A stretch of 64,000 nt of DNA, from the NCBI RefSeq assembly GCF_022009635.1, contig NZ_CP091716.1, forward strand, positions 635,001 to 699,000. Direction: 5' to 3'. Under the pieces are notes generated by a model. It was given only the letters and a program-made list of their open reading frames with translations. It ran no database searches and was not told where the DNA came from. The translations under genes were made by a program, and so were the position numbers. Shown here piece after piece: positions 1-64,000 of this stretch. Source of the stretch: Variovorax paradoxus (GTDB taxonomy: Bacteria > Pseudomonadota > Gammaproteobacteria > Burkholderiales > Burkholderiaceae_C). The stretch's first letter is position 1, and the number at the start of each line of letters is the position of its first letter.

Positions 1-265
1 CCGCCACCAGCTGGCCCTGCAGGTGAGTCGAGAGTTCGGTGATCTCCAGGCCGTGCCCGGCCAGCGTGCCCTTCACTTCGTCGCAGTAGGTCTTGCTTTC
101 GGCGGCCTTCTTCAGGTCGAACAGGCGGGCGTCCCAGCTGGGAATCTGCACGCCCTTGTAGCCCAGGCCGGCGGCCCAGCCGGCAATGCCGTCGAGCGTG
201 TCGAACGGTGCCGTGTCGCCCGCGAACTGGGCGAGAAAAATGGCGGGACCCTTGATTGTCTTCAT
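1..265 (-). CDS. Sugar phosphate isomerase/epimerase family protein (N-terminal part)
   Basis: Only the first 88 residues lie in the window; the gene runs off the left edge. The start is the ATG at 263-265, giving MKTIKGPAIFLAQFAGD and then the beta-alpha unit GYKGVQIPSWDARLFDL. That pattern (a short strand, a long helix with GWAAGLGYKGVQIPSWD, then further helices) is typical of the N terminus of xylose-isomerase-like TIM-barrel proteins, which isomerise or epimerise sugars or cleave related substrates. Metal-binding residues lie further downstream and cannot be checked. It is divergent from the hydrolase gene at 406. The substrate cannot be inferred. Confidence 0.7.
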   Translation of the reverse strand, partial: MKTIKGPAIFLAQFAGDTAPFDTLDGIAGWAAGLGYKGVQIPSWDARLFDLKKAAESKTYCDEVKGTLAGHGLEITELSTHLQGQLVA

Positions 266-405
266 CGGTTTGTCTTCCTTGTTCGTCGGGGTGGCGTTGA
301 AAGCATACTTGGCGTGTCGTCCGACCCCGTGCGAGAGGCCAACGAGCCACAATGGATTTTCCTTTTCGCATCACCCGTCCGGTTCGCTCCGTGGACAGTC
401 CCGCG

Positions 406-1296
406 ATGACACAACCTGTTTCCGCCCGGCTCAAGATCGGCCTGTCCGCCTGCTTCTCGCATGCCGACCCGGCCCGATCGCTCTTCACCAACAAGACGCT
501 GCAGTACGTCGAGCAGTCGATCGCGCACTGGCTCATGTCCGCCGGCGCGATGGTGGTGATGGTGCCCTGCCCCACCGGCGAGACGGCGCGCGGCGACACC
601 AAGCTGTCGCACTACGCCGAATGGCTCGATGGCGTGGTGATGCACGGCGGTGCCGACGTCTGGCCCGGCAGCTACGGTGAGGTGCCGCTGAAAGACGCAT
701 GGATCGGCGACCGCATCCGCGACCTCTACGACCTGGCGCTGGTCGAAGCCTTCGAGCAGGCCGGCAAGCCCATCTTCGGCGTGTGCCGCGGGCTGCAGCT
801 CATCAACGTGGCCTTCGGCGGCACGCTCTACCAGGACATCGAGGCGCAGCACGGCCACCCCGAAACGCTCAAGCACCGCGACCCGGTCACCTACGACCAG
901 AACTTCCACCAGATCGAGCTGGTGCAGGGCACTCGCCTGTCGAAGCTCTACCCCGACCTGAAGACCGCGCGCGTCAACAGCATCCATCACCAGGGCGTGA
1001 AGGACATCGCGCCCGGCTTCGACATCGAGGCCTGGAGCCTGCCCGACCGCGTGCCCGAGGCCATCCGCCGCCGGCCCGACCGGGGCCGCAGCTACATCGC
1101 CGCGACCCAGTGGCACCCCGAATTCCACAAGTACGGCAGCACCGAGACGGTCGACGACACGCCCATTCTCCACGACTTCCTGTGGGCCTGCGCCACCGCC
1201 CGCGTGGCGCCGCGCACGAGCACCATGCGCGGGATGCCGGGGCGAATCCGCAACCGCGCCGCGCGCCTGTTGCGACAGGCGCTGCTGCGGCGCTGA
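406..1296 (+). CDS. Gamma-glutamyl-gamma-aminobutyrate hydrolase family protein (peptidase C26)
   Basis: Class I glutamine amidotransferase-like hydrolase, 296 aa from the ATG at 406; an upstream ATG at 352 adds 18 unconserved residues. The nucleophile Cys is about residue 127 in FGVCRGLQLINVAFGG, and the partner His/Glu pair is about 237/239 in QWHPEFHKYG, so the triad is complete. Known relatives (PuuD) hydrolyse gamma-glutamyl-GABA in putrescine breakdown, while others act on different gamma-glutamyl amides. No other putrescine genes are nearby, so the substrate is open. The C terminus carries an Arg-rich extension of about 35 residues beyond the usual domain (GRIRNRAARLLRQALLRR). Confidence 0.85.
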   Translation: MTQPVSARLKIGLSACFSHADPARSLFTNKTLQYVEQSIAHWLMSAGAMVVMVPCPTGETARGDTKLSHYAEWLDGVVMHGGADVWPGSYGEVPLKDAWIGDRIRDLYDLALVEAFEQAGKPIFGVCRGLQLINVAFGGTLYQDIEAQHGHPETLKHRDPVTYDQNFHQIELVQGTRLSKLYPDLKTARVNSIHHQGVKDIAPGFDIEAWSLPDRVPEAIRRRPDRGRSYIAATQWHPEFHKYGSTETVDDTPILHDFLWACATARVAPRTSTMRGMPGRIRNRAARLLRQALLRR

Positions 1297-1317
1297 AATC
1301 GCGCCGATATCGCGTTT

Positions 1318-2958
1318 TCAGCGCCAGGCCGCGTGCACCAGGGCCGCCGGGTCGCTGGTGCCGGCGCCGATGCCGGTCACGCGGCCCCAGTCGGGGTCGA
1401 AGCGGCTCGACAGGAAGGCCGCCGAGGCTTCGGCGCTCGCGTTCGACAGCATCAGGCAGGCCTGCGCCAGCAGCACCAGCCGCTGCGTGAAGCGGCGGGC
1501 CTGGCGCTCCAGTTCCTGCGGCGGCAGCTGCGTCATCTGGCGCAGGGCCTCCACCTGGGCCAGCAGGCGCGGCTCGCCGGTGGCGATGTCCTGCAGATGG
1601 TCGAGCACCAGTTGCACGTCGCCCGGGTTGCGCGAGACGGCGCGCAGCACGTCCAGGCACATCACGTTGCCCGAGCCTTCCCAGATCGAATTGACCGGCG
1701 CCTCGCGGAAGAGCCGCCCCATCGGGCCGTCTTCCACATAGCCGTTGCCGCCGAACACCTCCATCGCCTCGCCGGTGAGCGCCACCGCGCGCTTGCAGTT
1801 CCAGAACTTGGCGGCGGGCGTGAGCAGGCGGCGCCAGGCGGTGTCGAGCGGCGCGTCGGAGCCGAAGCGCGAGGCCAGTTCCATCGCCAGCAGCATGGCG
1901 CCTTCGGATTCGAGTGCCATGTCGGCCAGCAGCTCGGTCATCACCGGCTGGTGGATCAGCGCCTTGCCGAAGGCGAAGCGGTTGCGCGTGTAGTGCGCCG
2001 CCTGCGCGAAAGCCTGCCGCATGAAGCCGGCGCTGGAGAGCGCGCAGTCGAGCCGGGTCACGGTGGCCATTTCGATGATGGTCGGGATGCCCCGGCCCTC
2101 GTCGCCCACCAGCACGCCCCAGGCGTCCTTGAACTCGACTTCGCTGCTCGAGTTGGAGCGGTTGCCGACCTTGTCCTTCAGCCGCTGGATGTGGATGGCG
2201 TTCTTGCCGCCGTCGGGCCGCCAGCGCGGCACGAAGAAGCACGAGGAGCCGTGCTCGTCGGTCTTGGCCAGCACCAGGTGGCCGTCGCACATCGGCGCCG
2301 AGAAGAACCACTTGTGGCCGGTGATGAGGAATTCCTCGCCCCACGGGCCGCTGCCCGCCGGCACCGCGCGGGTGGTGTTGGTGCGCACGTCGCTGCCGCC
2401 CTGCTTTTCGGTCATGCCCATGCCGACGGTCATCGAGGTCTTGCCTTCGAGCGGGATGTCGCGCGCGTCGTGCTCGTTCGACGCGAGCTTGCCGCGCAGC
2501 TCCGCGTACAGCGCGGCGTTGCGGCGCATGACCGGGATGCAGGCCTTGGTCATGGTGGTCGGGCAGGTCGAGCCCGACTCGATCTGGCTGTGCATGTAGA
2601 GCGACGCGCCATAGCCCACCCAGGCCGACGGGCGCTCGTCGAAGAACGGCAGGTTGGCGATGCCGTTTCGCCGGGCGATGGTCATCATCGTGTGCCACGC
2701 GGGGTGGAACTTCACCTGGTCGATGCGCGCGCCGGTGCGCGAGTGGGTGTGCAGCTCGGGCTCGTGGCGGTTGGCGTCCTCGGCGGCGCGCAGCGTGGCT
2801 TCGGCGCCGTACTCCGCGCCCTGGCGCACCAGCTCGTCGTCGCGCCATGCGGCGCCGCCGCGCGCCACCGCACCGCGCAGCGAACGGTCGCTGGTGTAGA
2901 CGTTGTAGTCCTTGAGTTCGGGCGCCTGGTTGTCGGGATGGATGCCGGTGGTGGTCAT
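1318..2958 (-). CDS. aidB: AidB-like acyl-CoA dehydrogenase family protein
   Basis: Flavin (FAD) acyl-CoA dehydrogenase-fold protein, 546 aa, close to the 541 aa of E. coli AidB. It shares AidB hallmarks: the N-terminal ELKDYNVYTSDRSL segment, GMGMTEKQGGSDV (about residues 179-191), GHKWFFSAPMCD (about 214-225), LKDKVGNRSN, and APVNSIWEGSGNVMCLDVLR near the C terminus. AidB is part of the adaptive response to alkylating agents and binds DNA; family members also act as isovaleryl-CoA-type dehydrogenases. The start is the ATG at 2958; the upstream extension to 3075 is low-complexity read-through. The thioesterase 31 bp upstream on the same strand probably forms an operon with it, under a divergent TetR regulator. 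Confidence 0.88.
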   Translation of the reverse strand: MTTTGIHPDNQAPELKDYNVYTSDRSLRGAVARGGAAWRDDELVRQGAEYGAEATLRAAEDANRHEPELHTHSRTGARIDQVKFHPAWHTMMTIARRNGIANLPFFDERPSAWVGYGASLYMHSQIESGSTCPTTMTKACIPVMRRNAALYAELRGKLASNEHDARDIPLEGKTSMTVGMGMTEKQGGSDVRTNTTRAVPAGSGPWGEEFLITGHKWFFSAPMCDGHLVLAKTDEHGSSCFFVPRWRPDGGKNAIHIQRLKDKVGNRSNSSSEVEFKDAWGVLVGDEGRGIPTIIEMATVTRLDCALSSAGFMRQAFAQAAHYTRNRFAFGKALIHQPVMTELLADMALESEGAMLLAMELASRFGSDAPLDTAWRRLLTPAAKFWNCKRAVALTGEAMEVFGGNGYVEDGPMGRLFREAPVNSIWEGSGNVMCLDVLRAVSRNPGDVQLVLDHLQDIATGEPRLLAQVEALRQMTQLPPQELERQARRFTQRLVLLAQACLMLSNASAEASAAFLSSRFDPDWGRVTGIGAGTSDPAALVHAAWR

Positions 2959-2989
2959 GGAAGGTCTCGTTCGTTCTGGCTGGCGGGGG

Positions 2990-3823
2990 TCACGCGGCGG
3001 GCCGCTCGCGCAGCACCAGCGTCTGGGTGGCGATGCCGATGGGGCCGTGCACGTCGTAAAGATGGGACACGGCAAGGCCCGCGCCGTCGCTGTGCGCCTC
3101 GGTGGCCGAGCGCAGGCCGATCCACTCGCCCTCGGGCGCGCGAAACAGGTTCAGGCTCATGTCGGCGTTGGTGAACAGAAAGCGCTCGGCCGGCAGCACC
3201 CAGCTCAGGCCGTTGCCGAAGTCGGCCGCCGCTGCGGCGCGCATGGCGGGCGAGTTGGCCGCGCCGTCCACCAGCGGCACCGCGAGCCGGAACCATGCGC
3301 CGCAGGGGCCGGGCTGCGTCGAGTCGCCTTCGGCCACGCGCGATTCCACCGCGCTGCCGTAGAACGACACGCCTTCGGGCAGGCCGGGAATGCGCACGGG
3401 CTCGCTGCAGTCCTGCGGCAGCGGCCGCAGTTGTGGCTGGGGCCAGCCCGGTAGGTCCGCCGGCAGCGCCAGCGCATTCCGGGCCAGCAGCAGCGCATGC
3501 GCCCGCGCCACCACCACGTCGCCCGCCAGCAGGTCGATGCCCACGCGCACCGTGGCGCGCGACGACTGCACTTGCGCACGGGTGCGCAGCAGCGCGATCG
3601 GCACCGGCTTCACGAGTTCGACGGTGAGGCGGGCCAGTTGCCAGCTTGGTCCGGGCGCGGCCTGCTCGGCCACATGCGCGAGCAAGGCGCAGGGCGCGCC
3701 GCCGTGTTGCGCGCGCGGGTCCCAGGGGCCGCGCGCGAGCGCGCCGGGCTGCCAGGCGTCGCTGCCCTGGGTGGTGTAGACGGCGGGGCGGGATTCGTCC
3801 GATGCGGGTTCGTCGAGGGCCAT
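2990..3823 (-). CDS. Acyl-CoA thioesterase family protein (double hot-dog type)
   Basis: A 277-aa protein resembling TesB-like acyl-CoA thioesterases: an N-terminal hot-dog segment with GPWDPRAQHGGAPCALLAHV, then RLTVELVKPVPIALLRTRAQV, and a C-terminal segment ending SHLYDVHGPIGIATQTLVLR. Such enzymes hydrolyse acyl-CoA to free acid and CoA in the cytoplasm. The start is the ATG at 3823. It precedes the AidB-like dehydrogenase by 31 bp, so the pair may process one acyl-CoA pool. A TetR gene diverges 71 bp away and is the likely regulator. The chain length of the substrate cannot be read from the sequence. Confidence 0.78.
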   Translation of the reverse strand: MALDEPASDESRPAVYTTQGSDAWQPGALARGPWDPRAQHGGAPCALLAHVAEQAAPGPSWQLARLTVELVKPVPIALLRTRAQVQSSRATVRVGIDLLAGDVVVARAHALLLARNALALPADLPGWPQPQLRPLPQDCSEPVRIPGLPEGVSFYGSAVESRVAEGDSTQPGPCGAWFRLAVPLVDGAANSPAMRAAAAADFGNGLSWVLPAERFLFTNADMSLNLFRAPEGEWIGLRSATEAHSDGAGLAVSHLYDVHGPIGIATQTLVLRERPAA

Positions 3824-3894
3824 TGCAGAATCTGTTCGATGGGTCCAAAAATTCTAGGAACAAGCCGGACGCAAGGTGTTCGGGTTTGGCCGCG

Positions 3895-4530
3895 ATGAGC
3901 GGCAGCACGCGCGCGCCGGCCACCGCCCAGAGAAGAAAGCCGCGCCAGTCCCGCGCGCGCCACACCTCGCAGGCGTTGCAGGAGGCCTTTGTTCAGCTTT
4001 TGGTCGAGCGCGGCTATGCCGCCGTCACCATCCGCGAGATCGTGTCCGTCGCGGGCACGGGGCTCGGCAGCTTCTACGAATACTTCGAGAACAAGGAAGA
4101 CTTGGCGCGCGTGTGTCTGCACCTGCGTTCCAAGGCGCTGCTGCTGGGCATTCGCGAGACAGTGGCCGCGCAGGCGGGGCGGCCGCTGCATGACATCGTC
4201 GATGCGGTGATCGACAAGCAGATCGACGCCCACCGCGAGCAGCCGCTCGCCTGGGGCGCGCACTACCTGCTGGAGCGGCACCTGTCGGGGCCGGAGGCCT
4301 ATCGCAAGATGTACGAACGCTTCGTGGCCGAATGGGTGGGCGTGCTCGAGGCCGCCGGCGACCTGGCGGCCGATTGCCCGAAGAAGGAGGTTGCGCGCGT
4401 GTGCCAGACCATCCTGTACGGCCTGGTGGCGCACACGCACATCGGCACCGGCGGTCGGCCCGACCTGCAGGCACTGTCACGCCAGTTGCGCGGCGCGCTG
4501 CACGGCTACCTGGCCGGCATGGCCCGCTGA
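3895..4530 (+). CDS. TetR/AcrR family transcriptional regulator
   Basis: A 211-aa regulator. A basic leader (APATAQRRKPRQSRARHT) precedes a typical TetR helix-turn-helix at about residues 25-70: AFVQLLVERGYAAVTIREI, then GTGLGSFYEYFENKEDLARV. The rest is the variable ligand domain. The ATG at 3895 is chosen because it directly precedes the conserved region; the open frame continues upstream without conserved sequence. It is divergent from the thioesterase-aidB pair, the usual layout for a repressor of its neighbour. Ligand unknown. Confidence 0.88.
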   Translation: MSGSTRAPATAQRRKPRQSRARHTSQALQEAFVQLLVERGYAAVTIREIVSVAGTGLGSFYEYFENKEDLARVCLHLRSKALLLGIRETVAAQAGRPLHDIVDAVIDKQIDAHREQPLAWGAHYLLERHLSGPEAYRKMYERFVAEWVGVLEAAGDLAADCPKKEVARVCQTILYGLVAHTHIGTGGRPDLQALSRQLRGALHGYLAGMAR

Positions 4531-4531
4531 A

Positions 4532-4711
4532 TCAGCGCGAGCTGTTCTTCGTGCCGGAGACGCCGGCGTCGATGGTGCCGAACACGGTGACGCCGCTGCC
4601 GCCCGTCGAGGTCGATGCATTGGCGCCGCCGCCGGCCGAACCGGTGCCCGCGCAACCGGCGACGAGCGCGCCCATCGCGACGGCGAAAACAGCTGCAATG
4701 AATGGCTTCAC
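4532..4711 (-). CDS. Small lipoprotein, 59 aa
   Basis: A short protein with a clear lipoprotein signal: KPFIAAVFAVAMGALVAGC, where VAGC fits a lipobox and Cys 20 would be the acylated residue. The mature part (about 40 aa) is Gly/Ser/Thr/Ala rich and ends VTVFGTIDAGVSGTKNSSR. No ATG is available in frame; the start is a GTG at 4709-4711 with a TTGGAG ribosome-binding site just upstream. It is convergent with the TetR gene, whose stop lies 2 bp away. The ending VTVFGTIDAGV resembles the first strand of outer-membrane porins, but the protein is far too short to be one. Function unknown. Confidence 0.6.
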   Translation of the reverse strand: MKPFIAAVFAVAMGALVAGCAGTGSAGGGANASTSTGGSGVTVFGTIDAGVSGTKNSSR

Positions 4712-4767
4712 TGGAAACTCCAAGAGGGTGTGGTTGGTCATGACCTTTTCCACTATAGGCCGCCCGC

Positions 4768-4801
4768 CCGGCCCCTCGTGTAACAACACACCCGGGGCCG
4801 G
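4768..4801 (-). terminator. Candidate terminator hairpin after the amidohydrolase gene
   Basis: CCGGCCCC (4768-4775) pairs with GGGGCCGG (4794-4801), and GTGT/ACAC extends the stem inside. It lies 33 bp beyond the stop of the minus-strand amidohydrolase gene and before the lipoprotein gene. There is no T-run, so it may be a transcript-end stem rather than a classical intrinsic terminator. Confidence 0.4.
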
Positions 4802-4833
4802 CAGGGTTGATGGCGCGCCGCGCAACCGGCCGC

Positions 4834-5706
4834 TCAGCGCGGGTCGGTCGCCAGCAGCATCTCGACCATCGAGCGCAGGTGCGCCTGCAGCCGCGCGGCG
4901 CCGGCTTCGTCCAGCGCCAGCGTGGTCTCGTCCATGTAGAGCTTGCGGTTGATCTCCACCTGGATGCTGTGCCGCTGTTCGGCCGGCCTGCCGTGCCGGC
5001 GCACCAGCTCCACGCCCTTGTACGGGTGGTTGTAGTCCACGCTGTAGCCGAAGCCGCGCAGGTGCTCGCAGATCTTGCGAGACAGCGCCGGGTCGGCGGT
5101 GCTGCCGTCGCGGTCGCCGATCACGAAGTCGGCATGCGCCAGGCCCGGGAAGTCGGTGGCGTGGCTGGCCGCGATGGCCGGCATCGAGTGGCAGTTGATG
5201 TGGATGCTGTAGCCGTGGCGCGCATGCGCGTCGTCCACGGCCTGCGCCACCGCCGCGTGGTAGGGCTGCCAGCAGCCTTCGATGCGCTGGCGCACCTCGT
5301 CCACGCTGAGCTGCCGGTCGTAGATCGGCAGGCCTTCGTCGGTGAGCTTCCAGATCAGCCCCTTGCCCAGGCGCACCTTGGACAGCACGCGCGGGTCGCT
5401 CGACACCGGCCCGGTCCACTCGCCGTCGATCATGGTGGTGTCGATCTCGGTGGTGTCGCGGTTGGCGTCGAGGTAGCTGCGCGGAAAGTGCGCCTCGATC
5501 CATGCCGCGCCCAGCTCGGGCGCGAAGGCATAGAGCTTCTCGACGTGGGTGTCTTCGGCGCGGCGCAGCGTCGCGAGGTCGCGCACCGAGCGGAAGTCTT
5601 CGGGGTAGACGGTGCCGCTGTGCGGCGAGTCCAGCACCAGCGGCGTGTGCCCGGCGACGCTCGTCACCTGGGCGCGGGTTTGAATCAGTTTCAGGACAGG
5701 ATGCAT
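4834..5706 (-). CDS. N-formylglutamate amidohydrolase family protein
   Basis: A 290-aa hydrolase of the N-formylglutamate deformylase (HutG-like, zinc-dependent) family. Visible motifs are LVLDSPHSGTVYPEDFR near residue 25, the RSYLDANRD segment, HINCHSMPAIAASHATDFPG in the middle, YNHPYKGVELVRRHG, and the C-terminal IQVEINRKLYMDE. HutG releases formate from N-formyl-L-glutamate at the end of one histidine pathway. No hut genes occur nearby, so the substrate may be another N-acyl amino acid. The gene follows a Bug binding-protein gene by 13 bp and is probably co-transcribed with it, suggesting that the imported compound is its substrate. Confidence 0.85.
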   Translation of the reverse strand: MHPVLKLIQTRAQVTSVAGHTPLVLDSPHSGTVYPEDFRSVRDLATLRRAEDTHVEKLYAFAPELGAAWIEAHFPRSYLDANRDTTEIDTTMIDGEWTGPVSSDPRVLSKVRLGKGLIWKLTDEGLPIYDRQLSVDEVRQRIEGCWQPYHAAVAQAVDDAHARHGYSIHINCHSMPAIAASHATDFPGLAHADFVIGDRDGSTADPALSRKICEHLRGFGYSVDYNHPYKGVELVRRHGRPAEQRHSIQVEINRKLYMDETTLALDEAGAARLQAHLRSMVEMLLATDPR

Positions 5707-5719
5707 AGGCAGGCCGGGC

Positions 5720-6682
5720 TCAGTCCAATCGCACGCGTGCGAATTCGGCCACCTTCTTCATCTTGTCGATTTCGCTGGCGATCTGCTTGGTGAACTGCGC
5801 CGGCGTGGTGCCCGAGGCGTACAGGCCCTGCAGCGCCAGGCGCTCGCGCACCGAGGCGTCCTTCAGCGCGGTGGCCACGGCCTGCTGCATGCGCAGCACC
5901 AGCTCGGCCGGCGTGCCCGCGGGCGCGACCATGCCGAACCACGACGGATCGTTGTTGGTCGGGTAGCCCAGCTCGCCATAGGTGGGCACGTCGGGCAGCA
6001 CGTCGAGGCGGCCGTTCCACGACACGGCCAGCGCCTTCAGCTTGCCTGCCTTCACGTGCGGCAGCGACGAGGCCACCTGGTCGAAGTACACCGGCACTTC
6101 GCCTGCGAGCACGTCGTTGATGGCCGGGCCCGCACCGCGGTAGGGGATGTGCACCATCGAGGTTCCGGTGGTGCTCTTGAACAGTTCGCCCCACATGTGG
6201 CCGATGGTGCCGTTGCCCGGCGTGGCGTACGACACCTTGCCCGGGTTGGCCTTCAGGTACTTCACCAGCTCGGCGAAGTTGGCCACCGGCAGCTTCGTCG
6301 GGTTGATGACGATCACGCCCGGCGCCTTGACGATCTCGGTCACGGCGGCGAAGCCCTTGATCGGGTCGTAGGGCAGCTTCTGGTAGACCGCCGGGTTCAC
6401 GCCGTGCGTGGACAGGGTGGCGATGCCGAAGGTCAGGCCGTCCGGCGTGGCGCGGGCCAGCTCGGCCATGCCGATGGAGCCGCCGGCGCCGGCGCGGTTG
6501 TCGATGACCACGGGCTGCTGCAGGATCTTGGCCACGGGCTCGCCGAGCACGCGCGCGGTGATGTCGGTGGCGCCGCCGGGCGGGAAGGGAACGACCAGGC
6601 GGATGGGCTTGCCTTGGGCGAAGGATATTCCGGGCAGGATAGAAGCAGCGGCCAGCGTGGAAATGAAATGACGACGTTGCAT
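5720..6682 (-). CDS. Tripartite tricarboxylate transporter substrate-binding protein (Bug family)
   Basis: A 320-aa periplasmic binding protein. The signal peptide (MQRRHFISTLAAASILPGISFAQG) is followed by the Bug start [21 protein letters not shown], then VVIDNRAGAGGSIGMAELA and HIPYRGAGPAINDVLAGEV. Bug proteins bind carboxylates or amides for TctAB-type transporters. No tctA/tctB genes lie in the window, so this is an orphan, as is common in Burkholderiales. The start is the ATG at 6682. It is divergent from a LysR gene across a perfect inverted repeat and is followed by an amidohydrolase gene, so ligand, transport and hydrolysis are probably linked. Confidence 0.9.
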   Translation of the reverse strand: MQRRHFISTLAAASILPGISFAQGKPIRLVVPFPPGGATDITARVLGEPVAKILQQPVVIDNRAGAGGSIGMAELARATPDGLTFGIATLSTHGVNPAVYQKLPYDPIKGFAAVTEIVKAPGVIVINPTKLPVANFAELVKYLKANPGKVSYATPGNGTIGHMWGELFKSTTGTSMVHIPYRGAGPAINDVLAGEVPVYFDQVASSLPHVKAGKLKALAVSWNGRLDVLPDVPTYGELGYPTNNDPSWFGMVAPAGTPAELVLRMQQAVATALKDASVRERLALQGLYASGTTPAQFTKQIASEIDKMKKVAEFARVRLD

Positions 6683-6755
6683 GGGGAGTGTTCCAGTGTG
6701 CATTGAGAGTGAAGAGCGATCTGCTGCTTCATCTGTAGCAAAGGATATACCCGCT

Positions 6756-6776
6756 AACATTCTGATCTGGAATGTT
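6756..6776. promoter_or_regulatory. LysR-type operator (AACATTC-N7-GAATGTT)
   Basis: A perfect 7-bp inverted repeat with a 7-bp spacer. It contains TTC-N7-GAA, which fits the T-N11-A rule of LysR-type binding sites. It lies 17 bp before the LysR ATG and 73 bp before the Bug ATG, inside the 111-bp divergent intergenic region, where autoregulation and control of the Bug operon are both possible. Confidence 0.65.
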
Positions 6777-6793
6777 TTAATGGCCATCCTTCC

Positions 6794-7732
6794 ATGTCGC
6801 TGCGTCGTCTCAATCCTCCGCTGAACCTGTTGCGCGCCTTCTCGACCGTGGTGCGCTTCGGCGGTGTTTCTCGCGCGGCAGAGGCCCTGCACCTCACGCA
6901 GGGCGCGGTCAGCAAGCAGGTGCAGGAGCTCGAGCGCTGGATCGGCGCGCCGCTGTTCGAGCGCAACCGCAAGCGCCTGGCGCTCACGCCGGCCGGCGAG
7001 CGCTACGAGAAGGCGGTGCGCGCGCTGCTCGCGCAACTGGAGGCGGCCACGCTGGAACTCATCACCAGCGGCGACGGCGGCGGCGCGCTGCACCTGTCGA
7101 CCCTGCCCACCTTCGGTGCCAAGTGGCTGATTCCGCGGCTGCCCGACTTCCAGCGCGCGCATCCGCAGATCACGCTGCATTTCGTGCCTTTCGTGCACGG
7201 CTACGACTTCGAACGGCCCGAGCTCGACTGCGCCATTCTTTTCGGCGACGGCCACTGGCCCGGCGCGCAGTCGCACTACCTCGCGGGCCAGGACGTGGCG
7301 CTGATCGCGCCGCGCGCCGCGCAGGCCGAGGTCGCCATCCGCACGCCGCAGGACGTGGCGCGCTGCACGCTGCTGCGCCATGTCACGGTGCCGCAGTCGT
7401 GGCTGCAGTGGAGCGAGACGCACGGCGTGCGCGGGCTCGACCCGCTGGCCGGTCCGCAGTTCGACCAGTTCCAGACCATGATCCGCGCGGTGATGGTCGG
7501 CATGGGCGTGGCGCTGGTGCCGCGCTGCCTGGTGCAGGACGAGATTTCTTCAGGACTGGTGGACGAGCCGCTGCCGGGCGGCGGCTACCGCGGCAACGAG
7601 GGCTACTGGTTCTGCTACCCGGAAGGGCGCGGCCAGCTCGCCACGCTCGATCATTTCCGCAGCTGGCTGCTGGCGGAAGTCGACCGCGCGAAAGAGGCGA
7701 TGCCCGCCGCGGCGGGGCCGGTGCCGCGCTGA
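6794..7732 (+). CDS. LysR family transcriptional regulator (GcvA-like)
   Basis: A 312-aa LysR regulator. The N-terminal winged helix (about residues 8-66) reads PLNLLRAFSTVVRFGGVSRA, then LHLTQGAVSKQVQELERW and LFERNRKRLALTPAGE. The LNLLRAF start and the co-inducer domain with LPTFGAKWLIPRLPDFQ are typical of the GcvA subgroup. The start is the ATG at 6794. It diverges from the Bug/amidohydrolase pair and probably controls it through the inverted repeat at 6756-6776. Its 3' end converges with the second Bug gene. Confidence 0.9.
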   Translation: MSLRRLNPPLNLLRAFSTVVRFGGVSRAAEALHLTQGAVSKQVQELERWIGAPLFERNRKRLALTPAGERYEKAVRALLAQLEAATLELITSGDGGGALHLSTLPTFGAKWLIPRLPDFQRAHPQITLHFVPFVHGYDFERPELDCAILFGDGHWPGAQSHYLAGQDVALIAPRAAQAEVAIRTPQDVARCTLLRHVTVPQSWLQWSETHGVRGLDPLAGPQFDQFQTMIRAVMVGMGVALVPRCLVQDEISSGLVDEPLPGGGYRGNEGYWFCYPEGRGQLATLDHFRSWLLAEVDRAKEAMPAAAGPVPR

Positions 7733-7751
7733 CGCGGCACCTTCGCTTCGC

Positions 7752-8738
7752 TTACTCGGGCTTGGCGCCCGAGGCCTTCACCGCCGCGCCCCACAGGCGG
7801 ATCTCGCTTGCCACGAAGCGGTCGAACTCCGCCGGCGTGGTGGGCGCCGGCTCGGAGCCGCGCTCGCGGATGAAGCGCGCCATCTGCTCGCTCTTGAGGA
7901 TGTCGGTCACCTCATGGTTGAGGCGCTCGACGATCTCCGGCGGCGTGCCGCGCGGCGCCATCAGGCCGAGCCAGCCCACGGCCTCGAAGTTCTTCGTGCC
8001 GGCCACGCCGCTTTCGGCCACCGTGGGTACGTCGGGCAGCTGCGACGAGCGCGTGGCCGACGTGACGGCCAGCGCCACCGCCTTGCCCGACTTGATGTGC
8101 GGCAGCGCGGCCGTCACCGAGTCGATCATCAGCGGCACCTGGTTGCCCAGGAAGTCCGACTGCGCCGGGCCGCTGCCGCGGTACGGAATGTGCGTGATGA
8201 ACACATGCGCCGCCGACTTGTACATCTCGCCCGACAGATGCTGCGTGCCGCCGATGCCGGCGCTCGCATAGCTCAGCCGGCCGGGCTCGGCCTTGGCGCG
8301 CGCGGTGAGATCGGCCAGCGTGCGGATGCCGCTTTCGGGCGTGGCCAGGAACACCAGCGGCACCTTCGCGATGAGCGAGATGCCGACCAGGTCCTTGCGC
8401 GGATCGAAGCTCGGCTTGGCGTAGAGCGTCTGGTTCACCGCCATCGCGCTGCCCGCCACCACCAGCGTGTAGCCGTCAGGCTGCGAGCGCACCACGAACT
8501 CGGTGCCGATGTTGCTGCCGGCGCCGGCCTTGTTGTCGATGATCACCGGCTGGCCCAGCCGCCTGCCGAGTTGCTCGGCCACCGCGCGGGCGAAGATGTC
8601 GGTGGCCTGCCCCGGCGGGAAGGGCACCACCAGCTTAACCGGCTTGTCGGGCCACGCGGCGGCATGGGCCAGGCCCGCGCCGCCCATCAGCGCGACGGCC
8701 ATCGCAGCAACGCTAGCGCCGAAGTATCTGCGCTGCAT
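7752..8738 (-). CDS. Tripartite tricarboxylate transporter substrate-binding protein (Bug family)
   Basis: A 328-aa Bug protein: signal peptide [20 protein letters not shown] ending near [10 protein letters not shown], then [59 protein letters not shown] and the C-terminal [16 protein letters not shown]. Ligand unknown. It begins 3 bp after the topoisomerase III stop codon on the same strand, so it may be expressed by read-through from topB, an odd functional pairing. No transporter membrane subunits are nearby. It is the second orphan Bug protein in 3 kb. Confidence 0.9.
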
Positions 8739-8741
8739 GGC

Positions 8742-11705
8742 TCAGGTCGCCGAGAGGTGCTTGCCCACGATGCCCGCGAGTTCGAACATCGTCACCTGGT
8801 CCTTGCCGAACACCGGCTTAAGCTTGGCGTCGGCATTGATCGCGCGCTTGTTGGTCGCATCCTGCAGGCCGTTGGCCTTGATGTAGTCCCACAGCTTCTT
8901 GATGACCTCGGTGCGCGCCACCGGTTCGGCGCCGATCACCGCGGCCAGCGAGTCGCTGGGCTTCAGGCCCGCGCCGGGCTTGCGCGGCGCGGCGGCCTTC
9001 TTGGCTGCCGGGGCCTTCTTGGCGGCGGGCGTCTTCTTCGCCGCCACCTTCTTGGCCGCGGCCGTCTTGCCGGCGGGCGCGGCCTTGCCGAAGGTCTTGC
9101 GCGGCGGGAACTTGCTACCGCCTTCGCGCGGTGCAAATTCGAAGGTCACCTTGCCTTCTTCGGCGTTCCAGGTCAGGAAGGCCTTGAAGGCGCGGCGCGT
9201 GCGCATGCTCACGAACTTGTCGAGCAGGTCGGTCTTGCCGGTGGCCAGCAGCTTTTCCATCTGCGCGCGCTCCACCGGCTGCTGCAGGATGATCTTGCCG
9301 GTCTTGAAGGTGCAGGTGGGCGTGGGCTGCGCATTGGTCGGAACCGACTTCTCGCAGACGTAGTTGCTGCCGTGCTCGAACACCGGCGCGCCGCACACCG
9401 GGCACGGGCCCACGGTGTCCTGCTCGCTGAAGTCGACGATCTCGCCGGTGTCGGCGTTCTTGTCGTCGCCGAAGTCGAACTCCAGCTTCCAGTTCTTCGC
9501 CTCGTCGTCGAACTTGATGACGATCTCGGAGGTGAAGGGCCAGCCGGCCTTGGAGCGGAAGCCCTCCAGCGGGCCGATGTGCTTGTCGCGCAGCAGCGCC
9601 TCGGCCTCGGCCACCTCGAAGGTGCGCCCGGCCGGCGACTTGCCGAACGAGAAGCCGCAGGCGTCCTCGCCGGTGCCGCTCTTGCCGGTGCAGGCGTAGC
9701 GGCGGTAGTTCTCGCGCACGATGCCGCCGCAGTTGGGGCACGGCGTCTGCAGGGTGGCGTAGTCGCCCGGCACGGTGTCGCGGTCGTATTCCTTCGCCTT
9801 CTTGACGATGTGCTCCGTCATCTGGGCGATCTCGCGCATGAAGGCGTCGCGGCTGAGCGCGCCCTTCTCCATCTGCGCGAGCTTGTATTCCCACTCGCCG
9901 GTGAGCTCGGCCTTGGAGAGTTCTTCCACGCCCAGGCCGCGCAGCAGCGTCATGAGCTGGAAGGCCTTGGCCGTGGGAATCAGCTCGCGGCCCTCGCGCA
10001 GCATGTATTTTTCGGTGATCAGGCCTTCGATGGTGGCCGCGCGCGTGGCTGGCGTACCCAGGCCCTTTTCCTGCATGGCTTCGCGCAGCTCGTCGTCGTC
10101 GATGGTCTTGCCCGCGCCTTCCATCGCGCCCAGCAGCGTGGCTTCGGAGTAGCGCGCCGGCGGGCGCGTCTTCAGGCCCTTGGTGTCGGCCGATTCGGTC
10201 TTCACGATCTCGCCCGGCTTCACCGGCACGAGGCGCTTGCCGTCCTTGTCGTCTTCCTTCTCGTCGTCCTGGGCTTCCTTGCCGTAGATGGCGAGCCAGC
10301 CCGGCTTCACCAGCACCTTGCCGTCGGTGCGGAAGGGGTACTTCTTGCCGCCCTGCTCCACCGTGCTGATGCGCGTGGTCACCTGGTATTCGGCGCTCGG
10401 GAAGAACACCGACAGGAAGCGGCGCACCACGAAGTCGTACAGCTTCTGCTCGGCCTCGCTCAGGCCGCTGGGGGCCTGCAGCGTCGGGATGATGGCAAAG
10501 TGATCCGACACCTTGGCGTTGTCGAAGATGCGCTTGTTGGGCCGGACGTAGTTGCCGTCGACCGCCTGCTTGGCGAACGGGGCCAGGTGCTTCATGCCGC
10601 TGTTGGCGAGCATGCCCATGGTGTCCTTGACCACCGGCAGATAGTCTTCCGGCAGCGCGCGCGAATCGGTACGCGGGTAAGTCAGCGCCTTGTGGCGCTC
10701 GTACAGGCTCTGCGCCAGCGCGAGCGTGGTCTTGGCGCTGAAGCCGAAGCGGCCGTTGGCTTCGCGCTGCAGCGAAGTCAGGTCGAACAGCATCGGCGAA
10801 GCCTGCGTGGTGGGCTTGCTCTCTTCGGTGACGGTGGCGGGCTTGCCGCGCGCGGCATCGGCGATGGCGCGGGCTTCCTGCTCATTCCACACGCGATCGG
10901 CACGCTGCTCGGGGTCGGGCTCGCCGTTGGCCAAGAGCGGCGCGTTGGCCTTCTTCCAGTCGGGGTTGAACCACTTGCCCGGGTACTCGCCGGCCTCGGC
11001 CGCGAAGGTGCCGTGGATTTCCCAGTAGTCGCGCGAGACGAACTTGCGGATCTGTTCCTCGCGCTCCACCACCACCGAGAGCGTCGGCGTCTGCACGCGG
11101 CCCACGGTCGTGAGGAAGAAGCCGCCGTCGCGCGAATTGAATGCCGTCATGGCGCGCGTGCCGTTGATGCCCACCAGCCAGTCGGCTTCGGAGCGCGAGC
11201 GCGCGGCGTCGGCCAGGCCCTGCATCTGCTTTTCGGTGCGCAGCGCGTCGAAGCCGTCGCGGATGGCCTGCGGCGTCATCGATTGCAGCCACAGCCGCTT
11301 GACCGGCTTGTTCAGGCCCGACTTGCCGCCGGCGTACTGCTCGATCAGGCGGAAGATCAGCTCGCCCTCGCGGCCCGCGTCGCAGGCGTTGATGAGCTGC
11401 GTCACGTCCTTGCGCTTGGCCTGCTTGACCACCGCGTTCAGGCGCGTCTTGGTCTTGTCGACCGGCTTCAAGTCGAAGTGCGGTGGAATCACCGGCAGGT
11501 TGGCGAAGCTCCACTTGCCCCGCTTGACGTCGAATTCCTCGGGCGCCTGGATTTCGACCAGGTGACCGACCGCGCTGGTCACGACATAGCTGTCGTTCTC
11601 GAAATGCTCGTCATGTTTGTCGAATTTGCCGGCCACCGGCGTGAGGGCACGGACGATGTCCTGTGCCACCGACGGCTTTTCTGCGATTACCAACGTCTTT
11701 GTCAT
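8742..11705 (-). CDS. topB: DNA topoisomerase III with Lys/Ala-rich tail and C-terminal SWIB domain
   Basis: Type IA topoisomerase, 987 aa against about 650 for E. coli TopB. Order: Toprim domain (residues 1-150, with ACDAGREGELIFR at 108-120), the catalytic core with the active-site Tyr at about 343 in TYPRTDSRA, Cys4 zinc motifs from about residue 630 onward (CPNCGGIVRENYRRYAC; CPVCGAPVFEHGSNYVC), a histone-H1-like Lys/Ala/Pro tail at about 874-916 (AAKKTPAAKKAPAAKKAA), and a SWIB/MDM2-type domain at about 917-987 (VIKKLWDYIKANGLQD). It decatenates DNA by passing single strands. Its start is 85 bp from a divergent SET-methyltransferase gene. Lysine tail plus SWIB plus SET neighbour recalls chromatin-type modules. 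Confidence 0.95.
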   Translation of the reverse strand: MTKTLVIAEKPSVAQDIVRALTPVAGKFDKHDEHFENDSYVVTSAVGHLVEIQAPEEFDVKRGKWSFANLPVIPPHFDLKPVDKTKTRLNAVVKQAKRKDVTQLINACDAGREGELIFRLIEQYAGGKSGLNKPVKRLWLQSMTPQAIRDGFDALRTEKQMQGLADAARSRSEADWLVGINGTRAMTAFNSRDGGFFLTTVGRVQTPTLSVVVEREEQIRKFVSRDYWEIHGTFAAEAGEYPGKWFNPDWKKANAPLLANGEPDPEQRADRVWNEQEARAIADAARGKPATVTEESKPTTQASPMLFDLTSLQREANGRFGFSAKTTLALAQSLYERHKALTYPRTDSRALPEDYLPVVKDTMGMLANSGMKHLAPFAKQAVDGNYVRPNKRIFDNAKVSDHFAIIPTLQAPSGLSEAEQKLYDFVVRRFLSVFFPSAEYQVTTRISTVEQGGKKYPFRTDGKVLVKPGWLAIYGKEAQDDEKEDDKDGKRLVPVKPGEIVKTESADTKGLKTRPPARYSEATLLGAMEGAGKTIDDDELREAMQEKGLGTPATRAATIEGLITEKYMLREGRELIPTAKAFQLMTLLRGLGVEELSKAELTGEWEYKLAQMEKGALSRDAFMREIAQMTEHIVKKAKEYDRDTVPGDYATLQTPCPNCGGIVRENYRRYACTGKSGTGEDACGFSFGKSPAGRTFEVAEAEALLRDKHIGPLEGFRSKAGWPFTSEIVIKFDDEAKNWKLEFDFGDDKNADTGEIVDFSEQDTVGPCPVCGAPVFEHGSNYVCEKSVPTNAQPTPTCTFKTGKIILQQPVERAQMEKLLATGKTDLLDKFVSMRTRRAFKAFLTWNAEEGKVTFEFAPREGGSKFPPRKTFGKAAPAGKTAAAKKVAAKKTPAAKKAPAAKKAAAPRKPGAGLKPSDSLAAVIGAEPVARTEVIKKLWDYIKANGLQDATNKRAINADAKLKPVFGKDQVTMFELAGIVGKHLSAT

Positions 11706-11734
11706 CTATGGGCTCTCTATACTCTGCGGCTTCC

Positions 11735-11769
11735 CGCGTGCGCACGCGCACACGCGCATGTGTGCATAT
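11735..11769. repeat. 35-nt perfectly alternating pyrimidine/purine tract (Z-DNA-prone)
   Basis: Every base from C11735 to T11769 alternates pyrimidine and purine, with a CG/CA-rich core and no exceptions. Such (CG/CA)n tracts are the best Z-DNA formers under negative supercoiling. It fills nearly half of the 85 bp between the divergent starts of topB (11705) and the SET gene (11791), where both promoters must lie. The tract also contains short palindromes (GTGCGCAC). Confidence 0.8.
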
Positions 11770-11790
11770 TCAAACTAACAGACTTCGGCG

Positions 11791-12456
11791 ATGCCTTCCA
11801 AAACCCCACTTTCCGCCGGTCGCCGAATCCAGATGCGGCGCTCCGATGTCCACGGCAACGGCGTGTTCGCCGTGCAGGACCTGGCCGAAGGCGAAACGCT
11901 GATCGAATACAAAGGCGAGATCATCAGCTGGAAGGAGGCGCTGCGCCGCCATCCGCACGACCCGGCCCAGCCGAACCACACTTTCTACTTCCACATCGAC
12001 GACGGGCGTGTGATCGACGGCAACGTCAAGGGCAACGACGCGCGCTGGATCAACCACTCGTGCGAACCGAACTGCGAGGCGGACGAGGTCGATGGGCGCG
12101 TTTATATCAAGGCGCTGCGCAACATCGCCGCAGGCGAAGAGCTCAATTACGACTACGGCCTGATCATCGACGAGCCTTACACGCCGAAGCTTCTGTCCGA
12201 ATTTCCTTGCTGGTGCGGCTCCGAAGAGTGCCGCGGCACGCTGCTGACGCCCAAGGATGAGGACGAAGAAAAGAAAAAGAAGAAGAAAGACAAAAAGAAA
12301 GCCGAAAAGAAGAAGGCCGAGAAAAAAGAGGCTGAAAAGAAGGAAGCCAAGAAGGCCGAAAAGAAAGCCGGCAAGAAGGCTGAAAAGAAATCGGAAGCCA
12401 AGTCCGGGAAGGCGGAGAAAAAATCCGCCAAGAAGGACAAATCCGAGAAAGACTGA
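11791..12456 (+). CDS. SET domain-containing protein-lysine methyltransferase with charged Lys/Glu tail
   Basis: A 221-aa protein. The SET domain (about residues 12-150) shows VHGNGVFAVQDLAEGETLIEY, the pseudoknot residues INHSCEPNC (87-95) and ELNYDYG (117-123), and a post-SET Cys cluster CWCGSEEC (140-147). These are the SAM- and zinc-binding features of active protein-lysine methyltransferases. From residue 157 to the end the protein is almost only Lys, Glu, Ala and Asp, resembling histone-H1-like tails and probably disordered. It is divergent from the topoisomerase III gene, whose own lysine-rich tail is a candidate substrate. The BirA gene follows after 2 bp. Confidence 0.9.
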   Translation: MPSKTPLSAGRRIQMRRSDVHGNGVFAVQDLAEGETLIEYKGEIISWKEALRRHPHDPAQPNHTFYFHIDDGRVIDGNVKGNDARWINHSCEPNCEADEVDGRVYIKALRNIAAGEELNYDYGLIIDEPYTPKLLSEFPCWCGSEECRGTLLTPKDEDEEKKKKKKDKKKAEKKKAEKKEAEKKEAKKAEKKAGKKAEKKSEAKSGKAEKKSAKKDKSEKD

Positions 12457-12458
12457 GC

Positions 12459-13271
12459 ATGAGCAGCACCACCGCCGACTGGTTCGAAGACCGGATCGCC
12501 GCGGCGGTCGCCCCGCTGCTGCCCGGCTTCACGGTCGAGGCCGTGGCCGAGATCGACTCCACCAATACCGAGCTCATGCGCCGCGCGCGCGCCGGGCGTG
12601 TCGAGCCCGTGCTGCTCGTGGCCGAGCGCCAGACCGCGGGGCGCGGCCGGCTGGGGCGGCCGTGGCAAAGCGCGCCGCGGCAGGAAGCCTCGGCCTCGCT
12701 GGTGTTCTCGCTGGGCCTGCCGCTGGCGCCCGCCGACTGGTCGGGCCTGTCGCTGGCCGTGGGTGTCAGCGTGGCCGAAAGCCTCGACCCCACGGGCGTG
12801 CACAAGGTCGGGCTCAAGTGGCCCAACGACGTGTGGGTCAACGACAGCAAGCTGGCAGGCATCCTCATCGAGACCGCGCTGCCGTCCAATGGTCGGCCCG
12901 ATGCGTCGCGCTACCTCGTGATCGGCATCGGCCTGAACATCGGTGCGCGCGAGGCCGACGGCATGCGCACGCCGCCGGCCTGGCTGCGCCAGTGGCGCCC
13001 CGAGGCCAGCGCGCCCGAGGTGCTGGCCGAGCTGGCCCCGCCGCTGGTGCAGGCCGTGCTGGATTTCGAGGCACGCGGCTTCGCGCCCTTTGCCGAACGC
13101 TTTGCCGCGCGCGACGTGCTGCGCGGGCGTGAAGTGGCGCTCAGCGACGGCACCGCCGGCCTGTGCGAAGGCGTGGCCTGGGGCGGCGAGCTGCAGGTGC
13201 GCACCGACGCCGGGCTGCAGCTGATCTCGAGCGACGAAGTGAGCGTGCGCCCCCGCGGCATGTCTTTCTGA
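12459..13271 (+). CDS. birA: Biotin--[acetyl-CoA-carboxylase] ligase
   Basis: A 270-aa biotin protein ligase, which activates biotin with ATP and attaches it to the carrier lysine of acetyl-CoA carboxylase. Motifs: EIDSTNTELMRRA (31-43), RQTAGRGRLGRPW (57-69), GLKWPNDVWVNDSKLAGIL (118-136) and a C-terminal SH3-like part ending VSVRPRGMSF. It lacks the N-terminal DNA-binding domain of E. coli BirA, so it is the monofunctional type. It starts 2 bp after the SET gene stop, so the two are probably co-transcribed, and the small membrane protein gene follows 13 bp later. Confidence 0.92.
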   Translation: MSSTTADWFEDRIAAAVAPLLPGFTVEAVAEIDSTNTELMRRARAGRVEPVLLVAERQTAGRGRLGRPWQSAPRQEASASLVFSLGLPLAPADWSGLSLAVGVSVAESLDPTGVHKVGLKWPNDVWVNDSKLAGILIETALPSNGRPDASRYLVIGIGLNIGAREADGMRTPPAWLRQWRPEASAPEVLAELAPPLVQAVLDFEARGFAPFAERFAARDVLRGREVALSDGTAGLCEGVAWGGELQVRTDAGLQLISSDEVSVRPRGMSF

Positions 13272-13284
13272 CAGCCGACTCCGC

Positions 13285-13533
13285 ATGAAGCTGCGCCTGC
13301 TGCTCGTCGTCCTGCTGCTGGCCAACGCCGGCTACTTCTTGTGGGCGCGCGGCGATCTCGTCGGCTTCGGCCTGGCGCCCGCGGGGCTCAACGAGCGCGA
13401 GCCGCAGCGGCTGGCGCGGCAGATCCGGCCCGAGTGGCTGCAGATCCGCAAGGACGCGAAGCCTGCTGCGCCGGCCCCGGCGGCGGCGGCACCTGCGCCC
13501 TCGCCCGCTCCTGCGCCCGCCCCCTCCCCCTGA
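13285..13533 (+). CDS. Small membrane-anchored Pro/Ala-rich protein, 82 aa
   Basis: An N-terminal membrane segment (KLRLLLVVLLLANAGYFLWA) is followed by about 30 polar residues (EPQRLARQIRPEWLQIRKDA) and a C-terminal Pro/Ala repeat (PAPAAAAPAPSPAPAP). The first 55 residues resemble the start of SPOR-domain proteins found beside birA/coaX in Burkholderiales, but the frame stops inside the Pro/Ala linker and no SPOR domain follows. It could be a naturally short relative or a truncated one. It ends 6 bp before the convergent TctE gene. Confidence 0.55.
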   Translation: MKLRLLLVVLLLANAGYFLWARGDLVGFGLAPAGLNEREPQRLARQIRPEWLQIRKDAKPAAPAPAAAAPAPSPAPAPAPSP

Positions 13534-13539
13534 CCAGGC

Positions 13540-14982
13540 TCAGACAGGCGCCTCGGCTTCGAAGCGCACCGTGAAAAGCGCCCCCGGCGGATGCTTGCCG
13601 GGATGCGCATCCTCCAGCTTCACCAGCGCGCGATGCTGGTTCGCGATCTCGCGCACGATCGGCAGGCCCAGCCCCGAGCCGTCGGCCTCGTTGCCGAGCA
13701 CGCGGTAGAACGGCTCGAACACCAGCTCGCGGTCGGCTTCGGCGATGCCGGGGCCGTTGTCCTCCACCTGCAGCAGCAGCACATGGCCGAAGGGGTCGGC
13801 CAGCACGCGCACGGTGATCAGGCCGGGGCGCTCGGGCGTCGAGGGCGTGTAGTTCAGCGCGTTGTCGACGAGGTTGCGCACCAGCTCCTTCAGCAGCGTC
13901 TGGTTGCCGTCGAACATCACGCCCGGCGCGCCGGCCTCGGCGCCGTCGTAGCCGAGGTCGATGCGCTTCTCGATGGCGCGCGGCACCGCCTCGCGCACCA
14001 CCTCGATGGTGAGCCGCGCCAGGTCGCAGGGCTGGTGGTGCACGTTGGCGCTGTTGCCCTCGGCGCGCGCCAGCGACAGCAGTTGGTTCACCGTGTGCGT
14101 GGCGCGCTTGCTGGCGCGGCCGATCTGCTTGAGCGACTGCTTCAGCTCGTCGGCGTTGGCGCCTTCGCGCTGCGCCAGGTCGGCCTGCATGCGCAGGCCG
14201 GCGAGCGGCGTCTTCAGCTGGTGCGCCGCGTCGGCCAGGAAGCGCTTCTGCGTGCCGATCGAATCGTTGAGCTTGTCCAGCAGCTCGTTCACCGAAGACA
14301 CCAGCGGCACCACTTCGAGCGGCACCGACGATTCGTCCAGCGGGCTCAGGTCGCCGGGGCGCCGTTCGCGGATGCGCGCCTCCACCACCGACAGCGGCTT
14401 GATGCCGCGCACCAGCGCCAGCCAGATCAGCAGCACCGCCAGCGGCAGGATCGCGAACTGCGGCAGCAGCACGCCCTTGATGATCTCGGCGGCCAGCACC
14501 GACTGCTTCTCGCGCGTCTCGGCCAGCTGCAGCAGCGAGGGCGGCACGTCGTCGCTGCCGCTGGCCAGCCACATCGAGGCCACGCGCACCGGCAGGCCGT
14601 GCACGTCGCTGTTGTGCAGGAACACCTGGTTGGGCGGCAGCGGCTCGTCGAGGCCGGGCTGGGGAATGTCGCGTTCGCCGCTCAGCAGCGTGCCGTGGCC
14701 GTCGAGCAGCTGGTAGTAGACGTGGCCGGCATCGTCGGCCCGCAGGATCTCGCGCGCCGACTGCGAGAGCACGAACTGCGTATGCCCGTCCTTCACCGTC
14801 ACCAGCTCGGACAGCGCCTTCACGTTGTGCTCGAGCGCACGGTCGAAGGGCGCGTTGGCGATGCCCTGCGCCACCAGCCAGGTGACGCCGATGCTCACCG
14901 GCACCAGCAGCAGCAGCGGCGTGAGCATCCAGTCGAGGATCTCGCCGAACAGCGAGCGCTGCGCGCGCTGAAACAGCTTCAC
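13540..14982 (-). CDS. tctE: Sensor histidine kinase, TctE-like
   Basis: A 480-aa membrane kinase. Two membrane segments (about residues 20-40 and 170-192) flank a periplasmic sensor region. Then come HAMP-like linker sequence, the phospho-acceptor His 254 in AAHQLKTPLAGLRMQ, the N box LVRNLVDNALNYTPST, G1 VEDNGPGIAEADR and G2 GSGLGLPIVREIA. All catalytic boxes are intact. The start is a GTG at 14982. It lies 37 bp after the response-regulator gene and forms a standard pair with it. In related bacteria TctDE controls tricarboxylate uptake through Tct/Bug systems, which fits the two Bug genes a few kb away, though no tctCBA operon is present here. Confidence 0.88.
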   Translation of the reverse strand: MKLFQRAQRSLFGEILDWMLTPLLLLVPVSIGVTWLVAQGIANAPFDRALEHNVKALSELVTVKDGHTQFVLSQSAREILRADDAGHVYYQLLDGHGTLLSGERDIPQPGLDEPLPPNQVFLHNSDVHGLPVRVASMWLASGSDDVPPSLLQLAETREKQSVLAAEIIKGVLLPQFAILPLAVLLIWLALVRGIKPLSVVEARIRERRPGDLSPLDESSVPLEVVPLVSSVNELLDKLNDSIGTQKRFLADAAHQLKTPLAGLRMQADLAQREGANADELKQSLKQIGRASKRATHTVNQLLSLARAEGNSANVHHQPCDLARLTIEVVREAVPRAIEKRIDLGYDGAEAGAPGVMFDGNQTLLKELVRNLVDNALNYTPSTPERPGLITVRVLADPFGHVLLLQVEDNGPGIAEADRELVFEPFYRVLGNEADGSGLGLPIVREIANQHRALVKLEDAHPGKHPPGALFTVRFEAEAPV

Positions 14983-15019
14983 CGGGTTCGCCCCCAGTCT
15001 TCGCGCATGAAAAGGGGCA

Positions 15020-15694
<675 letters not shown>

Positions 15695-15760
15695 GCGCCA
15701 CCTCCGGCCGGTTCGGGCGCCGCGCCGGCGCCGTTCACATTTGTCTCTCTCTGGCGGAGT

Positions 15761-16246
15761 CTAGCCCGCTGTATAGGCTTCCAGTCCGATGGTTACCACG
15801 GTGGCGATGTCGTTGCCCACGCTGCTGCGGAACTCGCGCTCGGCCTGCGTCACCGCGCCGTGGAAGGCGTCGAGCCAGGCCAGTCCGTCGGCCGTGAACA
15901 GCACGCGGCGCGCCCGCGCGTCGAGCGGGTCGGGCCCGCGCGTGACCAGGCCCCAGGCCTCGCACTGATCCACCAAGGCGCCCATCGCCTGCTTGGTCAT
16001 GCCGGCGCGCTCGGCCAGTTCGGTGAGGCGCGAGCCCTCGCGCGCCAGGTGCCGCGTGATGTGGATGTGCGCCGCGCTCACCTGCGCGCGCGCCGCAAGG
16101 TTCGACAGCGCCAGCGGCACGTCCACGTCGTGCGCCATCAGCTCCAGCACGCGCTCGTCGAAGCGGCGCATCGCATGGCCCAGCAGGCGGCCCAGGTGGG
16201 TCTGCCGCCATGCGTCGGGATCGGTGGGAAAGGCGGCTTCGGTCAT
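15761..16246 (-). CDS. MarR family transcriptional regulator
   Basis: A 161-aa protein with a MarR winged helix: LSNLAARAQVSAAHIHITRH, LTELAERAGMTKQAMGALV, QCEAWGLVTRGPDPLDARA and RRVLFTADGLAWLDAF. The recognition helix and the beta-wing (GPDPLDARARRVLFT) are both visible. The start is the ATG at 16246. It diverges from recA with 145 bp between starts, so part of that region is its own promoter. No adjacent transporter or enzyme points to its ligand or target. Confidence 0.88.
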   Translation of the reverse strand: MTEAAFPTDPDAWRQTHLGRLLGHAMRRFDERVLELMAHDVDVPLALSNLAARAQVSAAHIHITRHLAREGSRLTELAERAGMTKQAMGALVDQCEAWGLVTRGPDPLDARARRVLFTADGLAWLDAFHGAVTQAEREFRSSVGNDIATVVTIGLEAYTAG

Positions 16247-16283
16247 GGCGTTAAATGGTAAAGCAAACTGACCAAAAAACGGG

Positions 16284-16311
16284 TTTACTCGAATCCATCA
16301 GCCCCTACACT
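16284..16311 (+). promoter_or_regulatory. Candidate sigma-70 promoter of recA
   Basis: TTTACT (16284-16289) and TACACT (16306-16311) are separated by 16 bp; each matches four of six consensus bases. The predicted start of transcription falls near 16318, inside the LexA-box candidate and about 75 bp before the recA ATG. Confidence 0.4.
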
Positions 16312-16312
16312 A

Positions 16313-16328
16313 CTGTTCAAGCATCCAG
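16313..16328. promoter_or_regulatory. Candidate LexA (SOS) box upstream of recA
   Basis: CTGT-N8-CCAG, preceded by TA, so the left half matches the TACTGT half-site perfectly and the right half differs by one base from ACAG. It overlaps the predicted recA transcription start, a position where LexA would block initiation. recA is the classical SOS gene, which raises the prior for this site. Confidence 0.5.
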
Positions 16329-16391
16329 CCTGTGGTTAAAAGCAGATGGATGAAGCCAGACACAAACCGTTGATATTCAAGGAGTTTCCAC

Positions 16392-17498
<1,107 letters not shown>

Positions 17499-17543
17499 GT
17501 CCCCGAGCGCGGACCCCTGCCGGGGCCGCGCGAGCGATCCCGC

Positions 17544-18005
17544 ATGGCATTCGACGCCCCGTCCCTCAAAGGCCGCGCACTGCGCCTGCTGAGCCAGCGC
17601 GAGCATTCGCGCTCGGAGCTGGAGCGCAAGCTCGCCAAGCATGAAGAAGAGCCCGGCACGCTGGCCAAGGCGCTCGACGAGCTGGCCGCCAAGGACTTCA
17701 TCAGCGAGCCGCGTGTGGTGGCCTCGGTGCTCAACCAGCGCGCGGCCCGCTCGGGCGCATTGCGCGTGAAGCAGGAACTGCAGGCCAAGGGCATCGCGCC
17801 CGAAGCCATCGCCGAGGCGGTGGCCAGCCTGCAGGAAACCGAAGTGGAGCGCGCCACCGCCCTCTGGCGACGACGCTTCGACGCACCGCCCGCCGACGCG
17901 AAGGAGCGGGCCAAGCAGATGCGATTCCTGATGGCGCGCGGGTTCTCGGGCGCCGTCGTGTCCAAGGTCCTGAGGAGCGACTTCGATGAAAACCACGAAG
18001 AGTGA
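17544..18005 (+). CDS. recX: Regulatory protein RecX
   Basis: A 153-aa three-helix-repeat protein: ALRLLSQREHSRSELERKLA, ALDELAAKDFISEPRVVASV, RVKQELQAKGIAPEAIAEAV, and a C-terminal unit with RARFLMARGFSG-like spacing (MRFLMARGFSGAVVSKVLR). RecX binds RecA filaments and limits their growth. The position just after recA is the usual one, and co-transcription is likely. Its last 20 bp overlap the following SRPBCC gene. Confidence 0.95.
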   Translation: MAFDAPSLKGRALRLLSQREHSRSELERKLAKHEEEPGTLAKALDELAAKDFISEPRVVASVLNQRAARSGALRVKQELQAKGIAPEAIAEAVASLQETEVERATALWRRRFDAPPADAKERAKQMRFLMARGFSGAVVSKVLRSDFDENHEE

Positions 18006-18417
18006 AGACAGTGCTGTCCAGTCCCGCGTCATCACGCAGCGCGTGGCCTGCGAATGGCGCCGCGCCTACGTGCTGGCGGCCGATCCGAAGCGCCTGCCCG
18101 ACTGGGCCAGCGGCCTTGCGAAGAGCGCTCTGGTGCCGCACGGCGACCACTGGATCGTGCGCACGCCCGAGAGCGGCGATGCCCGCATGCGCTTCGCGCC
18201 GCGCAACGACTTCGGCGTGCTCGACCACTGGGTCGCGCCCGAAGGCGTGCCCGAGGTCTATCTACCCTTTCGCGTGATCGGCGTCGGGCCGGACGCCTGC
18301 GAACTGCAGTTCACGCTGCTGCGACAGCCGCACATGGACGACGCGGCCTTCGAGCGCGACGCCGGCTGGATCGCGCGCGACCTGCAGTCGCTGCGCAGCC
18401 TGATCGAAGCGGACTGA
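17986..18417 (+). CDS. SRPBCC (START-like) family protein
   Basis: A 143-aa protein with the pattern of small polyketide-cyclase/START-like ligand-binding proteins: VACEWRRAYVLAADPKRLPD and WASGLAKSALVPHGDHWIV near the start, RFAPRNDFGVLDHWVAPEGV in the middle, and a long C-terminal helix FERDAGWIARDLQSLRSLIE. These domains form a hydrophobic cavity; many have no known ligand. The start at 17986 overlaps recX by 20 bp, so it belongs to the recA-recX transcript. Its role there is unknown. Confidence 0.75.
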   Translation: MKTTKSEDSAVQSRVITQRVACEWRRAYVLAADPKRLPDWASGLAKSALVPHGDHWIVRTPESGDARMRFAPRNDFGVLDHWVAPEGVPEVYLPFRVIGVGPDACELQFTLLRQPHMDDAAFERDAGWIARDLQSLRSLIEAD

Positions 18418-18418
18418 C

Positions 18419-19528
18419 TCAGCCGCGCAGCACCAGCGGCGCGAACTTGCGCCGCGCCTTCAGCTGCTCCGCGTCCCACTCGATGCCCAGCCCCGGCGTT
18501 TCCGGCGCCACCGCATGGCCGCCCTCGATGCGCAGCCGGCTGGTGGTGAGGTCGTCGAGCTGCGGGATGTATTCCACCCAGCGCGCATTCGGCACCGCCG
18601 CGCACAGGCTCACGTGCAGCTCCATCAGGAAGTGCGGGCACATCGCGATGCCGTGCGCCTCCGCCAGGTGCGCGATCTTCAGCCACGGCGTGATGCCGCC
18701 CACCCGCGCCACGTCGGCCTGCACGATCGAGCAGGCGCCCTGCTGGATGTATTCGGCGAACTGCGACGGGTGGTACATCGACTCGCCCACCGCGATCGGC
18801 ACGCTGGTGCTCGCCAGCAGCTGCGCATGCGCGCGCACATGCTCGGCCGGCATCGGTTCCTCGAACCAGGCCAGGTCCAGCGGCGCGTACTGGCGCGCGC
18901 GCCGGATGGCCTCGGCCACGGTGAAGCTCTGGTTGGCGTCGACCATCAGCTCGAAGTCCGCGCCCACGGCTTCGCGCACGGCCGACAGGCGCGCGATGTC
19001 CTGCGCCACGTGCGGCTTGCCGACCTTGATCTTCGCGCCCAGGAAGCCGTCGGCCTTGGCCGCGAGTGTCTGCTCCACCAGCTGTGCGGGCTCGATGTGC
19101 AGCCAGCCGCCCTCGGTGGTGTAGACCGGCACGCGCTGCTGCGCTCCGCCCGCCAGCCGCCACAGCGGCAGGTCGACGGCACGCGCGTTGCGGTCCCACA
19201 GCGCGGTGTCGATGGCCGCCAGCGCGAGGCTGGTGATCGCGCCCACGGCGGTGGCATGCGTGTGGAAGAACAGGTCGCGCCAGATGGCTTCGTACTGCTG
19301 CGGGTCGCGCCCGATCAGGCGCGGCGCGAGGTGGTCGTTCAGCAGCGCCACGATGGACGAGCCGCCCGTGCCGATGGTGTAGGTGTAGCCCGTGCCCGCC
19401 GAGCCGTCGTCGCAGCGCACGGTGACCATCACCGTCTCCTGCGTCACGAAGGACTGGATGGCGTCGGTGCGCTTGACCTTCGGCGCGATGTCGATCTGCG
19501 AGATCTCGACCTGGTCGATCTTTGCCAT
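18419..19528 (-). CDS. Mandelate racemase/muconate-lactonizing enzyme family dehydratase
   Basis: Enolase-superfamily enzyme, 369 aa. Key residues: the K-x-K pair K166/K168 (LGAKIKVGK), metal ligands D197 (VDANQSF), E223 (WFEEPMP) and E249 (VGESMYHPSQF), and the D272 (QADVARVGGIT)/H299 (CPHFLMELH) dyad. This set defines the mandelate racemase subgroup, mostly acid-sugar dehydratases that make 2-keto-3-deoxy acids. It is the last gene of the eight-gene operon, 5 bp after the binding-protein gene. With the UxaA-type and SDR enzymes it suggests breakdown of an aldonic or similar hydroxy acid. The exact substrate is not readable. Confidence 0.88.
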   Translation of the reverse strand: MAKIDQVEISQIDIAPKVKRTDAIQSFVTQETVMVTVRCDDGSAGTGYTYTIGTGGSSIVALLNDHLAPRLIGRDPQQYEAIWRDLFFHTHATAVGAITSLALAAIDTALWDRNARAVDLPLWRLAGGAQQRVPVYTTEGGWLHIEPAQLVEQTLAAKADGFLGAKIKVGKPHVAQDIARLSAVREAVGADFELMVDANQSFTVAEAIRRARQYAPLDLAWFEEPMPAEHVRAHAQLLASTSVPIAVGESMYHPSQFAEYIQQGACSIVQADVARVGGITPWLKIAHLAEAHGIAMCPHFLMELHVSLCAAVPNARWVEYIPQLDDLTTSRLRIEGGHAVAPETPGLGIEWDAEQLKARRKFAPLVLRG

Positions 19529-19533
19529 CGTGC

Positions 19534-20361
19534 TCAGCCTGCGTTGCGCGTCACGTCGGCCGGCAGGTCGGCGCCGTGGAATTTCTTGTAGATGGTGTTG
19601 AGCTCGCCGCTCTTGAGCTGTGCCTTCACGAACTCGTCGAGCTTGGCCTTCAGGCGCGGCTCGTTCTTGCGCATGCCGATGGCCAGCATGTTGACCTTCA
19701 TGGTGAACTTCGGCTCCATCTGCTTGGCCGGGTTCTTCTCGTTGATGGTCTTCAGCAGGGGCGGCGCGGTCGCGAAGATGTCGGCCTGACCGCTCACCAC
19801 CGCGGTGATGGAGGTGGCGTCGTCGTCGAAGCGCACGATCTGCGTGCCGGCCGGCAGGATCTTCGTCACTTCCTGGTCATTGGTGGTGCCGCGCGTGGCG
19901 ATCACTTTCTTGCCCGCGAGGTCGGCCGGGCCGGTGATGGTCATGCTCTTGGGCGCGCCCACCACGGCCAGGATGGCGGCGTAGGGCACCGAGAAGTCGA
20001 CCACCTTCTCGCGCTCCGGCGTGACCGACATGCTGGAGATCACGATGTCGGCCTTGTCGGTCTGCAGGAAGGGAATGCGGTTGGCGCCAGTGGTCGGCAC
20101 GATTTCCAGTTCCAGGCCCAGGCTCTTGGCCAGCAGGCGCGCGGTTTCCACGTCGGAGCCGGTGGCGTTGAGCTTCTCGTCCTTCAGGCCATAGGGCGGC
20201 ACGGCGAGGTCGATGGCCACGCGGATCTTCTTGGCGGCCATGATGGTGTCGAGCTGGTCGGCATGCGCCGATGCGCCCGCGAAGGCGAGCGGCAGCGCCA
20301 GCGCGAGGGCGGACAGCAGCGCGCCGCGGCGCTTGAGCGAGAGGGAGGAAGAAGAAGTCAT
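19534..20361 (-). CDS. Polar amino acid-type ABC transporter substrate-binding protein
   Basis: A 275-aa periplasmic binding protein with a Tat- or Sec-like signal (KRRGALLSALALALPLAFAG, cleavage near ASAHA-DQ). The mature protein shows the SBP_bac_3 pattern: IRVAIDLAVPPYGLKDEKLN, GSDVETARLLAKSLGLELEI, ISSMSVTPEREKVVDFSVPY and the C-terminal LKSGELNTIYKKFHG. This family usually binds amino acids, but members in sugar-acid operons bind other polar acids. The ATPase and two permease genes lie directly upstream in the same operon. The start is the ATG at 20361. Confidence 0.9.
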   Translation of the reverse strand: MTSSSSLSLKRRGALLSALALALPLAFAGASAHADQLDTIMAAKKIRVAIDLAVPPYGLKDEKLNATGSDVETARLLAKSLGLELEIVPTTGANRIPFLQTDKADIVISSMSVTPEREKVVDFSVPYAAILAVVGAPKSMTITGPADLAGKKVIATRGTTNDQEVTKILPAGTQIVRFDDDATSITAVVSGQADIFATAPPLLKTINEKNPAKQMEPKFTMKVNMLAIGMRKNEPRLKAKLDEFVKAQLKSGELNTIYKKFHGADLPADVTRNAG

Positions 20362-20393
20362 CGAAAGTCTCCTGGAGTTGTCTGAAGGAAAAA

Positions 20394-21105
<712 letters not shown>

Positions 21106-21122
<17 letters not shown>

Positions 21123-21762
21123 TGAGCTTCCTTTCAAGGGCGCGACTCCATCGCGAGAGCGGGTAGCAAAGAATGAAATACAGAACCACCGCGCACCCGA
21201 AATACAGGAAGGGCTGGAAGGTCGAGTTGTTGAGCACCTTGGCGTTGTAGGAAAGCTCGGCATAGCCGACCACCAGCGACGCGATCGATGTGTTCTTGAT
21301 GATCTGCACCAGGAAGCCCACCGTGGGCGGCGTTGCGATGCGCAGCGCCTGCGGCAGGATCACGCGGCGCATGCGCTCGATGCGCGTGAGCGCCAGGCAT
21401 TCGGCTGCTTCCCACTGGCTGCGCGGCACGGCCTGGATGCAGCCGCGCCAGATTTCGCCGAGGAAGGCGCTCGCATAGATGGTGATGGCCAGCGCCGCCG
21501 CCGCCAGCGCAGGCACAGAGCCGATGCCCGCGATGTTGGGGCCGAAGAAGCACACGCCCATCAGTACCAAGAGCGGCGTGCCCTGGATGACCTGGATGTA
21601 GCCCGCGGCCGCCATGCGCACCGCCTTCGCCGGCGACACGCGCGCCAGCGCCACCGCGAGCCCGATGAGTCCGCCGCCGATGAACGCGAGGGCCGAGAGC
21701 TGCAGCGTGCCCCACGCGCCCATCAGGAGAAAGCCGAAGTGCTCGGCCGGCATGAATGTCAT
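21106..21762 (-). CDS. Amino acid-type ABC transporter permease
   Basis: A 218-aa inner-membrane permease of the His/Glu/Gln type (HisM-like). It begins MPAEHFGFLLMGAWGTLQLS (from residue 4) with several membrane helices, and contains the EAA-loop region QAVPRSQWEAAECLALTRIE followed by VILPQALRIATPPTVGFLVQ, which contacts the ATPase. It pairs with the permease encoded 16 bp upstream to form a heterodimeric channel. The 3' end overlaps the ATPase gene. Confidence 0.93.
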
Positions 21763-21778
21763 GACGCGGGCCTCTTCT

Positions 21779-22462
21779 TCACAACGGCGTGCCGAGCTTG
21801 CGCCGGCGTGGGAACACGATCATGCCGAGCAGCCAGAAGCCCAGGCGCATCGCGTACGACAGCGCTAGGTACACCACCCACAGCACGATGAAGATCTCGA
21901 AGTTGCGGAAGGTGTCCGACTGGATGCGGTTGGCCACGCCGAAGAGCTCTTCCGCGCCGATCGACGACATGATGCTGGAGGCCAGCATCAGCAGCACGAA
22001 CTGGCTGGCGAGCGCCGGGTATACGCGCTCCACCGCCGGGCGCAGGATCACGTGCCAGAACACCTGCACCTTCGACAGGCCAAGGCATTCGGCCGCTTCG
22101 AGCTGGCCCTTGTGGATCGACTCGATGCCCGCGCGGATGATCTCGCAGCTGTAGGCGCCGATGTTCACCACCAGCGCGAGCACCGCGCCGACCATGATCG
22201 GCATCGTCACGCCCGCGCTCGACAGGCCGAAGATCAGGAAGTAGCTCTGGATCAGCAGCGGCGTGTTGCGGATCGCCTCCACGTAGCCGCCCGTCAGGCC
22301 GCGCAGCCAGCCATGCTTGCTGTTGCGGCCCAGTGCGCAGACGGTACCCAGCGCGAAGCCCAGCACGGTGGCCAGGAAGGACAGCTGCACGGTCGTCCAT
22401 GCGCCTTCGAGCAGCAGCGGCCACTGCGCGAGCACGGGTGCGAAGTCGAACTGGTAGTTCAA
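21779..22462 (-). CDS. Amino acid-type ABC transporter permease
   Basis: A 227-aa permease of the same family, with QWPLLLEGAWTTVQLSFLAT at the N terminus and the EAA loop ESIHKGQLEAAECLGLSKVQ followed by HVILRPAVERVYPALASQF. No ATG is available; the TTG at 22460-22462 is chosen because a GGAG sequence sits 9 bases upstream and the protein then begins NYQFDFAPVLAQWP, usual for the family. The frame stays open far upstream, but that part overlaps the dehydratase gene in another frame and is not coding. The first transporter gene of the operon. Confidence 0.9.
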   Translation of the reverse strand: MNYQFDFAPVLAQWPLLLEGAWTTVQLSFLATVLGFALGTVCALGRNSKHGWLRGLTGGYVEAIRNTPLLIQSYFLIFGLSSAGVTMPIMVGAVLALVVNIGAYSCEIIRAGIESIHKGQLEAAECLGLSKVQVFWHVILRPAVERVYPALASQFVLLMLASSIMSSIGAEELFGVANRIQSDTFRNFEIFIVLWVVYLALSYAMRLGFWLLGMIVFPRRRKLGTPL

Positions 22463-22509
22463 TGCGTTGGGCTCCGGAAGTCCAATGAAGACAAGAAAAA
22501 AAGGGGCGG

Positions 22510-23742
22510 CTACGCGGCGCGCGCGAGCGGCAGGCACGAAGGCCCGAGCGGCTCGAAGGCCTTGTAGGTCAGGATGAATTCGCGATGCCCCAGCGCCTCG
22601 GACTTGGTGGCGGCGCCATCGGCCACGCGGCGCACCGCGTCGAAGATCTCCTCGCCCACTTCCTGCAGCGTGCCGCGCCCTTCGAGGATGCGGCCGGCAT
22701 CGACGTCCATGTCTTCGTGCAGCCGGCGGTAGGTGTCGGGGTTCGCGCAGACCTTGATGACCGGCGAGACTGCAGAGCCCACCACCGAGCCGCGCCCCGT
22801 GGTGAACAGGATCACGTGCGCGCCGCAGGCGATGAGCTCGGCGATCTCGGCGTTGTCGCTGATGTTCGGGAAGCCGAAGCGAGGCTCGCCGTCGGGCACC
22901 ACGTCCAGCAGGTAGAGGCCGCCCTGCGGCGGCACGTCGCCGGGCTTGACGATGCCGTTGATCGGCGAGGCGCCGCTCTTGGCGTACGCGCCCAGCGACT
23001 TCTCCTCGATGGTCGAGAGCCCGCCGTCGGCATTGCCGGGCGCGAAGCTGCCGTGGCCCATGGTGCTGTAGTAGCGCGCGGCCTTGTTCACGCATTCGAC
23101 GATGGCCTCGCCCAACTCGGGCGTGGCGGCGCGCCGCTTCATGTGGAACTCGCAGCCGATCAGCTCGCCGGTTTCCTCGAAGATGCAGCGCGCGTCCTGC
23201 GCGATCAGCAGGTCGAAGGCGCGGCCCACGGCGGGGTTGGCCGTGATGCCGCTGGTGCCGTCGGAGCCGCCGCAGATGGTGCCCACCACCAATTCGTTCA
23301 GCGCCATCGGCACGCGCTGCTGCTGCGCGAGTTCGGCCAGCGCCCATTCCACCCACTGCGTGCCTTCGCGGATCGTGCTGCGGGTGCCGCCCTCCTGCTG
23401 GATGGTGAGCGTGTGCACCGGCCGGCCCGAGGCGGCGACGGCCTCCTCCAGCTTGCGCTTGTTCATGCTCTCGCAGCCCAGCGAGATCAGCAGCGCCGCG
23501 CCCACGTTGGGGTGGGTGGCAATCGCCTGCATCATGCGTTCGGCGTATTCGTTCGGGTAGCAGCCGGGAAAGCCGACGAGGTGCACTTCCGATTCGCCGT
23601 GCTGCTGGCGGAAGTTGAGCGTGATCTCGCGCGCCACGTGGTGCGCGCACTCGACCAGGTAGGCCACGACCACGACATTGCGGATGCCCTTGCGGCCATC
23701 GGCGCGCGGGAAGCCCTGGATCTGGAGGTTGGGAGCGTTCAT
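22510..23742 (-). CDS. UxaA family hydrolase, large subunit (altronate/galactarate dehydratase type)
   Basis: A 410-aa protein matching the C-terminal catalytic part of altronate and galactarate dehydratases: GFPRADGRKGIRNVVVVAYL, LVGFPGCYPNEYAERMMQAI, LLISLGCESMNKRKLEEAV, LVVGTICGGSDGTSGITANP and VVGSAVSPVIKVCANPDTYR. Conserved Cys residues in these motifs fit the iron-dependent dehydratase family. The small SAF-domain subunit is encoded separately, 14 bp upstream, so this is the split form. Split UxaA pairs include sugar-acid dehydratases and the sulfolactate sulfo-lyase SuyAB; the sequence alone does not decide. Neighbouring enolase-type and RraA genes favour an acid-sugar substrate. Confidence 0.88.
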   Translation of the reverse strand: MNAPNLQIQGFPRADGRKGIRNVVVVAYLVECAHHVAREITLNFRQQHGESEVHLVGFPGCYPNEYAERMMQAIATHPNVGAALLISLGCESMNKRKLEEAVAASGRPVHTLTIQQEGGTRSTIREGTQWVEWALAELAQQQRVPMALNELVVGTICGGSDGTSGITANPAVGRAFDLLIAQDARCIFEETGELIGCEFHMKRRAATPELGEAIVECVNKAARYYSTMGHGSFAPGNADGGLSTIEEKSLGAYAKSGASPINGIVKPGDVPPQGGLYLLDVVPDGEPRFGFPNISDNAEIAELIACGAHVILFTTGRGSVVGSAVSPVIKVCANPDTYRRLHEDMDVDAGRILEGRGTLQEVGEEIFDAVRRVADGAATKSEALGHREFILTYKAFEPLGPSCLPLARAA

Positions 23743-23756
23743 GCGGGGAGGGCGCC

Positions 23757-24071
23757 TCAGGCGTGGCCGACGAAGGTCTTGCCCTCGTCCAGCGTGTAGT
23801 CGCTGTCGAGGTTGTGCGTGTGGATGTGCTCGCCCGCCGCGACCGGCGCATGCAGGCTGCCGATGACGGCGCCGTACTTCAGCACCTGCTGGCCGGCGGC
23901 GATGTCGTGGCGCGCGATCTTGTGGCCCAGGCCGATGTCCTTGGCCAGCGTGACGGTGCCGCCCTCGAGCTGCACGGCGGTGCCGGCGGCGAGGTGGGTG
24001 CAGGCGATCAGGCAGTTGTCGCCGGGCGAGAGCAGCACCAGCCGGCTGTCGATGGATTGCGAGTTCGGCAT
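23757..24071 (-). CDS. UxaA family dehydratase, small subunit (SAF domain)
   Basis: A 104-aa SAF-domain protein, the N-terminal half of a UxaA-type dehydratase as a separate chain. Typical sequence: LVLLSPGDNCLIACTHLAAG, DIGLGHKIARHDIAAGQQVL, KYGAVIGSLHAPVAAGEHIH and THNLDSDYTL, ending near the usual boundary with the large domain. The ATG at 24071 follows the RraA-like gene by 11 bp. It should form a complex with the large subunit encoded next. Confidence 0.88.
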   Translation of the reverse strand: MPNSQSIDSRLVLLSPGDNCLIACTHLAAGTAVQLEGGTVTLAKDIGLGHKIARHDIAAGQQVLKYGAVIGSLHAPVAAGEHIHTHNLDSDYTLDEGKTFVGHA

Positions 24072-24082
24072 CCGGCGCTCGC

Positions 24083-24757
24083 TCAGAACTTGCGGTACTT
24101 CAGGTAGGCCTCCTGCGGGTCGGTGCCCGCGAGGATGGCGGTGCGCACGAGGTTCTCGCGGCCCATCATGTGCTCGGCCTCGGTGATGACGGCCTCGGCC
24201 TGCGCGAGCGGCAGGCAGATCACGCCGTCGGTGTCGGCCAGCAGCAGGTCGCCGGGGTTCACCGTGACATCGCCGATGCGCACCGGCACGTCCATCGCCT
24301 CGGGTAGCCAGTAGCCGACGATGTCGCGCGGCGTGAAGTAGCGGTGCCACACCTGGAAGCCCTGCTGCAGGATGAATTCGGCATCGCGCACGCCGCCGTC
24401 GGCGATCACGCCCAGCACGCCCTTGCGGCCCAGCGTCTCGGCCGAGAGCTCGCCCATGTGAGACACGGTCGAGTCGTTGGGCTGGATCACCGCGATGTGG
24501 CCCGGCTTGGCGCGGGAGAGAAAACCGGTCCACGCCATCAGCGTCTCGTGCGGATCGGCCGTGGGGTCGACGCGGCCGTTCACGGTGAAGGCCGGGCCGC
24601 AGAGCTTCTGGCCGGCGATCAGCGGGCGCAGCGTGGGCGGCAGCGTGAAGTCGCCCATTCCCGCGGCGCGCATCACGTCGTGAAGGATGCCCGTGTAGCA
24701 GGCTTGCAGGCGGGTGAGCAGCGAAGGTGCTTGCGGGGCATCGGAGGCGTGGGCCAT
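24083..24757 (-). CDS. RraA-like / 4-hydroxy-4-methyl-2-oxoglutarate aldolase family protein
   Basis: A 224-aa protein of the RraA/HMG-aldolase family. Motifs: HDVMRAAGMGDFTLPPTLRP near the start, GPAFTVNGRVDPTADPHETL, GELSAETLGRKGVLGVIADG, GGVRDAEFILQQGFQVWHRY and VNPGDLLLADTDGVICLPLA. The GGVRD motif carries the Arg and Asp that bind pyruvate enolate and metal in true aldolases, so catalytic activity is likely. Such enzymes split 4-hydroxy-2-oxo acids to pyruvate and a second product. It is the first gene of the eight-gene catabolic operon, whose promoter must lie in the 230 bp before the divergent SDR gene. Confidence 0.85.
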   Translation of the reverse strand: MAHASDAPQAPSLLTRLQACYTGILHDVMRAAGMGDFTLPPTLRPLIAGQKLCGPAFTVNGRVDPTADPHETLMAWTGFLSRAKPGHIAVIQPNDSTVSHMGELSAETLGRKGVLGVIADGGVRDAEFILQQGFQVWHRYFTPRDIVGYWLPEAMDVPVRIGDVTVNPGDLLLADTDGVICLPLAQAEAVITEAEHMMGRENLVRTAILAGTDPQEAYLKYRKF

Positions 24758-24891
24758 GGGTGAATCTCGTTTTCTTAGATAAAACTACTTTTCACGGATG
24801 AGGTTAGCAGTGGGCGCTTGTACGGACGCTGGGGTTTGCTCCTATTCGAGGGTATTCACCAAGAGAGGAGCCATGGCTTTCGGGTTTCTGA

Positions 24892-25758
<867 letters not shown>

Positions 25759-25771
25759 ACAACGGGGAAAG

Positions 25772-26626
25772 ATGAAGCACGCAGCACCAGCGCCGCAAGA
25801 GCAACAGGGCCAGGAGGCCGACGAAGGCGCCGCGCCGGAAGGCGAGGGCGCGCTGCGCTATGCCGCGCCGGCCCTGGAGAAGGGGCTGGACATCCTGGAG
25901 GCGCTGGCCGACAGCGTCTCCGGCTACACGCTCAACGAGTTGGCGCAGAAGGTCGGGCGCAAGGTCAGCGAGATCTTCCGCATGGCCGTGACCCTGCAGC
26001 GGCGCGGCTTCGTGCAGGTCGACGAGAACGACCGCTACACGCTCACGCTGCGCATGTTCGAGCTGGCGCACCGCCAGCAGCCGCTCAAGAGCCTGGTGAG
26101 CGTGGCGCTGCCGCTGCTGCGGGAGCTGGCCAACCGGGCGCGCCAGTCGTGCCACCTGGCCATGTACCAGGGTGGGCGCGTGGTGGTCATCGCGCAGGTC
26201 GAGAGTCCGGAGCGATGGTCTTTCGGGCTGAAGGTGGGCGTGGTGATGGGGCTGACCGACACCTCGTCGGGCCACGTGCTGCTGGCGTTCCGCGACGAGA
26301 TCGACCGTGCCCGCATGCTGCGCGCCCACATCGGCGTGGAGGGCGAGCTGGAAATGGACCCGGGCGAGCTCTTCGCCATGCTGCAGGACGTGCGCGAGCG
26401 CGGCTATTCGGCCATGCCGAGCAAGCAGACGCGCGGCATCACCAACATCGCGTTCCCGGTGATGGGGGCGGCAGACCATGTGATTGCGTCGATCAACGTG
26501 CCGTACATCGAACGCATCGACCAGAAGTCGGCACCGGACGCGGTGCAGGTGCGCGGCATCGTGGGCAACATCGCCGGGCGGCTGTCGGCGCTGATGGGGG
26601 CCAGCGGCTACAACGACAACGAGTAG
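25772..26626 (+). CDS. IclR family transcriptional regulator
   Basis: A 284-aa regulator. An acidic, low-complexity leader (EEQQGQEADEGAAPEGEG-like, about residues 8-24) precedes the IclR winged helix: LEKGLDILEALADSVSGYTL, LAQKVGRKVSEIFRMAVTLQ, RGFVQVDENDRYTLTLRMFE. The effector domain follows, with SPERWSFGLKVGVVMGLTDT, SSGHVLLAF and TRGITNIAFPVMGAADHVIA. The ATG at 25772 sits behind GGGGAAAG. It is co-directional with the SDR gene and is the obvious candidate to control both the SDR and the divergent operon through the palindromes at 24926-24952. Confidence 0.9.
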   Translation: MKHAAPAPQEQQGQEADEGAAPEGEGALRYAAPALEKGLDILEALADSVSGYTLNELAQKVGRKVSEIFRMAVTLQRRGFVQVDENDRYTLTLRMFELAHRQQPLKSLVSVALPLLRELANRARQSCHLAMYQGGRVVVIAQVESPERWSFGLKVGVVMGLTDTSSGHVLLAFRDEIDRARMLRAHIGVEGELEMDPGELFAMLQDVRERGYSAMPSKQTRGITNIAFPVMGAADHVIASINVPYIERIDQKSAPDAVQVRGIVGNIAGRLSALMGASGYNDNE

Positions 26627-26690
26627 CGCGAGGGCGGGGTGGGGTAGGGCGGTGGCATCATCCGCGGCAAAACTACGGAGGAGCCTTTCC

Positions 26691-27407
26691 ATGTCATCCG
26701 ATCCTGTCGGCCAGCAATCCCTCGTTCGCACCGGCGCCAAGGCCGGGTTGTCCTTCGCCGGCTCGGTGATCAAGGGCGGCCTGCTCGGCGTGTTCCTGGG
26801 CGGCGGCGTTTTCTTCTTCTACCTGAGCCAGCTGCAAGGGCCGGGCAACGTGGCCGCGCGTGCCGGCGGCGTCGGCGCGGTGCTTGCGCTCATCACCTCG
26901 CCGCCACTGCTGGTGGCGCTGCTGCTGCTGTTTTTCGTGGTCGTCTACGTGATGCTGGGCGTGCACCAGGGGCGCGCGCGTGCGATGCAGCATCTGGTCG
27001 AGGCGCGCGGGGAGGCCGTGTCGCAGCGGCTGGCCGGCGCCATCGCCGGTCGCATCGAGGCGATGCCGCGTACCCAGGGAGCCTTGCATCGCGCGGCCGA
27101 CTGGCTGTCGGTCGACGCCCTGAGCAAGCAGCTCGCGTCCGTGCTGGGCGAGGGCAGGGCGGTGCGCTCGGTGGTGGCTTTCGTGCTGAACCGGCTGCCG
27201 ATGAGCGAGATGCTGGCCGAATGGCAGGAGAGCCGCGCCGAGCATGGCGCGCCTGTCGCTGGCGAAGACCCCGCGCTGCGCGCCCTGCTGGCGCGCCGCA
27301 TCAACGAGACGCTGCAGGAGATGGCGACGCCGTCGCGCAAGCCGCTGTACATCGCGCTGGGCGCACACGCGGCCCTGCTGGGCGTGGGGCTCTGGCTGGT
27401 GAACTGA
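26691..27407 (+). CDS. Membrane protein of unknown function, 238 aa
   Basis: Not recognised. Two membrane segments near the N terminus (about 20-45, GGLLGVFLGGGVFFFYLSQL; about 60-90, PPLLVALLLLFFVVVYVMLG) and one at the very C terminus (YIALGAHAALLGVGLWLVN). The middle 120 residues are soluble and helical, rich in Arg/Ala/Leu, with DALSKQLASVLGEGRAVRSV. The ATG at 26691 is preceded by GGAGGAG, which decides it over an upstream GTG at 26652. It lies between the catabolic locus and argC and is convergent with argC. Confidence 0.7.
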   Translation: MSSDPVGQQSLVRTGAKAGLSFAGSVIKGGLLGVFLGGGVFFFYLSQLQGPGNVAARAGGVGAVLALITSPPLLVALLLLFFVVVYVMLGVHQGRARAMQHLVEARGEAVSQRLAGAIAGRIEAMPRTQGALHRAADWLSVDALSKQLASVLGEGRAVRSVVAFVLNRLPMSEMLAEWQESRAEHGAPVAGEDPALRALLARRINETLQEMATPSRKPLYIALGAHAALLGVGLWLVN

Positions 27408-27425
27408 CGAGCGCCCGGCTGGCGC

Positions 27426-28349
27426 TCAGAGCGCCAGCATCAGCTTCAGGTTCTGCACCGCGGCGCCGCTGGCGCCCTTGCCGAGGTTGTCCAGGCGTGC
27501 GATCACCACGGCGTGGCGGTGGTCTTCGTTCGGGAACACGCGGATCTCGAGGTTGTTGGTGTCGTTGAGCGCCAGTGCTTCGAGCTTGCCGTCTTCGGTG
27601 GGCGGCAGCACCTTCACGAACTGCTCGGGTGTGTTGCTGCGGGCGTAATGCGCCGCCAGGGCATCCTGCAGGTCGCCGGCCTTCGGCTTGCCGGGCAGCA
27701 GGTCGAGGTGCAGCGGCAACTGCACCAGCATGCCCTGCTTGAAATTGCCCACCGACGGGATGAAGACCGGGCGGCGGGTGAGGCCGGTGTAGGTCATGAT
27801 TTCGGGGATGTGCTTGTGCTTCAGGCCCAGCGCGTAGGTCTCGAACAACGGGGCTTCGCCCTTTTCGTAGGCCTCGATCATGGTCCGGCCGCCGCCCGAG
27901 TAGCCGCTCACGGAGGGCAGGGAAATCGGGAAATCGGCTGGCAGCAGGCCCGCGTCGACCAGGGGGCGCACCATGGCGATGGCGCCGGTGGCGTAGCAGC
28001 CGGGGTTGCCGACGCGATCGGCCTTGGCCACGGCCTGCCAGTGGCCTTCCACCAGTTCGGGGAAGCCGAACACCCAGCCAGGTGCGATGCGGTGCGCCGT
28101 GGAGGCGTCGATGATCTTGGGCTTCTTGCCGGGCAGCTGGTCGATCAGCGCGACCGATTCGCGCGCCGCGTCGTCGTGCAGGCACAGCACCACGAGGTCG
28201 ACGCCGGCCATCAGGTCGCGCTTGGCATTGGCGTCTTTGCGCAGTTCGGGAGCGATGCTCACCAGTTCGATCTGCGGCATCGTCTGGAGCCGTTCGCGGA
28301 TTTGCAGGCCGGTGGTACCGGCTTCGCCGTCGATGAAAACCTTGGCCAT
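27426..28349 (-). CDS. argC: N-acetyl-gamma-glutamyl-phosphate reductase (type 2)
   Basis: A 307-aa ArgC of the short type 2 class. It reduces N-acetylglutamyl phosphate with NADPH to the semialdehyde in arginine synthesis. The N terminus [19 protein letters not shown] is the dinucleotide-binding start, catalytic Cys 118 lies in [20 protein letters not shown], and [17 protein letters not shown] and [12 protein letters not shown] follow. Length fits type 2 (about 310). It is alone, divergent from sucC, with no other arg genes in the window. Confidence 0.93.
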
Positions 28350-28412
28350 GATGGAGTGTGCCCGGGGTAGCTAGAAGAAAGTACGTATTGACCGCAACCC
28401 CACGTACAGTAT

Positions 28413-28427
28413 TGGTGCGGCGCACCA
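28413..28427. repeat. 15-bp palindrome TGGTGCG-G-CGCACCA upstream of sucC
   Basis: Perfect 7-bp arms around a single central G, in the 204-bp region between argC and sucC. Just upstream, GTACGT (28381-28386) and ACGTAC (28402-28407) form a second, wider inverted pair. TTGACC at 28389-28394 lies between them and may be a -35 element. The positions suit an operator at the sucC promoter; the cognate regulator is unknown. Confidence 0.45.
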
Positions 28428-28553
28428 TGATACAGTCCGCGGTTGTTCGCCGCCCCCAGCCGTCAGGCTGCCGTCGCCCGCGAGCAACAGAGCAGAAACA
28501 CTCTCACCCCAGATCTCCCGTTCTCAACCTCCTCCTTCCGAGAGACATCCCTC

Positions 28554-29720
<1,167 letters not shown>

Positions 29721-29730
29721 GGAACAAGTC

Positions 29731-30624
29731 ATGTCGATCTACATCAACAAAGACACCAAAGTCATCACGCAAGGCATCACCGGCAAGACCGGTCAGTTCC
29801 ACACCGAGAAGTGCCAGGAATACGCGAACGGCAAGAACGCCTTCGTGGCCGGCGTGAACCCCAAGAAGGCCGGCGAGTCGATCTTCAACATCCCGATCTT
29901 CGGTTCGGTGAAGGAAGCCGCTTCGCAAACCGGCGCTACCGTGTCGGTGATCTACGTGCCGCCGGCAGGCGCCGCGGCCGCCATCTGGGAAGCTGTCGAA
30001 GCCGACCTGGACCTGGCGATCTGCATCACCGAAGGCATCCCGGTTCGGGACATGCTCGAAGTGCGCAACAAGATGAAGGCCAAGGAAGCGGCCGGCGGCA
30101 AGAAGACGCTGCTGCTGGGCCCGAACTGCCCCGGCCTGATCACGCCTGACGAAATCAAGATCGGCATCATGCCCGGCCACATCCACCGCAAGGGCCGCAT
30201 CGGCGTGGTCTCGCGCTCGGGCACGCTGACTTACGAAGCCGTGGCTCAACTGACGGAAATCGGCCTGGGCCAATCGTCGGCGGTCGGCATCGGCGGCGAC
30301 CCGATCAACGGCCTGAAGCACATCGACGTGATGAAGGCCTTCAACGACGATCCGGACACCGACGCGGTCATCATGATCGGCGAAATCGGTGGCCCGGACG
30401 AGGCTGACGCAGCCCGTTGGTGCAAGGAAAACATGAAGAAGCCGGTCGTCGGCTTCATCGCGGGTGTCACCGCTCCTCCCGGCAAGCGCATGGGCCACGC
30501 CGGCGCGCTGATCTCGGGCGGCGCCGACACGGCCGATGCCAAGCTGTCCATCATGGAAGAATGCGGCTTCACCGTGACGCGCAACTTCTCGGAACTGGCC
30601 AAGCTGCTCAAGGCCAAGCTGTAA
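29731..30624 (+). CDS. sucD: Succinyl-CoA synthetase (ADP-forming), alpha subunit
   Basis: 297 aa. The CoA-binding Rossmann part starts [20 protein letters not shown], the ligase part contains [20 protein letters not shown] and [20 protein letters not shown], and the phospho-acceptor His is about 256 in [14 protein letters not shown]. All match functional SucD. Second gene of sucCD, followed after 57 bp by an intrinsic terminator. Confidence 0.98.
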
Positions 30625-30681
30625 GAAACGGCCCCACGACACCGGCCGCAGAGCCGGGTCATGCGAGGACCACGCAGAAAT

Positions 30682-30717
30682 AAAAAAGCGCCCGCACTGG
30701 ATTGCGGGCGCTTTTTT
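30682..30717 (+). terminator. Rho-independent terminator of sucCD
   Basis: A-run, then GCGCCCGCA (30688-30696), a six-base loop and TGCGGGCGC (30703-30711), followed by six T. The A-run upstream pairs with the T-run, so the hairpin may act in both directions. It lies 57 bp after sucD and 26 bp before the terC start. Confidence 0.92.
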
Positions 30718-30743
30718 CAATAAAACACAGTGGGATCAGAGAC

Positions 30744-31427
30744 ATGGAAATTCTTCAAAGCACAGACTTCTGGCTAGGTCTGCTCAAGATCGTCTGGATC
30801 AACATCATCTTGTCGGGGGACAACGCGGTGGTGATTGCGATGGCGGCGCGGTCGTTGCCGCCCGCACAGCAGAAAAAGGCCGTACTGTTCGGTTCGGGAG
30901 CGGCCGTGGTGCTGCGCATCGTGCTGACGGTGGTGGCGGCCAAGCTGCTGGCCCTGCCTTACCTGCAGATCATCGGCGGCCTGCTGCTGCTGTGGATCGG
31001 CATGCAGTTGCTCAGCGAGGACGATGAGGACGACGGCGAGTCCAAGGAATACGGCAGCATGATGGCGGCCGTGCGCACCATCCTTCTGGCCGACCTGGTG
31101 ATGAGCCTGGACAACGTGATCGCCGTCGCGGCCGCCGCGCAGGGCAGCATGGTCCTGCTGATTCTTGGCCTGGCAATCAGCATTCCGTTGGTGATTTTTG
31201 GCAGTACGCTCATGATCAAGCTCATGGAACGCTTCCCGATCATCGTCATGCTGGGTGCCGCGCTGATCGGCTGGGTCGGCGGCGAGACCATCGTGAGCGA
31301 CGTCGCGTTGCGCGACACGCTGGCGGCCAACCCCTGGTTGCACTATGCAGCGGCTGCGGCCGGTGCGGTGTTTGTCGTGGCCGCGGGCCGCTTGATGCAA
31401 CGGCGCGCGCACGCCGCTGCTCACTGA
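30744..31427 (+). CDS. TerC family integral membrane protein
   Basis: A 227-aa membrane protein with about seven helices. Family motifs are present: NIILSGDNAVVIAMAARSLP near the start and TILLADLVMSLDNVIAVAA in the middle, whose Asp/Asn residues in membrane helices are thought to handle metal ions. TerC proteins are linked to Mn efflux and metalation of exported enzymes. The ATG at 30744 begins the family sequence. It has no room for a riboswitch upstream, unlike the second terC-like gene at 49395-50141. Confidence 0.9.
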   Translation: MEILQSTDFWLGLLKIVWINIILSGDNAVVIAMAARSLPPAQQKKAVLFGSGAAVVLRIVLTVVAAKLLALPYLQIIGGLLLLWIGMQLLSEDDEDDGESKEYGSMMAAVRTILLADLVMSLDNVIAVAAAAQGSMVLLILGLAISIPLVIFGSTLMIKLMERFPIIVMLGAALIGWVGGETIVSDVALRDTLAANPWLHYAAAAAGAVFVVAAGRLMQRRAHAAAH

Positions 31428-31453
31428 TTTCGCGAAGTCTGCGCTGACAAACC

Positions 31454-32263
31454 ATGGCGAGTGTCGGCGTCTCCCTGTTCTCGACTCGTCCACCGCTGAC
31501 TTGGGAGTTCGCAGCCCTGACCGACGTCGGCAGGCTGCGCGCTCACAACGAAGACGCCGTGCATGTGGATCCCGCGCTGGGGCTGGCTTTGCTGGCCGAC
31601 GGCATGGGCGGTTACAAGGGGGGCGAAGTGGCAAGCGCCATGGCCGTTTCGCTGCTTCACGCCAGCTTCGGCCGCTGGTTCGCGCAGGCCGGCATGCAGG
31701 CGCCCGCCCGCGTGGTCCGGCGCGCGCTGCAGGCCGCCACCGACGAGGCCAACGGCTCCATCCTGCATGCCGGCACCACCAACCCGGAGCTGCAGGGCAT
31801 GGGAACCACGCTGGTGCTGGCGGCGTTCCGGCCGCAGCGGGTGGTGGTCGGGCACATCGGCGACTCGCGCTGCTACCGCGTGCGCAACAACAAGCTCGAG
31901 CTGCTCACGCGCGACCATTCGCTGCGCCAGCAGCAGCTCGACGCGGGCGCCATCACCGCCGAGGAAGCCCTCAACTCGCCGACTCGCAACCTCGTGACCC
32001 GGGCGGTCGGCGTGGAGGCCCAGGTCTTGCTGGAGATGCATGAGCACAGCGCAAGGCCCGGCGATCTCTATATGCTTTGCTCCGACGGGCTGAGCGAGAT
32101 GATTTCGGATGAGCAGCTTTTCACGCTTCTAGGACACGATGTCGGGCTCCAGAAAAAAGCTTCACTTTTGGTTTCAATTGCCAACGACAATGGCGGCAGG
32201 GACAATATTTCGGTTGTTCTGGCAAGGGCGGGCGTCGTGGAACCGCCGCGCACAGCCAAGTAG
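31454..32263 (+). CDS. PP2C-family serine/threonine phosphatase (Stp1-like)
   Basis: A 269-aa PPM phosphatase. Motifs in order: DVGRLRAHNEDAVHVD (about 24-39), LLADGMGGYKGGEVASAMAV, GTTLVLAAF, VVGHIGDSRCYRVRNNKLEL, LTRDHSLRQQQLDAG, RNLVTRAVGVEAQVLL, YMLCSDGLSEMI and the C-terminal NDNGGRDNISVVL. All metal-binding Asp residues are there, so it should be active on phospho-Ser/Thr proteins. The partner kinase is not in the window. Genes for an FHA protein and an adenylate cyclase follow in the same direction, suggesting one signalling operon. Confidence 0.92.
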   Translation: MASVGVSLFSTRPPLTWEFAALTDVGRLRAHNEDAVHVDPALGLALLADGMGGYKGGEVASAMAVSLLHASFGRWFAQAGMQAPARVVRRALQAATDEANGSILHAGTTNPELQGMGTTLVLAAFRPQRVVVGHIGDSRCYRVRNNKLELLTRDHSLRQQQLDAGAITAEEALNSPTRNLVTRAVGVEAQVLLEMHEHSARPGDLYMLCSDGLSEMISDEQLFTLLGHDVGLQKKASLLVSIANDNGGRDNISVVLARAGVVEPPRTAK

Positions 32264-32329
32264 CAGGCCTGAGCGGCACCCCACCGTTCCGCCTGCCGTC
32301 ATTCAAGCTTTGCAATCGGGGAGTCGGCA

Positions 32330-32980
32330 ATGCCGAAGATGATCATTTCGGTCGATGGCGTTGTCATCGGGCAAGTGGCGCTCGCCAAGGAACGCACGAC
32401 GCTGGGACGTCGCGCCTACAACGACATCGTTATCGACAATCTGGCGGTCAGCGGCGAGCATGCCGTGCTGCACATGAGCGACGGCGATGTCGAAATTGAA
32501 GACCTCAACAGCACCAACGGCACCTACGTCAATGCGCTCGCTATCCAGAAGCAGGCGCTCAAGGACAACGACGTCATCGAGGTCGGAGGTTGCCGTATTC
32601 ATTTCCGCGCCCGCAGCAATCTGGCCGTCGGCCCCGGCTCCGTGCGCAATCCGGTGGGGGAGTATTCGGCCTCCATGCCGCTCTCGTCGGCGCCAACCGA
32701 ATCGGGCGCGCTGGTCGAGCTTGGTATCCCCGTGCTGCGGGTGCTGGCCGGCCCCAATGAAGGCCAGGACGTCGCCCTGCAAAAGGTCGTCACGACCATC
32801 GGCAAGCCCGGCGTCGCCGTGGCTGTCGTCACGCGCCGGCGGCAAGGCTATGTGGCGGCGGGTGTCGAGGGCGATGTCACCCTCAACGGCCTGCAACTGG
32901 GCACCGAGGCGGTCGCTCTTCAGGAGCGCGACGTGCTCGAACTCGGCGGCAACGCGCGCATGCAGTTCGTGCGGGTCTGA
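32330..32980 (+). CDS. FHA domain-containing protein
   Basis: A 216-aa protein. The forkhead-associated domain covers about residues 20-95: TLGRRAYNDIVIDNLAVSGE, HAVLHMSDGDVEIEDLNSTN, GTYVNA, with the conserved Gly-Arg, Ser-x2-His and Asn-Ser-Thr-Asn-Gly residues that bind phosphothreonine. The second half (about 130-216, VRVLAGPNEGQDVALQKVVT) looks like a second, degenerate FHA-like beta-sandwich. It lies 66 bp after the phosphatase gene and 51 bp before the cyclase gene, so it probably reads the phosphorylation state set by that phosphatase and an unlinked kinase. Confidence 0.9.
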   Translation: MPKMIISVDGVVIGQVALAKERTTLGRRAYNDIVIDNLAVSGEHAVLHMSDGDVEIEDLNSTNGTYVNALAIQKQALKDNDVIEVGGCRIHFRARSNLAVGPGSVRNPVGEYSASMPLSSAPTESGALVELGIPVLRVLAGPNEGQDVALQKVVTTIGKPGVAVAVVTRRRQGYVAAGVEGDVTLNGLQLGTEAVALQERDVLELGGNARMQFVRV

Positions 32981-33031
32981 TTCTTTTCTCCCCGGGTTTC
33001 GTGGCGGCGTGAACCGCATGAACGGCGCGCC

Positions 33032-35284
33032 GTGAGCGTGCTCCGGCGGCACTGGCCGCGCATCGTCATCAGCCTGCTGCCGGTGTTGCTGGCGCTGGCG
33101 CACGCCACTGGCGCCTGGCCGCTCAGCGCGCTTGAGCGCCTTGACCGACTGATCTACGACATCCGCCTGCGCGCGACCATGCCGCGCACGCTCGATCCAC
33201 GCGTCGTCATTGTCGATGTCGACGACGCCAGCCTCGCGCGCCAAGGGCAGTGGCCCTGGGCGCGAGACAAGATCGCCGGCCTCACCAACGAGCTGCTGGG
33301 CCGCCAGCAGGTGGCCGTGCTGGGCTTCGACGTCATGTTCCTCGAGCCTGACCGAAGCTCCGGCCTCGACAGCCTGCGCGCCATGGCCGCCGGCCCGCTT
33401 CGCGGCATGCAGGGGCTCGCCACCGAGATCGAACGGCTCGCCCCCACGCTGGATAACGATGCCGCCTTCGCCAAGTCGCTCGAAAGCCGGCCGGTGGCGC
33501 TTGGCTACTATTTCACGCGAACCGGCACGCCCAGCGCCAAGGGACAACTGCCGGCCGCGCCGCTGCTGCCGGTCGACGCGTTTCCCGCAGGCGGCATCTA
33601 CGCCTCCAGTTGGAACGGCTTCGGCGCCAGCCTGCCGGCACTCGCCAAGGCCGCGCCGACCGCCGGTTTCCTGAACACCCTGGTCGGCGTGCAGGGCGAC
33701 GGCGCGATCCGCAGCGTGCCGCTCATCGCCCGCTATGAAGGCGACCAGGCGCAGCCCGGCTATTACGAGTCGCTCGGGCTTGCGGTCTACCGGCTGGTGA
33801 ACGGCCTGCCTCCCGTGCTGCCGGCCTTTGCGTCAGGCGGCGCCGTGCCGCGGCTCGAATCCCTGCGAGTCGGCCGCCTGCGTGTACCGGTCGACCAGAT
33901 GGCCAGCATGAAGGTGCCGTTTCGCGGCCCGGGCGGCGCGGACGGAGGATCGTTCCGCTACATCCCGGCCGCCGATGTCCTCGAAGGCCGCCTCGGCCCC
34001 GGCGAGCTGAAAGGAAAGATCGTGCTCGTCGGCGCCACCGCGCCGGGCCTGCAGGACCTGCGCGCCACGCCCGTCGAAGCCGCGTTCCCGGGCGTCGAAG
34101 TGCATGCCAACATCGTCTCCGGCCTGCTCGACCACCGGCTGCTCAGCGTGCCGGACTATGCGCCCGGCTACGAGGTGCTGACCGTGCTGGTGACCGGGCT
34201 GGTGCTGACCTTCGGCCTGTCGCTGCTGTCGGCGCCGCGCGCGGTGCTGCTGGTCGCGGGAACGATTGGCGCACTGGTCGGGCTCAACTCCTGGCTCTTC
34301 ATGGCCCACGGCCTCGTGCTGCCGCTTGCGTCGGGGCTTGCCATGACGATGCTCGCGTTCGTGCTCAGCATGAGCTGGGGCTACTTCGTCGAATCGCGCG
34401 CGCGGCGCGGGCTGGTGCGGCTCTTCGGCACCTATGTTCCGCCGCAGCTCGTTGACGAAATGCTGGTGCAGCCGGACCGCTACAGCATGCGCGCCGAAAG
34501 CAAGCCGATGACCGTGATGTTCTGCGACATGCGCGACTTCACCCGCCTGTCGGAGCAGATGACGCCAGCGCAGCTGCAGGCTTTTCTCAACACCGTGTTC
34601 AGCCGGCTCACCGACGTGATCAGCGCGCACCGCGGCACCGTCGACAAGTACATGGGCGACTGCGTCATGGCCTTCTGGGGCGCGCCGATCGACGCACCCG
34701 AGCACGCGGCGCTGGCCGTGCGCGCCGCGCTCGACATGGCCGATGCCGTGCGCGACATCAACGAGGCCAACCGCGCCGGCGGACGCCCGGAGATCAGCGT
34801 CGGCATCGGCATCAACAGCGGCGTCATGAGCGTGGGCGACATGGGCTCGGCCGCGCGGCGCAGCTACACCGTCGTCGGCGACGCGGTCAATCTCGCGTCG
34901 CGCCTCGAGGGCCTGAGCGGCCACTACGGCGTGGAAATCGTCGCCAGCGGCGCGACCCGCGAGCTGGCGCCCGGCTATGTCTGGCAGGAGCTCGACAGCG
35001 TGCGCGTCAAGGGCAAGGCGCAGGCCGTGGCCGTGTTCACGCCCCTGGCCGAGCGCACGCCCGAAGCCGAAAAACAAGCTCAGCCGCTGCTCGAGCGCTG
35101 GGGCGAGGTGCTCGCCGCCTACCGCCGGCAGGACTGGGCCGTGGGCCGGAACTTGCTGGCGCCGCTGCTCGCCGCGGATGCCAAAAAAGTCCTTTACCAG
35201 CTCTACGCCCAGCGTTTAGCCTCCATGGCGTTGCGACCCCAGGACCCGAACTGGGACGGCGCAACCCGGTTCGAAACCAAATGA
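33032..35284 (+). CDS. Adenylate/guanylate cyclase with CHASE2 sensor domain
   Basis: A 750-aa membrane protein. An N-terminal anchor (VISLLPVLLALAHATGAWPL) leads to a periplasmic CHASE2 domain (about 30-370, with DVDDASLARQGQWPWARDKI and FPGVEVHANIVSGLLDHRLL), then three membrane helices (about 380-450) and a class III cyclase domain (about 480-660): MTVMFCDMRDFTRLSEQM, TVDKYMGDCVMAFWGAP, SVGDMGSAARRSYTVVGDAV. Both metal Asp residues and the Lys of DKYMGD are present, consistent with ATP as substrate. The start is a GTG at 33032. Its 3' end overlaps the upstream reading frame of a phosphodiesterase gene, so synthesis and breakdown of a cyclic nucleotide are coupled. Confidence 0.92.
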   Translation: MSVLRRHWPRIVISLLPVLLALAHATGAWPLSALERLDRLIYDIRLRATMPRTLDPRVVIVDVDDASLARQGQWPWARDKIAGLTNELLGRQQVAVLGFDVMFLEPDRSSGLDSLRAMAAGPLRGMQGLATEIERLAPTLDNDAAFAKSLESRPVALGYYFTRTGTPSAKGQLPAAPLLPVDAFPAGGIYASSWNGFGASLPALAKAAPTAGFLNTLVGVQGDGAIRSVPLIARYEGDQAQPGYYESLGLAVYRLVNGLPPVLPAFASGGAVPRLESLRVGRLRVPVDQMASMKVPFRGPGGADGGSFRYIPAADVLEGRLGPGELKGKIVLVGATAPGLQDLRATPVEAAFPGVEVHANIVSGLLDHRLLSVPDYAPGYEVLTVLVTGLVLTFGLSLLSAPRAVLLVAGTIGALVGLNSWLFMAHGLVLPLASGLAMTMLAFVLSMSWGYFVESRARRGLVRLFGTYVPPQLVDEMLVQPDRYSMRAESKPMTVMFCDMRDFTRLSEQMTPAQLQAFLNTVFSRLTDVISAHRGTVDKYMGDCVMAFWGAPIDAPEHAALAVRAALDMADAVRDINEANRAGGRPEISVGIGINSGVMSVGDMGSAARRSYTVVGDAVNLASRLEGLSGHYGVEIVASGATRELAPGYVWQELDSVRVKGKAQAVAVFTPLAERTPEAEKQAQPLLERWGEVLAAYRRQDWAVGRNLLAPLLAADAKKVLYQLYAQRLASMALRPQDPNWDGATRFETK

Positions 35285-35313
35285 CGACGGACACACACAA
35301 GGGGTCTTTCACA

Positions 35314-36117
35314 ATGCAGGTTCGTGTGCTGGGTTGCTCGGGCGCCATCGCCAAAGACTGCCGCACCACCTCGTTCTTGGTCGACACCGACCTGCTCGTC
35401 GACGCGGGCACCGGCGTCGGCGACCTCACGCTCGACGAAATGGCCGCCATCGACGACGTGGTGCTCACCCACTGCCACCTCGACCACATCGCCGCACTGC
35501 CCCTGATGCTCGACGCCGTCGGCAGCCGCCGCTCCAGGCCGCTGCGCGTGCATGCGCTGCGCGCCACCATCGAAGCGCTGCGAGCGCATGTATTCAACAA
35601 CGTCATCTGGCCGGATTTCGAGAGCATTCCCAGCCTGGAGGCGCCATTCGTGAGTTTTCACGACATCGCGGTGGGGCAGCTGCTGCCGCTGGGCAGTTGC
35701 GCGCCCAAGCTGATCGAGGTGCTGCCGGCCGTTCATACAGTGCCGGCCTGCGGTTTCGCCGTGCGGCGGGCTTCCGGCGGGGCGAACTGGGTTTTCAGCG
35801 GTGACACCGAGCGGAATGCGCCTTTCTGGGAGCGGGTGAATGCGCTGGACGTGGCGATGCTGGTGATCGAGACGGCCTTCAGCAACAGAGAGCAGGCGCT
35901 GGCTGAGCGCAGTCTGCATCTGTCGCCGGTGATGCTGGCGGATGAGCTGGCGCTGATCAATCCGGAGAAGCAGTTTCCGATCTACATCACGCATACCAAG
36001 CCGGCGGAGACTGACGAGATCATGAGCCAGATCGAGGCACTGGCGGAGCATCAGGTGGCGGGGGTGGCGCAGCGGGATATTCGGTGGTTGAAGGCTGACG
36101 GGGTGTTGACCTTTTGA
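35314..36117 (+). CDS. Metallo-beta-lactamase fold cyclic-nucleotide phosphodiesterase (class II type)
   Basis: 267 aa from the ATG at 35314 (an in-frame ATG at 35281 overlaps the cyclase stop). The MBL metal motif is VVLTHCHLDHIAALPLML (HxHxDH), with later ligands in VHTVPACGF and NWVFSGDTE, and His in YITHTKPAETDE. The order and spacing match class II cAMP phosphodiesterases of the MBL fold. Directly behind the adenylate cyclase it most likely removes that enzyme's product. It lies 209 bp before pilA. Confidence 0.82.
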   Translation: MQVRVLGCSGAIAKDCRTTSFLVDTDLLVDAGTGVGDLTLDEMAAIDDVVLTHCHLDHIAALPLMLDAVGSRRSRPLRVHALRATIEALRAHVFNNVIWPDFESIPSLEAPFVSFHDIAVGQLLPLGSCAPKLIEVLPAVHTVPACGFAVRRASGGANWVFSGDTERNAPFWERVNALDVAMLVIETAFSNREQALAERSLHLSPVMLADELALINPEKQFPIYITHTKPAETDEIMSQIEALAEHQVAGVAQRDIRWLKADGVLTF

Positions 36118-36139
36118 TGCATTGGCGCGGTGCTTCGGC

Positions 36140-36184
36140 ATGACATATTTGTCATATCAGATGCATCCAGACACAAAATGTGTC
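36140..36184. promoter_or_regulatory. Paired inverted repeats upstream of pilA (PilR-like sites)
   Basis: ATGACA-TATT-TGTCAT (36140-36155) and GACACA-AAA-TGTGTC (36170-36184) are perfect inverted repeats. CGTGT-T-ACACG at 36189-36199 is a third. P. aeruginosa PilR is known to bind (C/G)TGTC repeats far upstream of pilA; GTGTC occurs here on both strands, about 90-110 bp before the predicted transcription start. Confidence 0.5.
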
Positions 36185-36249
36185 GCATCGTGTTACACGT
36201 TCGTAAACAAAGGTGACGCGTTCGGTCGGCAGAAGGTTGGTTCGGTGGG

Positions 36250-36264
36250 TGGCACAGATGCTGC
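36250..36264 (+). promoter_or_regulatory. Sigma-54 (RpoN) promoter of pilA
   Basis: TGGCAC-N5-CTGC: the -24 element is a perfect match, and the -12 element has the obligatory GC with one mismatch to TTGC, at the exact required spacing. Predicted start near 36276 gives a 50-nt leader before the pilA ATG at 36327, with GGAG at 36314-36317. pilA is sigma-54-dependent in Pseudomonas. Confidence 0.65.
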
Positions 36265-36326
36265 GGAAGTTCTCCCGCTCCGGGCAGGTTCCCGGGCGTA
36301 ACAACCAACCAACCTGGAGTTAGTGA

Positions 36327-36860
36327 ATGAACCGTCGTTCCATCGCACGCAATGTGCAAAAGGGTTTCACCCTTATTGAATTGATGATCGTTGTGGCGAT
36401 CATTGGTATCTTGGCTGCTGTGGCGCTGCCGGCTTATCAGGACTACACGATCCGCGCCAAGGTGACTGAGGGGCTGACGCTAGCATCTGCATATAAGACT
36501 GCCGTCGCTGAAACCTTCAGTTCTGGTGGCCCGCCCGCAATGACTGCTTGCACGAGCGCTGCCACATGCCAGCCTATGGGCATTACCTACCTTGAGAACA
36601 ACAAGAATGTCGCAAGCATTACTTCGGCCGCGAGCGGAGTTATCACTATTACCTATACCACCGCAGTTGCCCCAGCCACTGCAAATACTCTCCAACTGGT
36701 TCCCCAGACTAACGCAGCTGCGCCTGCCGATGTGGATCTGAGCACTGCTGCTGCTGCTGGCGCACCGTTCCAATGGGCTTGCCGTCCCGGCGCGACAAAC
36801 GCCATTCAAGCAAAGTATCTCCCCGCAAACTGCCGCCCAGCTGCTGCAGCCGCACCCTAA
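36327..36860 (+). CDS. pilA: Type IV major pilin PilA
   Basis: A 177-aa type IVa pilin. The 12-residue basic leader ends in Gly ([12 protein letters not shown]), and mature Phe+1 starts [20 protein letters not shown] with Glu+5. The prepilin peptidase would cleave between G and F, and the hydrophobic helix packs the fibre core. Two Cys pairs occur (TACTSAATC and WACRPG...NCRP), the last enclosing the D-region loop at the C terminus. GC content is lower than in neighbouring genes, as is common for pilins. It has its own sigma-54-type promoter and terminator and is cut off from the minor pilin cluster by an IS3 remnant. Confidence 0.95.
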
Positions 36861-36910
36861 TTTGGCTAGTTGGGGGGATGTAGGCTGCTCCAGTAGCCGC
36901 CAAACTCAAA

Positions 36911-36936
36911 ATGCCCCGCTGTTGCGGGGCATTTTT
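36911..36936 (+). terminator. Rho-independent terminator of pilA
   Basis: ATGCCCCGC (36911-36919), loop TGTT, GCGGGGCAT (36924-36932), then four more T. It lies 51 bp after the pilA stop. Confidence 0.92.
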
Positions 36937-36994
36937 CATGGGATTGACCCGTCTGACCTGGGTTGACACCTTTTCCCTCGGAAAAGGCGAGTCG

Positions 36995-37401
36995 ATGGAA
37001 CCAGACATCAAACGCACGACGCGGGACTACACGCTGGCTTTTAGCTGTCGGTGGTTGATCAGGTAGAAAAAGGCGAGCTGACCTACAAGCAGGCGCGGGA
37101 GCGTTACGGCATCCAGGGGTGCTCGACCGTTTTGCTGTGGCTGCGCAAGCATGATCGCCAAAGCTGGGGTTCGGCATCATCTCGGCGTCCCATGCCAGTA
37201 ACAACCAAAAATCCTCCCCGCGCCCGTGGCGCCGCTGCCCCCCGAGCAGCAGATCAAGGCCTAGGAAGTCCAGCCTCAAGAGGCCAACGAGAAGGCCCGG
37301 TTGTTCGAGGCAGTGATCGATGTGCTGAAGAAGGACTAAGGGGTGCGTGTCGTAAAAACCCTTTGGGCAAGTCCTCTCGCAAAACCTCCTCCCGGGGCTG
37401 A
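36995..37401 (+). pseudogene. IS3-family OrfA (helix-turn-helix) remnant
   Basis: Starts at the ATG at 36995 (MEPDIKRTTRDYTLAF), then a frameshift near 37042. The helix-turn-helix continues in another frame as LSVVDQVEKGELTYKQARER and YGIQGCSTVLLWLRKHD. In-frame stops interrupt near 37262 (after QIKA) and 37337 (after FEAVIDVLKKD), where intact relatives read on. The original C terminus GKSSRKTSSRG ends at the TGA at 37399-37401. Confidence 0.8.
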
Positions 37402-37403
37402 GC

Positions 37404-37885
37404 GTGGCGAGGGCTTGCCGCTATTGGGGCATCAGCCGCCATGCCTGCTACCAGCAACTGCATCGCCAGTAGGAGCGCCGTGCGCGCTGCGAGACGGTGA
37501 TTCAGCTTGTGCGTGGCGTGCGCCTGCGCCAACCCCGGCTGGGCACGCGCGAGCTGCACCACCTGCTCAAGGAGCCGCTGCAGCGGGCGCACGCGAGCCT
37601 GGGGAGCGACGCGTTGCTGGACGTGCTGCGCGAGGCTCACATGCTGGTTCAGCCCAGGCGGGCGTATCACAAGACCACCGACAGCCACCACCGATTCTGC
37701 CTCCATCCCAACCTGCTCAAGGACGGACCGAGTCAGGTGCGCCCTACCGGTAGCGAGCAGGTGTGGGTGGCGGACATCACGTACCTGCCCACCAATCGGA
37801 GGTTCGTGTACCTGAGCCTAGTGACGGATGCATGGTCACGCAAGATCGTGGGCCATCATGTGCACGACAGGCAGCGGATAGGCGA
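37404..37885 (+). pseudogene. IS3-family OrfB transposase remnant (truncated)
   Basis: Begins VARACRYWGISRHACYQQLH at a GTG at 37404, meets an in-frame TAG near 37470, then continues open: LRQPRLGTRELHHLLKEPLQ, RPRRAYHKTTDSHHRF-type sequence, and the start of the integrase core EQVWVADITYLPTNRRF with the first catalytic Asp. Homology ends after SRKIVGHHVHDRQ. About half of the normal transposase, including the other two catalytic acids, is gone. Confidence 0.8.
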
Positions 37886-38225
37886 TCGACTTTCCGCGCT
37901 CTCGGATTCGAGAGCACACCCTCAAGATGCCAGCGCCATGCTTCGAGACTCTGCTCGACCTCGTTGGTGTAGAGACGCCTTCAGCGATGAGGACGCCAAG
38001 TTGATTCGACCGGGAGCGGCGCCTTCGAAGGGTGTACTCCAGCAACGGATGGGTCGACTTTGACGAGGCTGTTGCCCGGAATGCTTGCGAGATCGGTCCT
38101 TAGGTCTGCTGTTGCACTCACACCATTCCTTTGTGTAGGTGGTCCGCATTCAGCGCCACTAAGGCGCAATCACGAGTTTTCTGACAAACGGTTGTTATCC
38201 GGATAGCGAGCGGTCCGCAGTGTCA
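37886..38225. other. Intergenic stretch without recognisable gene
   Basis: Between the end of transposase homology and the fimT promoter. No open frame here has recognisable protein sequence. It is less GC-rich than the surroundings and may contain the lost right part of the insertion or other debris. Nothing else is visible. Confidence 0.6.
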
Positions 38226-38254
38226 TTAACAATTTCCAAGCCAAAGATTACGAT
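38226..38254 (+). promoter_or_regulatory. Candidate sigma-70 promoter of the minor pilin operon
   Basis: TTAACA (38226-38231; five of six consensus bases) and TACGAT (38249-38254; four of six) with a 17-bp spacer, about 55 bp before the fimT ATG at 38308. Confidence 0.45.
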
Positions 38255-38307
38255 CTGAAACACTATTAACTTGATCTGGCACAAGGGCCGACAGCTCCCG
38301 GCGCTCA

Positions 38308-38793
38308 ATGAAAAACTTGACTTTGTCATCGCGGGAGCAGGAGGGCTTCACTCTGATCGAGATGATGGTTGTCGTCGTCTTGGTGGCCATTTTGGCCGCA
38401 CTGGCGATGCCGTCGTTCACGGCAATGATCGCCAATCAACGGGTGACTTCCGCGGCGCAGGAGTTGCAGACCCTGCTCCAGTACGCCCGCGCGGAAGGTG
38501 TCTACAAGCGCACGCAAAGCACCGTGACCGCCACGGACCAGACGTGGCAGGCCAAGGCCGGTACGCAGGTGCTGCGCGAGGCCACGCTGTCCGATTCGGT
38601 CACTGTCGAGGCCGGATCTTCTGGCGGAGTGATCTTCGAGGCAACGGGCCAGGCTCGGCCCGCTTCCGGTGGCGGCACCTTGTACTCGGTGTCAATTTCC
38701 GGAACCAACGCATCTCGCGTGCAGTGCCTCACTGTGACCGGCGCGGGCTTGGTGCGGCTGAAAAGCGCGGCAACCAAGCAAGACTGCTCATGA
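38308..38793 (+). CDS. fimT: Type IV pilus minor pilin FimT/GspH family
   Basis: A 161-aa prepilin-like protein. The leader KNLTLSSREQEG ends in Gly before FTLIEMMVVVVLVAILAALA, with Glu+5 present. The GspH/FimT globular part follows: NQRVTSAAQELQTLLQYARA and a late Cys pair (QCLTV, QDCS). Minor pilins of this set prime pilus assembly and help DNA uptake. The stop overlaps the pilV start (ATGA), so translation is coupled. First gene of fimT-pilVWX-pilY1-pilE. Confidence 0.9.
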   Translation: MKNLTLSSREQEGFTLIEMMVVVVLVAILAALAMPSFTAMIANQRVTSAAQELQTLLQYARAEGVYKRTQSTVTATDQTWQAKAGTQVLREATLSDSVTVEAGSSGGVIFEATGQARPASGGGTLYSVSISGTNASRVQCLTVTGAGLVRLKSAATKQDCS

Positions 38794-39356
38794 GTTTCGG
38801 CATTTCCGTCACGGTTTCTTCCATGAATATCCCTCGCTCCACATCATCGTCCCGGCAAGCGGGCATGAGCCTCATCGAGGTACTCATGGCGGTCCTGCTC
38901 GTGAGCATCGGCCTGCTGGGCGCCGCGGGCATGCATGTGCGCGCCATCCAGTACACCTCCGACACCGAGCGCCGCCAGATGGCCTCGATGGTGGCCTCCG
39001 AGCTGATGGAGACGATGCGCGGCGACACGCTCACCTTGCTGCAGGGCAATGGCGTGCCCAAGACCGATCTCGGCGGCTACGCGAAGGCGAAGGGAACCGC
39101 GTTGGCGACCGTCACGGACGACGACTGCAAGCCGCTGGCCGCGACACCCGCCAAGCGGCTGGGTTGCTGGGGCGCGCGCGCCAAACAGCTCATGCCCGAC
39201 CTGGTCGATGACGTTCTCACCAAAGACTTTACCGTCGGCCTGGATGCGACGAGCGGGGTGATCTCGATCACCGTGGCCTGGCCGGTCAACAAGGGCCAGT
39301 GCCTGGATGGATCCGACAATGACTATTGCTCCTACACATTGCGCTCGAGGCTCTGA
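38790..39356 (+). CDS. pilV: Type IV pilus modification protein PilV
   Basis: A 188-aa minor pilin. The leader is long (SFGISVTVSSMNIPRSTSSS then RQAG), followed by MSLIEVLMAVLLVSIGLLGA; the residue after the processing Gly is Met, typical of PilV. The region LLGAAGMHVRAIQYTSDTER and MASMVASELMETMRGD is the PilV signature. The ATG at 38790 overlaps the fimT stop; an ATG at 38823 is a possible alternative giving a shorter leader. It acts with PilW, PilX, PilE and PilY1 at the pilus tip. Confidence 0.9.
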   Translation: MSFGISVTVSSMNIPRSTSSSRQAGMSLIEVLMAVLLVSIGLLGAAGMHVRAIQYTSDTERRQMASMVASELMETMRGDTLTLLQGNGVPKTDLGGYAKAKGTALATVTDDDCKPLAATPAKRLGCWGARAKQLMPDLVDDVLTKDFTVGLDATSGVISITVAWPVNKGQCLDGSDNDYCSYTLRSRL

Positions 39357-39360
39357 ACTC

Positions 39361-40218
39361 GTGTCGGGCACCTGCTTTCGAACACGCGGCGGCGCCGGCC
39401 GCCGCTCCCTGGTGGCTGTCGAGCGAGGCATTTCGCTGGTGGAGCTCATGGTGGCGATGGCCGTGGGCCTCGTCGTCGTGCTGATTGCCGGCACGATCTA
39501 TGTGGAGGGCCTGCGTAACTTCGGCTTCCGCGCCGGCCAGAGCGAGAACCTCGGCAACAGCCGCTACGCGCTCGGCACCCTGGACAACGAATTCACGAAG
39601 GCCGGCTACCGGCGCGATCCGACGCAGGCCATGGACGAGGCCTTTCCCGCCGACGGTGCGGCGCATCCCAACGGTTGCCAATTCGCCGTGGGGCAGGCGA
39701 TCTATGCGGTGGACGCCAACACCTTGTGCATTCGCTACCAGGCACGCGACGACAACGAGAAAGACTGCGCCGGTTCCGCGGCCGGCATCGCCGGCCTGAA
39801 GGCTTACGAGGCGCCGTCGGCCCCGGCCCTGGGCGCAGGCATGTTCGTCGAAAAGTACCTTCTTCTGGACGGCAAGCTGGTGTGCCGCGCCGGCAAGCCG
39901 TCCGTCGACACGCAGGTGGCCGACGGGGTGCGCGGCGTGTTCTTCGAGTTCGGCGTCGGCAAGGGCAGCGACTCGTTCGCCGAACGGCGCGTGGAAGAGT
40001 TCAAGACGAGCACGCCCGCGGCCGATGACGCCATCAGGTCCTTGCGCTACGCCATCCTTTTGGCGAGTTCCGCGGAAAAGATCACCGCAGGCATGGAGTC
40101 CTCCGTCTGTGGCCGCTGGGAGAGCGTGGGCGGCGCCAAGGCCAGCTGCGACACCAGCAAGGGTCAGCTCTATCAGCTGGCGAGCGGCTCCCTCACGCTG
40201 AGAAACCTGATGCCATGA
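39361..40218 (+). CDS. pilW: Type IV pilus minor pilin PilW
   Basis: A PilW-type minor pilin of about 285 aa. The N-terminal signal is ERG followed by ISLVELMVAMAVGLVVVLIA; then GTIYVEGLRNFGFRAGQSEN and NSRYALGTLDNEFTKAGYRR, the PilW pattern, and a large globular domain with several Cys. The start is uncertain: GTG at 39361 is chosen as it lies just after the pilV stop, but ATG at 39307 or 39319 and GTG at 39412 are in frame and none has a good ribosome-binding site. The stop overlaps the pilX ATG. Confidence 0.85.
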   Translation: MSGTCFRTRGGAGRRSLVAVERGISLVELMVAMAVGLVVVLIAGTIYVEGLRNFGFRAGQSENLGNSRYALGTLDNEFTKAGYRRDPTQAMDEAFPADGAAHPNGCQFAVGQAIYAVDANTLCIRYQARDDNEKDCAGSAAGIAGLKAYEAPSAPALGAGMFVEKYLLLDGKLVCRAGKPSVDTQVADGVRGVFFEFGVGKGSDSFAERRVEEFKTSTPAADDAIRSLRYAILLASSAEKITAGMESSVCGRWESVGGAKASCDTSKGQLYQLASGSLTLRNLMP

Positions 40219-40784
40219 GCGCACGTCACATTCCGATTTCGTCCCCGCAGTTGCGCCAGCGCGGCGCAGCGCTGTTCGTTGCCATGGTCATGATGCTGCT
40301 GGTGCTGGTATTGGCCGTGGTCGGCATGCGCACCGTCACGCTCGAATCGCGCATCGCCGGCAACATGCTCGAGAGCCAGAAGCAGCAGGAAACGGCGGAC
40401 GGCGCGTTGCGCGAAGGCGAGCGCGTCATCCAGGCGTACGGCATATCACTCTCGAAGTGCGCTGACGGCTCGACCAGCCCGGTCGACACCGCCAAGAAGC
40501 CCTGCTATGTCGCCGACGCACGTGTGGACGGCTCCCTGAATACCTCGTTCGGCGTCAAGGCCTCGGCTGCCGGCTTCGAGAACCCATACGGCTACTGGTA
40601 TCCGCGCTACATCTCCACCGTCTGTCCCAAGGGTTCGAGCGCCACATCGGCGCTCGAAGCAGCAAGCACCGGTTGCACCGAGTTCTACGAGCTCAACGCC
40701 CAGGCAACGGCCAAAGACACCGTGCAAGCCTGCGGTCCGGATGCGTTCTGCCTTCGCTCCACGGTCAATCTGTTCATCAAATAG
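40215..40784 (+). CDS. pilX: Type IV pilus minor pilin PilX
   Basis: A 189-aa PilX-type protein. It has the PilX N terminus RQRGAALFVAMVMMLLVLVL then AVVGMRTVTLESRIAGNM, where a canonical Glu+5 is missing, as in other PilX proteins. The QKQQETADGALREGERVIQ helix follows, then a Cys-containing globular part. ATG at 40215 overlaps the pilW stop. It probably works with PilY1, encoded 15 bp downstream. Confidence 0.9.
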   Translation: MSARHIPISSPQLRQRGAALFVAMVMMLLVLVLAVVGMRTVTLESRIAGNMLESQKQQETADGALREGERVIQAYGISLSKCADGSTSPVDTAKKPCYVADARVDGSLNTSFGVKASAAGFENPYGYWYPRYISTVCPKGSSATSALEAASTGCTEFYELNAQATAKDTVQACGPDAFCLRSTVNLFIK

Positions 40785-40799
40785 TCGAGGAGGGCTGCG

Positions 40800-43700
40800 A
40801 TGGCTCGCTCCACAAGTTCAAACCGCTCACCTTTTCGCCTCTTCCATACGGTCGGCTTGCTGGCAGGCGCCGCGGCCCTTCTGCTCGGTCAGCATCTTGC
40901 GACTGCGCAGGATGGCGGCGACACCGCCCTGGCACAGACACCTCTGTTCGTGAGCGAGAGCAATCCGCCGCTGAACATGCTGGTGATGGGCCGCGACCAC
41001 AAGCTCTACTACGAGGCCTATAACGACGCCTCCGACCTGAACGGCGACGGCGTGATCGACGTGGGCTACAAGCCCAACCAGATCGACTACTACGGCTACT
41101 TCAACAACAACGCCTGCTACGAATACGCCAACAACAAGTTCTCGCCCGTCGCAGTCGCCACGGGCGCCAAGAAAAAGATCTGTGCCGGCGGAACGCGCTG
41201 GAGCGGCGACTTTCTGAACTACCTCTCCACGTCCCGCATGGACGCCATCCGCCGGGTGCTCTATGGCGGAATGCGCGTGACCGACACCACCAGCAGTACG
41301 GTTCTGCAGGCGGCCTATGTGCCTCGCGATGCCCATGCCTGGGGCAAGGCCTACGACCCCGTGCGCGACGGCGCCGTCTACAACATCAGCGACTATGCGC
41401 CGCTGGCGCAGCCAGCGAGCGGCACCCGCCATCTCTTTGCCGTGACGACGCTGGGTGAAAGCGACGACAACGCGATTCCTCGACTGCGAGTCCTCAACGA
41501 CTCGAAGTTCCAGATCTGGGACTGGGTGTCCAAGGAAGGAACTGCCGGGCAGGACGTTTGCCTGGGCGGGGTGCAATGCGCGGCGGATGCAGGCTCGACA
41601 TTCGACATGCTGCCCGCCACCGTTTTCCAGAACCTGACCATCAAGACGTGGAAGAAGACGAACAACAGCACGGCGACGCCCACGAGCGCGTCGCAGATGA
41701 TCACCTTCTTCACTTCGAACGGCATCAGCACCAACCTGTGCGGCTCAAGCTCGATCAGCGTGATCGACACCACTGGCGGCAATAACAACCCGTTTGCCGG
41801 CACCAACGGCTGCACTCACGACAACTACCTGACCGAGATCGCCGGCGAGATCAATATTCCAGCTGCCGGGAAATACACATTCGCGGTCGACGGGGATGAC
41901 GCCGTGGAGGCCACCATCGATGGCACCACCTGGGGCTGGTATGGCGGTCACGGCGCTGACCGCAGCCAGAACGGCCTGCAGAGCCACTCAAAGGACATCA
42001 CCTTCGCGACGGCAGGCTGGAAGACTGTGAAATTCCGCCACGTCGAGGGAACAGGCGACGACAACTGGGGACTTGCGTTGAAGATCACGCGGCCCGCCAG
42101 CACCATCACGACCAACAAGATTCGGGTGGAGGCCTGCTCCAGCACCGACGCCGCCTTGCGCGAGGCCAGTTGCAAGTCCTACCCTAACAATGGTGGCACG
42201 GCCATCTACAAGCCTACCGGCTTGCTGCACGACTTCGGCGAGAACAACAAGATGTACTTCGGCCTGCTCTCGGGCTCGTACCAGAAGAACATCTCGGGCG
42301 GCATCCTGCGGCGCAACATGAGCAGCTTCGCCGATGAGGTCAATCCGCAGACCGGCGTGTTCCAGACCAACGTTGCCGGCGTCGTGACCAACATCGACCG
42401 CCTGCGCCTGATCGGCTTCAACGGCAGCCAGTACAACGATTGCGGCTGGATCACCGACGGCCCCATCAGCGGCAAGACCGACCCGTCGATGTGCGCGATG
42501 TGGGGCAACCCGGTGGGCGAGATGATGTTCGAGACGATGCGCTATTTCGGCGGAGCCTCCGGTGCGCACACCCAGTACAACTATGGCAGCGGCGCGAAGG
42601 ACAGCGCCAGCCCGCTGAATCTCTCCAAGCCCGACTGGATTTCGCCCTACGCGGACAAGGCCAGTGGCGGCGGCGGCTACCAGCATTGCGCGCGCCCCGT
42701 GATGACCGTCCTCAGCGACATCAATCCCTCGTACGACACGAAGCTGCCGGGCAGCCGCTACCAGTCCATCGCCGTCAATGCGGACGCGCTGGGCGGCTTC
42801 AATGTCGCCAACGAGGTGCAGGCCATCGGCGCGGCCGAAGGCATCCATGGCAAGAACTTCTTCATCGGCCAGTCGAGCTCGAGCAATGCGAACGGCGCAC
42901 CGTCGGTGAAGACGGTCGACGATCTTTCGTGGGTGCGAGGCCTGTCGCCTCAGGAGCCCAGCAAGGAGGGCAGTTTCTACTCTGCCGGCGTATCGCGCTT
43001 CGCTGCCAACAATGCGGTTTTTGGCAATGCCAAAGGCAAGAACCGGTTGATGACCTATTCGGTCGCCATTGCTTCTCCGCTGCCGGAGATTCGCTTTCCA
43101 GTGTCCGGCGGACGGTTCGTGACGATCTCCCCCTTTGCGAAGTCCGTGACCGGCTTCAGCATCGATCCCACGCGCTTCGCGCCCACCAATCAGATCGTGG
43201 ACTACTACGTGGACCGCATCGCCAACACTGGTACGGCCGACACGAACGCCAGCATCAACGAAGGGCGTCCGTACGCGGAGTTCCGCATCAACTACGAGGA
43301 CGTGGAGCAGGGCGCCGATCACGACATGGACGCAATCTCCCGCTATGTCGTGTCCCTGCAGGCGAACGGCAGCGTGAAGGTCGACATGGTGTCCGAGTAC
43401 GCCGCGGGCAGCATCGGCCAGCACATGGGTTACGTGATCTCCGGGACCACCCAGGACGGCATGTATCTCGAGGTGCGGGACAAGGACACCGCCTCCGTGT
43501 ATTACGAACTAAACACCCCTCCCGGCCGTGCACCCGGCTACTGCGTGGGTCGATCCAGCGATTCGGAGTGCATCAACCTGCCGCTGTCGGCCAGCCGGAC
43601 CTTCACGGCCAGCACAGCCACGTCTTCGGGCAGCTTCCTGAAGGATCCGCTGTGGTACGCCGCCAAGTACGGCATGCCGGGGCGCGACCCGGCGTCGGTG

Positions 43701-45797
43701 GTGGGCGATCCGGACAACTATTTCCTGGTCACCAACGCCACCACGCTGAAGGCACAGATGACCAAGGCCTTCAACGACATCCTGCAGAACACCAACTCGG
43801 TGACAGCGGTGGCGGTGGACGTGCCCGGCGGTACGCTCGCCGCGGGTGCCGATGTCTACCGCACCCGCTTCGAAGCCGATGGCTGGGTCGGCGACGTGAT
43901 CCGCGAGAGCCTGACCGATACGGGCACCACCGGCCTGAGCTATGTGCGCAAGTGGAGCGCTGCCGAGGTGCTGTCCAAGCGCACGGCGAGCACCCGGAAC
44001 ATCCTGTACGCCGCTGCCGGCACCGACACGCCGACACTGCGGCCTTTCACCTTCAGCGGCATCAACGGGCAGACGGCCGATGCGGCCTGGCTCACGGCGC
44101 TCAACAAGAATCCCGCGAACAACCAGGTGGACTCCAAGGCCGAGCAGCGCATCAGCTTCCTGCGTGGCGAGAACGACTCGTTCCGCGTCCGCAAGAGCCT
44201 GGCCAGCGGCAAGTCCAACATACTCGGCGACATCGTCAACTCCTCGCCGCTGCGCGTGAAGGGAGCGCTCTACCGGGCGGGCGCAGCTGACACCCTGGAA
44301 GGCACCGGCAGCAACTACGCTGCTTTCGCCACAGGCCAGGCGGAAAAGTCCGAGATGATCTACGTGGGCGCCAACGATGGCATGTTCCACGCCTTCCGCG
44401 CCGATACAGGAGACGAGTCGTTCGCCTTCATCCCCACGGCGATGCGTAACAACCTCAACACGCTCACCGCGCCAGACTACGGCAAGAAAGACGGGACACC
44501 TCATCGCTATTACGTCGACGGCACGCCCGTAGCCTCCGATGTGTATTTCGGCTCGGCGTGGCACAAGGTGCTGATCGGCAGCCTGGGCGCCGGCGGCAGG
44601 CAGGTGTTCGCGCTGGACGTCACGAACCCTGCCTCGCCCCAACTGTTGTGGGAGTTCGGGGCCGACACAGTTGCTGGCACCAATCTCAACATGGGCAACT
44701 CCCTGCCGCAGCCGACCATTGCTCGTCTCAACGATCCCGCAGGTGGCAAGGGGAAATGGGTCGCACTGGTGCCTGGTGGGTATCAAGGCGGCAACAACAG
44801 CTCGGGCGGCGGCGGCGCCAGCCTGTTCGTGCTGGACATCTCGAACGGCAGCGTACTGCGCCGCCTCGACCTGGACGGTGGCATGACGGCTGCCGAGCTG
44901 ACTGCTTCGCTGCCCCTGGGCAATGGCCTGTCGCGCGTGACTGCCGTGGACAACACCCGCGACGGCAAGGTCGACGTGGCCTACGCGGGCGACCTGGCAG
45001 GCAACATGTGGCGCTTCGACATGAGCAGTGGCGATATTTCGGCATGGACGGTGCAGAAGTTCTTCACTGCCAAGGACGCCGACGGCAAGCGCCAGGCCAT
45101 CACCGCGGCGCCCTACGTGACTAAACACCCGACCGGAAAAGGCGACCTGGTGATCTTCGCCACCGGCCGCCTGCTGACGGCCAGCGACAAGAGCAATCTG
45201 CAGCGGCAAACGGTGTATGGCGTCTGGGACCGCTATAGCGACAGCGGTGCAACCGCGCCCACGCCATTGCCGACGGCATCAAAGGCGCGCTCCGACCTCC
45301 AAAGCCAGTCGTTCGCTGAACTGGAGGCTGGCTCGGGCAACTTCTCGCTGACGAACAATACGGTGACCTGGTACAAGGCCAACGCAACCGGCAAGCGAGA
45401 CAGCGACGTCGAAAAATGGGGCTGGGTCGTGGACCTGCCGCGCAACGGCGAGAAGGTGATCTACGACATGACTTTGTATGGACGAGGGCTGTTCCTCTCG
45501 TCGGTGCGGACTTCGGAAGACCCTTGTGCGGCGGGCATGGGGGGCACGATCTACGGCATCGATCCTAACGGGGGTGGCCGCACCGACTATGTCGTGTTCG
45601 ACATGAACGGCGATGGCGTCTTCAATGCTGCCGATGCGATGGCCGGTGGCCAGGTCAACGGCACCGAAACTGGCGCCGGCAAGCAGACCATTCGCGCGGA
45701 ACGCGTGTTCGACCCCAGCGCGAACGCTGAACGCCGGGTCAATCATGGCTTGCAGTTCGGCCGCCAGAGCTGGCGCAAGCAGCCGCCGAACAGTTGA
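40800..45797 (+). CDS. pilY1: Type IV pilus tip adhesin/assembly protein PilY1 with PA14-like insert
   Basis: A 1665-aa exported protein. The signal peptide (about residues 1-38, ends LATAQDGGD) is followed by the N-terminal region [20 protein letters not shown] and [23 protein letters not shown]14-like beta module spans about residues 335-435 ([40 protein letters not shown]). The C-terminal PilY1 beta-propeller (about 1120-1590) includes [20 protein letters not shown] and [21 protein letters not shown] calcium-type loop [12 protein letters not shown] is near 1600. PilY1 sits at the pilus tip and mediates surface sensing and adhesion. PA14 modules bind glycans in other proteins, so this copy may add host or surface specificity. 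Confidence 0.95.
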
Positions 45798-45835
45798 TGT
45801 CTCGGGCGAGCGGCATGTATTCAAAGGAGAAACCA

Positions 45836-46252
45836 GTGCGAAATGCTGAAAAGGGCTTCACCCTGATCGAGCTGATGATCACCGTGGCCATCGTCGGCAT
45901 CCTCGCTGCGATTGCCTACCCGTCATACACGGAGTATGTGCTTCGGTCCCGGCGGGTGGAGGCGCAAAACCTGCTCAACGACGCGGCCGCGCGCCAGGAG
46001 CGGTGGAAGGCGCAGAACGGCAGCTATACAGATACTGTCAGCAAGCTCAATCTGCCAAACGGTGCGGCATCGCAAAACGGCTACTACACGCTAACCTTGA
46101 GTGTGGCCAACGATCGCAGCGACGGCGGCTACGCATTCAAGGCCGAGCGCACAAAATCGGATCCCAAGTGCGGTGACTTTACTTTGGATGCCACGGGCAA
46201 AAAGGGCATCGCTGCCGGGGGGCCGGGTACGACGGAGACATGTTGGCGCTAG
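45836..46252 (+). CDS. pilE: Type IV minor pilin PilE family
   Basis: A 138-aa prepilin. With the GTG at 45836, behind AAAGGAGA, the leader is just RNAEKG, followed by [20 protein letters not shown] with Glu+5; earlier starts (ATG 45815, ATG 45797) would lengthen the leader. PilE features follow: [35 protein letters not shown], and a Cys pair (PKCGDF, ETCWR) closing the C-terminal loop. Last gene of the minor pilin operon. Confidence 0.9.
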
Positions 46253-46270
46253 TCGGCGGATATCAGTGCC

Positions 46271-46756
46271 TCACCCCGCCACCCAACTCCCCGACTTCCC
46301 CCCATGCTTCTCCAACACATGCACATCGGTAATCCGCATCCCCCGGTCCACCGCCTTGCACATGTCGTAGACCGTCAATAGCGCCACCTGCACCGCCGCC
46401 AGCGCCTCCATCTCCACCCCCGTCGGCCCGACCGTCTCCACGGTCGCCGTGCAGACCACCCGCGGCGCACTCCCCGCATCCGCATCGAGCGCAAACGCCA
46501 CCGCCACACGCGTCAGCGCCAGCGGATGGCACAGCGGAATCAGGTCGCTCGTCTTCTTCGCCGCCTGGATCCCCGCGATGCGGGCGATGCCCAGCACGTC
46601 GCCTTTCTTGGCCGTTCCCGACTCGATCAGCGCCAGCGTCGCAGCCTGCATCTCGATGCGGCCCGTGGCCACGGCCACGCGGTGGGTGGAGGCCTTGCCG
46701 GCCACGTCGACCATGTGGGCCTGGCCCTGGGCGTCAAAATGGGTGAGAGTGCTCAT
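46271..46756 (-). CDS. moaC: Cyclic pyranopterin monophosphate synthase MoaC
   Basis: A 161-aa MoaC, which makes cyclic pyranopterin monophosphate in molybdenum cofactor synthesis. Motifs: [54 protein letters not shown], and [47 protein letters not shown]. Catalytic Lys and His residues in these motifs are present. No other moa genes are nearby. It is convergent with the pil operon and diverges from the M48 protease gene. Confidence 0.96.
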
Positions 46757-46809
46757 GGTGAACGTTCGTTTTGAAGATGCATCATACGAGCCCGAGCCAC
46801 TGACGAGGA

Positions 46810-48375
46810 ATGCCGCGCTTGACTCCCACTCCCTCCAGAAAACGCCGTATCACGCCCGCCCTGCGGACGTTCTGCGCTACTTTCCTGATAGCGTCCCAGG
46901 TGCTGCTGCCAGCCCCCGCGTTGGCGCAGATGCAGGTTCTGCCCGGCCTGGGCGACGGCGGCGAAATGACCGCTAGTGCCGAACGCCATCTCGGCGACCA
47001 GATCGCCCGGGAGCTCTATCGCGATACCGACTACATCGACGACCCTGTGGTCGCGGCCTATGTGCAGGACATCTGGCAGCGCCTGCTGGCGGCGGCCCGC
47101 GCACGCGGCGAACTCACACCCGAACTCGACGAGCGCTTTGCCTGGACGATCCTGCTGGGCCGCGACCGCAACATCAACGCCTTCGCGCTGCCGGGCGGCT
47201 ATCTGGGCCTGAACCTGGGCCTCGTCGCCGCGGTCGGCAGCCGGGACGAGCTGGCGACGGTGCTGGGGCACGAGCTCTCGCACGTCACCCAGCGCCACAT
47301 CTCGCGCATCATGAGCAAGCAGGGCAAGCAGATGCCGCTGATGATCGCGGGCCTGATCCTCGGGATGATCGCGGCCAGCAAGAGCCGCAGCGGCGACGCC
47401 GGCCAGGCCGTGATGATGGGCAGCCAGGCGGTCTTCGCGCAGAACCAGCTGAACTTCTCGCGCGACATGGAGCGCGAGGCCGACCGTGTCGGCTTCGGCG
47501 TGATGACGCAAGCTGGCTTCGCGCCGCAGGGCGCGGCTGCGATGTTCGAGAAGCTGCAGTACGCCTCGCGCCTGAACGACAACGGCTCGTACCCCTATCT
47601 GCGCAGCCACCCGCTGACCACGGAGCGCATCTCCGACATGCAGGGCCGCTTCCAGTTCAAGATGGACACCACCCCGCCGCTGCCGCTCGTCATGGACCAC
47701 GCAATGATCGCCTCGCGCGCCCGCGTGCTGACGCGGCCCGGTGTCGATGTGCTGCGGCTGTGGGTCGATTCCGCATCCAGCGGCGAGGTCGCAAAGAGCT
47801 CGCCGGCGCAGCAGGCCGGCACGCTCTACGCTGCGGCGCTGTCAGCCAAGGAACTGCGCGACTACAAGGCGGCGCGCGCGCTGGTCGAGCGATTGGTGGC
47901 GCGCACGGCGGAAGACCTCGCCGCCGCCAAGCAGGCGCGCTGGCTCAGTGCCGAGATCGAACTCGCCGCTGGCGCCCCGGCCAAGGCGGCTGCGCTGCTG
48001 GACGCCAAGTCGAAGGAGCGTCCCGAGATGATGCTCGCGGCCGAAGCCGCGACGGCCATGCGCCAGCCGGCACCGATGATCCCCGTGCTGCGCGACTGGG
48101 TCGCCGCCAACCCGCGCGATGCGACGGCATGGCACGCGCTGGCGAATCTCTACGGCGCCGAGAACGACACGCTGCGCGCGGTGCGCGCCGACGCCGAGGC
48201 CAATGTCGCGATCCTCGACTATCCGGCCGCGCGGGACCGCTTCAAGGCGGCGCAGGAGTTGATCCGCCAGTCCAACAAGCCGGTCGATCACTACGAAGCG
48301 TCGATCATCGACACCCGCGCACGGGCGGTGGATGTGCTGGTGAAAGAGCAGGCCGCCGAGCCGCCGCTGAAGTAG
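46810..48375 (+). CDS. M48 family metalloprotease with TPR-like C terminus (BepA-like)
   Basis: A 521-aa exported protease: signal peptide to about residue 40 (LLPAPALAQ), then the M48 domain with zinc motif HELSH (154-158) in [20 protein letters not shown] and the third ligand Glu in [19 protein letters not shown]. The C-terminal half (about 310-510) is helical with TPR-like repeats ([20 protein letters not shown]). The layout matches BepA/YfgC, which tests outer-membrane protein assembly in the periplasm. The start at 46810 is supported by the signal peptide. Confidence 0.9.
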
Positions 48376-48394
48376 CCCGCGCAGGGCTGTTGCT

Positions 48395-48748
48395 TCAGCG
48401 CCGGGACAGCAGCCCGCCCAGCGCGGATTCGATCAGCAGGCCCAGCAGCGAATACAGCAGCGAGCCGATCAGCGCGGCCAGGAAGCCGTTGACGTGGAAG
48501 CCGCCGAGCAGCCCCGAGGCGGCCCAGAACAGCAGCGCGTTGATCACGAACAGGAACAACCCGAGCGTGACGATGGTGACGGGCAGCGTCAGCACCACCA
48601 GCACGGGCCGCACGATCATGTTGAGCAGTCCGATGACGGCCGCGGCAATCAGCGCTGAGCCGAAGCTGTTGACCTGGACGCCGCTGTAGAGATAAGCCAC
48701 CGCCAGCAGCGCGACGGCGCTGAGCAGCCATTTGATGATGATGCGCAT
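48395..48748 (-). CDS. Phage holin family (4-TM) small membrane protein
   Basis: A 117-aa protein made almost only of membrane helices: MRIIIKWLLSAVALLAVAYL, SALIAAAVIGLLNMIVRPVL, LTLPVTIVTLGLFLFVINAL and ALIGSLLYSLLGLLIESALG. NMIVRPVLVVLTLPVTIVTLG is the mark of the 'phage holin family 4' group, conserved chromosomal proteins with no proven lysis role. The ATG at 48748 begins the family sequence. Not part of a phage here. Confidence 0.8.
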   Translation of the reverse strand: MRIIIKWLLSAVALLAVAYLYSGVQVNSFGSALIAAAVIGLLNMIVRPVLVVLTLPVTIVTLGLFLFVINALLFWAASGLLGGFHVNGFLAALIGSLLYSLLGLLIESALGGLLSRR

Positions 48749-48784
48749 GCGGCGCAGGATACCCCAGGGGGGCCGAACAAAACA

Positions 48785-48818
48785 ACGAGCCCCGGTGCGT
48801 TGCCGCACCGGGGCTCGT
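48785..48818 (-). terminator. Strong Rho-independent terminator
   Basis: A perfect 15-bp stem: ACGAGCCCCGGTGCG (48785-48799), loop of four, and its complement (48804-48818). On the minus strand it is followed by TGTTTTGTT. It lies 24 bp beyond the stop of the 48843-49307 gene. Confidence 0.85.
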
Positions 48819-48842
48819 CAAAGAAGAGAACGCGAGACCGGG

Positions 48843-49307
48843 TTACTCGGCCAGTTCGTTCGCCAGCACCAGCAGTGCGCCCATGCCCATCACCGCGCCG
48901 GGGAAGGCCCAGCCCGTCTGGTGCGCCGGCTTCTGCTCCGGCGTCACCGGCTCCAGGTCGACGCCGATCTTCGGGCGGCGCGCATCGACCACGTGCATGG
49001 CGCCGTGCTCGCGCTTCAGCTGCGCGGTCAGTTCGGCCAGCGGGCCCTTGGCCAGCACCGGCGTTACCTGCCCGCCATTGCGCTCGAGCAGCGGCAGCAT
49101 CTGCGCCTGCACCTTGCTGAACCACTTGGCGCGCCAGTTCTCGCGTGCGCTGTGGCTCACCCACTTGCTGATGCGATGCGTCATGCGCGGCGCGCAGGCC
49201 ACGAGCACCCAATGGCGCGCCACGACGCTGTTCGCGTCGGGCGCGAGTTCGGCGAACTGTTCACAGGCGTAGGTGACGTCGTCGATATAAAGAATGATCT
49301 TTTCCAT
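48843..49307 (-). CDS. Hypothetical protein, 154 aa
   Basis: Not recognised with certainty. It begins with a beta-alpha unit (EKIILYIDDVTYACEQFAEL), then VVARHWVLVACAPRMTHRIS and WVSHSARENWRAKWFSKVQA, LLERNGGQVTPVLAKGPLAE, LTAQLKREHGAMHVVDARRP. This alternation of strands and helices resembles Rossmann-like, USP-type folds. The C terminus is a glycine-rich hydrophobic segment, FPGAVMGMGALLVLANELAE, possibly membrane-facing. It lies downstream of the riboswitch-controlled TerC gene (87 bp apart, same strand) and ends before a strong terminator, so the two may share a transcript. Confidence 0.65.
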   Translation of the reverse strand: MEKIILYIDDVTYACEQFAELAPDANSVVARHWVLVACAPRMTHRISKWVSHSARENWRAKWFSKVQAQMLPLLERNGGQVTPVLAKGPLAELTAQLKREHGAMHVVDARRPKIGVDLEPVTPEQKPAHQTGWAFPGAVMGMGALLVLANELAE

Positions 49308-49394
49308 GGCTGCTCCTTCAGATAGTTAGAGTGACAGAGGCTGGCTGGTGACAGAAGTTCGCGGTATCGATGTCCGGTGACGGCCGAGCAATGC

Positions 49395-50141
49395 TCAGCC
49401 GGTGGTCACCGGGGTCTCGGGCTTGTTGCGGGCCTGCCGGGCGGCAACCCACTTGCCCACTGCCAACACCAGCAGCGCGCCACCGATACCGGCTGCGTAC
49501 TTGATCGTGTCGGTCTGCGGAACCTTCGGCACCCAGGTCCAGGCCGCGGCGTTCGCGAGCGCGGGGTCGGACACGGCCATCGTGCCGGCGATCCAGCCGA
49601 GCAGCATGCCGCCGGCGGTGATGATCATCGGGAACTTGTCCATCAGCTTGATGACAAGCTGGCTGCCCCAGACGATGATCGGGATGCTCACGAGCAGGCC
49701 GAAGATCACGAGCGGCATCTGGTGGCCTTCGCCCGCGCCTTGCGCGGCACCGGCGATGGCGATCACGTTGTCCACGCTCATCACGAGGTCGGCAATGATC
49801 ACGGTCTTGACCGCGCCCCACAGCTTGTCGCTGCCGGTGATGTTGCCGTGCGCGTCGTCATGCTCGGGTGCCAGCAACTTCACGCCGATCCACACCAGCA
49901 GGATGGCGCCGACCAGCTTCAGGAACGGAATGGCCAGCAGCGTGAGCGCGAAGAAGATCAGGATGACGCGCAGGATGATGGCGCCGGCGGTGCCCCACAG
50001 GATGCCCTTGGTGCGTTGGTGCGGCGGCAGCTTGCGGCAGGCCAGTGCGATCACGACGGCGTTGTCGCCGCCGAGCAGGATGTCGATCATGATGATCTGA
50101 CCGACAGCGACCCAGAATTCCGGGGCCATGAACAGTTCCAT
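49395..50141 (-). CDS. TerC family membrane protein under a manganese riboswitch
   Basis: A 248-aa membrane protein: MAPEFWVAVGQIIMIDILLG then GDNAVVIALACRKLPPHQRT, and VIIADLVMSVDNVIAIAGAA later, the two acidic membrane motifs of TerC/Alx proteins. About seven helices. The ATG at 50141 follows GAGGAACC. A yybP-ykoY element lies 170 bp upstream on the same strand. Bacterial TerC/Alx/MntP-type genes under that riboswitch export or handle manganese, so Mn homeostasis is the likely role. The paralogue at 30744-31427 lacks the element. Confidence 0.92.
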   Translation of the reverse strand: MELFMAPEFWVAVGQIIMIDILLGGDNAVVIALACRKLPPHQRTKGILWGTAGAIILRVILIFFALTLLAIPFLKLVGAILLVWIGVKLLAPEHDDAHGNITGSDKLWGAVKTVIIADLVMSVDNVIAIAGAAQGAGEGHQMPLVIFGLLVSIPIIVWGSQLVIKLMDKFPMIITAGGMLLGWIAGTMAVSDPALANAAAWTWVPKVPQTDTIKYAAGIGGALLVLAVGKWVAARQARNKPETPVTTG

Positions 50142-50311
50142 AGGTTCCTCTTTGTTGTCGCGCCCCAGCCTCTCCCCTCGAAAGGGCGACGACGAAGGCG
50201 CATGGCGATGCGTTTCGATTCATCCTGTTCAGATGATCGAAAGCGAGGAATGAAGGCCGGGTGACACCGGGGACTCGCGAACGCTTCGACCAAACCTGCA
50301 CAGGTTCAAAT

Positions 50312-50448
50312 CGAAGGTCTTGCTCGACGGCGCGCGCGCAAAAAACAATGCGCGTACGCTGCCCGACAGGCCGGAAGTGTTTTGCTTCGTATTGACGACC
50401 TGACGATTCGCGCCGTCGTGGACGGCGGTCGGGAGCTACTCCCCTTCG
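50312..50448 (-). ncRNA. yybP-ykoY manganese riboswitch
   Basis: Read on the minus strand, the conserved 5' core CGAAGGGGAGTAGC starts at 50448, the second core GTCGTCAATACG lies in the middle, TTCCGGCC follows, and the 3' core GAGCAAGACCTTCG ends at 50312. The outer stem P1 is CGAAGG (50448-50443) with CCTTCG (50317-50312). The order and sequence match the known Lactococcus yybP-ykoY element (GGGGAGUAGC, GUCGUCAAUUCG, AGCAAGACCUU). The 170 nt between it and the TerC start form the expression platform, with an AACCTG/CAGGTT inverted repeat at about 50294-50307. Mn2+ binding in this class usually turns expression on. Confidence 0.9.
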
Positions 50449-50635
50449 TGGGCGGGATTAGAGCATCGAAGCCCTTGGAGGCGCAACCGAAAGTTTTCAG
50501 GGGCTTAAAAAGAATGTCCTCGAAAAGCGCATGAACAGGGGCTTGAATGCTCCTTGTTCTGTAGCAAGCATGGCCCTTCACTGCCTCGGGGAATTGCCGG
50601 TCTATGATCCCCGCTCGCTGAATTTTTCATTCTTC

Positions 50636-51115
50636 ATGGCCGCCATACACATCACCGACATCGAGGCCGCCATCAACCACTGGCGCGAGAAATCGCCTTC
50701 GCCCGACGGGGTCACGCTGGGCCCCGAATTGCGCGCGCTGGCCGAGGTCTACGCGCTCATGGTCTTTCATCACGAGGACGAGGTCGACGAGGTCGGCTTT
50801 CCGCCCAAAGCCTGGGCCGCCTGGCTGGCCTGGTACGAAAGCACGCCCGACACGCCGTGCATCGCGATCTGCTCCACCAGCCAGGGCGACGACGAATGCA
50901 AGGGCTGCGGCCGCAGCTTCGACGAAGTGCAGCACTGGCCCGCCATGACGCCGGTCGAGAAGCGCGTCACCTGGCGCCGCATCACCATGGAGGACTCGGC
51001 CTGGCGCTTCAACCGCTACGCCGAGCGGGCGCGCGAAGCCGAGCCCGCAAAGCCGCTTTCCGCCGACCAGGACCCCGAGTTCGATCCCGACGACGAGCAG
51101 AGCTGGGCCCCCTGA
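50636..51115 (+). CDS. DUF3717-DUF1289 fusion protein
   Basis: A 159-aa protein with two parts. The N-terminal part (about 1-65: HITDIEAAINHWREKSPSPD, LGPELRALAEVYALMVFHHE) matches DUF3717. The second (about 75-130: TPCIAICSTSQGDDECKGCG, RSFDEVQHWPAMTPVEKRVT, WRRI) is a DUF1289 module with its four Cys, probably an iron-sulfur or zinc site. Functions of both are unknown. The tail is acidic (DQDPEFDPDDEQSW). The ATG at 50636 starts the conserved sequence. The next gene begins 2 bp later. Confidence 0.75.
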   Translation: MAAIHITDIEAAINHWREKSPSPDGVTLGPELRALAEVYALMVFHHEDEVDEVGFPPKAWAAWLAWYESTPDTPCIAICSTSQGDDECKGCGRSFDEVQHWPAMTPVEKRVTWRRITMEDSAWRFNRYAERAREAEPAKPLSADQDPEFDPDDEQSWAP

Positions 51116-51117
51116 AG

Positions 51118-51423
51118 ATGCGCCGCCTCGCGCAAGCCCCCAACCTCGCCATCGCGACCGTGTGGGCGCACGCATTGCGCGAAGAGGGCGTGGCCGCCAC
51201 CGTGCAGCGCGAGTTCCTCGGTGCGGTCATGGGCCAGTTGCCGCCCGACCAGTGCCTGCCCGAGATCTGGATCGACGACGAGACCCAGTTCGACCTCGCC
51301 AGGCGTCTTCTGCACGAGCTGCAACATCGCCCGCAGCGCAGCTGGCAGTGCGTGTGCGGCGAGCACGTCGAAGGCGGCTTCGAGCAGTGCTGGCAATGCG
51401 GCGAGATGATGCCGGCCGCCTGA
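51118..51423 (+). CDS. DUF2007-type signal-transducing protein with zinc ribbon
   Basis: A 101-aa protein. LAQAPNLAIATVWAHALREE, GVAATVQREFLGAVMGQLPP and LPEIWIDDETQFDLARRLLH match the small ferredoxin-like fold DUF2007 proteins (often called putative signal-transducing proteins). The C terminus has a zinc-ribbon pattern CVCGEHVEGGFEQCWQCGEM (four Cys). The ATG at 51118 lies 2 bp after the stop of the DUF3717/DUF1289 gene, so they are probably co-translated; both carry Cys4 modules. Confidence 0.75.
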   Translation: MRRLAQAPNLAIATVWAHALREEGVAATVQREFLGAVMGQLPPDQCLPEIWIDDETQFDLARRLLHELQHRPQRSWQCVCGEHVEGGFEQCWQCGEMMPAA

Positions 51424-51438
51424 CGGCCAGCGTGAGCC

Positions 51439-51999
51439 TTACTTCCAGCGCAGCAGCTCGATGTCGATGCTGTTGGTGCCGTCGCCCAGCGTCAGCGTGT
51501 TTTCCTGGATCGTCGCCTGCAGCTGCATGCTGCGCTGCGCGAGCGCGGCTAGCGCCTGCGAGGCGTCGGTCGGCACGCGGTAGACCTTGAGGTTCTGCGG
51601 CCGCGTGAGCTTGTTCTCGATGCCGCGCCACCAGATCTCGGCTGCGTGGTTGAAGCAATAGACGATCACCTCGTCCGCCTTGCCGCAGGCCTTGATGATG
51701 GGCTTGTCTTCCGGCTGGCCGACCTCGATCCAGATCTTCACCTCGCCGGTGAAGTCGCGCAGCCACACGTCGGGCTCGTCGACGTTCGACAGGCCGGCGC
51801 CGAAGGCCAGCGTGCCGTCGCCGTTGCAGATGTCCTGCAGCTGGTGCGCGTTGAGCGCGAGCGCGACGAGCCGGATCATCATCCGTTCGTCGGTCTCGCT
51901 GGGGTGGCGCGCCAGGGTCAGCGCATGGTCGGCGTAGTAGCCGTGGTCGATGTCGGCCACCGCGAGGGTGGCCTTGAAGATGGTGGATTTGAGGGCCAT
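51439..51999 (-). CDS. yaeQ: YaeQ family protein
   Basis: A 186-aa YaeQ protein: ALKSTIFKATLAVADIDHGY, YADHALTLARHPSETDERMM, RLVALALNAHQL, EPDVWLRDFTGEVKIWIEVG and GQPEDKPIIKACGKADEVIV. The fold resembles PD-(D/E)XK nucleases, and the conserved WIEVGQP with K/D residues matches the putative active site. YaeQ was linked to RfaH-related phenotypes in E. coli, but its role is unclear. The start is the ATG at 51999. Confidence 0.9.
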   Translation of the reverse strand: MALKSTIFKATLAVADIDHGYYADHALTLARHPSETDERMMIRLVALALNAHQLQDICNGDGTLAFGAGLSNVDEPDVWLRDFTGEVKIWIEVGQPEDKPIIKACGKADEVIVYCFNHAAEIWWRGIENKLTRPQNLKVYRVPTDASQALAALAQRSMQLQATIQENTLTLGDGTNSIDIELLRWK

Positions 52000-52040
52000 G
52001 GGTGCGCGAGTGTATGCGCCGCGCGCACCCGGTGCCGCTC

Positions 52041-54212
52041 TTAGAACGCCACAGAGGCCTGCACGTACAGCGTGCGCGGCTGCCCCACGTACTTGCCGCC
52101 GTTGTTGTCCACCGAGCGGTTGAAGTAGCGGCGGTCGAACAGGTTCTTCACGCCCACGGCCACCTTGAGGTTGCGCATGTTCTTGCCGAAGTCGTAGCCG
52201 GCGCGCAGGTTCACGAGCGCGTAGCCCGGGATGTTGCCCAGCCGGCCGGTCGCGTCTTCCTGCGTGATGTAGATGGCGCCCGTGTCGGGCGAGCCCGGCG
52301 AACGCTGCTTCGACTGCGCATACAGGTCGGCGTTGAAGGTCCACGGCCCGCGCTCGTAGCGCGCGCCCAGCGTCGCCACGTTGCGCGAGTAGAACGGCAG
52401 GTCGCGGCCCGCGAACACGCCGGCCTTCGAGATTGCCTGCGTGTACGTGTAGGTCGCCGACACCGACATGCCCTTGAGCGACGGATTCAGCTCGGCCAGT
52501 TCGTAGCGCAAGGCCGACTCCAGCCCGCGATGCTGCGTGGCGCCCAGGTCGGTCCACTGGCCGTCGCCCACGATGGAGCGGGCCAGCTGCAGTTCCTTGT
52601 CGAAGTCGATGTTGAACAGCGTCAGCTCGCCGCTCAGCGCTTCGCTCTTGTAGTGCGTGCCGATCTCGTAGGTGTTGGCCTTCTCGGCATGCAGGCCGTT
52701 GGTCGACTGCGCGAGCTGCGCGTACTGCTGAGGACCGAACGACACGCCCGCGTTCGCGAACAGCGACCAGCGCTCGTTCATGCGGTACATCACCGACAGC
52801 GTCGGCAGTACCTCGTTGGCGTCGGCCTTCGGCTGCAGCGCGCCGGTGACGCGGCCGTTGGTGAGGTTGATCACGTCGTTGAACGAGCGGATCGATTCAT
52901 AGCGCACGCCGGGCGTGACCGTCCAGTTGCCGAAGTCGATGCGGTCGTCGATGTAGAACGCATGCGCGGTCGTGCCGCCCTTGCTGGTCTGGTAGGCGGG
53001 GTTGGCCAGGCTGTAGGCGTCGAAGCCCGGGCGCGGCCGGTAGTAGGCGCTGCGCGTGGCGGTTTCCTGCGTGTCTTCCTTCAGGTAGCGGTAGCCCACG
53101 CTCACCTCCTGCACCACGCTGCCGGAGTCGAACAGGCGCGAGTAGCGCGGCTCCACGGCAAAGGTCTTGTAGCTGCGCGGCGCGGCGGTCAGGCGGCGCT
53201 GGCCGGCGGTGGTGCCGCTGCCTTCCTGTTCGATGTGGCTGCCGCGGAACGAGTCGGTGTAGTAGGTCAGCAGCTCGAACTTGTTCACGCCGTCGTTGTG
53301 CGTGTACTTGATCGAGCCGTCGGTGCGGCGGCCGGTGAACTCGTCGAAGGGGCGGTCCGACTGGAACGGGTTGGCCGCGAACTGCGCCGTCGTCAGGCCG
53401 CCCGGCATGGTGCCCTGGCCCTCGAAGTGATGCAGCGACACCGCGATGTCGTCGGTCTTCGAGAGGCGGTAGGCGCCCTTGAGCATCAGGTCGTCGATGC
53501 TCGTGCGGTCGTTGCTCTGGCGCCAGCCGTCGCCGTGCGTGCCCGAATACAGCAGCGCCAGGCCCAGGCCGTTCTCGTTGGTGCCGCCGATGAACACGCT
53601 GGGCGTGGTCTTGATGCCGCCGCCGTGGCCGGCGCTCTCGACCCCCACGCTGGCCTCTTCCGCGAACGTGGAGGGAATCGCGCGCGACACGAAGTTGATG
53701 ATGCCGCCCACGTTCTGGGGGCCATAGCGCACAGAGCCCGCGCCGCGCACCACGTCGACCGCCTCCAGGTTGCCCAGCGACAGCGGTGCCAGCGACAGCT
53801 GCGGCTGGCCGTAGGGCGCATAGGCCAGCGGCACGCCGTCCAGCAGCACCGTGGAGCGCGGCGACAGGCGCGAGGTCAGCCCGCGCACGCCCACGTTCAG
53901 CGAGATGTCGCTGCCGCCGGTGCCGTTGCTCTCCTGCACCTGCACGCCGGGCACCTGGCGCAGCACGTCGCGCACGCTGGCCGAGCCGCTTTCCTGGATC
54001 TGCTTGCGCTCGATGATGGTCCGCGCGCCGGCGTGCTCCAGCACCTTGGCTTCGCTGGGGGTGCCGAGCCAGTCGCCGGTGACGGTGATGGCTTCGAGCG
54101 ATTTCGATGGTTCGGCCGCGGGCTGCGCCTCGGCGGCAAAGCCCTGCAGGCTCAGGGGCAGCAGCGCCAGGGCGATGGCCGTGCGCTTGTGTCGATGTCT
54201 GTGCGTGTTCAA
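52041..54212 (-). CDS. TonB-dependent receptor, FecA-like (Fe3+-dicitrate/siderophore type)
   Basis: A 723-aa outer-membrane receptor. Signal peptide ends near LQGFAAEAQ, the TonB box is close to EAITVTG, and the plug domain shows RDVLRQVPGVQVQESNGTGG, VLLDGVPLAYAPYGQPQLSL and GNLEAVDVVRGAGSVRYGPQ, then NVGGIINFVSRAIP, strongly like FecA. The barrel ends in the C-terminal Phe (TLYVQASVAF). There is no N-terminal STN signalling domain, so it does not control a FecIR-type sigma pair directly. A PepSY membrane protein gene lies 16 bp upstream, the usual iron-uptake pairing. Confidence 0.92.
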   Translation of the reverse strand: MNTHRHRHKRTAIALALLPLSLQGFAAEAQPAAEPSKSLEAITVTGDWLGTPSEAKVLEHAGARTIIERKQIQESGSASVRDVLRQVPGVQVQESNGTGGSDISLNVGVRGLTSRLSPRSTVLLDGVPLAYAPYGQPQLSLAPLSLGNLEAVDVVRGAGSVRYGPQNVGGIINFVSRAIPSTFAEEASVGVESAGHGGGIKTTPSVFIGGTNENGLGLALLYSGTHGDGWRQSNDRTSIDDLMLKGAYRLSKTDDIAVSLHHFEGQGTMPGGLTTAQFAANPFQSDRPFDEFTGRRTDGSIKYTHNDGVNKFELLTYYTDSFRGSHIEQEGSGTTAGQRRLTAAPRSYKTFAVEPRYSRLFDSGSVVQEVSVGYRYLKEDTQETATRSAYYRPRPGFDAYSLANPAYQTSKGGTTAHAFYIDDRIDFGNWTVTPGVRYESIRSFNDVINLTNGRVTGALQPKADANEVLPTLSVMYRMNERWSLFANAGVSFGPQQYAQLAQSTNGLHAEKANTYEIGTHYKSEALSGELTLFNIDFDKELQLARSIVGDGQWTDLGATQHRGLESALRYELAELNPSLKGMSVSATYTYTQAISKAGVFAGRDLPFYSRNVATLGARYERGPWTFNADLYAQSKQRSPGSPDTGAIYITQEDATGRLGNIPGYALVNLRAGYDFGKNMRNLKVAVGVKNLFDRRYFNRSVDNNGGKYVGQPRTLYVQASVAF

Positions 54213-54228
54213 GGAATCCCTCTGTTCT

Positions 54229-55341
54229 CTATGTTGTCGAATGAATCTGTGGTGCGCGGGCCCGGCGGCGCTCGGCGCGCCGGCGCCACCAGAGCCACAC
54301 GCCGCTCAGGCCCAGCCCGCCGAGCGCCAGGCCCAGCAGCACCGTGAGCGCCTCGTGCAGCAGGCCGCCCAGTTCGCCCGTGTGCAGCGGATAGACCACC
54401 GCCACCATGCCGTTGCCGGCGTCCAGGTCCTGCCACTTGCGCGCGGCCAGCACTTCGCCCGTGACGGTGTTCAGCCATACCGAGCCGATGCCGTTCGGAT
54501 GCGGGTCGTCGGACAGCCGGAAGCGCACGCGCATCGGCCGGCTGGTCTTGCCGGGCACCTGGATGTAGCCGATGGGCTGGCCCGGAAAAGCCTGCTGCGC
54601 GCGGGCCACGAGTTCATCGAGCGGCAGGCGCGGGCCGGTGGCCGCGCCCTTGGCGATCACCGGTGGCTTGACCGGCTGCTGCCCGGCCAGGCCGGAAATG
54701 AAGTTGCCCAGCGGCCGCCACGCCATGTAGGCGCCCGTGGCCACCGACACCGCGATCAGCAGCCCGAGCACCGCGCCGCCCGTGCGGTGCAGGTCGAACA
54801 GCCCGCGCAGCAGGCCGCGGTCGAGCACGATGCGCAGCGACGGCGGCCAGCGCACGGGCCACCAGAGCACCAGGCCCGTGACCAGCAGGAACAGATAGGC
54901 CAGCGCGACGACGGCCAGGATGGCCTTGCCGGTGTCTTCCAGCAGCAGGCTGCTGTGCAGCTCGAACAGCAGGTTGTAGGCGCCCTCGTGGGTGCCGCGC
55001 CGGCCTTGCTCGGCGCCGGTGGTGGGGTCGAGGTAGAGCGTGCCTTCCCACTGGCCGCGTACCATCACCCAGAGCGTGTCGCCGGGCCGGCGCGGCGGGC
55101 GCAGGGTGAAGTTGGCATCGGGGCCGAACTCGGCGGCCAGCCGCGCGCGCAGCGGCTCGAGTTGCAGCGGGGCATCACCCGTCGAGCGAGCAGTGAAGAA
55201 GGCCGGATGTGCGTAGCGGTCGAGCGGCAGCGCCACCACCAGCATTGCGCCGAGCAGTGCCGTGAGGGCGAGGATCGGACCGAGCGTGAGGCCGATCCAG
55301 CGGTGAATCCTGAGCCAGAGGCGTCTCAGAGGGGCGCGCAT
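54229..55341 (-). CDS. PepSY-associated membrane protein (iron-uptake reductase-like)
   Basis: A 370-aa inner-membrane protein of the PiuB/PepSY_TM family. N-terminal helix LRRLWLRIHRWIGLTLGPIL with the typical RIHRWIGL, PepSY-like periplasmic regions, helices at about 135-165 and 185-205 (LFDLHRTGGAVLGLLIAVSV) and a C-terminal helix LHEALTVLLGLALGGLGLSG VWLWW with conserved His residues that may bind haem. Such proteins are thought to reduce ferric chelates imported by the adjacent receptor. The ATG at 55341 is preferred over the TTG at 55347. Confidence 0.88.
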   Translation of the reverse strand: MRAPLRRLWLRIHRWIGLTLGPILALTALLGAMLVVALPLDRYAHPAFFTARSTGDAPLQLEPLRARLAAEFGPDANFTLRPPRRPGDTLWVMVRGQWEGTLYLDPTTGAEQGRRGTHEGAYNLLFELHSSLLLEDTGKAILAVVALAYLFLLVTGLVLWWPVRWPPSLRIVLDRGLLRGLFDLHRTGGAVLGLLIAVSVATGAYMAWRPLGNFISGLAGQQPVKPPVIAKGAATGPRLPLDELVARAQQAFPGQPIGYIQVPGKTSRPMRVRFRLSDDPHPNGIGSVWLNTVTGEVLAARKWQDLDAGNGMVAVVYPLHTGELGGLLHEALTVLLGLALGGLGLSGVWLWWRRRAERRRARAPQIHSTT

Positions 55342-55348
55342 GACCAAC

Positions 55349-55367
55349 AGGGGACGGCGAGTCCCCT
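55349..55367. repeat. Inverted repeat AGGGGAC-N5-GTCCCCT before the PepSY gene
   Basis: Perfect 7-bp arms with a 5-bp spacer, ending 7 bp from the PepSY ATG. In the transcript this hairpin would cover the region where a ribosome-binding site is expected, so it could act as an RNA structure or as a DNA operator. Confidence 0.35.
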
Positions 55368-55433
55368 AAAACAGTGTTGTTGGCTGGCGCCCCGCGAGGG
55401 CGTTGGCTGAAAAAAGACGCGACCGACGTGAAA

Positions 55434-55453
55434 CAGCCGCCCTCAGGCGGCTG
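55434..55453 (-). terminator. Candidate terminator hairpin after purB
   Basis: CAGCCGCC (55434-55441), loop CTCA, GGCGGCTG (55446-55453), 20 bp beyond the purB stop. On the minus strand it is followed by TTT only, with a longer T-run 20 nt on, so termination may be weak. Confidence 0.5.
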
Positions 55454-55473
55454 GTGTATCGGTACACGAAGGC

Positions 55474-56856
<1,383 letters not shown>

Positions 56857-56984
56857 TCAATTTTAGGCGGCCGGCGGTCCGTGGGGCCGGCCCGACACAT
56901 TCGGGTCGATCCGGGCCTCTGGTTTTCCCGTTCACCTAAAATGACTATTAACAAACGTTGTCATAGTTTAGGGAGAGAGCCTTC

Positions 56985-57596
56985 ATGAAACTGATCGGAT
57001 CGGCCGCCAGCCCGTATGTGCGCAAGGTGCGTGTGGTGCTGGCTGAAAAGCGGCTCGATTACCAGTTCCTGATCGAAGACGTCTGGGCTGCCGACACCAC
57101 CATCGCCAGCTCCAACCCGCTGGGGAAGGTGCCCTGCCTGATCATGGAAGGCGGCGAGGCGATGTTCGACTCCCGCGTGATCGTCGAATACCTCGACACC
57201 CTGTCGCCTGTCGGCAAGCTGATTCCCCAGCAAGGCCGCGAGCGCGCCGAGGTCAAGACCTGGGAAGCGCTGGCCGATGGCGTCATGGACGCCGGCGTAC
57301 TCTGGCGCCTGGAAGCCACCTGGCCTGGCCGCAATGACGGCGAGCGCAGCGCGGCCTGGATCGAGCGCCAGCGCACCAAGGTGTTGGACGGCGTCGCGGC
57401 CATGGCCAAGGGCCTGAGCGACAAGCCTTTCTGCAGCGGCATCCATCTGAGCCTGTCGGACATCGCGGTCGGCTGCACGCTCGGCTGGCTGAACCTGCGC
57501 TTCCCCGAGATCGACTGGCGCGCCGACCACGCCAACCTCGCCAAGCTGTATGACAAGCTGATGCTGCGCCCCAGCTTCATAGACACGCAGCCTTGA
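56985..57596 (+). CDS. Glutathione S-transferase family protein
   Basis: A 203-aa GST. The thioredoxin-like N domain reads KLIGSAASPYVRKVRVVLAE, LEAN-type loop SSNPLGKVPCLIMEGGEAMF and DSRVIVEYLD, giving the Ser residue typical of beta/theta-like GSTs and the glutathione-binding Glu/Asp-Ser. The C domain is helical with LSLSDIAVGCTLGWLNLRFP. The ATG at 56985 follows GGGAGAG. Substrate unknown. It converges with the lipid-modification operon. Confidence 0.9.
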   Translation: MKLIGSAASPYVRKVRVVLAEKRLDYQFLIEDVWAADTTIASSNPLGKVPCLIMEGGEAMFDSRVIVEYLDTLSPVGKLIPQQGRERAEVKTWEALADGVMDAGVLWRLEATWPGRNDGERSAAWIERQRTKVLDGVAAMAKGLSDKPFCSGIHLSLSDIAVGCTLGWLNLRFPEIDWRADHANLAKLYDKLMLRPSFIDTQP

Positions 57597-57713
57597 CTCT
57601 CCCCCAGGCTTCGCGCACTTCGTGTCGCTTCTCCTTCCCCCTCACCGGGGGCGACACCGGTGGCCCTGCGAAGCCGGTTCCACGGTGTCTCGCGAAGAAT
57701 CCCTCCGCTACCT

Positions 57714-58508
57714 TCACAAGCCGGTGAACCGCGCCACCGCCGGAAAGTACAAGCGGTAGGGCAACAGCCGCATCAGCTTCATCCAGAAGGTGAAGCGGCG
57801 CGGGAAATGGATCTCGAAGTCGCCCCGGCGCCAGCCCTCGAGCATGGCTTCGGCCGCCTGGGCCGGGGTGATCAGCGCCGGCATCCTGAAATCGTTCTTC
57901 GCCGTGAGCGGGGTGTCGACGAATCCCGGCTGCACCACGCTCACGCCGATGCCGCGCGCATGCAGGTCGACGTACAGCACCTCCGCCAGATTGGTGAGCG
58001 CGGCCTTGGTCGGGCCGTAGGCCAGGCTCTTGGGCAGCCCGCGAAAGCCGGCCACGCTGCCGGTGATCGACACATGCCCCGCACCGCGCGCCACGAAGCC
58101 CGGCAGCACCGCCGCCAGCACATGCAGCGTGCCGACATAGTTGACCTGCTGGTGCGCCAGCATGACTTCGAGCGAGAAGGCATCGGCGCGCAGTGCGTCG
58201 TAAGTGGCGGCGTTGCAGAGCACGAAGTCGATCGTGCCGGTGGCCGCCAGCAGCCGGGCGTGCGCGGCCGCCACCGAGGCGCTGTCGCGCACGTCGAGCG
58301 GCAGCACGATCACGCGCGGCGGCTGGCCGGCGTCGTTGTGCAGCGCCGCCAGTTCTTCGAGCGCCTCGCCGTTGCGCGCCGACACCCCGACCCGCGCCCC
58401 GCGTTCGAGCAGCGCCAGCACCGTCGCCCGGCCGATGCCAGTGGACGCACCCACGACCCATGCCGTCTTGCCCTGCCAGGCGGCGATCAGCGGGTTCAGC
58501 GGCTTCAA
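57714..58508 (-). CDS. SDR family oxidoreductase
   Basis: A 264-aa short-chain dehydrogenase: TAWVVGASTGIGRATVLALL, NAAT motif, SITGSVAGFRGLPKSLAYGP then TKAALTNLAE (Tyr-x3-Lys), and VSVVQPGFVDTPLTAKNDFR. The C-terminal part ends with a membrane-like segment (LMRLLPYRLYFPAVARFTGL). The start is a TTG at 58506-58508, overlapping the stop of the MFS gene (TTGA), so translation is coupled. Last gene of the five-gene operon with cfa. Confidence 0.85.
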   Translation of the reverse strand: MKPLNPLIAAWQGKTAWVVGASTGIGRATVLALLERGARVGVSARNGEALEELAALHNDAGQPPRVIVLPLDVRDSASVAAAHARLLAATGTIDFVLCNAATYDALRADAFSLEVMLAHQQVNYVGTLHVLAAVLPGFVARGAGHVSITGSVAGFRGLPKSLAYGPTKAALTNLAEVLYVDLHARGIGVSVVQPGFVDTPLTAKNDFRMPALITPAQAAEAMLEGWRRGDFEIHFPRRFTFWMKLMRLLPYRLYFPAVARFTGL

Positions 58509-59803
58509 GGCGCGGCCTTCGGTACCGGCACGGGCTGCGAAGCCGCGGCCGCCGGGCGGATCACCAATGCCCACAGCGAGGCGCCCGCCAGCACCTTGAG
58601 CACGCAGGGCAGCAGGCAATAGGCCAGGGACAGCGCCCGCAGCGCCCCCGGCTCGCGCGCGCCGGGCACATAGCCGGCCAGCCCGAGCAGCGGCAGCGCC
58701 AGCCCCGCCGCCAGCGCGAGATTGAGCTTGGTCGCGAAATTCCACCAGCCGAAGTAGGCGCCGGCATGCGGCTGGTCGCCGGCCTCGGCGATGATCCCGG
58801 CCAGCAGGGCGCTGGGCAGCACCAGGTCGGAGCCGATGGCAAAGCCCGACAGCGCACAGACCACCAGGAACGGCACCGCGTCGCCCGCGCCCATCGCGCC
58901 GGCCCAGGCGAACACCGCCACCGACATGCACATGCCCCCGAGCCATGAGCGCGCCAGCCCGAAGCGTCTCACGATACGCAGCCACGCTGGAATCGACGCC
59001 GCCGCCATCACGAAGTAGAGGCCCAGGAAAGCCGGTTCCAGCGAGGCCGGGGCGCGCAGCCGGTCTTGCACGAAGAACAGCACCAGCGTGGCCGGCACCG
59101 CGCTCGCGATGCCGTTGAGCACGAACACCACCAGCAGCCGGCGAAAAGCCGGCCGGCGCAGCGGCAGCCGCAGGTCGACCGCCGCGTGCGGCGCGGAGCC
59201 ACGCACGGGCCGCGGCGCCTGCGTCCAGAGCACCCAGCCAATCGCCAGCAGCACGCCGAACAGCGTCACCATCGCGGGCAGCCCCGCCAGTGTGGGGATC
59301 ACCGAGGCGAGCACCACGCCGACCAGCCCCAGGCCTTCGCGCCAGCCCACGATGCGCCCGCGCTGCAAGGCGTCGCCGCCCAGCATCGCGCCCCACGACT
59401 GGTGCGCGATGCTCAGCATGCTGTAGCCCGCGTAGGTCAGCGCCAGCAGCACGGCGGCGGCCACCAGCAGCGCGACGTGGTTCGACGGGTCGACCAGCGC
59501 CTGCGGAAAGAACAGCAGCCCGAAGCCCACCAGCAGCACGCCGGCCGCGACGGCGCCGCAGCCAAGCACCGCGCGCGGCGAGCGCGCATGCAGCCGGTCG
59601 CTGAGCCGCCCGAGCAGCGGGTCGATCAGTGCATCGAGCAAGCGCGCGCCCAGCAGCACCGCACCCAGCGTGGCCAGCGGCACGCCGAATTCGCGTGCGT
59701 AGTGGTTGGGCAGCAGCACATAGAGCGGCAGCGCCACGAAGGCGAGCGGCAGCCCCAGGAGGCCATAGCGCAAGCCGGCCAGAGGTCCGAAGGAAGGCGA
59801 CAC
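58505..59803 (-). CDS. MFS/GPH-family transporter
   Basis: A 432-aa protein with about twelve membrane helices. The start (LRYGLLGLPLAFVALPLYVL, LPNHYAREFGVPLATLGAVL, LDALIDPLLGRLSDRL) has the DPxxGxxSDR motif of the glycoside-pentoside-hexuronide (GPH) sodium/proton symporters. The start is a GTG at 59803, 18 bp after the cyclopropane synthase gene. In this operon it more likely moves a lipid-related compound than a sugar; that is inference from context. Confidence 0.85.
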   Translation of the reverse strand: MSPSFGPLAGLRYGLLGLPLAFVALPLYVLLPNHYAREFGVPLATLGAVLLGARLLDALIDPLLGRLSDRLHARSPRAVLGCGAVAAGVLLVGFGLLFFPQALVDPSNHVALLVAAAVLLALTYAGYSMLSIAHQSWGAMLGGDALQRGRIVGWREGLGLVGVVLASVIPTLAGLPAMVTLFGVLLAIGWVLWTQAPRPVRGSAPHAAVDLRLPLRRPAFRRLLVVFVLNGIASAVPATLVLFFVQDRLRAPASLEPAFLGLYFVMAAASIPAWLRIVRRFGLARSWLGGMCMSVAVFAWAGAMGAGDAVPFLVVCALSGFAIGSDLVLPSALLAGIIAEAGDQPHAGAYFGWWNFATKLNLALAAGLALPLLGLAGYVPGAREPGALRALSLAYCLLPCVLKVLAGASLWALVIRPAAAASQPVPVPKAAP

Positions 59804-59821
59804 GAAGAAAGGCCGCGCGAT

Positions 59822-61039
59822 CTAGCGCTTGCGCAGCGTGTACTGAACTACGTCGATGTTGGCCTGCGAGAACGCGGCCTCGCAGTAGGCCAGGTAGAAC
59901 TCCCAGATGCGCATGAAGCGCTCGTCGAAGCCCAGCTGCAGGATCTGCCCGCGCTGGCCCAGGAAGCTCTCGCGCCAGCGGCGCAGCGTCTCGGCGTAGT
60001 CGGCGCCAAAGGCGAACTCGTCCACCACCTCCAGCCCCGCGGCCTCGGCCTCGCGGCGGAACTCGCGCGGGCAGGGCAGGCAGCCGCCCGGGAAGATGTA
60101 CTGCTGGATGAAGTCGGTCGAGTCGATGTAGCGGTCGAACAGTTCGTCGTCGATCACGATGCTCTGCACGCAGGCGCGGCCGCCCGGCTTGAGCAGCCGG
60201 CTCACGCTCTGGAAGTAGGTCGGCCAGTATTCGCGGCCCACGGCCTCCACCATCTCGATGGAGCAGACGGCGTCGAATGGCGCGTCCGAGATGTCGCGGT
60301 AGTCCTGCAGGCGCAGGTCGGCCCGCAGCCCGGCTGTGCGCTGCTGCGCGAAGGCCAACTGCTCGGTGGAAAGCGTCACGCCGGTCACCGAGGCACCGAA
60401 GTCGACGGCCGCCATCTCGGCCAGCGCGCCCCAGCCGCAGCCGATTTCGAGCACGCGGTCTCCTGGCTTCACCGCCGCGAGTTCGAGCGCGCGGCGCACC
60501 TTGGCGCGCTGCGCCTCGGGCATCGGCTTGGAAAGGTCGCCCTCGAACCAGGCCGACGAGTAGTTCATCGTCTCGTCGAGCCAGAGCTTGTAGAAAGCAT
60601 TGCCCAGGTCGTAGTGCGCATGGATGTTGCGCGAACTGCCGGCCTTGCTGTTGCGGTTCATGATGTGCCGCACGCGATAAAGCAGGCGCCCGAACCAGCT
60701 GCCGTACACCACGTCCTCGATGGCGCGGCGGTTGGCGATGAACACCTTGATCAGCTCGGTGAGGTTGGGCGTGGTCCAGTCGCCCGCGATGTAGCTCTCG
60801 GCGAAGCCGATGTCGCCCGACTTGAGCGCGGCCTTGCAAACGTTCCAGTTGCGCAGCGTGAGCGAGGCGGTGGGGCCGCTGCCCGGCGTGGCGCCGAAGT
60901 GCCGCACCGAGTCGTCGGGCAGGCGCACGGTGAGCGAGCCGTAGGCCAGCCGCTGCAGCAGGCCGAGCACGGTGCGCGCCGCGCCGGGCGCGTCCTGGGG
61001 CAGCGAAAAGCGGGAGGCTGTGGTGCTGGTGGAAGTCAT
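59822..61039 (-). CDS. cfa: Cyclopropane-fatty-acyl-phospholipid synthase family methyltransferase
   Basis: A 405-aa SAM-dependent enzyme. The N-terminal lipid-binding part (LRNWNVCKAALKSGDIGFAE, SYIAGDWTTPNLTEL) precedes the CFA core SRNIHAHYDLGNAFYKLWLD and SSAWFEGD, the SAM motif VLEIGCGWGALAEMA (196-210), the SIEMVEAVGREYW active-site strand and the C terminus LQLGFDERFMRIWEFYLAYC. It methylates double bonds of membrane phospholipid acyl chains; relatives make cyclopropane, methyl-branched or furan-precursor acids. The ATG at 61039 overlaps the stop of the DUF1365 gene. Confidence 0.93.
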   Translation of the reverse strand: MTSTSTTASRFSLPQDAPGAARTVLGLLQRLAYGSLTVRLPDDSVRHFGATPGSGPTASLTLRNWNVCKAALKSGDIGFAESYIAGDWTTPNLTELIKVFIANRRAIEDVVYGSWFGRLLYRVRHIMNRNSKAGSSRNIHAHYDLGNAFYKLWLDETMNYSSAWFEGDLSKPMPEAQRAKVRRALELAAVKPGDRVLEIGCGWGALAEMAAVDFGASVTGVTLSTEQLAFAQQRTAGLRADLRLQDYRDISDAPFDAVCSIEMVEAVGREYWPTYFQSVSRLLKPGGRACVQSIVIDDELFDRYIDSTDFIQQYIFPGGCLPCPREFRREAEAAGLEVVDEFAFGADYAETLRRWRESFLGQRGQILQLGFDERFMRIWEFYLAYCEAAFSQANIDVVQYTLRKR

Positions 61040-61833
61040 GAGTTCGCCTGCTGCTGGTTGTCGCGTGAAACGAAGTGGGTGGGCGGCGCCGGCTTGGCGA
61101 CGAAAGGCACGCGCTTGAGCCAGAGCTTCGCGGCCTGCCAGTGGATGCGCGCGATCAGCCCGAAGGTCATCGCCGGATAGCGCCACAGCGCGCGCCGCAC
61201 GCTGGCGGCGTTCATGGGGGCGAGCTGGCCGCTCACGCTGGTCTGCAGCAGCGGGCCTTCGGCGTCGTCGTGGTCGATGCGCACCACGGTGCGCGTCAGC
61301 TCGGCATCGACGAAGAAGCGGAAGCGGTAGCCGCCGCTGACCTGGCAGAACGGTGAAACATGGAAGGCCTTCTCGGCCTTGAGTTCGGCGCCGTACACGG
61401 GGCGGTCGAGCAGGTAGCAGTGGCGCTCGCCGAAGGTGTTGTTGACCTCGACCACGATGGCCCGTAGCACGCCTTCGGGTGTGTGGCAGTACCAGAAGCT
61501 CACCGGCTTGAAGGTGTAGCCGAACACGCGCGGATAGCAGTGCAGCCAGGCTTCGCCCGTGGCGTCGTGGATGCGGTGAGCCGCCAGCAGCTCGTCGAGC
61601 CAGGCCAGCGCGCCGCCTTGGTGGGGCGCACGGCCGTCGCCGTGGTCGGCGTCGTGGAAGGAAATCGCGGCGCGGCGGTTGAGCGCCAGGGCCTTGCTGC
61701 CGTGCGCGCGCAGGCTGCGCATCGGCAGCATCAGGAAATAGGTCGGATAGACGAAGGCGTTGCGCGCCGGGCGCAGGCGTGCATGGCGGACTTCCCCGAA
61801 GCCCATCAGCGGCACGGCCTGCGTCGGGGTCAT
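61036..61833 (-). CDS. DUF1365 domain-containing protein
   Basis: A 265-aa DUF1365 protein: FGEVRHARLRPARNAFVYPT, YFLMLPM, CYPRVFGYTFKPVSFWYCHT, VNNTFGERHCYLL and FHVSPFCQVSGGYRFRF, the features of the family. Function unproven; it almost always sits between a flavin oxidoreductase and a cyclopropane synthase-type gene, as here. Both its ends overlap its neighbours by four bases (ATGA), so all three proteins are probably made in fixed ratio. Confidence 0.9.
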   Translation of the reverse strand: MTPTQAVPLMGFGEVRHARLRPARNAFVYPTYFLMLPMRSLRAHGSKALALNRRAAISFHDADHGDGRAPHQGGALAWLDELLAAHRIHDATGEAWLHCYPRVFGYTFKPVSFWYCHTPEGVLRAIVVEVNNTFGERHCYLLDRPVYGAELKAEKAFHVSPFCQVSGGYRFRFFVDAELTRTVVRIDHDDAEGPLLQTSVSGQLAPMNAASVRRALWRYPAMTFGLIARIHWQAAKLWLKRVPFVAKPAPPTHFVSRDNQQQANS

Positions 61834-63164
61834 GCCGCGCGCCTCGCCGCCGCGTCGTCGCCGGAAGACAGCCGCGCGCGCAGGCCGGCCGCGGCGGCCA
61901 GGCCGGCCTTCAGGCCGTCTTCGTGGAAGCCGTAGCCCATCCAGGCGCCCGCGAACCAAGTGTTGCGCTGGCCTTGCAGGGCCGGCACCTCGGCCTGCGC
62001 GCGGATCGCGGCAAGGTCGAGCACCGGGTGGTCGTAGTCGTATTCCGCCATGACCTGACTACGCTGGATCTCGCGGACCGGATTCAACGAAACGACGACC
62101 GGCTGCTCCCAGGGCAGCGGCTGCAGCTTGTTCAGCAGGTAGTGCAGGCAGACGCGGCCCGATTCGCGCTCGCCGGCGGCGGCCCGCTCGTAGTTCCAGG
62201 CAGCCCAGGCCGAGCGGCGCTGCGGCAGCACGGCGGCGTCGGTGTGGAGCACGGCGTGGTTCGGCTGGTAGCGGATCGCGCCGAGCACGGCGGCTTCGGC
62301 GGGGCTGGCGTCGCCGAGCATCGCCAGCGACTGGTCGGAATGGGTGGCCAGCACGACGTGGTCGAAGCGCTCGGTGCCGGCGTCGGTCGCCAGCAGCACG
62401 CCGTGCTCGGTGCGGGTGATGCGCCGCACGGGGGTGTTCAGGCGCTTGTCGGGCAGGCCCGCGACGATTTTCTCGACATAGTTGCGCGAGCCGCCGCGCA
62501 CGGTGCGCCACTGGGGCCGGTTGGCGATCTGGATCAGGCCGTGGTTGTGGCAGAACCGGATCATGGTGGCCACCGGGAAGGCCAGCATCTGCGTGGTCGA
62601 GCAGCTCCAGATGCAGCCCATCATCGGCAGGAAATACCAGTCGCGGAAGGCCGCGCCGAAGCGGTTGGCGTCGAGGAACTCGCCGAGCGGCTGGGCCAGC
62701 TCGCCCTCGGTGCCGGCCACGGCGATGCGGGTGGTGAGGCGGTTGAAGCGCAGCAGGTCGCGCAGCATGCCTAGGAAGCGGGCATCGAACAGGTTGCGGC
62801 GCTGCGCGAACACGGTGTCGAGGTTGTTGCCGCTCCACTCGAGCGGGCGGCCGTCGTCGCGCGTGGCCTGCACCGAGAACGACATGTCCGACGCCGCCGT
62901 CTCGACGCCGAGATCGGAGAACAGTTGGATCAGGTGGGGATAGGTGCGGTCGTTGTAGACCAGGAAGCCGGTGTCCACGCCGTGCGCGACGCGGGTGGCG
63001 TCGGCGTGTGAGCGCGGAAGCTCGATGGTTGCCGTGTGGGCATGGCCACCGAAGTAGCCACTGGCTTCGAAGAGGGTGATGGCGGCCACGTCGCGCAGCG
63101 TGTGCGCAGCGGCCAGTCCGGAGATGCCGGCGCCGATGACGGCGATGCGAGGGGGCTGCGTCAT
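61830..63164 (-). CDS. FAD-dependent oxidoreductase (flavin amine oxidase-like)
   Basis: A 444-aa flavoprotein. Dinucleotide motif RIAVIGAGISGLAAAHTLRD (6-25), FEASGYFGGHAHT, GVDTGFLVYNDRTYPHLIQL, FAQRRNLFDARFLGMLRDLL and the C-terminal FAD contact GAWMGYGFHEDGLKAGLAAA. This matches the flavin-containing desaturase/oxidase-like proteins encoded with cfa and DUF1365. The ATG at 63164 begins the conserved sequence. It is the first gene of the operon; the promoter must lie in 63165-63457. Confidence 0.9.
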   Translation of the reverse strand: MTQPPRIAVIGAGISGLAAAHTLRDVAAITLFEASGYFGGHAHTATIELPRSHADATRVAHGVDTGFLVYNDRTYPHLIQLFSDLGVETAASDMSFSVQATRDDGRPLEWSGNNLDTVFAQRRNLFDARFLGMLRDLLRFNRLTTRIAVAGTEGELAQPLGEFLDANRFGAAFRDWYFLPMMGCIWSCSTTQMLAFPVATMIRFCHNHGLIQIANRPQWRTVRGGSRNYVEKIVAGLPDKRLNTPVRRITRTEHGVLLATDAGTERFDHVVLATHSDQSLAMLGDASPAEAAVLGAIRYQPNHAVLHTDAAVLPQRRSAWAAWNYERAAAGERESGRVCLHYLLNKLQPLPWEQPVVVSLNPVREIQRSQVMAEYDYDHPVLDLAAIRAQAEVPALQGQRNTWFAGAWMGYGFHEDGLKAGLAAAAGLRARLSSGDDAAARRAA

Positions 63165-63457
63165 GGCGCGACCCCCGCCCGGCTGGAAGACAAAAATGCT
63201 GCGAGGCGCCCCGACGCGAAGGAGGGAGGGAGGGAGGAGGAGAAGAATCGCCTCGGGATTTCGACCGGACGGCAGGCGTCCGGAAGACCTCGCAACATGA
63301 AAACTGGTGGGCAATCACTGCCCACGCAAGTTAGGAGCGCGGCGCCCGCGGCACGGTTCCCACTGCAGTGGTAAACGTTTGTTTCGCTGAGTTCACGGAG
63401 GATTGGACGCATCGGTAAATAATATTACCGATCCGTCTTTTTGTGAACTGCTCAGTC
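63165..63457. promoter_or_regulatory. Intergenic control region of the lipid-modification operon
   Basis: No gene here. Three inverted repeats are visible: GTGGGCA-N5-TGCCCAC (63307-63325), the palindrome CCACTGCAGTGG (63359-63370) and ATCGGTAA-N6-TTACCGAT (about 63411-63432). On the minus strand GGAACC (63360-63355) and TCCTAA (63336-63331), 18 bp apart, resemble an ECF/RpoE-type promoter. The AT-rich repeat lies just beyond the glutathione peroxidase stop and may be its transcript end. Confidence 0.4.
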
Positions 63458-64000
63458 TCAATTTGGCCCGAGCTGCTTCTCGATGACGTTGACGAAGCCG
63501 TTCTCGTCGGGCGCCGTCATGCTCGACCACGCCTGCACGACCTTGCCGTCGCGCCCGATCAGGTACTTGTAGAAGTTCCACTTGGGCGTCGTGCCGGAGG
63601 CCTGCGCGAGCTGTTTGAACAACGGATTCGCCTCGGTGCCGCGCACCGACGACTTGGCGAACATCGGGAATTTCACACCGAAGGTGCTTTCGCAGAAGTC
63701 CGCGATTTCCTTGTTCGAGCCCGATTCCTGGGCGAAGTCGTTCGACGGGAAGCCCAGCACCACGAGGCCGCGCGAGCGGTACTTCATGTCCAGCGCCTCC
63801 AGGCCCTTGTACTGCGGCGTGAAGCCGCAAAAGCTGGCCGTATTGACCACCAGGACCACCTTGCCGGAGTACTGGCACAGTGTTTGGGGTTTTTCATCCT
63901 GCAGCCGCGGGAAGGTGTGTTGAAGGATGGCCGGGCACCCCGCGGCCTCCACCGGAGCGATGGCCGCCGGCGGTGTTTGCGCACTGGCCGGAAGGGCCGT
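63458..64000 (-). CDS. Exported glutathione peroxidase family protein (partial)
   Basis: The C-terminal 180 residues are in the window; the start lies beyond the right edge. The first visible residues (ALPASAQTPPAAIAPVEAAG) look like the end of a signal peptide, so the enzyme is probably periplasmic. The peroxidatic residue is Cys (NTASFCGFTPQYKGLEAL) in place of selenocysteine; VLGFPSNDFAQESGSN and PKWNFYKYLIGRDGKVV carry the other active-site residues including Trp and Asn. It reduces peroxides. The neighbouring lipid operon makes defence against lipid or photo-oxidation a shared theme. Confidence 0.88.
   Translation of the reverse strand, partial: TALPASAQTPPAAIAPVEAAGCPAILQHTFPRLQDEKPQTLCQYSGKVVLVVNTASFCGFTPQYKGLEALDMKYRSRGLVVLGFPSNDFAQESGSNKEIADFCESTFGVKFPMFAKSSVRGTEANPLFKQLAQASGTTPKWNFYKYLIGRDGKVVQAWSSMTAPDENGFVNVIEKQLGPN

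What the first reader, a model, noticed from the sequence alone, without database searches (positions are those of the whole stretch)
8742..12456. Topoisomerase III with H1-like tail and SWIB domain, divergent from a SET methyltransferase with its own lysine tail
Seen directly: TopB extends past its zinc motifs into a Lys/Ala/Pro repeat (about residues 874-916) and a SWIB domain (917-987). The divergent gene 85 bp away encodes an apparently complete SET domain with a 65-residue Lys/Glu tail. SWIB-topoisomerase fusions and SET enzymes that methylate histone-like proteins are known from chlamydiae. Inference: the SET enzyme methylates the lysine tail of TopB (or its own tail), giving a bacterial chromatin-like control of DNA topology.
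Basis: partly seen in the sequence, partly recalled or inferred. Interest (0 to 1): 0.8.

Follow-up and report, generated by a model that had tools for sequence, protein, structure and literature searches.

The report
Z-DNA-prone switch between topB and SET
A bacterial DNA-untangling enzyme gene and a histone-methylase-like gene sit back to back in nearly all relatives checked, and the short gap between them keeps a stretch prone to form left-handed DNA, flanked by two facing promoter motifs, which may be a built-in sensor of DNA twist; whether the methylase modifies the untangling enzyme remains open.

Summary
In detail: TopB (987 aa) with Lys/Ala/Pro linker and SWIB, 85 bp from a divergent SET gene with a Lys/Glu tail. 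The pair is conserved: topB is divergent and adjacent in 135 of 140 SET loci fetched from same-family genomes (3 of 5 misses are contig ends), with birA after SET. Methylation of the TopB tail stays open: KK pairs occur in 124 of 133 linkers beside SET but 2 of 7 confirmed SET-less genomes (three losses; contrasts p 0.003-0.06 for three lysine measures, 0.91 for lysine number). No link is significant across the order; SWIB and the SET tail are dispensable. The surprise is the gap: an alternating purine-pyrimidine (Z-DNA-prone) tract, 35 bp here and the only match to a 24-bp alternating pattern in this 7.95-Mb genome. It is the longest run of its locus in 120 of 137 loci, has 108 distinct sequences among 115 tracts, and is missing (0 of 54) upstream of topB in other families. 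A SET-strand -10 motif (80/115) and a topB-strand extended -10 (76/115) face each other across it. Best reading: a supercoiling-responsive switch between two mutually exclusive promoters. Z-DNA formation and regulation are inferred, not shown.

The parts
8742..11705 (-). topB, DNA topoisomerase III with C-terminal basic linker and SWIB domain (987 aa)
   Evidence: NF011313 2008.7 bits, residues 1-985
8958..9086 (-). TopB residues 874-916, Lys/Ala/Pro (H1-like) linker
   Evidence: similar linkers beside SET with and without SWIB
8754..8966 (-). TopB residues 914-984, SWIB domain
   Evidence: Pfam PF02201 E 1.3e-25
11706..11790 (.). 85-bp gap between the divergent start codons, holding the putative regulatory element
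11718..11723 (+). SET-strand -10-like hexamer TATACT (TACAAT in the family consensus), starting 17 nt before the tract
   Evidence: 80 of 115 loci have a >=5/6 -10 hexamer starting 13-18 nt before the tract, shuffled mean 0.88 (the 13-18 range was chosen after the histogram); position
11735..11769 (.). 35-bp alternating purine-pyrimidine (Z-DNA-prone) tract
   Evidence: longest in the 64-kb window, next 21; only site matching the alternating 24-bp pattern in the 7.95-Mb genome; conserved
11772..11780 (-). topB-strand extended -10 TGTTAGTTT (TGnTAnnnT), facing the SET -10 across the tract
   Evidence: 76 of 115 loci within 45 nt of the tract, shuffled mean 6.9 (motif first noticed in loci printed)
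11791..12456 (+). SET-domain protein (predicted protein-lysine methyltransferase), 221 aa
11854..12159 (+). SET domain, residues 22-123 (NHSCEPNC 88-95, ELNYDY 117-122)
   Evidence: Pfam; conserved columns
12208..12231 (+). post-SET cysteines C140, C142, C147
12259..12453 (+). Lys/Glu tail of SET, residues 157-221 (short or absent in many relatives)
12459..13271 (+). birA-like biotin ligase, 2 nt after the SET stop codon, likely same transcript
   Evidence: birA codirectional right after SET in 99 of 100 loci

Best explanation
topB and SET-birA are a conserved divergent unit governed by a DNA-topology-sensitive element in their gap. Shown from sequence: an alternating purine-pyrimidine tract (median 26 bp in 115 loci) lies between a SET-strand -10 motif and a topB-strand extended -10 motif that face each other, inner edges a median 46 bp apart. 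Inferred: the two promoters fire toward and through the tract, so two RNA polymerases cannot occupy them together and the promoters exclude each other. Inferred: negative supercoiling, including that left behind by transcription of either gene, flips the tract to Z-DNA and blocks or shifts initiation, so that the cell's superhelical state sets the output of topoisomerase III and of SET-birA. The sign of the response is not known; my guess is that the Z form represses the SET-birA side first. The SET protein is a vertically inherited chromosomal lysine methyltransferase with an endogenous, unidentified substrate, possibly lysine pairs of basic tails. The TopB linker most likely acts like the lysine repeats of Streptomyces TopA, holding the enzyme on DNA.
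For: Tract: longest alternating run of its locus (mostly 12 kb, some 5-10 kb) in 120 of 137 family loci and 73 of 74 named-genome loci (the two sets share some assemblies; about 2% expected by position, my arithmetic). 110 of 124 gaps exceed the 99th percentile of shuffled gaps; 108 distinct sequences among 115 tracts. In 12 of 17 SET-bearing family genomes searched a 24-bp alternating site lies in this gap, and in 9 it is the only one in the genome (grouped by me). Upstream of topB in other families: 0 of 54 at 16 bp or more. In two genomes where SET and topB are apart, no run above 12 bp is left just upstream of either gene. RNA hairpins are on average not favoured over alternation-preserving shuffles (mean z -0.32). 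Promoter motifs; the extended -10 has 0 hits in the other orientation or on the other side. Linkage; the topB 3' flank is homologous in only 205 of 3655 locus pairs.
Against: No in vivo or in vitro measurement. Alternation could serve another need: AT/TA steps are not clearly depleted (z -1.4), and some shared 8- and 10-mers slightly exceed shuffles (54 against 42-46; 32 against 22-28), so a protein site is not excluded. 18% of tracts do fold better than shuffles (z below -1.5). The energy estimate (sigma -0.036 to -0.048 for all 115 tracts, mostly recalled energies) does not set the tract far apart: two shorter runs of the window score -0.042 and -0.046. The promoters lack a good -35 (10 of 80), the generic scan finds none in the window, both motifs together flank only 50 of 115 tracts, both motifs were chosen after looking, and start sites are unmapped. 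14 of 124 gaps do not exceed the shuffle limit. Of 7 confirmed SET-less loci, 4 keep a run of 16 bp or more upstream of topB (17-21 bp), one has 11 bp and two have none.
Confidence: 0.5

Rival explanations
1. One reading: SET methylates the TopB lysine tail (or its own), a chromatin-like control of topology.
For: Adjacency conserved; SET motifs and post-SET cysteines conserved; within the family SET loss goes with loss of KK pairs (2 of 7 against 124 of 133; contrasts K density p 0.003, KK density p 0.043); a convergent SET-topB adjacency in family f6, 3 genomes of one genus; cpnSET reported to methylate chlamydial H1-like Hc1 (PMC3980110 passages).
Against: Only three losses and six measures; lysine number does not fall (p 0.91) and the order-wide contrasts are not significant; f6 TopB tails have no KK; long SET tails in only 24 of 135; the chlamydial Hc1 result is reported as discordant (PMC6426960 passages).
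Confidence: 0.28
2. SET modifies other endogenous basic proteins (H1/HC2-like protein, free SWIB protein, others), with or without TopB; its place beside topB reflects shared nucleoid-related regulation.
For: The genome encodes an HC2-like AKKA protein (L390) and a free SWIB protein with AKKA repeats (L238). The SET-I region is nearly invariant (W47, A50, R53, H54, P55, H56, D57, P58, H63, T64, F65 in at least 97% of 139), which suggests a specific conserved substrate.
Against: HC2 matches are patchy (7 of 25 genomes searched; those in G027 C21, G044 and G080 fall in the TopB tail itself). Free SWIB persists in all 10 genomes without a SET hit.
Confidence: 0.4
3. The pair is passive synteny: topB, SET, birA and the next genes are an ancestral block without functional coupling.
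For: birA is as conserved beside SET as topB (99 of 100) and the flank after birA is homologous in 3132 of 4656 pairs; SET is missing cleanly between topB and birA in 7 genomes.
Against: The flank beyond topB is scrambled (205 of 3655) while topB stays; a second arrangement (convergent) exists in f6; the gap carries the tract and facing promoter motifs.
Confidence: 0.3
4. The tract is a sequence-specific protein site or a slippage-made repeat rather than a Z-DNA element.
For: Slight excess of shared 8- and 10-mers; pyrimidines are mostly C (1279 C, 316 T).
Against: 108 distinct sequences in 115 tracts with alternation as the common feature; mixed CG, CA, TG and TA steps, not simple repeats.
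Confidence: 0.25
5. SET is a secreted nucleomodulin acting on host chromatin, like LegAS4 or BtSET.
For: Weak NCBIfam match to T4SS_AnkI (40.5 bits); BtSET described in PMC3980110 passages.
Against: Far below that family's cut-off of 550; SET domains present in 190 of 200 genomes of the family, in the fetched loci nearly always in a topB-SET-birA setting.
Confidence: 0.03

Closest known systems
NCBIfam NF011313 / PRK14724 DNA topoisomerase III (with SWIB)
   Same: match over residues 1-985, 2008.7 bits
   Different: nothing seen in the protein; the conserved gap element and SET partner are not part of that model
Chlamydial Topo I-SWIB fusion, SWIB protein and SET proteins (cpnSET/NUE)
   Same: a topoisomerase-SWIB fusion and a SET protein in one genome (PMC6426960 passages)
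   Different: Topo III not Topo I; different phylum; here the genes are adjacent and divergent; no methylation data
Lysine repeats of actinobacterial TopA (Streptomyces)
   Same: H1-like basic C-terminal repeats on a type IA topoisomerase, reported to raise processivity (PMC7398561 passages)
   Different: Topo III with Toprim_Crpt zinc motifs and often SWIB; effect untested here
Supercoiling-coupled divergent promoters (leu and ilvYC operons)
   Same: divergent genes coupled through local supercoiling (PMC10642903 passages)
   Different: here a conserved Z-prone tract between facing -10 motifs, at a topoisomerase gene
Z-DNA-forming regulatory sites (c-myc upstream region)
   Same: Z-susceptible tracts near promoters that flip under transcription-driven supercoiling (PMC3024258 passages)
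   Different: natural bacterial element conserved by alternation across a family; flipping not tested

Membership tests
TopB PRK14724 (NF011313) | whole-protein score above 1088 bits over 988 positions | tested here: met
   2008.7 bits, residues 1-985
SET-domain protein-lysine methyltransferase | NHxCxPN and ELxYDY motifs plus post-SET CxC...C (motif names recalled) | tested here: met
   Pfam E 1.1e-23; MLL1 alignment; conserved columns
SET-domain protein-lysine methyltransferase | methyl transfer to a lysine substrate | not testable with these tools
   needs enzymology
SET/H1-like chromatin system (cpnSET-like) | basic-tail substrate co-evolves with SET | tested here: inconclusive
   family: KK in 124 of 133 beside SET, 2 of 7 SET-less, contrasts p 0.003-0.06 for K density, KK density and KK, 0.91 for lysine number; order-wide p 0.08 or more for the lysine measures
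LegAS4/AnkI effector | NF043024 score above 550 bits | tested here: not met
   40.5 bits
Z-DNA-forming element | long alternating purine-pyrimidine run rich in CG/CA | tested here: met
   35 bp here, median 26 in 115 loci
Z-DNA-forming element | adopts Z form at physiological supercoiling | not testable with these tools
   only a rough, weakly discriminating calculation with mostly recalled energies
Supercoiling-regulated topoisomerase promoter | expression responds to superhelical density | not testable with these tools
   no expression data
Rfam cis-regulatory RNA | match above gathering score in the gap | tested here: not met
   one match, 14.5 bits against a gathering score of 70

The most novel reading that the evidence does not exclude
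A conserved bacterial topological switch: face-to-face promoters of a topoisomerase III and a SET methyltransferase share a Z-DNA-forming initial transcribed region kept by selection on alternation, not on sequence, so B-Z flipping reads local supercoiling and chooses which of the two genes is transcribed; the two products (untangling enzyme and protein-lysine methylase) then act on the same nucleoid, the methylase perhaps on lysine pairs of the topoisomerase tail.
Probability: 0.35. Interest if true: 0.9.

Novelty: new variant of a known kind. Interest (0 to 1): 0.76.

Why it matters
Whether Z-DNA has a selected regulatory role in bacteria has, as far as I know (recalled), mostly been addressed with inserted test sequences. 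Here is a natural tract kept across a family at the promoter of a topoisomerase, in 9 of 17 genomes searched the only site of its length, so the question becomes directly testable with ordinary reporters. The linked SET gene (a SET domain is found in 190 of 200 genomes of the family) is also a tractable case for an endogenous bacterial lysine methylase that is not a host-directed effector.

Tried and rejected
SET-TopB tail coupling by covariation: a first test wrongly counted G123 as SET-less; a SET N-terminus is visible at its contig edge, and in G050 and G080 topB itself starts at a contig edge (places), so only 7 of the 10 genomes without a SET hit are confirmed SET-less. With that mended the family-only contrasts become suggestive for lysine density and KK, not for lysine number or SWIB; order-wide they stay non-significant. 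I raised the odds of tail methylation from 0.2 to 0.28 for this. SET tail as a core feature: rejected, 24 of 135. AlphaFold model of SET (37 close relatives): mean pLDDT 51.6, not used; no fold search was run. RNA hairpin as the reason for the tract: not favoured on average. Rfam: one sub-threshold match. Generic sigma-70 scan of window 11500-12000: none. HC2-like H1 as co-occurring substrate: patchy. Papers: ten searches; among the listed titles and abstract starts I saw none that describes a topB-SET linkage or a Z-DNA element at a bacterial topoisomerase III gene. Searches listed only part of what they found, and the library holds open-licence PMC papers only.
Full report
TopB is 987 aa with Toprim, Topoisom_bac, Toprim_Crpt and SWIB domains; the Lys/Ala/Pro linker is residues 874-916. 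The SET protein has an intact SET domain, closest by sequence among solved structures to MLL1/KMT2A, and a 65-residue tail with 32 lysines. The start codons are 85 bp apart, and a birA-like gene begins 2 nt after the SET stop. The fused TopB is already a named NCBIfam family. The source genome (unnamed) is most likely a Variovorax: the best named-genome hit is 98% identical over 150 SET residues in Variovorax sp. E3.

Linkage. A SET domain occurs in 190 of 200 same-family genomes (126 genera sampled) and a SWIB domain in 200 of 200. From the ranked list I fetched the first 140 SET loci, 140 different genomes (the list was cut before all matches were shown). topB is divergent and adjacent in 97 of the first 100 and 38 of the next 40. 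Of the five misses, three are contig ends (L088, L249, L275), one has topB about 8 kb away (G072) and one has a SET away from topB (G125). In named genomes 75 of 80 are adjacent and the other 5 are contig ends; some of these are the same assemblies. As a control, 2.5 kb beyond the topB 3' end is homologous in 205 of 3655 locus pairs and the stretch beyond birA in 3132 of 4656: the block ends at topB. In the order-wide sample 29 of 120 genomes have a SET match. Among 54 long-TopB loci of other families fetched with about 5 kb on each side, SET lies beside topB only in f6 (3 genomes of one genus), convergent at the 3' side, and 4.6 kb away in G292. It is 17 kb away in G255 and, if those chromosomes are circular, about 12 kb in G229 and G272 (positions; my arithmetic).

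Does SET act on the TopB tail? In 133 SET-adjacent TopBs with a complete C-terminus, SWIB is present in 80 and absent in 53. Only 24 of 135 SET proteins have ten or more lysines after the core. Ten of the 200 genomes had no SET hit. In seven of them birA is directly divergent from topB, so SET is really gone; in the other three topB lies at a contig edge, and in one of these (G123) a SET N-terminus is visible. In the seven, five linkers keep 9-12 lysines and two, of one genus, are short and Arg-rich without lysine; at least one KK occurs in 2 of 7 against 124 of 133 beside SET. Independent contrasts on the TopB tree (194 tips; 10 loci with incomplete or missing TopB dropped), family only (133 SET+, 7 SET-less, three changes by parsimony): K density p 0.003, KK density p 0.043, KK p 0.061, K/(K+R) p 0.054, lysine number p 0.91, SWIB p 0.50. 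Order-wide, with two codings of SET presence: KK p 0.08 and 0.20, other lysine measures p 0.13 or more, SWIB p 0.74-0.76. In f6, where SET touches topB, the TopB tails are Arg-rich without KK. So the covariation is suggestive within the family but rests on three losses and six measures. The family's SET-I region is nearly invariant (W47, A50, R53, H54, P55, H56, D57, P58, H63, T64, F65; 97% or more of 139 sequences), which suggests a fixed substrate, and the genome has other basic candidates: an HC2-like protein and a free AKKA-SWIB protein. Precedent for SET acting on a bacterial H1-like protein is cpnSET on Hc1 (PMC3980110 passages), called discordant elsewhere (PMC6426960 passages). Lysine repeats on Streptomyces TopA raise processivity (PMC7398561 passages), my default reading of the TopB linker.

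The gap. Aligning the gap in Variovorax and near relatives showed a tract that keeps purine-pyrimidine alternation while bases change. In the window it is 11735-11769, 35 bp, the longest in 64 kb (next 21). In 137 family loci (140 minus three contig ends) the longest alternating run of the whole locus (mostly 12 kb, some 5-10 kb) lies within 260 bp upstream of the SET core in 120, and 115 have a run of 16 bp or longer there; in named genomes 73 of 74 are rank 1. Against shuffles of each gap, 110 of the 124 gaps no longer than 400 bp exceed the 99th percentile (13 bp), with a median of 24.5 bp (11 longer gaps dropped). There are 108 distinct sequences among 115 tracts. Searching whole genomes for an alternating 24-mer: of 17 SET-bearing family genomes, 12 have it in this gap, 9 of them nowhere else, the window's genome included; six other sites exist among the 17 (sites grouped by me). 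In the seven confirmed SET-less genomes, the run upstream of topB is the longest of the locus in 5, but 16 bp or longer in only 4 (17-21 bp); two have none. The tract therefore does not strictly need SET, but it is shorter or missing without it. Upstream of topB in other families it is 0 of 54 at 16 bp or more. In G072 and G125, where topB and SET are apart, the best run upstream of topB is 11 bp, and that upstream of SET 12 and 9 bp.

Promoter motifs. A -10-like hexamer (5 of 6 or better) on the SET strand starts 13-18 nt before the tract in 80 of 115 loci, against a shuffled mean of 0.88; consensus C-TACAAT-CCGGGC. The 13-18 range was chosen after seeing the histogram. An extended -10 (TGnTAnnnT) on the topB strand lies within 45 nt on the other side in 76 of 115, against 6.9, with none in the other orientation or on the other side; I noticed it in loci printed, then counted it. 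Both are present in 50 of 115, inner edges a median 46 bp apart. No good -35 is seen (10 of 80). If these are the promoters, each transcript begins near an edge of the tract and runs through it, and two polymerases cannot bind at once. This geometry is inferred from motifs; no start site is mapped. The confirmed SET-less loci printed still show a TACAAT hexamer.

Z-DNA. With nucleation energy and helix geometry as in PMC3024258 passages and dinucleotide energies recalled, all 115 tracts are predicted to flip at sigma -0.036 to -0.048 in a 4-kb domain, the range usually quoted for bacteria (recalled). The estimate discriminates little: two shorter runs of the window come out at -0.042 and -0.046. 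AT/TA steps are not clearly depleted (z -1.4) and some 8-mers are shared slightly more than in shuffles. RNA hairpins are not favoured on average (mean z -0.32), though 18% of tracts have z below -1.5. That a Z tract in the initial transcribed region can block RNA polymerase is recalled from Peck and Wang (1985), not read here; supercoiling coupling of divergent promoters is in PMC10642903 passages.

Verdict. Each protein is of a known kind and the TopB-SWIB fusion is a named family. What appears new, as far as my ten paper searches show, is the family-wide topB-SET unit and, above all, the conserved alternating tract between facing promoter motifs. I rate the regulatory reading at even odds; tail methylation is possible, with weak support.

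Noticed in passing
L237 (G000:C1:4706410-4718718): Second SET gene in the same genome, a distant paralogue ending MLAPEEEAEAPAA.
   Followed up: partly
L390 (G000:C1:1580611-1581141): HC2/H1-like protein, 181 aa of AKKAPAKKA-like repeats: a candidate SET substrate.
   Followed up: partly
L238 (G000:C1:3087458-3087673): Free SWIB protein (160 aa) with an AKKAAAPAKK repeat N-terminus, the same basic-linker-plus-SWIB order as the TopB C-terminus.
   Followed up: partly
L223, L225, L229 (family f6, one genus): A SET gene convergent with topB, matched cores about 100-200 nt apart: a second kind of SET-topB adjacency.
   Followed up: partly
G000:C2:35320-37170 and G000:C1:3319940-3321802: Two further, weaker topB-like matches (open frames 765 and 806 aa) in the same genome.
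   Followed up: no
window 18822-18842: Second-longest alternating purine-pyrimidine run of the window (21 bp).
   Followed up: no
L240, L267 (family loci with core-to-core gaps of 744 and 676 bp): Longer topB-SET gaps in which another coding stretch may lie between the genes; no alternating run of 8 bp or more within 260 bp upstream of the SET core there.
   Followed up: no
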